Virus record (IMG/VR): IMGVR_UViG_3300029989_000172
Span: 1 to 21,487 of that record
Strand: one strand, 5' to 3'
Length of the DNA: 21,487 nucleotides
Origin: a virus
How positions within the stretch are numbered: position 1 is the first letter of the stretch; each line of letters opens with the position of its first letter. The notes below the pieces were generated by a model. It did no database searches, was not told where the DNA came from, and saw nothing but the letters and a program-made list of their open reading frames with translations. Made by a program: the position numbers and the translations under genes. This document shows positions 1-21,487 of the stretch, piece by piece.

Positions 1-1
1 G

Positions 2-100
2 TACGTAAGTGGTACTTGGGTTGATGGCGAAGTAATTCAAGCTATGACGTGTGATCGTTTCATAGAAGTGTTAAAACAATTAGGAATTATTAAATTATAA
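2..100 (+). CDS. C-terminal end of an unknown protein (partial)
   Basis: An open frame enters from the left edge and stops at TAA 98-100, giving the last 32 residues of a protein that ends in IEVLKQLGIIKL. The fragment is too short to assign to a family. It sits 4 bp upstream of the DNA ligase start with no room for a promoter, so the two genes are probably co-transcribed. Confidence 0.6.
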   Translation, partial: YVSGTWVDGEVIQAMTCDRFIEVLKQLGIIKL

Positions 101-104
101 AAAT

Positions 105-1475
105 ATGAGCATTAAAAAGATTTTCGACAAAATTGCGAATGAATCGAGTACCAATGAAAAAATGGCGATTCTATCCAGATACAAAGACAATGAACTCTTA
201 GTAAAGGTTCTGTATGCGGCTTGCTCTAAAAGAGTTAAGTACTACATCAAACAATTACCACTTTATGAGAAATCGAGTACAACGTTTGATCTCGATTGGG
301 CTTTAAATCAACTACCAGCTTTAAGCAATCGTGAAGTCACAGGCTATGCCGCACATCAATATTTGATGAAGATACTCACGCAACTTCAACCAGACGATGC
401 ATACATTATTGAGCGAATCATCGACAAGGACTGTAAGATCGGCATTGGCACACGCAATATCAATAAAGTTATCCCAAACCTGATTGAGAAAACAGGCTAC
501 ATGGGCTGCAAACCTTACTCAAAGGAAGGCCTAATTAAATTATTAGCTAAAGGCGATTGTGTTAGCCAAGAGAAGATGGATGGCAGATATATGAATTGTA
601 TAATTCAGGGCGGCGAATTAGCAAATGAATCCAGACAAGGTGAACCAACTATTTTAGAAAATCCATTATTCTTTTCAGAATTAATTAAGTTAAAGGATTG
701 TGTTCTAAATGGTGAGCTAACAATGGGTGGGGAAATATCACGATTCGAAGCAAATGGTATTATAGCCTCACTGATAAGCATTTCAACTAAGAAGCTTGCA
801 GGCGATGATGTTACAAAAGAGGTGGTAAAGTTTGAGCTAAAGCATATGGATTACTATGAAGCATTGAAGTTGGTAAAATACACTACTTGGGATATTCTTA
901 CCATTGACGAATACTTCTCACGAAAATGCGTCAGACCCTACAAAGTTAGATTTGCTGAATTAGAGGAAACTTTGAAAGGATTCAAGATGATCTCAATTGT
1001 CGAAACAAGACAGATAAAAAACATTGAAGATGCTATGGATCATTTCAAAGAAATTGTGACAAGAAATGGCGAAGGAACGGTCGTAAAATCCTTAGAGGGC
1101 GTCTGGATGGATGGTAAACCAATTTGGCAGCAAAAAATAAAAAAAGAGGTAAATCTTGATCTTAGAATCACAGGTTTTAATTACGGGACTGGTAAAAATT
1201 CAGAGCTAATTTCGAGTGTCAATGTCGAATCAGAAGACGGATTATTAAAAACCTCACCGACAGGACTTGATGAAGATGAAATGGCTTATGTTACAGTAAA
1301 TCAGGATATATTGCTAAATACAATTCTTGAAGTTAAATGCTCTGGTTTATCACAAGACAATAAAGGTAATTATTCTGTGTTACATCCAGTATATAAAATA
1401 CGCCGAAGTGATAAAAATTCAGCCAATACCTTGGCTGAATGTATTGAAATTGATAAATCATGTTTATCGTTATAA
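105..1475 (+). CDS. lig: ATP-dependent DNA ligase, T4 gp30-like
   Basis: Seals nicks in duplex DNA using ATP, through a lysyl-AMP enzyme intermediate, during phage replication and repair. The nucleotidyltransferase motifs are visible in order: motif I K157-M-D-G160 with the adenylated lysine, a motif III-like NGEL at 202-205, motif IV EGTVVK at 323-328 and motif V WQQKIK at 341-346. The active-site lysine lies almost where it does in T4 ligase (K159), after a similar helical N-terminal region, and the length (456 aa) is close to T4 gp30 (487 aa). The C-terminal ~100 residues would be the OB-fold domain. No promoter element of the type used downstream is present before it. Its last 6 bp overlap the end of the convergent homing endonuclease gene, so that cassette lies immediately behind the ligase. 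The family call is firm; T4-like rather than another viral ligase is judged by eye. Confidence 0.93.
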   Translation: MSIKKIFDKIANESSTNEKMAILSRYKDNELLVKVLYAACSKRVKYYIKQLPLYEKSSTTFDLDWALNQLPALSNREVTGYAAHQYLMKILTQLQPDDAYIIERIIDKDCKIGIGTRNINKVIPNLIEKTGYMGCKPYSKEGLIKLLAKGDCVSQEKMDGRYMNCIIQGGELANESRQGEPTILENPLFFSELIKLKDCVLNGELTMGGEISRFEANGIIASLISISTKKLAGDDVTKEVVKFELKHMDYYEALKLVKYTTWDILTIDEYFSRKCVRPYKVRFAELEETLKGFKMISIVETRQIKNIEDAMDHFKEIVTRNGEGTVVKSLEGVWMDGKPIWQQKIKKEVNLDLRITGFNYGTGKNSELISSVNVESEDGLLKTSPTGLDEDEMAYVTVNQDILLNTILEVKCSGLSQDNKGNYSVLHPVYKIRRSDKNSANTLAECIEIDKSCLSL

Positions 1476-2234
1476 CTTAAGAGCATACCAACCGACATAT
1501 TCTCCAAATCTGTTTAACACCTCCCTTTTCATATTTTTATATGCGTATATAGGCTTACCATTATTGTATGATGATTTTCTAAGAGCAATCAATGGTAAGC
1601 CTAAATTTTTACATGTAGGTTCAAAGTTACCATTGCATTCAACGACTATATTGCCAAGATTATCATAGATATTAATTCTTATTGCTGCTGGATTTTTTGA
1701 TCCTGAAAATCTTTTTAACATACGTTTAGACATTTTATCACAATTTTCATTTGATAGTTTTACGCCTATACGCCCTTTTGCCGCATTTATGTTATGCTCA
1801 GCTGACTTAGGTATGCCTTTTAAGGCTACTGAATGTTTTAGTTTTGTTGCATCACTTTGTTTAACGCCAAGTTTTGCTTGCCTCATTTTTTCTCTCGAAG
1901 CATCTGACAGAACATATTCACTACGATAGCCTCCGCCTACAGTCATATTATATCCATTTACATATGTGCTATAATAATTAACATAAAATATTTCACGAGC
2001 ATTAGCTTCTTTTAAAGACATTATATCTTTCTCCAATATTTCCTCATTAAAGTTTTCAATACCATATTTTCTGATAGCTTGATGAAATTGATATTGCGAA
2101 TTTTTTGAAACAGAATATAAATGATCATATTTTCGCAATTCCAAACCTCGGCAAGTAAGTCCTATATATGATTTGCCATTTAATTTATTTGTAAATTTAT
2201 ATATTAAGTATATTTTATTTACGATTCTTTTCAT
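1470..2234 (-). CDS. GIY-YIG homing endonuclease with NUMOD3-like repeats
   Basis: A site-specific DNA endonuclease of the free-standing phage type, which promotes its own spread by cutting genomes that lack it. The N-terminal nuclease domain shows L10-I-Y12 and Y23-I-G25 (the GIY and YIG motifs), basic residues R29/R34 for the catalytic arginine, and a probable metal-binding glutamate at E81 in REIFYVNYY. Residues ~109-150 hold NUMOD3-like DNA-binding repeats (DASREKMRQAKLG, then related segments). The C-terminal part ends in VGWYALKL. At 254 aa it is a normal size for the family. It runs against all its neighbours: its stop overlaps the ligase end by 6 bp and its start overlaps the RHH gene by 20 bp, so it is translated from the same minus-strand message as that regulator. 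The opposite orientation suggests an inserted mobile cassette. Confidence 0.9.
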   Translation of the reverse strand: MKRIVNKIYLIYKFTNKLNGKSYIGLTCRGLELRKYDHLYSVSKNSQYQFHQAIRKYGIENFNEEILEKDIMSLKEANAREIFYVNYYSTYVNGYNMTVGGGYRSEYVLSDASREKMRQAKLGVKQSDATKLKHSVALKGIPKSAEHNINAAKGRIGVKLSNENCDKMSKRMLKRFSGSKNPAAIRINIYDNLGNIVVECNGNFEPTCKNLGLPLIALRKSSYNNGKPIYAYKNMKREVLNRFGEYVGWYALKL

Positions 2235-2373
2235 TTGCGATTATCATTATAATTTCTTCAATAAATTTTGATTTGTTATTCGTCAATTTTTCTAAAACTA
2301 TATTCGACTCTCTGGATATAGTTATGCTTAATTTTATTTTCTTATCCTGTTCGGTCAATCTTGGTCTACTCAT
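2215..2373 (-). CDS. Small ribbon-helix-helix DNA-binding protein
   Basis: A 52-residue protein starting MSRPRLTEQDKK, followed by a beta strand (KLSITIS) and two helices (SNIVLEKL, SKFIEEII). This is the layout of MetJ/Arc-type RHH repressors, which bind palindromic operators as dimers. A longer ORF upstream to 2451 exists, but it would run through the palindrome and the promoter region, so the ATG at 2373 is preferred. The 3' end overlaps the GIY-YIG gene by 20 bp, so the two genes form one operon. A perfect 20-bp palindrome lies 33 bp upstream of the start. The likely role, inferred only, is repression of its own operon and hence of the endonuclease. AATATTTG at 2400-2393 on this strand is one mismatch from the Bacteroidota -7 consensus TAnnTTTG. 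Confidence 0.8.
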   Translation of the reverse strand: MSRPRLTEQDKKIKLSITISRESNIVLEKLTNNKSKFIEEIIMIIANEKNRK

Positions 2374-2406
2374 ATCGTTTAATATAAATACGCAAATATT
2401 AATTTT

Positions 2407-2426
2407 AATCGCATTTAAATGCGATT
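2407..2426. promoter_or_regulatory. Perfect 20-bp palindrome, candidate RHH operator
   Basis: AATCGCATTTAAATGCGATT is identical to its own reverse complement. It lies between the divergent RHH gene (start 2373, minus strand) and the + strand promoter element at 2429, with only 2 bp to the latter. On the minus strand it covers the place where a -33 element would sit for AATATTTG at 2400-2393. Overlap with one promoter and contact with the other is the classic position of an operator. Binding by the RHH protein is inferred. Confidence 0.6.
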
Positions 2427-2428
2427 TT

Positions 2429-2458
2429 TTGTAACATTTATTATTTTTCATCGTATAA
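2429..2458 (+). promoter_or_regulatory. Bipartite phage promoter element, copy 1
   Basis: TTGTAACATTTAT followed by CGTATAA, with G 2431 and C 2452 spaced 21 nt as in all other copies. The second box is 26 nt before an ATG at 2478. It carries the A variant after TGTAAC. It abuts the palindrome at 2407-2426, so this copy alone may be subject to the RHH regulator. Confidence 0.7.
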
Positions 2459-2532
2459 TCAAGAAATAAATAAATTAATGGATAATATATACGAATTAAA
2501 AGGGCTTACCACTTGAGCTAAAAGGATTAAAG

Positions 2533-2718
2533 GTGTACAACGTTTCAACTGGCGAAGGAAGCTATGTTAAAGTGGCTGTCTTAAATAACAGTGTGGTTTC
2601 AGGCACATATAGCGTTGGCAAATTTGAAGAGACGACGATTGTTGTCAATGACATAAAAAAGGCTCTGCCAGAATTATTTACGGCAAGGAAGTTCTATTCG
2701 AAAATGATTCAATTATAA
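2533..2718 (+). CDS. Small unknown protein, 5' end probably frameshifted
   Basis: The open frame encodes 61 residues from a GTG at 2533. The upstream promoter element points instead to the ATG at 2478, whose frame stops after 12 codons (MDNIYELKGLTT, TGA 2514-2516). Removing one base near the AAAAGGG run at 2498-2504 would join the two frames into about 80 residues, with ELKGLPLELKGLKVYN across the junction. The gene is therefore either broken by a one-base insertion, read by +1 frameshifting, affected by a sequence error, or started internally at GTG. No family recognised. It is the first gene of the unit under promoter copy 1, 20 bp before the next gene. Confidence 0.5.
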   Translation: MYNVSTGEGSYVKVAVLNNSVVSGTYSVGKFEETTIVVNDIKKALPELFTARKFYSKMIQL

Positions 2719-2738
2719 TTCGAATAAAAATTAAAACA

Positions 2739-3122
2739 ATGATAACAGAAGAAGAAAAAAAAGAAATCGAAGGCTTTGATGAAGCTATGTCATATTTTTT
2801 CATTGACGCCATTGGCGGTTATATCTGGCGTACCAATCACGATATAAGTCATGGTAGATATGAAATGACTCCCGAAATAAATACGAATCTTTCAGAAATG
2901 TCTGAAAAGCTGCAGTATTGTGTTAAGCAATTGAGTAGATTTGGCGTAGACCCAGAGTCAACAACGGATAGGGTTGACGGCGAATACTGGAAATGGTTTC
3001 GTTATTGGGATAGCTGGAAAAATGATATGTCTGATGAAGAATGGGAAATCTTTGACAGAAAAATGTGCAACAATGAAGATTTGTCTGATTTATTGCCTAA
3101 AACCAAATGGAATGATAAATAG
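2739..3122 (+). CDS. Unknown acidic phage protein, 127 aa
   Basis: No family recognised. The protein is acidic and rich in aromatic residues, with a Trp-rich stretch (YWKWFRYWDSWKND) at ~103-116 just before MSDEEWEIFD. It has no signal peptide or membrane segment. It is the second gene of the unit under promoter copy 1 and begins 20 bp after the previous stop, with A-rich sequence but no Shine-Dalgarno before the ATG. It is probably a cytoplasmic accessory protein. Confidence 0.75.
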   Translation: MITEEEKKEIEGFDEAMSYFFIDAIGGYIWRTNHDISHGRYEMTPEINTNLSEMSEKLQYCVKQLSRFGVDPESTTDRVDGEYWKWFRYWDSWKNDMSDEEWEIFDRKMCNNEDLSDLLPKTKWNDK

Positions 3123-3132
3123 TGCCATTTAT

Positions 3133-3162
3133 TTGTAACATTTTGAAAAGCTTAACGTATAA
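3133..3162 (+). promoter_or_regulatory. Bipartite phage promoter element, copy 2
   Basis: TTGTAACATTTTG followed by CGTATAA; G 3135 and C 3156 are 21 nt apart. The second box is 36 nt before the ATG at 3192. Confidence 0.75.
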
Positions 3163-3191
3163 GCAAATATAAACAATAAAATTATTTAACA

Positions 3192-3809
3192 ATGATTAAA
3201 CGTAATGAAAGTTTCTACAAAATCGCTGACTTAGTTTATGCGGTTAAAGAAGGGTGCGACAGAAATCCAGCCGTTCGTGATATGGTTTTCACGAAAAAAA
3301 ATAACAAAGGCAAAATCGTAAGGATTTCGGAATTTTTTGGTGTTGGCAGTATGGTGAATCACATCCGATTCGCTGAATTCGGATGGATTAAATATGTCGA
3401 TGCCACTCAGAAGAAAAACAAAAAAGCACTAATTCAATGGTGCGGCGGCGAAATAACAGAGGGCAATATTGAATATTTCGTTTCGAAAATCAAAACTGTT
3501 GTCGCTGAGTATAATGATGCCTCACGCAAAAATATTGCAAAAAAAGCAAATGCAGCACAGGGCGAATTGGCTTTCGATAGCGTTATCGAAAAAGAAGTTA
3601 AGGTAGTTAAAGCTGAAATCGCTGAGCTTGATGTTGATTCTGATGAAAGTCAGGTAAACGATCAGGCGACTTACGCCGACGAACTCAAACCAAATCGTGC
3701 TGATTTGGAACGCAATTTCATACAGTCCATCGTCGATCTGAAAAAGGCTAAAGCCAATAAATTACTTGCAGAGGCGGCAATTTTTGAATACGAGAAAGCA
3801 AAGGTTTAA
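3192..3809 (+). CDS. Unknown protein, 205 aa, with helical C-terminal tail
   Basis: No family recognised. The N-terminal ~120 residues look globular and mixed (IADLVYAVKEGCDRNPAVRD, then FGVGSMVNHIRFAEFGWIKY). The last ~80 residues are charged and likely helical or coiled-coil, with an acidic linker DVDSDESQ and a final stretch rich in Ala, Lys and Glu. It is the only gene under promoter copy 2 and is followed by a hairpin with a T-run, so it seems to be transcribed alone. A DNA- or RNA-binding role is possible but not shown by any motif. Confidence 0.8.
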   Translation: MIKRNESFYKIADLVYAVKEGCDRNPAVRDMVFTKKNNKGKIVRISEFFGVGSMVNHIRFAEFGWIKYVDATQKKNKKALIQWCGGEITEGNIEYFVSKIKTVVAEYNDASRKNIAKKANAAQGELAFDSVIEKEVKVVKAEIAELDVDSDESQVNDQATYADELKPNRADLERNFIQSIVDLKKAKANKLLAEAAIFEYEKAKV

Positions 3810-3833
3810 GCACCGATTTGCTTCTAAATAGTT

Positions 3834-3876
3834 AAGGTTACAGGAAATATTCGTTATTTTTTGTAACCTTTTTTCA
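3834..3876 (+). terminator. Inverted repeat with T-run; contains a half promoter element
   Basis: AAGGTTACA (3834-3842) pairs perfectly with TGTAACCTT (3862-3870) around a 19-nt loop and is followed by TTTT, so transcripts of the 3192 gene could end here. The 3' arm is the first box of the recurrent promoter element, but 21 nt further on there is no CGTATAA. The loop contains GAAATATTC, shared with the similar hairpin at 20345. Confidence 0.5.
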
Positions 3877-3883
3877 TTTATAC

Positions 3884-3914
3884 TTGCATCAATGAATTAT
3901 TATTCATATTTTTG
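3884..3914 (+). promoter_or_regulatory. Bacteroidota-type promoter for the second homing endonuclease
   Basis: TTG (3884-3886), a 20-bp spacer and TATTTTTG (3907-3914) match the Bacteroidota primary sigma consensus (TTTG / TAnnTTTG), missing only one T in the first box. The second box ends 21 bp before the ATG at 3936. No other gene start here has both a good TAnnTTTG and a spaced TTG that I noticed. Confidence 0.5.
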
Positions 3915-3935
3915 CATAAATAAATCTAATACATA

Positions 3936-4826
3936 ATGGCTGAAAATATTATTTACGGCGTAAAGACAGGCGACAAATATCATTACATTGGAAAGACCAG
4001 TAAAAAGGTAAATGCTGATGGCGATCTAAAGAGGTCGAAAATTCAAACATTATATCATAAGGACAGTATTCGTAAAATATTTGAAGATAATACTTTTATT
4101 GATATCGAGCCTTTATCTGTTGTCGCTGACGACGAGTGGTTTGACGAGAAGCTATCGCAAGTTGTAAAAAAATATAACGAAAAAAATCCTCTGGTAAATG
4201 CACAATGGATGCTAGACGGTAAACGTGGCTTTTGGGACGGTACGCAAGGCTATTGGGTAGGTAAGACACGTGACGCAAATACGTTGCTTAAACTGTCTGA
4301 AAGTAAGTATAAACAGGCTGTACAATACGATATTAATGGCTGTCAGATTAAAATATGGAATTCGATAAAAGAAGCCGCAACTAAAGTCTTTAAAGATTAT
4401 AAAATTATTAAAGGCTCAGGCTGTTCTTTATTATATTCAATACTTTCCAGTGCAACATTGAAAACAAGATTGCGACATGGCTCATATTGGTTTGGAAGTG
4501 ACGAGTTGATAGAGTTGTTCGGCGTTATTCCAACAAAACTAAAGTTTGATTCCATACGAGAACATGAAAAACAGAAACGAAGGGATAATCATAAAGTCTA
4601 TGAAAAAATTGTGTGTAGCATGTACACTGTGAATCAATTCAATATAAAAGGGGAGCTTATCAATAAATTTGCTAATATTTATGAGGCGTCCTATCTATTA
4701 AATTTGTCAGTCAAGCAAATAAGAACTATATGTAGAGGCGAAAAAGTGTTTACACGTGTGTTTTTAAAATATGGCGAAAAAACTAAACAGCCAATCAACC
4801 AAGAAAAACTATGGAAAGTTTCTTAA
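3936..4826 (+). CDS. GIY-YIG-like homing endonuclease with two NUMOD1-like domains
   Basis: Probable DNA endonuclease of a selfish free-standing type. The N-terminus has I6-Y7-G8 and Y17-I-G19 in the sense of GIY-YIG (IIYGVK, then YHYIGKTS), although the spacing is short and the domain is divergent. Residues ~125-150 match the NUMOD1 helix-turn-helix pattern (AVQYDINGCQIKIWNSIKEA). A second NUMOD1-like unit lies at ~231-270 (VNQFNIKGELINKF, then SVKQIRTICRGE). Such domains give site specificity in phage homing enzymes. At 296 aa it fits the family. It is preceded by a host-type promoter rather than the common phage element, and sits alone between two transcription units, which supports an insertion. 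Whether the nuclease domain is still active cannot be judged. Confidence 0.75.
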   Translation: MAENIIYGVKTGDKYHYIGKTSKKVNADGDLKRSKIQTLYHKDSIRKIFEDNTFIDIEPLSVVADDEWFDEKLSQVVKKYNEKNPLVNAQWMLDGKRGFWDGTQGYWVGKTRDANTLLKLSESKYKQAVQYDINGCQIKIWNSIKEAATKVFKDYKIIKGSGCSLLYSILSSATLKTRLRHGSYWFGSDELIELFGVIPTKLKFDSIREHEKQKRRDNHKVYEKIVCSMYTVNQFNIKGELINKFANIYEASYLLNLSVKQIRTICRGEKVFTRVFLKYGEKTKQPINQEKLWKVS

Positions 4827-4828
4827 AT

Positions 4829-4858
4829 CTGTAACCTTTTTAAACTTGGCACGTATAA
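4829..4858 (+). promoter_or_regulatory. Bipartite phage promoter element, copy 4
   Basis: CTGTAACCTTTTT followed by CGTATAAGTAATAAA; G 4831 and C 4852 are 21 nt apart. The second box is 24 nt before the ATG at 4876, which decides that start. Confidence 0.75.
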
Positions 4859-4875
4859 GTAATAAATTATTGATC

Positions 4876-5433
4876 ATGAAAATACGTGTTAATTTTAAAG
4901 CTATTGGTTCGATGGGTAGGATTGAACATAAGACTATCTCTTTCACATGTCCAGACTTCAAAGAGATAGTCTATGTGCATTCGGAAAGGCTTAAAGGCAT
5001 TCCATTAACTGTTAATCTAAACACTACTGTAATCTGTCAGGTTGTCGATTGGCTCGACAATATGGATAAGAGGGATATCATGGATGAAAATGATTGGTCT
5101 ATAATTCTCGATTACAATATACTTGCAAGGAGAGTACAATCAAAGAAAAAAAGAGAATTGGCTCTTAGACACAACACCGCTTTTGAATTAGCACAAAGGC
5201 TAATCGTTGATAACGTACCAATGCTAAATGATTTCGAAGTGACTTATAATCGTATGGCTGATACTATCAAAGGCATACCAATTGCAAAACAATTCGAGAT
5301 AGTCTTAAAAGCTATGAACATCGGCATGGAAACTGCCTCTGTTGCTTATCGAAGGATATCTGCCATCTTGAATGACAAGAACCCTGACGATGTTACGCTA
5401 GAACCAAAGAATAAAATTATATCGAAATTGTAA
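4876..5433 (+). CDS. Unknown protein, 185 aa
   Basis: No family recognised. The frame is open from 4771, but the ATG at 4876 (MKIRVNFKAIGS) is chosen because the earlier ones overlap the endonuclease gene and lie upstream of or within the promoter. The first ~70 residues suggest a beta-rich domain (HKTISFTCPDF, VYVHSERLKGIPLTVNLN). The rest is charged and mostly helical (KKKRELALRHNTAFELAQRL). There is no signal peptide or membrane segment. It is the only gene under promoter copy 4, and its TAA stop (5431-5433) is part of the first box of promoter copy 5. Confidence 0.8.
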   Translation: MKIRVNFKAIGSMGRIEHKTISFTCPDFKEIVYVHSERLKGIPLTVNLNTTVICQVVDWLDNMDKRDIMDENDWSIILDYNILARRVQSKKKRELALRHNTAFELAQRLIVDNVPMLNDFEVTYNRMADTIKGIPIAKQFEIVLKAMNIGMETASVAYRRISAILNDKNPDDVTLEPKNKIISKL

Positions 5434-5457
5434 CCTTTCTTGACTTTACGCGTATAA
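5428..5457 (+). promoter_or_regulatory. Bipartite phage promoter element, copy 5
   Basis: TTGTAACCTTTCT followed by CGTATAAACAATAAA; G 5430 and C 5451 are 21 nt apart, and the second box is 24 nt before the ATG at 5475. The TAA in TTGTAAC is the stop codon of the upstream gene. Confidence 0.75.
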
Positions 5458-5474
5458 ACAATAAAATACATATC

Positions 5475-5768
5475 ATGGATAGAATCAACATTTTGAACAA
5501 GCATGGAATGCTTACGGACAAAGATCGGTTAAAGCCTTTCTCTCATAGCTGTAGCTATTTCACATTTGAAACTAATCTGGAATTGTCGATTCCTGTTAAG
5601 GTTACGCCTCATGGCAGACTTGACAAGTATTCAGTGGATTGGTATTCGAGAGACCTTGCTAGCTTCATTTGCTATTGGCAACACTTTGTCATGAAAGACT
5701 TAAATGACTTCTCAGGCTTTGGAAATGTTGTATTCGAATTAGTTGGTTTTGATCTTGTTAATATTTGA
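5475..5768 (+). CDS. Unknown protein, 97 aa
   Basis: No family recognised. Its start at MDRINILNKHGM follows promoter copy 5 at the usual distance. The middle is aromatic-rich (HSCSYFTFETNLELS), without membrane segments or a signal peptide. It is the first gene of the unit and is followed after 4 bp by the interrupted small ORF at 5773. Confidence 0.75.
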   Translation: MDRINILNKHGMLTDKDRLKPFSHSCSYFTFETNLELSIPVKVTPHGRLDKYSVDWYSRDLASFICYWQHFVMKDLNDFSGFGNVVFELVGFDLVNI

Positions 5769-5772
5769 AATT

Positions 5773-6003
5773 ATGAATACTGAGTATATAAAACATCGGA
5801 ACTCGTTGTTACGATCTATCAATACGCTTAGAGGCGTGGTAATTGGTCTGTCCAAATAATCCTTTTTATCAAAAGATGAAAAACTAGCGGCTATGAAAGT
5901 TGTCGATGCTTTCGAAGAACTTCGAATAATCTATAAGAAAGATCGTAAAGAACCCATACCAAAAAAATGCGTATATGGCGATCTCTATGACGCTGACAAC
6001 TAG
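5773..6003 (+). pseudogene. Small unknown gene interrupted by an in-frame TAA
   Basis: From ATG 5773 the frame encodes 28 residues (ending IGLSK) and meets TAA at 5857-5859. The same frame then stays open for 47 more codons (SFLSKDEKLAAMKVV and on, ending YGDLYDADN) to TAG 6001-6003. The downstream part reads like ordinary helical coding sequence, so one nonsense change in a 76-codon gene is the simplest explanation. Alternatives are readthrough of TAA, a sequencing error, or a second start at ATG 5893 giving 36 residues. TAA is the usual stop throughout this window, so reassignment is unlikely. Second gene of the unit under promoter copy 5. Confidence 0.5.
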
Positions 6004-6049
6004 TGTCCTAGATTAATGAACTGTCAAGATTGCGATAAATTTAGATAAG

Positions 6050-6079
6050 TTGTAACATTTTTGATTTTCATACGTATAA
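6050..6079 (+). promoter_or_regulatory. Bipartite phage promoter element, copy 6
   Basis: TTGTAACATTTTT followed by CGTATAAATAATAAA; G 6052 and C 6073 are 21 nt apart. The second box is 24 nt before the ATG at 6097, which identifies the 54-codon gene there as the first of the unit. Confidence 0.75.
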
Positions 6080-6096
6080 ATAATAAATAAGATATC

Positions 6097-6261
6097 ATGG
6101 AAAAGGGTACAGATTTAGTGTCAGTCGATAATGGGGAAATATTTGAAGGCACACGAGACGAATTTGCCAATTGTTTTTTCGATAACTCAACCAACGAGCA
6201 AATCGCCGACTGGTGTTATAGTAATGACTGGAAGCTTGTTATCAACGGTAAAACATTTTAA
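6097..6261 (+). CDS. Small unknown acidic protein, 54 aa
   Basis: A 54-residue frame begins at MEKGTDLVSVDNGE, 24 nt after the second promoter box, and ends at TAA 6259-6261. Residues from ~21 (DEFANCFFDNSTNEQIADWC) have normal protein composition. The competing frame from 6131 reads through the same bases but lacks a start near the promoter. No family recognised. It is followed 1 bp later by the next start. Confidence 0.65.
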   Translation: MEKGTDLVSVDNGEIFEGTRDEFANCFFDNSTNEQIADWCYSNDWKLVINGKTF

Positions 6262-6262
6262 G

Positions 6263-6811
6263 ATGGAAGCAAAAGATATAAATAATGCAAGGAAAAGTTA
6301 TGATGAAGTTCTTAATGAGGTTATTGATGCAAAGTGTTGCAACATGCCACGAACAGGACTATCAGATTTTCGCAGAAAAATAGATTGTATTGATAGATCA
6401 ATTGCGACAACTGCGATGGGTATTGCTGCCGAAAATGCTGAGACTATTATTAAGATCAATAAAGACCTGTCCTCTATGATTGTTGACGGATTTGATTTGC
6501 ATTTCGATGCAGACTCTTTAAGCAAAATGACATGCATGGAGATACTTGCCAGAGTTAAATGGTTCTCAGAATGGTCAAAACGAGTTGTTAATTCTATGGA
6601 TTTAAACCAATCAAGTCAAACTGATAAATTGCTAAACGATATCATTGGCATGGTTAAATATGATGCCGTAAAATTGATAGAAGACGCTGGGTATACATGG
6701 CGTATTACACGTTGTGATAAAAATGATTATATCATAACGTGCGATCTCCACCTGAAAAGGTTTAACCTTGAAATTGATAATGATCTCATAACCAAAACAT
6801 ATTTAGGATGA
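6263..6811 (+). CDS. Unknown helical protein, 182 aa
   Basis: The frame is open from an ATG at 6131, but that stretch overlaps the 54-codon gene. The start is placed at ATG 6263 (MEAKDINNARKSYDEVLNEV), 1 bp after the preceding TAA. The protein is mostly helical and charged, with no membrane segment or recognised motif. C-terminal part: ITRCDKNDYIITCDLHLKRF. Its stop overlaps the next ATG (ATGA junction at 6808), indicating coupled translation in the unit under promoter copy 6. Confidence 0.75.
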   Translation: MEAKDINNARKSYDEVLNEVIDAKCCNMPRTGLSDFRRKIDCIDRSIATTAMGIAAENAETIIKINKDLSSMIVDGFDLHFDADSLSKMTCMEILARVKWFSEWSKRVVNSMDLNQSSQTDKLLNDIIGMVKYDAVKLIEDAGYTWRITRCDKNDYIITCDLHLKRFNLEIDNDLITKTYLG

Positions 6812-6996
6812 AAGCAACAACAGTAATTGAAGAAGCTTTGGCTTTTTGCAAGTCTGACTTGAAATTAGCTGAAAAGAAATACTCTGGCTTATGCCAGATC
6901 GACATGCTTAGCGGCGAGGGTTCACAACTACAAGAAACAATTAATCGGCTGAAAGGTGAGATAAAGGCATACAATTGGGTGCTCACTCTAATTTAA
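6808..6996 (+). CDS. Small helical protein, 62 aa
   Basis: No family recognised. The protein is almost wholly helical with heptad-like spacing (VIEEALAFCKSDLKLAEKKY, then ETINRLKGEIKAYNWVL), suggesting a short coiled coil or helical hairpin. It starts in an ATGA overlap with the gene before. A long ORF on the opposite strand over the same bases is a shadow. Confidence 0.7.
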   Translation: MKATTVIEEALAFCKSDLKLAEKKYSGLCQIDMLSGEGSQLQETINRLKGEIKAYNWVLTLI

Positions 6997-7003
6997 AATA
7001 TTT

Positions 7004-7237
7004 ATGGAACAGATACACGAAGTCACTTTGACGTTTAAACTACCTCATGGCATTGCAAAGGTTTTTAAGAGGAATTTTCCAAAATTTTGCGAAAAGAATT
7101 TCGTAACATGCGAAATAACATCTGAAATCAGATGGTATTGGTATCATGATAAGATCACAATTGTTGTGACTGGCACTGCTATCAATTGTGCAACAATTGA
7201 GGACACTATTAGTAAAATGCTGCAATTTGTAATTTAG
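7004..7237 (+). CDS. Unknown protein, 77 aa
   Basis: No family recognised. It is a small protein with alternating hydrophobic residues (HEVTLTFKLP, then KITIVVTGTAIN) that suggest a beta-alpha-beta fold, and three cysteines. It lies 7 bp after the previous gene and 4 bp before the next, within the unit under promoter copy 6. Confidence 0.7.
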   Translation: MEQIHEVTLTFKLPHGIAKVFKRNFPKFCEKNFVTCEITSEIRWYWYHDKITIVVTGTAINCATIEDTISKMLQFVI

Positions 7238-7241
7238 TACT

Positions 7242-7622
7242 ATGTTTAATAATTTAAAAATAGTAACTCTTGTGCTTGGAAACGATTATATCGTTTGTGG
7301 CAATGCTCGTACAGCATTCAGGCTTATTAAAACAACGCCTAAAGGCTATAATTTACTGAATATAAGGACTTCCAAATGTGCTTTTAAGCATCATTTATAT
7401 CCTTTGAAGAATCACTCTGATGAAAAGAAACTGGCTTTTTATATGGTTGGCTATATATGGTTTGAGCCTTATTACAGTTCTTTAGGAAATATAAATCATG
7501 GCAAAGCTTTAAAAGCATTTGAGCATGAGGAAGGCAGAACGCCTGATATGAAAAATAGTAAAGAAATGTCAGTTGTTTCAACCTTAGAAGCTGGTATAAG
7601 GTATGAAAAAAATCACAGATAA
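7242..7622 (+). CDS. Unknown basic protein, 126 aa
   Basis: No family recognised. It begins MFNNLKIVTLVLGNDYIVCG, is moderately basic in the middle (TSKCAFKHHLYPLKNH) and ends GIRYEKNHR. It has no signal peptide or convincing membrane segment. It is the last gene of the unit under promoter copy 6; the next promoter copy starts directly after its stop. Confidence 0.75.
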   Translation: MFNNLKIVTLVLGNDYIVCGNARTAFRLIKTTPKGYNLLNIRTSKCAFKHHLYPLKNHSDEKKLAFYMVGYIWFEPYYSSLGNINHGKALKAFEHEEGRTPDMKNSKEMSVVSTLEAGIRYEKNHR

Positions 7623-7652
7623 ATGTAACATTTATATACTTTGAACGTATAA
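7623..7652 (+). promoter_or_regulatory. Bipartite phage promoter element, copy 7
   Basis: ATGTAACATTTAT followed by CGTATAAGTAATAAA; G 7625 and C 7646 are 21 nt apart. The second box is 26 nt before the ATG at 7672, which starts a 22-codon ORF. Confidence 0.75.
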
Positions 7653-7671
7653 GTAATAAAATAATTCAATT

Positions 7672-7740
7672 ATGAATGACAAGAATTTTTTTGAAGACCT
7701 TGACGTACAGGTAAGAATTGCTTGGTCAGCAATAACGTGA
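7672..7740 (+). CDS. Possible 22-residue small protein or leader peptide
   Basis: ATG 7672 opens MNDKNFFEDLDVQVRIAWSA and two more residues, then TGA 7738-7740. It sits at the standard distance from promoter copy 7, where the first gene of other units begins, and 4 bp before the next ATG. It could be a genuine small protein, a leader peptide, or the remnant of a longer gene. No function is evident. Confidence 0.4.
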   Translation: MNDKNFFEDLDVQVRIAWSAIT

Positions 7741-7744
7741 CATT

Positions 7745-8158
7745 ATGAAAAAGAAAGAAGCAAAAGCACTGCCAACTTTTCAGGAAGTTTATCTTCCTTT
7801 AGAGTATCATTACGGCAAAACGTTTTGTAACAATCACATGGCATTTGATTTTCCAATGAAGATGCTGTATGCAAATGCGCTCATTTTAAACCCAGATCAA
7901 CAACAGCAAATTGTTAAAGTTATCAACAACGTTGGCTTTATACCTACTATCAATCTGCCAACAGTTTTGACGTATCGTGATGGTATTATCTTTGCTTATG
8001 ATCATGACGATAACGAGCGTGAGTTCATCATCCTACGTGGCTGGGGACACCTTACAGGAGTTGGCGGCTTAGCTCTTAAAGGCACTGATGCCGCAAAGAT
8101 TCAGGATGATTTTGCTGAATATATCATTAATACCTTAACAACATATTTTAATGTTTAA
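7745..8158 (+). CDS. Unknown protein, 137 aa
   Basis: No known domain assigned. The core has ordered features (PMKMLYANALILNPDQQQQ, then a Gly-rich segment GWGHLTGVGGLALKG and a helical end AAKIQDDFAEYIINTL) that look like a compact cytoplasmic fold. It overlaps the next gene by 8 bp. It is the first full-length gene of the unit under promoter copy 7. Confidence 0.8.
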   Translation: MKKKEAKALPTFQEVYLPLEYHYGKTFCNNHMAFDFPMKMLYANALILNPDQQQQIVKVINNVGFIPTINLPTVLTYRDGIIFAYDHDDNEREFIILRGWGHLTGVGGLALKGTDAAKIQDDFAEYIINTLTTYFNV

Positions 8159-8372
8159 GTTCAAGAATTTATTTAAGACAAAGGAATGTGATCATACCCA
8201 TAATTTCAGAAGCTTGAAATACAAACTGAAAGATGGCACACCGATGTATGAGTTTGAATGCTACGACTGTGGCTATAAAGACAAAGCTGTGTCTATGCCG
8301 ATGGTCAGACATGGGACGATAAATTGGTTATCAAAAGAAACGGTGTGCAAATTAATTAAATATCATGGTTAA
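8151..8372 (+). CDS. Small putative zinc-binding protein, 73 aa
   Basis: C13-x-H15 near the N-terminus (ECDHTH) and C37-x2-C40 (ECYDCGYKD) form a likely four-ligand zinc ribbon. The rest is basic, consistent with nucleic-acid or protein binding. No family name can be given. It overlaps both neighbours by 8 bp, so translation is probably coupled. Confidence 0.75.
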   Translation: MFKFKNLFKTKECDHTHNFRSLKYKLKDGTPMYEFECYDCGYKDKAVSMPMVRHGTINWLSKETVCKLIKYHG

Positions 8373-8601
8373 TATAAACGAAGTATTTACTGATTATCTC
8401 AGATATATAAAAGACACCGAAGCCACAAGAAGATTACTATCTGAAAAATTTGAGGGCGAAATGCTTATAAGTGAAGAACACACATATATCATATTTAATA
8501 CGACATCAAAGACATGGCGTCCGTCATTTGATTTTGAGTGGCTATATCGTAAGACTCCAACATTAACAACGATTGACGAATTATTTGCTGAATTTAAATA
8601 A
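8365..8601 (+). CDS. Unknown protein, 78 aa
   Basis: No family recognised. Starts MVNINEVFTDYLRYIKD, then a charged helix and a Trp/Phe-containing segment (WRPSFDFEWLYRKTP). It overlaps the preceding zinc-binding gene by 8 bp and belongs to the unit under promoter copy 7. A 141-codon ORF on the opposite strand is a shadow of this and the next gene. Confidence 0.7.
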   Translation: MVNINEVFTDYLRYIKDTEATRRLLSEKFEGEMLISEEHTYIIFNTTSKTWRPSFDFEWLYRKTPTLTTIDELFAEFK

Positions 8602-8609
8602 AACACACT

Positions 8610-8912
8610 ATGGGAATTTTTAATTTTTATCCTTGGGAAAATGGCATTAAACCAGTTTTCGTCAATGCGGAAGGCTTTGAATGGTATCTTGATAAAGATA
8701 CTACAGATTGGGCGACAAAAGATACTGATAATGGCATTAAAGGACTTGTAGGCGTGGCATGTTTCCTTGTAAAAAAGGGCGACGATATTAACAGGGTTAT
8801 GATAAACGATAAGCAACAAATGCTTTTAGATGATAAGAATCTTGAGCAAATGTGTGTGAAGATTGACTTGATGAAGATCGTTAAGAATTATGAATTACAT
8901 GAAAAGAAATAG
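8610..8912 (+). CDS. Unknown protein, 100 aa
   Basis: No family recognised. Starts MGIFNFYPWENGIKPVFVNA. The centre is acidic (DKDTTDWATKDTDNG) and the C-terminal third is helical (KQQMLLDDKNLEQMCVKIDL). It is the last gene of the unit under promoter copy 7, 13 nt before promoter copy 8 (TAG 8910-8912). Confidence 0.7.
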   Translation: MGIFNFYPWENGIKPVFVNAEGFEWYLDKDTTDWATKDTDNGIKGLVGVACFLVKKGDDINRVMINDKQQMLLDDKNLEQMCVKIDLMKIVKNYELHEKK

Positions 8913-8922
8913 ATCAAATAAG

Positions 8923-8952
8923 TTGTAACCTTTTTCAATCTTTAACGTATAA
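8923..8952 (+). promoter_or_regulatory. Bipartite phage promoter element, copy 8, very close to ATG
   Basis: TTGTAACCTTTTT followed by CGTATAAG; G 8925 and C 8946 are 21 nt apart. The ATG at 8959 lies only 13 nt after the C, the shortest distance of all copies. If the second box is a -10 element, the mRNA would be leaderless or nearly so. Confidence 0.75.
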
Positions 8953-8958
8953 GCTGAT

Positions 8959-9501
8959 ATGAAAACACATAAGGTATTGGATTTTACATATTCGGAAGAC
9001 GAGGATCAGGGAGTGCTGGTTGGCACTGAACAGGAATGCAATGATTTTGTATCTGAACAAGATACGATTGGCTTAGAAATATTTCCAATGACAAGGAAAG
9101 AAATCGAGGAATATCCTGACAACATCGAAGAAAAGCTTGCTTTAAAGATTCTGCCTACAGGGTTTCCAACCTTGCAAAGGGCTGTGTTCAATGGTAAGTA
9201 CCTTGAACATTTTGGAATCCATGCATCACTAGCAAGCATGTATGGTCATAATGCTGATGAAATCGTTGAAGTCGAAATGACGGTACATGAAAATCAGACT
9301 AAGCCGCCTACAGGCGATAACAATGACATGACCAATGATTATTGGGGATGGTTTGATTATGAGAATGATCGTAATTCGTTTAGTCTGATATACGCAAAGA
9401 GATTCTTACTGGAAATGTGTTTTCCAAATATGCGTTGTTCAGAGGAACGTGGTCAAGGTAAGGCATATAGATTGAAACTAGTCGGAAACCTATATAAATA
9501 A
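8959..9501 (+). CDS. Unknown acidic protein, 180 aa
   Basis: No family recognised. The protein is strongly acidic at the N-terminus (TYSEDEDQGVLVGTEQE) and has an aromatic segment near the middle (NDYWGWFDYENDRNSFSL). It has no signal peptide or membrane segment. It is the first gene of a seven-gene unit under promoter copy 8. Its ATG lies so close to the promoter that its message may lack a 5' untranslated region. Confidence 0.8.
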   Translation: MKTHKVLDFTYSEDEDQGVLVGTEQECNDFVSEQDTIGLEIFPMTRKEIEEYPDNIEEKLALKILPTGFPTLQRAVFNGKYLEHFGIHASLASMYGHNADEIVEVEMTVHENQTKPPTGDNNDMTNDYWGWFDYENDRNSFSLIYAKRFLLEMCFPNMRCSEERGQGKAYRLKLVGNLYK

Positions 9502-9506
9502 ATATT

Positions 9507-9689
9507 ATGTCAGCAACTAACAAAGACGATTTCTCAAAGGAAGAATCCAAATTCATGTATAGCATGCTTCATAAGAGCTTTCACGAATCTGAACGCATGC
9601 TTAAAACCATGAGCCTGACTAATGAAGAACGTGAGATCACGGAAGGAAGAAAAGAAATGGCATTTGCCTTAATGAATAAAGTTCGATAG
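9507..9689 (+). CDS. Small charged helical protein, 60 aa
   Basis: No family recognised. It is wholly helical in appearance and highly charged (NKDDFSKEESKFMYSMLHKS, then EEREITEGRKEMAFAL). It begins 5 bp after the previous gene and ends 1 bp before the next ATG, in the unit under promoter copy 8. Confidence 0.7.
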   Translation: MSATNKDDFSKEESKFMYSMLHKSFHESERMLKTMSLTNEEREITEGRKEMAFALMNKVR

Positions 9690-9690
9690 T

Positions 9691-10035
9691 ATGAGAGATT
9701 TGCAAGAGATTATTAGCCAAAAGCCTGTGTTCTTAGGCGTTTTTAAAAAGAAACGTGATGTTCTAAACGCATTTGATATAAATGATTGTCAGGATGTTCA
9801 TATCCTGTTTGCAGCATATTTCATTGATGGTTATGATGGTTCAGCATACGTCTTATATGAAAAGGACGGCAAGTTGTACGACGTTACGGGTAGTCATTGC
9901 TCATGCTATGGCTTGGAAAATCAATTTGACCCAGAAGAATGTGAACTTCGTGTTCTTAGAGATCGCTTAAAAAGCGGATTTGGTTCTTCTGATTTTTGCA
10001 AGGAACTTAAAGAGTTCATCGGAATATATAAATGA
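9691..10035 (+). CDS. Conserved small phage protein of unknown function, 114 aa
   Basis: The segment GSAYVLYEKDGKLYDVTGSH followed by CSCYGLENQFDPEEC is a pattern I recall from many small phage proteins of unknown function (Gly-Ser-His-Cys-Ser-Cys-Tyr-Gly-Leu-Glu with a following acidic stretch). That memory could not be checked here. The clustered Cys/His residues could bind metal. The stop overlaps the next ATG (ATGA at 10032). Confidence 0.8.
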   Translation: MRDLQEIISQKPVFLGVFKKKRDVLNAFDINDCQDVHILFAAYFIDGYDGSAYVLYEKDGKLYDVTGSHCSCYGLENQFDPEECELRVLRDRLKSGFGSSDFCKELKEFIGIYK

Positions 10036-10448
10036 TTATGAAAACAAAAGTATACGGTTACGATGGTTACTGTTATCTTTACAAAGGCATCCTTTACAAG
10101 GTCTGGAAAGTAGAAAAAAGTTACAATGCCACTACATTCGACTGGTACATAAAATGTAATGATAACGATGGTACAGATGTACTTGGCGGAAAAGTGGGTT
10201 GCAATTCTTATACAAGCAGAGGCGCAGCTATTGACAATGCTAAATACTATATTGATATATATTTAGCACGTGTCATAAATTCCTGTCCAAACCCAACAGA
10301 CTATGGACTACTTGATTTTAATGAAGCTGTTAAAAATATCGCTCAAATTCAAAATTTACGAAAATTTAAACAAAGTTTAGAATTTCATAAAATATATGTT
10401 AAATGGGTAACGCAACGTATTGACAAACTTGAAAATATAAACTCATGA
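10032..10448 (+). CDS. Unknown protein, 138 aa
   Basis: No family recognised. It starts at ATG 10032, overlapping the previous stop; a second ATG two codons on (10038) is equally possible. It is Tyr-rich at the N-terminus (YGYDGYCYLYKGILYKVW) and ends in a charged helix (VKWVTQRIDKLENINS). Its stop TGA overlaps the ATG at 10445. Confidence 0.75.
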   Translation: MIMKTKVYGYDGYCYLYKGILYKVWKVEKSYNATTFDWYIKCNDNDGTDVLGGKVGCNSYTSRGAAIDNAKYYIDIYLARVINSCPNPTDYGLLDFNEAVKNIAQIQNLRKFKQSLEFHKIYVKWVTQRIDKLENINS

Positions 10449-10561
10449 AAGTAATGAAGTTCATTTCATTGTGTAAATGCAAGGGAAAGAAAGAATATAT
10501 CGTTTTAGCTTTCGGAAAAGCTTGCTTAAAATGTGGACATTTTCAAACTAAAGTTAGATAA
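10445..10561 (+). CDS. Mini zinc-ribbon protein, 38 aa
   Basis: A 38-residue frame starting in an ATGA overlap with the gene before. C10-x-C12 and C27-x2-C30 (FISLCKCKGKK, then KACLKCGHF) form a compact four-cysteine zinc ribbon, and the rest is basic. Its size, position and cysteine spacing argue for a real gene. Nucleic-acid binding is possible. Confidence 0.65.
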   Translation: MKVMKFISLCKCKGKKEYIVLAFGKACLKCGHFQTKVR

Positions 10562-10563
10562 TA

Positions 10564-10740
10564 ATGAAGCCATACGGCAGAGAAAATAAATTGCAAGGCT
10601 TCGGCAAATGGAAGACCGACGTTCATCCGCCAAAAGGACTTGTCAACTGGTGGGAGAATATATGTGATCTGCTATCTCGTAGTAGAATGAAGCAAATATC
10701 AAAAAAAGAAATTAATCGAGAAATCTCCGAAAACTTGTAA
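10564..10740 (+). CDS. Small basic protein, 58 aa
   Basis: ATG 10564 lies 2 bp after the stop of the mini zinc-ribbon gene and opens MKPYGRENKLQGFGKWKTDV, continuing to TAA 10738-10740. The protein is basic with a WW pair at 29-30 and a helical end (SKKEINREISENL). No family recognised. The stop codon is part of the first box of promoter copy 9. It is the last gene of the unit. Confidence 0.65.
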   Translation: MKPYGRENKLQGFGKWKTDVHPPKGLVNWWENICDLLSRSRMKQISKKEINREISENL

Positions 10741-10764
10741 CCTTTTCGTTTACCACACGTATAA
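10735..10764 (+). promoter_or_regulatory. Bipartite phage promoter element, copy 9
   Basis: TTGTAACCTTTTC followed by CGTATAAG; G 10737 and C 10758 are 21 nt apart, and the second box is 35 nt before the ATG at 10793. The TAA of the first box ends the upstream gene. Confidence 0.75.
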
Positions 10765-10792
10765 GCATATATAAACAATTAAATTATTGATC

Positions 10793-11269
10793 ATGAAAGC
10801 ATATATTACTTGCGACGGTTTGTATAAGGGAAACGAAGACGATATGAATGGCGTCTGGATGCTTAGTTGGTATAACATTGGTACTAAGATGTTTGAGTCA
10901 TGTTATACGTGGTTCGAAAGATCAGCCGTAAAAAGTCTTGACGATATCAAGGAACTGAAATCAGAAAAGTGCTCAAAAATGCTTCGGACTTTGAGAAAGG
11001 ATATCCAGCTTAAGCCGCCTTACGTTTACATTAGTACCATATTCAACTATTCATATGGTAAGGAAAATGACTCGCAAAATGGCGATGGTGACTATGATAT
11101 AACTATCAAAGCATTGCAATTAATGTTGGAAGATCATGCCAATGAAATTTATTTGGACTTTCGTGTATATGCACGTGATGGTAATCCTCATGACTGGTCA
11201 GAATGGGAAAGAACTGGCGACGATGATTACATCAAGGTAATGGAAATTCTTCAACCAATTAATATTTAA
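10793..11269 (+). CDS. Unknown acidic protein, 158 aa
   Basis: No family recognised. The ATG at 10793 (MKAYITCDGLYKGNED) is preferred to a TTG two codons earlier. The protein is acidic and Trp/Tyr-rich (GVWMLSWYNIGTKMFESCYT), with an Asn/Asp-rich middle (GKENDSQNGDGDYD). It is first in the unit under promoter copy 9. There is no signal peptide. Confidence 0.78.
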   Translation: MKAYITCDGLYKGNEDDMNGVWMLSWYNIGTKMFESCYTWFERSAVKSLDDIKELKSEKCSKMLRTLRKDIQLKPPYVYISTIFNYSYGKENDSQNGDGDYDITIKALQLMLEDHANEIYLDFRVYARDGNPHDWSEWERTGDDDYIKVMEILQPINI

Positions 11270-11272
11270 GCC

Positions 11273-11500
11273 ATGTACTATTTCTATGTATATTTGATCT
11301 TGGATGTTAATAGGCTTTTAATTACCGAATCAGCTATTAAAAGCGATAATTACTTTCAGTTATCGAATAGCGAAGGCGGCGACAGACAATCGTTATTAAA
11401 TACTTGCCAGATGTTTTGTATAGGGTATCTCTATGGTTCGCAGTGCAAAAGAAAACTTACAAACGACCCACATGAATTTATAATTACTCGTAATTGTTAA
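11273..11500 (+). CDS. Unknown protein, 75 aa
   Basis: No family recognised. Starts MYYFYVYLILDVNRLLI; this hydrophobic N-terminus is more like a beta strand than a membrane anchor because charged residues follow soon after. It is 3 bp behind the previous stop, in the same TAAGCCATG context as the next gene. Confidence 0.65.
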   Translation: MYYFYVYLILDVNRLLITESAIKSDNYFQLSNSEGGDRQSLLNTCQMFCIGYLYGSQCKRKLTNDPHEFIITRNC

Positions 11501-11503
11501 GCC

Positions 11504-11935
11504 ATGAGAATAGTTCTGAAAACAATGGAAGAAATTGATGCATTGATTGAGACAGTACCCGATTCAATGCGAAAACTATTTTTAAAAATAGTTCGCACCG
11601 ACTATTTTGTTTCGCGTACTCAATTAAAATATCTTCAAGATAATAAAGAGAATTATATGATGAAGCTGGAACATGCTGAATTCGTTTACAATATATACAG
11701 CCTGTTTAGTTTGTCAGACAGAGATATTGGAAGACATTGGGTTTTTAAAAGAGAACAGCAAGCTGATTTGCATTACTCGTATTCGTCTATGGCTAAGAAT
11801 CCACGACAAGACAACAAGGACTACATCAATCGTGGCAGTGGCGATAGTAATGCTTATTCGCTTCGACGTCCAAAACTATGTAGGAAAACTGCATGGAAAC
11901 GATTCTACAAATTATTCCCACGTTTAAAGAAATAA
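11504..11935 (+). CDS. Unknown protein with basic C-terminal motif, 143 aa
   Basis: No domain named. The N-terminal two thirds are helical (TMEEIDALIETVPDSMRKLF). The C-terminus is a basic segment (LRRPKLCRKTAWKRFYKLFP) with a K-T-A-W-K-R-F-Y-K-L-F-P core that I recall from other small phage proteins, unverified. It could serve in nucleic-acid or protein binding. It is followed after 2 bp by the next start. Confidence 0.75.
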   Translation: MRIVLKTMEEIDALIETVPDSMRKLFLKIVRTDYFVSRTQLKYLQDNKENYMMKLEHAEFVYNIYSLFSLSDRDIGRHWVFKREQQADLHYSYSSMAKNPRQDNKDYINRGSGDSNAYSLRRPKLCRKTAWKRFYKLFPRLKK

Positions 11936-11937
11936 TT

Positions 11938-12198
11938 ATGAAACAGGGTATGAAGATAAAGACATTAAAACATATTGATGGCGAATGGAAAACGACATTT
12001 AATATGTATAACGGATACCCAATTATCATTAAGTCTCGTACTGGTAAGGGCATTAAGGTTCACGTTTCAGACCCTATTGACGCCAACAAGGTTCTATTCA
12101 CATTAAGATACGTCTTCATTAAACCAGATGCTTTGCTGGCAATTGTCAGGGCAAAAATCGATAAATATATTATACAAAATGAAAACAAAACTGTTTAA
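11938..12198 (+). CDS. Unknown basic protein, 86 aa
   Basis: No family recognised. The frame is open from 11893, but the ATG at 11938 (MKQGMKIKTLKHIDG) follows the previous stop in the usual AATAATTATG context and is chosen. The protein looks beta-rich (TTFNMYNGYPIIIKSRTGKG) with a helical end. It overlaps the next gene by 20 bp. Confidence 0.7.
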   Translation: MKQGMKIKTLKHIDGEWKTTFNMYNGYPIIIKSRTGKGIKVHVSDPIDANKVLFTLRYVFIKPDALLAIVRAKIDKYIIQNENKTV

Positions 12199-12451
12199 AA
12201 TTGTTAAGAAGCGATATAAAATCGTTGAGATTAGTCATATTGAAGACCCAAATTCTGGCTTTATACAATATAAACTACCGATATATGTTGTATACGATAA
12301 AGATTGTGTCATGTATGAGGGAATTGGCGGTTCAGCTATATACAGTACGTATGCTGAGGCTTTCATTAAATTAGTAAAAGAAATTCATAAAGAATTCTAT
12401 TCTTTGATGAAACGTAAAGACGATAAAATAACCAAAGTGTGGCATAAATAA
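12179..12451 (+). CDS. Unknown basic protein, 90 aa
   Basis: No family recognised. The start is placed at ATG 12179 (MKTKLFKIVKKRYKIVEISH) rather than 12128 to limit the overlap with the preceding gene. The protein is very basic at both ends (KKRYK, then MKRKDDKITKVWHK), with a beta-like middle. It belongs to the unit under promoter copy 9. Confidence 0.7.
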   Translation: MKTKLFKIVKKRYKIVEISHIEDPNSGFIQYKLPIYVVYDKDCVMYEGIGGSAIYSTYAEAFIKLVKEIHKEFYSLMKRKDDKITKVWHK

Positions 12452-12459
12452 TTAATTAT

Positions 12460-12624
12460 ATGAGATCAATACTTTTTATTATCTGGATGCTATTAACTAT
12501 CGTACTGGTAGCTAGCGTTATTGGCATGTTATTACTTGTGCCAAACCAATATTCATACTCCGATAACGTACCTTCAACATGGATGAAGCTTGGCAAATCA
12601 TTAATGGATTCAGCTATAAAATAG
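12460..12624 (+). CDS. Small single-pass membrane protein, 54 aa
   Basis: ATG 12460 opens a 54-residue protein with one strong hydrophobic segment at ~4-28 (LFIIWMLLTIVLVASVIGML), one positive charge before it and a short polar tail. It may be an inner-membrane protein or an uncleaved signal anchor. It is the last gene of the unit, ending 2 nt before the first box of promoter copy 10. Function unknown. Confidence 0.65.
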   Translation: MRSILFIIWMLLTIVLVASVIGMLLLVPNQYSYSDNVPSTWMKLGKSLMDSAIK

Positions 12625-12654
12625 TTGTAACCTTTTTAATTTTTTCTCGTATAA
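12625..12654 (+). promoter_or_regulatory. Bipartite phage promoter element, copy 10
   Basis: TTGTAACCTTTTT followed by CGTATAAGTAATAAA; G 12627 and C 12648 are 21 nt apart, and the second box is 25 nt before the ATG at 12673. All 30 bases are identical to copy 12 at 13477-13506. Confidence 0.78.
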
Positions 12655-12672
12655 GTAATAAAATATAACGCT

Positions 12673-12843
12673 ATGAGTTGGAAAGACGTATTTAATTCGG
12701 ATTTGAAGCCTACCTTGTGGGGAAACATTCAGAATGCTAATGATGTGGCTAAATATAGTGGCTACAAGTACTTGGCTTGGAATGGCTGGGTATATGAGGT
12801 TGATGGTAAACGCTTGGATATCTTATCCGTAGACTTAGTATAA
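12673..12843 (+). CDS. Small unknown protein, 56 aa
   Basis: ATG 12673 follows promoter copy 10 at the usual distance and opens MSWKDVFNSDLKPTLWGNIQ, ending VDLV at TAA 12841-12843. It has five tryptophans and tyrosines close together (GYKYLAWNGWVYEVDG). No family recognised. The next gene starts 2 bp later. An opposite-strand ORF here is a shadow. Confidence 0.65.
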   Translation: MSWKDVFNSDLKPTLWGNIQNANDVAKYSGYKYLAWNGWVYEVDGKRLDILSVDLV

Positions 12844-12845
12844 CC

Positions 12846-13184
12846 ATGAGCGACAGAGAAGACAGAGTAAACGAAGAATATTTTATTGATACCTTCGGCA
12901 AAGATCATAAGTATAAAGGTACTTGCGACGAAGAACTTGAAGATATTATTTCGTTGCATTACGAGATTGCTTTAGCTATGTTCCCCGAAATGAGGAATCC
13001 TGACGACTATTTAATGAATTTAGGATGGATTCAAATCGGAAGCAACTGCTATCATAATCCAATCGCACATCGTTATCCTACACAGGCACAAATCAATGCT
13101 TTAGATGGGATGGGCGATCTCAATAGATTAGAAATATTGCGAGATGGATATTTCATCAAATATAAATTATTCGATGATATGTAA
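12846..13184 (+). CDS. Unknown acidic protein, 112 aa
   Basis: No family recognised. Starts MSDREDRVNEEYFIDTFG. It is an acidic, helical N-terminal half followed by a more mixed part with several His and Tyr residues (GSNCYHNPIAHRYPTQAQIN). Its stop TAA (13182-13184) is inside the first box of promoter copy 11. Second gene of a two-gene unit. Confidence 0.75.
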   Translation: MSDREDRVNEEYFIDTFGKDHKYKGTCDEELEDIISLHYEIALAMFPEMRNPDDYLMNLGWIQIGSNCYHNPIAHRYPTQAQINALDGMGDLNRLEILRDGYFIKYKLFDDM

Positions 13185-13208
13185 CCTTTTAGGGTTTTAC
13201 ACGTATAA
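13179..13208 (+). promoter_or_regulatory. Bipartite phage promoter element, copy 11
   Basis: ATGTAACCTTTTA followed by CGTATAAG; G 13181 and C 13202 are 21 nt apart, and the second box is 32 nt before the ATG at 13234. The TAA of the first box is the stop of the upstream gene. Confidence 0.75.
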
Positions 13209-13233
13209 GCAAATACATTAATACTATAAAGTT

Positions 13234-13476
13234 ATGACAGTAACAGAACTATTATCAATTGGACTGAGAATCAATATATCAATTTTCATTGTATTCTTAG
13301 TGATTTTTATTATATCAACGTGGAAAGATTTAATTTACTACCTCAAATATGGCGGTAATTTTTATGAAGATGTAATCGATGAAACATTTACCAGCTATCT
13401 TTCCTTCGCCGTATTATTCATATATGGCTTAATCGCCTTTATTTATGGCGTATATTTACTACTAGGCTTATTTTAA
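13234..13476 (+). CDS. Two-pass membrane protein, 80 aa
   Basis: Two hydrophobic segments at ~13-29 (ISIFIVFLVIFIISTW) and ~55-79 (LSFAVLFIYGLIAFIYGVYL) flank a short polar loop containing KYGGNFYEDVIDE. There is no lipobox or cleavage site. It is the only gene under promoter copy 11. The hairpin-like two-segment form and size would suit a small holin or a membrane-modifying protein, but nothing specific supports either. Confidence 0.75.
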   Translation: MTVTELLSIGLRINISIFIVFLVIFIISTWKDLIYYLKYGGNFYEDVIDETFTSYLSFAVLFIYGLIAFIYGVYLLLGLF

Positions 13477-13506
13477 TTGTAACCTTTTTAATTTTTTCTC
13501 GTATAA
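13477..13506 (+). promoter_or_regulatory. Bipartite phage promoter element, copy 12
   Basis: TTGTAACCTTTTT followed by CGTATAAC; G 13479 and C 13500 are 21 nt apart, and the second box is 27 nt before the ATG at 13527. Identical over 30 bases to copy 10. Confidence 0.78.
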
Positions 13507-13526
13507 CTATAAAACACATATTCAAA

Positions 13527-13799
13527 ATGAAAAAAACATTATTAGTTCTCTTAGCTTTTGCAGCATTATTTGTATCATGCGCAAAGGAAAAGGTGATCGA
13601 CGGCGTCACGTATCAGCCTTATGGCTTTCTAAACGAAGACACAATGAAAAGTGATAGCATCACTTACAAGACCAGTAAAGACGATATTATTCTTGCTGTT
13701 ATCTTTTCGGAGACAATCATTGTTCCAGTCATAGTTCTCGGAAACTACATGTATGAGCCTGTTGAGAAGAAACAATATCCTGCAAAAATACAAAAGTAA
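13527..13799 (+). CDS. Small lipoprotein with a second membrane segment, 90 aa
   Basis: The N-terminus MKKTLLVLLAFAALFVSC is a signal peptide with a lipobox ending at C18, so the mature protein should be lipidated and anchored in a membrane. A second hydrophobic stretch at ~53-75 (LAVIFSETIIVPVIVLGNYM) is followed by YEPVEKK. The arrangement lipobox, GVTYQPYGFLNED and a late hydrophobic segment is one I recall from small phage lipoproteins of unknown role, unverified. A role at the host envelope, for example in superinfection exclusion, is a guess. It heads the unit with the radical SAM gene. Confidence 0.85.
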   Translation: MKKTLLVLLAFAALFVSCAKEKVIDGVTYQPYGFLNEDTMKSDSITYKTSKDDIILAVIFSETIIVPVIVLGNYMYEPVEKKQYPAKIQK

Positions 13800-13801
13800 T
13801 T

Positions 13802-13990
13802 ATGAAATACGATCTGATTATTTTGGCAATATGCGCAGTGTATTCAATCATTGCCCTTTTCGATATCTTTGTTTACACCGTAAGGTCGTCACCAAAGAGA
13901 AGTATTTTTTCAAGATTTACTTGGACTCTTGGGCTAATCGCCACAGCTGTTTTAATTTATTGGTATATTAACGGAATGAAATTTTTGTAG
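13802..13990 (+). CDS. Two-pass membrane protein, 62 aa
   Basis: Two hydrophobic segments, ~4-26 (LIILAICAVYSIIALFDIF) and ~41-57 (WTLGLIATAVLIYWYI), are separated by a basic loop (RSSPKRSIFSR), which predicts a cytoplasmic loop with both ends outside. No family recognised. It lies 2 bp after the lipoprotein and 2 bp before the radical SAM gene, so the three are translated from one message. Confidence 0.75.
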   Translation: MKYDLIILAICAVYSIIALFDIFVYTVRSSPKRSIFSRFTWTLGLIATAVLIYWYINGMKFL

Positions 13991-13992
13991 TC

Positions 13993-14910
13993 ATGGAAAA
14001 TACTTACAAAGGAAATAAGAATAACTCTTGCATGGGTGCTTACAAAGATACCCTTGATATCAAACTGACTGACGCCTGTAATGGCGATTGCGCATTCTGT
14101 ATCGAAAAGGGCGGAAAGCTTAGCGATGCTTCTGACGTACAGTCATTTATCGATAAGGTTAAGGGAATTAACCCTAGATCAGTATTGGTCTTAGGCGGTG
14201 AGCCTTTCGTTTATCCAAAGCTTGTTGAGTTCATTCAGGGTATCAGCAACAGGGAAATCTTCATCACTACCAATGGCAGTGGCTTGAAAAACAAACGCAT
14301 CGTCGAACAGCTTGCGCCTTGTCTCACAGCATTAAACATTTCGCTGATGCATTATGATATGGTTAAGCATACCGAAGTGACCAAAGTAGTCTTAAAACCG
14401 TACCATATCGGAGAAGCTATTGAAATCTTGCACAAGTATCATGTGTCAGTAAGAATAAACGTTTTATTGTTAAAAGGCTACATGGATAATATTGAAGACT
14501 GTAAGAAAATGATTGACTTTGCCGAATTTCTTGGCGCAGACGATATCAGGTTCTCAGAGGTTCAAAATCAGCCAGACATGTATGTTGATGCCAAATTGAT
14601 TTTCAAAGGCTTAAACGCTAATCCATATGTTGATGGATGCGAACAGGTGCTTTCCAATAACAAAATCAAAGTTATCGTTAAACAGACATGTGGTCTTGTG
14701 AACTGTAACAAAAAGGATGGTATCACCGTCAGTAATACAACTCGTGCCAATTTTGTCAATGCTGGTGTTCTTTATCCAGACTTACTTCATTCACCTGATG
14801 GATGGGTAGTTAAAAATAGCGACCCTGACTGTCACAGTACTGGTTGTCATAAAACAACTTCATCTGGTGGTTGTAGCTATGTTCCTTCACGAAGCAGCGG
14901 CGGCTGTTAA
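13993..14910 (+). CDS. Radical SAM enzyme with Cys-rich C-terminal tail
   Basis: A radical S-adenosylmethionine protein: C29-x3-C33-x2-C36 binds the 4Fe-4S cluster that cleaves SAM, GGEP at 68-71 contacts the SAM amino group, and TTNG at 92-95 is the expected later strand. The core follows the MoaA/SPASM-like layout and its 305 aa length fits. The last 100 residues hold further cysteines (QTCGLVNCNKK, then C280, C285, C294 and C305), the final ones in a Gly/Ser/Cys-rich tail that ends SSGGC. These could bind an auxiliary cluster. The substrate is unknown. The motif is CX3CX2C with no sign of the deazaguanine enzyme QueE, so DNA-base modification is not supported. The neighbours are a lipoprotein and a small membrane protein upstream and an unknown gene downstream. 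Confidence 0.88.
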   Translation: MENTYKGNKNNSCMGAYKDTLDIKLTDACNGDCAFCIEKGGKLSDASDVQSFIDKVKGINPRSVLVLGGEPFVYPKLVEFIQGISNREIFITTNGSGLKNKRIVEQLAPCLTALNISLMHYDMVKHTEVTKVVLKPYHIGEAIEILHKYHVSVRINVLLLKGYMDNIEDCKKMIDFAEFLGADDIRFSEVQNQPDMYVDAKLIFKGLNANPYVDGCEQVLSNNKIKVIVKQTCGLVNCNKKDGITVSNTTRANFVNAGVLYPDLLHSPDGWVVKNSDPDCHSTGCHKTTSSGGCSYVPSRSSGGC

Positions 14911-14920
14911 AATAATTATT

Positions 14921-15406
14921 ATGAATATCCCAACAAAATCAGAGATTAAAAAATACTTAGAAGACAATCTAACCTCAGCCGAATGTAATATATTGGATTC
15001 ATCTGATCGTTATGTATTAATGTCGGAAGTGGCTAATGTGACTATTAATTTAATTGAAAGGATTAATTCTCGTGAAGGCTTCATGTCTTTAAAAAATATG
15101 GGACTTGGGAATTTATCATTAGAAATAATGAATCACATTAAGGCAGAAGGCTTTACAGAGCATAAGAACAATAGCTATTGCTATAAAGAAACTGATCTGG
15201 AATGGACTGAAAGGTGTTACTATCTTTACTTTGATAAATGTTCATCCTTTAGTGTTGGCATCTATATCTTTCACAATGGAATCGGCGTTGACGTTGATTA
15301 TAATTGCGGCGGTAACTATAGCACAGCCTTTTGGAAGTTTTCTAATTTGTCATTTGAAGAGGCTTATGAGTCTATGTGTAAAATGATTGAAAGATACATT
15401 GATTAA
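14921..15406 (+). CDS. Unknown protein, 161 aa
   Basis: No family recognised. The frame is open from 14867, but the ATG at 14921 (MNIPTKSEIKKYLEDNL) avoids overlap with the radical SAM gene and follows the typical AATAATTATT context. The N-terminal half is helical. The C-terminal half is aromatic (WTERCYYLYFDKCSSFSVGI), with a Gly-rich stretch DVDYNCGGNYSTAFWKFS. It is the last gene of the radical SAM unit and could be a partner of the enzyme by position only. Confidence 0.75.
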   Translation: MNIPTKSEIKKYLEDNLTSAECNILDSSDRYVLMSEVANVTINLIERINSREGFMSLKNMGLGNLSLEIMNHIKAEGFTEHKNNSYCYKETDLEWTERCYYLYFDKCSSFSVGIYIFHNGIGVDVDYNCGGNYSTAFWKFSNLSFEEAYESMCKMIERYID

Positions 15407-15436
15407 GTGTAACCTTTTTCAGTCTTACTCGTATAA
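15407..15436 (+). promoter_or_regulatory. Bipartite phage promoter element, copy 13
   Basis: GTGTAACCTTTTT followed by CGTATAAT; G 15409 and C 15430 are 21 nt apart, and the second box is 24 nt before the ATG at 15454. Confidence 0.75.
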
Positions 15437-15453
15437 TATAGAAAATAAATAAA

Positions 15454-15666
15454 ATGGGAAAAGTAATTTTTACGTTCAAAGATCATACGGAAAGCTTTCG
15501 ATGCAAGAATCAGGATAAAGCTGATGCGATTGCATCTAAGCGACCACATGTGCTAAGTCACAAGTTTTATGCCGAAAATGAAAGCATTCCAAGACCGACG
15601 AAGAAAAGAGTAGTTGAGCATAAAATGTCGATAGAAGAAATGGAATACAGAATCTCACGAATGTAA
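15454..15666 (+). CDS. Small basic protein, 70 aa
   Basis: No family recognised. Starts MGKVIFTFKDHTESFRCKNQ, is rich in Lys and Arg (PRPTKKRVVEHKMS) and ends in a helix (IEEMEYRISRM). First of three genes under promoter copy 13. A 92-codon opposite-strand ORF across it is a shadow. Confidence 0.7.
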   Translation: MGKVIFTFKDHTESFRCKNQDKADAIASKRPHVLSHKFYAENESIPRPTKKRVVEHKMSIEEMEYRISRM

Positions 15667-15674
15667 ATAAAGCT

Positions 15675-15836
15675 ATGATAAGATTAAATTTAGTTATAGG
15701 AATATTGACTGATGTCATTTTTAGTTGTATTGCATTCGCATTTTTAGTCGTATTATGGCTACTTGGTGCGCCACAACCATTTAAAAAATGGAATGATTTC
15801 ATGGATAGTCTCATATTTTTTGATAAAAAGAAATAG
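15675..15836 (+). CDS. Small single-pass membrane protein, 53 aa
   Basis: ATG 15675 opens a 53-residue protein with one hydrophobic segment at ~7-31 (VIFSCIAFAFLVVLWLLG) and a polar, Lys-rich end (DSLIFFDKKK). It is 8 bp after the previous gene and 2 bp before the next ATG. No family recognised. It resembles the 12460 protein in size and layout but not in sequence. Confidence 0.6.
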   Translation: MIRLNLVIGILTDVIFSCIAFAFLVVLWLLGAPQPFKKWNDFMDSLIFFDKKK

Positions 15837-15838
15837 TC

Positions 15839-16090
15839 ATGTCACATTGGAATTATAGAGTGCTTGCCGTAAGCAATAAAACTTATCCAGATGAAATATC
15901 TTTAGAGTTTTATGAAGTCTATTATAATGACGAAGGCGTCCCTGATGGTTATACGGCTAATCCTGTTGGCGTTGGTAGCGACACCATGAAAGGTCTTGGC
16001 TGGGTGCTAAACCGAATGAAAGAAGCATTAAAAAAGCCTGTACTATGGGAAGGAAAAAGATTTCCAGAAGAATATATACCAAAAGTGTAG
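15839..16090 (+). CDS. Conserved small protein of unknown function, 83 aa
   Basis: The pattern HWNYRVLAV at the start, FYEVYYNDEGVPDGYT in the middle, PVGVGSDT and a helix ending in MKEALKKPVL is one I recall from a widespread small family in phages and bacteria that has no assigned function. This could not be checked here. The protein is cytoplasmic. Its stop is TAG at 16088-16090, which forms the altered first box (TGTAGCC) of promoter copy 14. Confidence 0.82.
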   Translation: MSHWNYRVLAVSNKTYPDEISLEFYEVYYNDEGVPDGYTANPVGVGSDTMKGLGWVLNRMKEALKKPVLWEGKRFPEEYIPKV

Positions 16091-16114
16091 CCTTTTTTTA
16101 TTTTAAACGTATAA
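16085..16114 (+). promoter_or_regulatory. Bipartite phage promoter element, copy 14, variant first box
   Basis: GTGTAGCCTTTTT followed by CGTATAAT; G 16087 and C 16108 are 21 nt apart, and the second box is 25 nt before the ATG at 16133. This is the only copy with G in place of the second A of TGTAAC; the TAG is the stop of the upstream gene. Confidence 0.7.
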
Positions 16115-16132
16115 TTATAAAAATCTTGTATT

Positions 16133-16444
16133 ATGAACTACAGAAACATTCAATCAGGTCATGTGATCAACGAAAGTTATTATCGCAAGTTGCCTTTCAG
16201 TAAACAGCGTTTATTTACGTCAACCTTTGACGAGCCAACACACTCAATTTCGGAGAGTGACGAAGATGGTAACTCAGACGGTATGGGCTTATTCACAACA
16301 TTACTTATTGCCGATGCTTTAAGCGATTCAGGCAGTATGTTTAGTGACGATTCGGACATGGGTTCAAGTTCATCTGCCACAGATTCATCTTTAGATTTCG
16401 GCGGTGGCGCATTCGGCGGCGGCGGTGCTGGTGACAGCTGGTAA
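16133..16444 (+). CDS. Ser/Asp-rich protein with Gly-rich C-terminal tail, 103 aa
   Basis: The N-terminal ~45 residues are polar (NIQSGHVINESYYRKLPFSK). A short hydrophobic helix (MGLFTTLLIADALSD) follows, then a Ser/Asp-rich low-complexity region, and the tail FGGGAFGGGGAGDSW at ~89-103. Tails of the form (G)nFGGGG-x-G-x-W occur at the C-termini of several bacterial membrane proteins and of small phage proteins. Their function is not established as far as I know. It is first in the unit with the NUDIX gene. The long opposite-strand ORF with poly-Pro is a shadow of the Gly codons. Confidence 0.78.
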   Translation: MNYRNIQSGHVINESYYRKLPFSKQRLFTSTFDEPTHSISESDEDGNSDGMGLFTTLLIADALSDSGSMFSDDSDMGSSSSATDSSLDFGGGAFGGGGAGDSW

Positions 16445-16456
16445 TATAAAATAATT

Positions 16457-16693
16457 ATGAAAGAATATAGAATAGAAGAACGATATTTTATTGGTGGCAC
16501 AAGTGAATTCTTGCCACAATTTAAAGACGACGTATGGAAATATTTTGTAAAGTCTATAAATGGCGTCCTTGTGGCAATAAAATTTGACGAATACAAAGAT
16601 GCCTTGGCTTATATCAATTTAGATCAACAAGGACTGTCGGCTGACCCTTTAGTTATTACATATCATTACATAAAATCGGTGAAAAATGTTTAA
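16457..16693 (+). CDS. Unknown protein, 78 aa
   Basis: No family recognised. Starts MKEYRIEERYFIGGTSEFLP; it looks mixed alpha/beta with aromatic residues (DDVWKYFVKSINGVLVAIKF). It overlaps the NUDIX gene start by 8 bp, so the two are translationally coupled. Confidence 0.72.
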   Translation: MKEYRIEERYFIGGTSEFLPQFKDDVWKYFVKSINGVLVAIKFDEYKDALAYINLDQQGLSADPLVITYHYIKSVKNV

Positions 16694-17207
16694 AAATCTA
16701 CCAAATAAGTGTTATAATACCCAAGATGGCGAATTATGGCTATCACGAAGCGTTGCTGTTGTGGGCATTATCTTAGCTATTACCGATAATTTCACAATGC
16801 GTGTTCTCACTGTGAAGAGATCGGATAAGATGCCCGATAAACCAAATAGATGGTGCTTGCCATGCGGATATCTCGATTATAATGAAACACTTGAAGAAGC
16901 TGTTGAGCGTGAAGTGTATGAAGAAACTGGTTTTCTAATGAGAGATCATGAAAAGGAATTAATGCGGAATATGCCGTATTTTCATATCGACTCAAATCAT
17001 GAAACGTCTAATAGACAGAATGTATCAATATCGTTTGCAAAGGTTTACATGTTTAAAACACTTCCAGAACTTGTATTAAATGAGGAAGCATCTGATTTGG
17101 CATGGACGCCAATCAATGAAAAGAGTTTGAAAGCACTTGATTTAACATTCGGTCATTATGACTTAGTGACAGCTGTTCAAAAAGAAATCAATCGTACAAA
17201 TTTTTAA
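16686..17207 (+). CDS. NUDIX hydrolase
   Basis: Hydrolyses a nucleoside diphosphate linked to another group, using a divalent metal. The complete NUDIX box is present: G61-x5-E67-x7-R75-E76-V77-x-E79-E80-x-G82-F83 (GYLDYNETLEEAVE, then REVYEETGF). The preceding strand RWCLPCGYLD and the following part (MPYFHIDSNHE) fit the normal fold, and 173 aa is a usual length. The substrate cannot be read from the sequence; candidates include ADP-ribose, NADH, nucleotide sugars or 5' ends of RNA. ADP-ribose would be noteworthy because an ADP-ribosyltransferase-like gene lies 1.3 kb downstream, but this link is only inferred. It overlaps the gene before by 8 bp. Confidence 0.93.
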   Translation: MFKNLPNKCYNTQDGELWLSRSVAVVGIILAITDNFTMRVLTVKRSDKMPDKPNRWCLPCGYLDYNETLEEAVEREVYEETGFLMRDHEKELMRNMPYFHIDSNHETSNRQNVSISFAKVYMFKTLPELVLNEEASDLAWTPINEKSLKALDLTFGHYDLVTAVQKEINRTNF

Positions 17208-17211
17208 TATC

Positions 17212-17463
17212 ATGTTTGATACAAAAGAATCATTACTACTGGCAATACTAAACTGTATGCCAAATCCCGAACTGATAAACAATTTGGACTTTACGTCAGA
17301 GCCACAATCAATTATTTTCAAATGGCGTGGTAATATATTCAGGATTTATCTAAGCGGTGAAGTAGAGGAAATTATCAGCGAAGGTGTATCGTCTTTTTCA
17401 AATTGCTCTATTTTATTGCAAACGCTATTGAAAAATTATTGGGCTTCGAAATTATTTGTGTAA
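17212..17463 (+). CDS. Unknown protein, 83 aa
   Basis: No family recognised. Starts MFDTKESLLLAILNCMPNPE; the middle is beta-like (SIIFKWRGNIFRIYLSGEVE) and the end helical (SILLQTLLKNYWASKLFV). It follows the NUDIX gene by 4 bp. Its TAA stop (17461-17463) is part of the first box of promoter copy 15. Confidence 0.72.
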   Translation: MFDTKESLLLAILNCMPNPELINNLDFTSEPQSIIFKWRGNIFRIYLSGEVEEIISEGVSSFSNCSILLQTLLKNYWASKLFV

Positions 17464-17487
17464 CCTTTTCTTATTTCTAACGTATAA
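17458..17487 (+). promoter_or_regulatory. Bipartite phage promoter element, copy 15
   Basis: GTGTAACCTTTTC followed by CGTATAAGTA; G 17460 and C 17481 are 21 nt apart, and the second box is 31 nt before the ATG at 17512. It drives the three genes with the shared N-terminal peptide. The TAA is the stop of the upstream gene. Confidence 0.75.
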
Positions 17488-17511
17488 GTATTTATAAAAA
17501 TATACGTCACA

Positions 17512-18522
17512 ATGAATAAATTATCAAGGATTATCAATGAGGAAGTTAATAGGTTCGAAGGATGGTTCGGCGGACATGATGAACAACTAACTCCACGTGA
17601 GGAAAAGTTCGTAGACGAATTTTCAAAGCTTAGTAATGATCAACTTAGAGATATACTTGCCAAAATTGATAAACAAGGCAATGATAATTATGCGGCTGCA
17701 AGTCGTGACTTCAACTACTATCAATCAGAAGAAGCTCAGGATTTATACGCTAAGGAAAACCTAATCAAAAAACTCATTGAACGTAGATATTGGGAAACCA
17801 AGAAGAAACTATTCTTCGGTCAACCATTCCTAGGAAGTAAAATCATTTTCATATCAACTCCCGACTATAACGAAGATGAAAGACAAAGAAAAATATTAAC
17901 TATTTACATGGCTAATGACACCGTATTCGAATACAACTTTGGATATAATGACTTTAGCTGGGAATCTGATATCGAATCCGACACTTCTGGCGATTATAAA
18001 AGTTATGGCAGTCAAACACTTAGTCACAAAGTTGACCCTAGTAAAGCGATCCTAACTACGAAAGAAGTTGGTCTTTTGAACAAAATCGTAAGATATAATA
18101 ATCTTAAATTCAATAAGATACCTCTAGTAAGTGCCAATGTAACTACTAAAGATGCTGCTGCACCTGTTATGCCTGAAATGAGTGATGCTGATTTTCAATG
18201 GCTGATTGGTCTAGGTAGTGATAAAAATAAAATCACAAAGATTTCAGCAGATTCAAATATTAACGAGTACGGCGGTTTTGCCACTTTGTATATGTATGTT
18301 GGAGAGTCATGGGACAGTGAGACATATAGTTACACTGTTTGGTACAACGAGCATTATAAGATTACTAAAGAAGAATTTAAAACCAACTACGTAATGAGTA
18401 GAAGTGAGGCTAAGGAAGTTCAAATTCTTGAAGCTGGCTTATATGAACCAATGATTAAAGCAATTGCACAAATCAATCCAAAGAGTAAATATTTAACAAA
18501 AATTCGTAGATATACAAGATGA
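17512..18522 (+). CDS. Unknown 336-aa protein with capsid-targeting-like N-terminus
   Basis: The first residues MNKLSRIINEEVNRFEGW match the start of the next two proteins (M-x-x-L-x-x-I-I-x-E). In T4, internal capsid proteins and Alt carry short N-terminal peptides of similar form that direct them into the prohead and are cut after Glu; here a cut after IINE would remove ten residues. The rest is unknown: a charged helical region at ~28-105 (TPREEKFVDEFSKLSNDQLR), then a mixed region with acidic, Ser-rich stretches (WESDIESDTSGDYKSYGSQT), and a second domain from ~220 (MSDADFQWLIGLGSDKNK). It has no membrane segment and no recognised enzyme motif. First gene of a three-gene unit. Confidence 0.82.
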   Translation: MNKLSRIINEEVNRFEGWFGGHDEQLTPREEKFVDEFSKLSNDQLRDILAKIDKQGNDNYAAASRDFNYYQSEEAQDLYAKENLIKKLIERRYWETKKKLFFGQPFLGSKIIFISTPDYNEDERQRKILTIYMANDTVFEYNFGYNDFSWESDIESDTSGDYKSYGSQTLSHKVDPSKAILTTKEVGLLNKIVRYNNLKFNKIPLVSANVTTKDAAAPVMPEMSDADFQWLIGLGSDKNKITKISADSNINEYGGFATLYMYVGESWDSETYSYTVWYNEHYKITKEEFKTNYVMSRSEAKEVQILEAGLYEPMIKAIAQINPKSKYLTKIRRYTR

Positions 18523-18550
18523 TAAGTATTTATATTTATATCAAATAATT

Positions 18551-19147
18551 ATGAATTTATTAAAGATCATCAAAGAGGCTATCAATGAATTAGAGGACGA
18601 CTATCGTGGTGTGCATACAGCACCTACTAAGGAAGATGCTCCTATGAATGATCTTACTGGCACTTATCCCGAAGATATTTATACAGCTAAAGGAACATTA
18701 TATTATGGCGACGGTTTCCCTTTCGATAACATTGCCCATAGCATAATTGTGTCTGCAAGAAACAAGCCAAATAAGCAAATTATTATCTACAGAGCAGTGC
18801 CAAAGGTATTAAGCAATGAAGAAAAAATTTGGGACTATAAGAAGCAACAAGCATATATTCAAAAGTATGGCAAAATGCCACCAAATATTGATAACTGGAA
18901 GAATCGAAGCGAGTACTACGGGTATTTATCTGATGAAATTGACAAGTTGTCTAAAATGCCAGAGGAAGATTTCGACAAAATAAAAATTAGTGATGGCGAT
19001 TGGGTGACAATTGATTTGCCTTATGCTAAAGTACATGGCGACAGTAATTTAGGCAAGGGTAAATATAGAATATTGAGAAAGACGGTGTCAGCACATAACT
19101 TGTATACCGATGGAAACAGTATGCATGAATGGGGTTATAACATATAA
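18551..19147 (+). CDS. ADP-ribosyltransferase-like protein with capsid-targeting-like N-terminus
   Basis: Probably transfers ADP-ribose from NAD to a target. The fold is suggested by YRAVP at 80-84 (candidate R81 of an R-S-E type site), GDWVT at 149-153 with PYAKVHG after it, and EWGY at 193-196 (candidate E193). The region before R81 (TYPEDIYTAKG, YYGDGFPFD, IIVSARNKP) also resembles ART-like domains of phage polyvalent proteins. The first residues MNLLKIIKEAINELEDD repeat the peptide of the neighbouring proteins, and IIKE-A is close to the T4 internal-protein processing site (FIAE-A). T4 Alt is likewise an ART packaged in the capsid, so an injected enzyme that modifies host proteins is a reasonable inference. 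Activity and target are unknown. Confidence 0.75.
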   Translation: MNLLKIIKEAINELEDDYRGVHTAPTKEDAPMNDLTGTYPEDIYTAKGTLYYGDGFPFDNIAHSIIVSARNKPNKQIIIYRAVPKVLSNEEKIWDYKKQQAYIQKYGKMPPNIDNWKNRSEYYGYLSDEIDKLSKMPEEDFDKIKISDGDWVTIDLPYAKVHGDSNLGKGKYRILRKTVSAHNLYTDGNSMHEWGYNI

Positions 19148-19149
19148 TT

Positions 19150-19809
19150 ATGAAATTATCAGAAATAATCAACGAAGAAATTAACGAAATGGCTTATCCA
19201 GCCTCTTTCAGCATGGAAGCATTTAAGAATGCCAGATCATTCGCTGCAAAGGCTAAGTATTGCGCAGAGAGGCTACAGAGGATATCATCAGGTTCAGGTA
19301 GGATTGTTTATAAGATCGACGAAGAAAAGGTCTTAAAACTGGCTAAGAATCAAAAAGGAATAGCTCAGAACGAAATGGAATCAGATCAGTACGTTCAGCA
19401 ACAATATGGCGATATCGTCACAAAATGTTTTGAGTGGGATGATACTGATAATTATTGGGTGGAAATGGAATTAGCTCAAAAAATGTCTGCTGGCGAGTTT
19501 AAAAGAATAGTCGGCGTACCTTTGAATGGCGAAAATTCTTTAGAAATGTGGCTTACTCAAACATTTAAGAATACAAGGGAAAAAGTTTCACCAGAGGTTA
19601 ATGAATTCTTAGGCGAATCCGAATTTGGTTATAGCCTACAAGACTTTATAGGAAGCTACGGAATGCAGATGTATGACCTTTTTAGACTAAGTTCTTGGGG
19701 CAAAGTAAAAAGAGACGGCAAGGATGCTGCTGTTATTGTGGACTTTGGACTAAGCGAAGGCGTATGGAAAGACCATTATGCTCCAAAAAAACAACAAAAT
19801 AGGTGGTAA
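19150..19809 (+). CDS. Protein-kinase-like protein with capsid-targeting-like N-terminus
   Basis: Motifs of a divergent protein kinase fold can be seen: a short Gly-rich turn SGSGRIVYKI at 47-56, a candidate ATP-binding lysine K63 in KVLKLAKN, a helix glutamate near E75-E77, and DFG at 198-200 (VIVDFGLSE). No HRD-x4-N catalytic loop is evident; DLFRLSSWG at ~176-184 lies where it would be expected, so activity is uncertain. The first residues MKLSEIINEEINEMAYP repeat the peptide shared with the two preceding proteins. It lies 2 bp after the ART-like gene and is the last gene of the unit. A role as a packaged, injected enzyme that alters host proteins is inferred from the shared N-terminus only. 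Confidence 0.72.
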   Translation: MKLSEIINEEINEMAYPASFSMEAFKNARSFAAKAKYCAERLQRISSGSGRIVYKIDEEKVLKLAKNQKGIAQNEMESDQYVQQQYGDIVTKCFEWDDTDNYWVEMELAQKMSAGEFKRIVGVPLNGENSLEMWLTQTFKNTREKVSPEVNEFLGESEFGYSLQDFIGSYGMQMYDLFRLSSWGKVKRDGKDAAVIVDFGLSEGVWKDHYAPKKQQNRW

Positions 19810-19810
19810 G

Positions 19811-19840
19811 TTGTAACCTTTATTTATGAATTACGTATTT
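19811..19840 (+). promoter_or_regulatory. Bipartite phage promoter element, copy 16, variant second box
   Basis: TTGTAACCTTTAT followed by CGTATTT in place of CGTATAA; G 19813 and C 19834 keep the 21-nt distance. The second box is 23 nt before the ATG at 19857. This is the weakest second box of the set. Confidence 0.6.
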
Positions 19841-19856
19841 ATATAAAAATATTGAC

Positions 19857-20321
19857 ATGAGAACTGATAAAATACTTATTAAAGAGGATTACGTTTCAAG
19901 ATTACGTGACCTTGCTGGCATATCAACAGTTATCAATGAGGACGTTGACAAAATCTTAATCAAAGAAGATATGGATGCACCTGTTGAAACAGTGCTTAAC
20001 GGCATGAGCAATCAGAAAGCAAGAACATATGTTGGAAACGTTGCAAGAAAAGCCTTTCACACAGGTATTTATAGAGACGATTCATGGCAACCAGTAGCCG
20101 CAATCTACAAAGCATTAGATAATGCTGGCATTGACTACGATATGACAGGTTCACAGTATTCGCCTGAATTTCCAAATACATATAAGAAATGGGAACTCAC
20201 TTTCAAGTTTACAAACGACAAAGGTAGACCCAGCGAGTTGCATGGACAAATAATGGCGGCTGGTGCAGGTTCAGTTGAACAGCCATTAGACAGATATGAT
20301 ATGAACTTCACGATATATTAA
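19857..20321 (+). CDS. Unknown 154-aa protein with a repeated N-terminal octapeptide
   Basis: The octapeptide DKILIKED occurs twice, at residues 4-11 and 31-38, encoded by different codons, with YVSRLRDLAGISTVINED between. The repeats resemble the IIxE peptides of the three preceding proteins, and R-L-R-D-L-A-G-I is a kind of segment I recall from small structural proteins of T4-like phages (unverified). The remaining ~110 residues form an unknown domain (MSNQKARTYVGNVARKAFHT, then WELTFKFTNDKGR). It is the only gene under promoter copy 16. Packaging into the capsid is possible; nothing shows it directly. Confidence 0.78.
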   Translation: MRTDKILIKEDYVSRLRDLAGISTVINEDVDKILIKEDMDAPVETVLNGMSNQKARTYVGNVARKAFHTGIYRDDSWQPVAAIYKALDNAGIDYDMTGSQYSPEFPNTYKKWELTFKFTNDKGRPSELHGQIMAAGAGSVEQPLDRYDMNFTIY

Positions 20322-20344
20322 ATTCCGTTTTTAAGCTCACCTCG

Positions 20345-20385
20345 AAAAGGTTATGAAATATTCATTTATTTTGTAACCTTTTTTT
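20345..20385 (+). terminator. Hairpin with T-run overlapping promoter copy 17
   Basis: AAAAGGTTA (20345-20353) pairs perfectly with TAACCTTTT (20374-20382) and a T-run follows. Inside the loop TGAA-ATA-TTCA can form a second small stem. It stands 23 bp after the stop of the 19857 gene and could end its transcript, while its 3' arm is the first box of promoter copy 17. The block GAAATATTC plus TGTAACC is shared with the hairpin at 3834. Confidence 0.5.
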
Positions 20386-20400
20386 GTTTTCATCGTATAA
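20371..20400 (+). promoter_or_regulatory. Bipartite phage promoter element, copy 17
   Basis: TTGTAACCTTTTT followed by CGTATAAG; G 20373 and C 20394 are 21 nt apart, and the second box is 23 nt before the ATG at 20417. Its first box is the 3' arm of the hairpin at 20345. Confidence 0.75.
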
Positions 20401-20416
20401 GCTATAAACAATTACA

Positions 20417-20764
20417 ATGAAAGTAATAATTGCTGGCGGCAGAGACTTTTACGACTATAAGAAATTAAAGTCAGCTTGCTCGTATTTCTTGAAAAATGAG
20501 CCAAATGCAGAGATTGTAAGCGGTGCTGCTAATGGGGCAGACAAGCTTGGCGAACGATATGCCAGAGAACATGGACTAAGAATATCAAGTCACCCTGCTG
20601 ATTGGGATAGGTATAAAAAGAGTGCTGGCTACATTCGAAATAAAGAAATGGCAGAATATGCTGATGCTTTAATCGCTTTCTGGGATGGTAAAAGCAAAGG
20701 TACTAAGCACATGATTGACCTTGCCAGAGAGCATGGATTAAAAGTTCGAGTAATTTCTTATTAA
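20417..20764 (+). CDS. YspA/DUF2493-type SLOG-family protein
   Basis: A small Rossmann-like protein of the SLOG superfamily, related to DprA and LOG proteins. It shows G7-G-R-D10 in IIAGGRDF, SGAANGAD at 35-42 (nucleotide-binding loop), RNKEMAEYADALIAFWDG at 74-91 and KSKGT at 92-96, in the usual order and spacing; 115 aa is the normal length of the single-domain form. Members are thought to bind nucleotides or nucleotide-derived ligands, and their role in phages is not settled. It is the only gene under promoter copy 17, ending just before promoter copy 18. Confidence 0.9.
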   Translation: MKVIIAGGRDFYDYKKLKSACSYFLKNEPNAEIVSGAANGADKLGERYAREHGLRISSHPADWDRYKKSAGYIRNKEMAEYADALIAFWDGKSKGTKHMIDLAREHGLKVRVISY

Positions 20765-20766
20765 TT

Positions 20767-20796
20767 TTGTAACCTTTTTAAAAACACAACGTATAA
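20767..20796 (+). promoter_or_regulatory. Bipartite phage promoter element, copy 18
   Basis: TTGTAACCTTTTT followed by CGTATAAG; G 20769 and C 20790 are 21 nt apart, and the second box is 34 nt before the ATG at 20824. Confidence 0.75.
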
Positions 20797-20823
20797 GCAC
20801 ATATAACAATTAAAAATAAAGCA

Positions 20824-21423
20824 ATGATTTTAGCAAACATCACAACATATATCGGTCAAGACGCTGACGCTCAGCATTATTACTGTAGTTACGTAAAAAA
20901 GACTTGTGATGGTCTTCCTAAAGAACATTATAGCGAAGGAAGTTCCGACAGAGAATACTTGTCAAGAATTGTTGACGATCCTCTGGAAGTGAAAAGAATG
21001 AAAGCATCTGGCAGTCGATGGTACATTGGACAAGTGACAACACAATATGTTTCAATTGATCAAATTCACCAACAATTAAAAACAACGTTTGCTGATCAAG
21101 ATATTATCACTTACTATGAACATAGGCTTTTCAAAAATACTATGTTTATCAAAGACGGCGTCGATGTTGGTATAGCTATCTTCGGCGAAATATGGACAAC
21201 TGTTCCTAGCTCGTACTATAAGGATTTGATTTCTGACGATGTTATAGTTAAGATCAGATGTTGTTATTGCGGTCATGAGTACACACTTGACGAAGTAACA
21301 TACCAACAAGATACCATTGATAATGACGGCAATAAAAGAGATTGGGTTCGATTTACAAGGAAACGAGACATGGACGATACATGTTGCAGAGAATTTGATT
21401 TAGAATGGAACGTAACGCTATGA
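20824..21423 (+). CDS. Unknown protein with a zinc-ribbon-like C-terminus, 199 aa
   Basis: No family recognised for the N-terminal ~140 residues (ANITTYIGQDADAQHYYCSY, then GSRWYIGQVTTQYVSIDQIH). The C-terminal part has C146-C-x-C149-G-H (KIRCCYCGHEYTL) and C187-C188 (DDTCCREFD), which together can supply four zinc ligands. It starts under promoter copy 18 and its TGA overlaps the ATG of the next gene (ATGA at 21420). Confidence 0.78.
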   Translation: MILANITTYIGQDADAQHYYCSYVKKTCDGLPKEHYSEGSSDREYLSRIVDDPLEVKRMKASGSRWYIGQVTTQYVSIDQIHQQLKTTFADQDIITYYEHRLFKNTMFIKDGVDVGIAIFGEIWTTVPSSYYKDLISDDVIVKIRCCYCGHEYTLDEVTYQQDTIDNDGNKRDWVRFTRKRDMDDTCCREFDLEWNVTL

Positions 21424-21487
21424 ACGACGAAAAATATCTCAAGGCTTTAAAATATCTCAATCATGCAACAATAAAAAGATTATTTGA
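21420..21487 (+). CDS. N-terminal start of an unknown protein (partial)
   Basis: ATG 21420 overlaps the preceding TGA and opens MNDEKYLKALKYLNHATIKR followed by LF, continuing past the window end with no stop. It looks like a helical N-terminus. The overlap and open frame support a real gene in the unit under promoter copy 18. No family can be assigned. Confidence 0.6.
   Translation, partial: MNDEKYLKALKYLNHATIKRLF

Follow-up and report, generated by a model that had tools for sequence, protein, structure and literature searches.

Similar N-terminal peptides on neighbouring phage proteins as likely capsid-targeting propeptides

Introduction

What does it mean when neighbouring phage genes encode unrelated proteins that begin alike? 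The question is raised by a 21,487-nucleotide stretch of viral DNA (IMG/VR record IMGVR_UViG_3300029989_000172), here called the window, in which three adjacent ORFs have the N-termini MNKLSRIINEE, MNLLKIIKEA and MKLSEIINEE on unrelated bodies. Capsid-targeting sequences (CTS) are classical in T4 (PMC9026906). The CTS-bearing T4 proteins IPI-IPIII and Alt, which are cut by gp21, resemble those of the window in that a short N-terminal peptide ending in hydrophobic-x-Glu sits on unrelated proteins. The products of the four neighbouring genes described here are probably unrelated to one another and include at least one kinase-like enzyme; similar short start peptides likely load all four into the virus head, from which they would enter the bacterium together with the viral DNA.

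Results

The block consists of four plus-strand ORFs, located where the earlier note had put them and containing all the motifs that it had quoted. Tagged protein 1 (17512..18522, 336 aa) is followed by tagged protein 2 (18551..19147, 198 aa, phrog_2579), which is ART-like by motif (YRAVP, GDWVT, EWGY), tagged protein 3 (19150..19809, 219 aa), with a predicted protein-kinase-like fold (SGSG, VLKLA, DFG), and tagged protein 4 (19857..20321, 154 aa), with DKILIKED twice. Proteins 1 and 4 have no assigned family, neither having a Pfam or PHROG family at E 1 or a match in the phages collection, and protein 1 matches only the window phage in viral_contigs. One longer record of the window phage encodes all four ORFs with identical proteins; a second begins inside ORF 2 and contains the remainder of the block. 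Upstream of the block lies a phage promoter-like element, GTAACCTTT-N12-CGTATAA (17460..17488, plus strand); the two longer records together contain 43 distinct copies of it. That this is the common promoter of the phage, and only conjecturally a late one, counts against capsid targeting. The window DNA has no similarity to the named phages collection, and Rfam gives nothing at gathering score. The DNA ligase of the window phage is nearest to Cellulophaga phages (48.7%), which makes a Bacteroidota host plausible. Cellulophaga phage phi4:1 was dropped as a head model, as its annotation lists no T4-type protease or scaffold.

The claim that three consecutive, otherwise unrelated proteins start with the same peptide was borne out by a BLOSUM62 chance test and by blastp. 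The summed score of the three N-termini (96) was reached by none of 100,000 random N-terminus triples from the window phage ORFs, and the triple is the top scorer of 193 adjacent triples; the lower pair score (25) was reached by 7 of 18,721 other N-terminus pairs and the higher (46) by 1 of 18,721. Among the four proteins, blastp paired the start of protein 3 with that of protein 1 (11 residues, 82%) and with that of protein 2 (14 residues, 57%), and the remaining matches had E 0.95 or worse. A broad tag regular expression was marginally enriched at the N-termini of window phage ORFs (5 of 12 occurrences, p = 0.057), with p = 0.024, 0.0004, 0.011 and 0.41 in the genomes G079, G022, G013 and G049, respectively, a weak enrichment that speaks against capsid targeting.

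Capsid-targeting propeptides are predicted from sequence, with slashes marking candidate cuts, as MNKLSRIINE/E in protein 1 (17512..17541, plus strand, as all of these features), MNLLKIIKE/AINE/ with two candidate sites in protein 2 (18551..18589), and MKLSEIINE/EINE/MAYP in protein 3 (19150..19188), the E/MAYP border of which is also present in the L115 and L116 homologs. In protein 4, a first candidate KILIKE/D site (19857..19886) and a second (19941..19967) flank a different tag type, YVSRLRDLAGISTVINE/D (19890..19940), an RMxELAGI-type motif; in phage G013, 8 of 10 occurrences of such motifs fall within the first 45 residues. The terminal hydrophobic-x-Glu of the window tags is kept in relatives with one exception, L159. 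The tag stretches are drawn as short helices of low confidence in both structure models (proteins 2 and 3), another point against the capsid-targeting reading.

Structure prediction, proposed earlier for the two putative enzymes, upheld a kinase fold for 19150-19809; for 18551-19147 it gave no PDB match at E 0.001 and a few weak matches to ART-like folds. For protein 3, the kinase claim is supported by the predicted fold together with invariant residues. Foldseek matched the model to 36 chains at E 0.001 or better; the best 50 rows comprise 47 protein or small-molecule kinases and 3 SAICAR synthases, the listed rows having probabilities of 0.96-1.00 and TM-scores to the query of just 0.32-0.42. 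In VIA, the best Z was 8.8, and Z was 8 or more for 6 of 999 chains. K63, E77, D176 and D198, which we take to be the catalytic Lys, helix-C Glu, catalytic Asp and DFG Asp, are invariant in an alignment of kinase relatives (A3, 29 rows). No Pfam kinase family was found for the protein at E 1. The model supports a kinase-like fold, and the protein would presumably act as an enzyme. Among the kinase relatives, [LIVMF]xE occurs within ~9 residues before the domain in all 26 distinct placeable rows (rows related, duplicates counted once); of the four rows left unplaced by the script, three have the triplet by eye and L159, from RaK2, lacks it. This untagged kinase, in a phage that has the protease, counts against capsid targeting, and so do the kinases that open a giant protein with no clear tag in G082, G083 and G092.

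Protein 2 was modelled with a pLDDT of 92.7. Its weak sheet matches are to KptA (Z 4.6, 72 residues, 2.7 A), CNFy (Z 4.3) and 2aua (Z 3.8), all presumably ART-like folds and the sole recognised ones among the best 50 rows, most of which span the helical stretch 85-144 only. A Pfam ART at E 0.01 was found for none of the 40 members of its family, the ART-like profile in none of 16 promoter-sharing records, and KptA (PF01885) in none of 12 tagged or related phages. Profile comparison of the family with four ART-PolyVal-type rows showed no relation (0.1% probability). We regard the protein as ART-like by motif and treat an ART fold as a candidate. The PHROG label on 18551-19147 is 'ParB C-terminal domain'. 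Among ART-like relatives (the best 80 of 318), the site is found in 19 of 21 distinct short-start rows vs 12 of 34 long-start rows (p = 5e-5, relatedness uncorrected; rows open at a contig end skipped). The regular expression that placed the kinase rows left 3 ART rows unplaced, and L122 lacks its N-terminus.

A genome-wide look for the same start, also proposed earlier, revealed further tagged genes. Outside the window, the phage has a second tagged pair, one member of which is an ART-PolyVal (PF18760, 38.0 bits vs a cut-off of 31.2, E 3.5e-9). A possible metallopeptidase of this genome also starts in this way. Other phages carry the kinase and 'ART-like' bodies under different tags, again with hydrophobic-x-Glu close to the domain edge. 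In Alishewanella phage Slickus01, nine consecutive genes (86664-93266; scan of 193 CDS with 6 omitted, two across piece borders and four short) have KIDxLYESLLEE-type starts, and one is an ART-PolyVal; the annotation includes portal, prohead core and major head genes. A homolog in Vibrio phage 1.081.O begins MYSFSEFINLAES and one in XacN1 contains FLSE/APLP, both of them T4-like sequences. In G079, the closest relative among the matches listed, the promoter was counted 50 times and 22 of 198 ORFs gave matches (median 60.7%); it has starts such as MLNIKEIINEE and MDIIKIINEEIDGLSKGYIYHGT, and tagged genes of KIINEE type. A further set of matches comprises the best 80 of 588.

Several relatives (L034, L138, L145 and G092) are multidomain proteins. 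Module borders in the fusions keep a hydrophobic-x-Glu triplet while the partners vary (GNAT, deaminase, ART-PolyVal and others). In L075, an internal copy of the tag precedes the ART-like domain; in L148, the kinase is fused through LNE/G to a YHYT protein, and Slickus01 has both as separate tagged ORFs. In the G092 polyprotein, [LIMVF]xE/S occurs 7 times in 877 linker residues vs 0 in 933 domain residues (p = 0.006), a count from one protein with domain limits set partly by us. The kinase domain is also found in open frames of 882-1819 aa in jumbo phages with the same promoter.

The gp21-type prohead protease (PF03420), for which a search had likewise been suggested, is present in 3 of 4 named relatives and, among the records searched, in all 12 of 200 kb or more; the search covered 42 of 80 ART-like loci, 31 of 49 kinase loci and 16 promoter loci. 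PF03420 was found neither in five fragments (the two longer records of the window phage and three others) nor in several long records bearing the bodies (G007, 148 kb; G010, 120 kb; G053, 143 kb; G073, 188 kb), and this counts against capsid targeting. Capsid proteins, identified by position or record annotation, carry LINE/S, MLNE/V, MMNE/A, MINE/S or VISE/S before the body, the border being our reading; G079 has both the protease and the MINE/S site. Small proteins beginning like the tagged effectors are encoded two genes upstream of the protease in G013 (MKISKSDLEQLIKEE) and directly after it in G049 (MKITEQQLKNLIKE).

Discussion

We consider it probable, at roughly three chances in four, that the shared peptides act as T4-like capsid-targeting propeptides, by which cargo is packaged, cut and injected. 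The tag (about 9-13 residues, ending in [LI]xE) would dock its protein in the prohead scaffold core during head assembly, a gp21-type (S77) protease would cut after Glu and release the protein inside the head, and the freed protein would be ejected into the host together with the DNA. The cargo would be swappable early effectors: proteins 1 and 4, the small protein kinase and the ART-like protein in the window, and, elsewhere in the genome, the similarly starting ART-PolyVal and possible metallopeptidase. Capsid targeting, suggested by the earlier note, gains from the Glu near domain borders, the phage-specific tags, the capsid-protein sites and the T4-type protease in relatives; the packaging itself, like cutting, injection, enzymatic activity and host, is what we infer.

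Other explanations have to be weighed against this. The peptide could be a localisation or interaction signal for a different target (a host chaperone, for instance, or the tail or a phage compartment) with the Glu as part of a helix, as the modelled helices, of low confidence, and the protease not found in fragments of the window phage would allow. We think this unlikely, given that Glu is found close to domain edges both in fusions and in bodies with no relation to each other, that tag-like starts occur near the protease in G013 and G049, and that the nine tagged genes of Slickus01 share a genome with portal, prohead core and major head genes. It is quite improbable that polyvalent multidomain proteins broke up to give the present ones, with LxE a leftover of acidic linkers that are not cut. 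Such polyvalent proteins are a published class (PMC5512222), and the long jumbo phage frames with the kinase domain would suit their fission, but the triplet is kept at borders with different partners and, in G092, is concentrated in linkers. Finally, the adjacency of the three genes might suggest a functionless recent duplication of a gene start. The IINEE codons, however, differ synonymously between protein 1 (ATT ATC AAT GAG GAA) and protein 3 (ATA ATC AAC GAA GAA), so there was no fresh DNA duplication, and starts of this kind recur far from the block in the window phage, and also in G079; this very improbable explanation is largely refuted.

The capsid-targeting reading invites comparison with known systems. 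Relatives share with T4 the order of protease, scaffold-like and capsid genes, and an ART is among the tagged proteins; unlike in T4, the tag sequences are IINE, KIDxLYESLLEE, ITESQLRGLVRRMIKE and RMxELAGI, a small kinase belongs to the cargo, some modules are joined in one polypeptide with LxE at their borders, and packaging is predicted. Phage polyvalent proteins (Iyer et al. 2017, PMC5512222) likewise have ART, kinase and GNAT domains for which packaging and injection are predicted, and some relatives of the window proteins are giant fusions; the window, in contrast, has separate tagged ORFs, short and single-bodied, none with several effector domains in one polypeptide. In P1, a large anti-restriction protein likewise owes its loading into the head to an N-terminal signal, but that signal was located in the first 30 residues of a single protein and is no peptide shared by many. 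In SPN3US and phiKZ, the ejection proteins are head proteins of giant phages that a gp21-like protease cleaves after Glu, but in SPN3US the motif is A-x-E and the propeptides are mostly long (111-254 residues, with two of 20 and 24; PMC5694885, PMC10052503).

The earlier suggestion that no such system had been described was too strong. Injected ARTs and kinases of tailed phages have been predicted (PMC5512222, PMC9503650), and packaged ARTs were inferred from head-protein fusions and gene neighbourhood (PMC9503650); T4 CTS are classical, as noted above. In the open-licence literature, to the extent of its accessible text, we found no description of shared tags of this kind in Bacteroidota or jumbo phages. 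What is new here is the tagged, modular form; packaged ARTs and kinases had been predicted in print before. If our reading is right, sequence alone would suffice to pick out, by the tag, those among the many uncharacterised genes of large phages that are active in the opening minutes of infection, and the tags could serve as new signals for directing proteins into phage heads. Each tag also implies a precise mature N-terminus, so that the idea can be tested in a single proteomics experiment on a cultured relative.

More tentatively, and at somewhat less than even odds, large T4-type phages may use a portable 'address and cut' cassette, a phage-specific peptide ending in [LI]xE that serves single genes as an N-terminal tag and also separates the modules of giant polyproteins. 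Anti-host enzymes packaged together as one string (kinases, ARTs, acetyltransferases, tRNA-repair and 2H phosphoesterase domains, SAM lyase) would then be split by the prohead protease into individual effectors for injection, and the tags in a genome would list the injected arsenal of the phage. In Slickus01, a SAM lyase with a tag-like start is encoded away from the nine-gene run.

Results and Discussion

The tagged genes of the window phage are most plausibly explained by a T4-like packaging cassette placed on interchangeable effectors, a reading to which we give about three chances in four; packaging, cutting and injection are predicted. The four ORFs described in an earlier note (17512-18522, 18551-19147, 19150-19809 and 19857-20321 of the 21,487-base virus record) are real, and another record of this phage, 54,877 bases long, contains all four with identical proteins; a 61,797-base record starts within the second. 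The first three open with MNKLSRIINEE, MNLLKIIKEA and MKLSEIINEE, and the shared N-termini claimed in that note stand: their similarity ranks best among 193 adjacent triples and was matched by none of 100,000 random triples. The bodies behind these starts are indeed unrelated, having no match to one another better than E 0.95, and the tag codons carry synonymous differences between the genes. The fourth protein has KILIKE/D twice, with YVSRLRDLAGISTVINE/D in between (slashes mark predicted cut sites). A broad regular expression for the tag is just marginally enriched at N-termini across the window phage (5 of 12 occurrences, p = 0.057); the argument is based on the triple and on comparison between phages. 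In other phages, p was 0.024 (G079), 0.0004 (G022), 0.011 (G013) and 0.41 (G049). Immediately after the block lies an untagged YAcAr/SLOG-family protein (20417-20764; PF10686, 3.8e-17).

Further proteins with the same start, which the earlier note had proposed to look for, are represented by a second tagged pair in a longer record of the phage. It comprises an ART-PolyVal protein (fragment L013:16747-17106; Pfam, 3.5e-9, above cut-off) starting with MVNIQTIIAEEIQSLNE/N, and the preceding gene, which starts with MKNINKIISKCLEED and encodes a metallopeptidase-like HELTH motif, its Pfam matches all being sub-threshold. In other phages, kinase bodies follow differing starts (MKISELLNE/APLP, MKFADFLNE/APLP, MRITDIIGESAIDE/APLP, MKLILTEQQYNKIFE/MAYP, VLIGE/MAYP), and MKFKLWLEN, MINFKEYLMES or MDILEIIKSEIRHVLNE stands ahead of DYRG in the ART-like domain. 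A site of the form [LIVMF]xE lies at most about 9 residues ahead of the kinase domain in all 26 distinct rows that could be placed and occurs in three of the four that could not, the RaK2 kinase being without it, and the ART-like family has a site in 19 of 21 short-start versus 12 of 34 long-start rows; the rows are interrelated, and these counts are not independent. T4-like starts are found on the homologs from XacN1 and from Vibrio phage 1.081.O, itself T4-like, and the relative in MW202462, a phage without a protease of the gp21-type (S77) family PF03420, has a long untagged N-terminus. Variants of KVRITESQLRGLVRRMIKE open four genes within 2.8 kb in G022. In Alishewanella phage Slickus01, of which 187 of 193 CDS were examined, nine tagged genes stand in a row, an ART-PolyVal (4.4e-11) among them. 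Away from this run, its S-adenosylmethionine lyase (PF23780, 3.9e-13; L026:1086-1691, Slickus01 51086-51691) has the tag-like start MNFVQLLESEINALSES, which suggests a packaged anti-restriction enzyme. Judged from these sequences, the tag is portable, with Glu as its last residue.

The same modules also occur fused. Junctions read KLNE/M between GNAT and kinase, LDE/M between deaminase and kinase, LTE/E between ART-PolyVal and ART-like domains, and LNE/G between kinase and a YHYT protein; Slickus01 encodes this last pair as two tagged ORFs, an equivalence judged by eye. At one related locus (L075), a tag at the N-terminus is followed by a second, similar internal one. Open frames of 882-1819 aa contain the kinase domain in G082, G083, G084 and G092; in G082, G083 and G092 it is N-terminal, without a clear tag. 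The 1810-aa protein of G092 (L442:3430-8862) combines a kinase domain with domains of the poly(A)-polymerase-like and 2H phosphoesterase types, and matches anti-CBASS Acb1 below the cut-off. The motif [LIMVF]xE/S is found in its linkers only (7 in 877 versus 0 in 933 domain residues, a count from a single protein with domain limits partly set by us).

The kinase fold proposed for 19150-19809 is supported by structure prediction: a model from 29 rows (mean pLDDT 90.3) matched 36 PDB chains at E <= 0.001 in Foldseek, and 47 of the 50 listed rows are kinases of proteins or small molecules, the other 3 being SAICAR synthase. The listed rows have probabilities of 0.96-1.00, yet TM-scores to the query of just 0.32-0.42; VIA gave a top Z of 8.8, with Z >= 8 in 6 of 999 chains. 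Sequence-level support is thin (a Pkinase match in 1 of 29 members). The enzyme is probably active, because K63, E77, D176 and D198 are invariant in the family. The ART assignment of 18551-19147 fared less clearly and is kept as a lead. Its model is confident (pLDDT 92.7) and has a few weak sheet-spanning matches (Z 3.8-4.6) that include KptA, CNFy toxin and 2aua, which we take to be ART-like folds; no PDB match was significant, no Pfam ART match at E 0.01 was seen in any of 40 family members, and a profile comparison of the family with ART-PolyVal-type rows was empty. BFVD matches were mostly family relatives, one of which bears the name of a large polyvalent protein. Invariant residues in the family, taken as the best 80 of 318 stretches with the phage's own included, include R81, W151, Y158, A159, H162 and E193.

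The fragments of the window phage yielded no prohead protease, which the earlier note had suggested looking for. Of the named relatives, 3 of 4 have PF03420, as do 7 of 16 records sharing the window phage's promoter-like element, all 12 records of at least 200 kb among those searched and, of 72 distinct IMG/VR records bearing the bodies, 18 (17 over cut-off; 42 of 80 ART-like and 31 of 49 kinase loci covered); it is absent from several long records (G007, G010, G053, G073). Where ART-like bodies are present (42 records), it was seen in 8 of 27 records with a site (one match under cut-off) and in none of the 15 without one (p = 0.019). In G022, G013, G049 and G079, the protease gene is followed by those for a scaffold-like and then a capsid protein, the latter two assigned by position and appearance rather than family search, and the capsid proteins have LINE/S, MLNE/V, MMNE/A or MINE/S ahead of a conserved body. 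The G013 scaffold-like protein adjoining the protease (L193:18258-19769, G013 178258-179769) has RMRMLAGIVKPINE as its C-terminal end, which is also the motif of the second N-terminal tag type in this phage; the tag may imitate a peptide belonging to the scaffold itself.

The closest relative found, G079, was reached via a promoter-like element of very regular form, GTAACCTTT-N12-CGTATAA, with 43 copies in the window phage (17460-17488 and 42 others in L013-L018); 33 of 42 plus-strand copies sit 7-35 bases ahead of an ORF of at least 60 aa. Among the matches listed, the element is also abundant in contigs G078, G079, G080, G081 and G083, with 50 copies in G079. G079 matches 22 of 198 window-phage ORFs (median identity 60.7%), and 2, 2 and 10 ORFs are matched in G022, G013 and G049, respectively. 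With these matches, its protease and its N-termini MLNIKEIINEE, MDIIKIINEEIDGLSKGYIYHGT and MNINKIINDE, G079 is a close relative in which a like tag occurs together with a head protease of T4 type and a matching site in the capsid protein.

In published accounts, T4 internal proteins have propeptides of 10-19 residues, and IPIII requires its first 10 residues and is processed at residues 8 and 10 (PMC9026906); in one host strain it acts in the cytoplasm (PMC9391042). Among T-even phages, the internal proteins are varied defence proteins with the tag alone in common (PMC3012670), P1 DarB has its capsid signal at the N-terminus (PMC9024508), and S77 proteases are common in two jumbo phage groups (PMC7824862). 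The suggestion that such a system had not been described goes too far: injection of ARTs and kinases within polyvalent proteins (PMC5512222) and head packaging of ARTs, from fusions and neighbourhood (PMC9503650), had already been predicted. For phages of Bacteroidota and for jumbo phages, no description of shared capsid-targeting cassettes like these was found in the accessible open-licence literature.

The phage has several further genes. Candidate GIY-YIG/homing-endonuclease ORFs, judged by eye, lie at 1470-2234 (minus strand) and 3936-4826 (plus strand), and 13993-14910 encodes a radical SAM protein (PF04055, 1.1e-13) with a C-terminus rich in Cys/Ser/Gly. Past the window's right end (L004:4038-9910 and L016:10115-12320), the phage itself encodes the type I-B CRISPR-Cas effectors Cas5, Cas3, Cas8b, Cas7 and Cas6, together with an array of at least 23 partly degenerate repeat copies. 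L018:1103-4765 encodes an rIIA-like protein (tblastn matches annotated rIIA), followed by an ORF that is rIIB-like by eye; these would be T4-type accessory genes.
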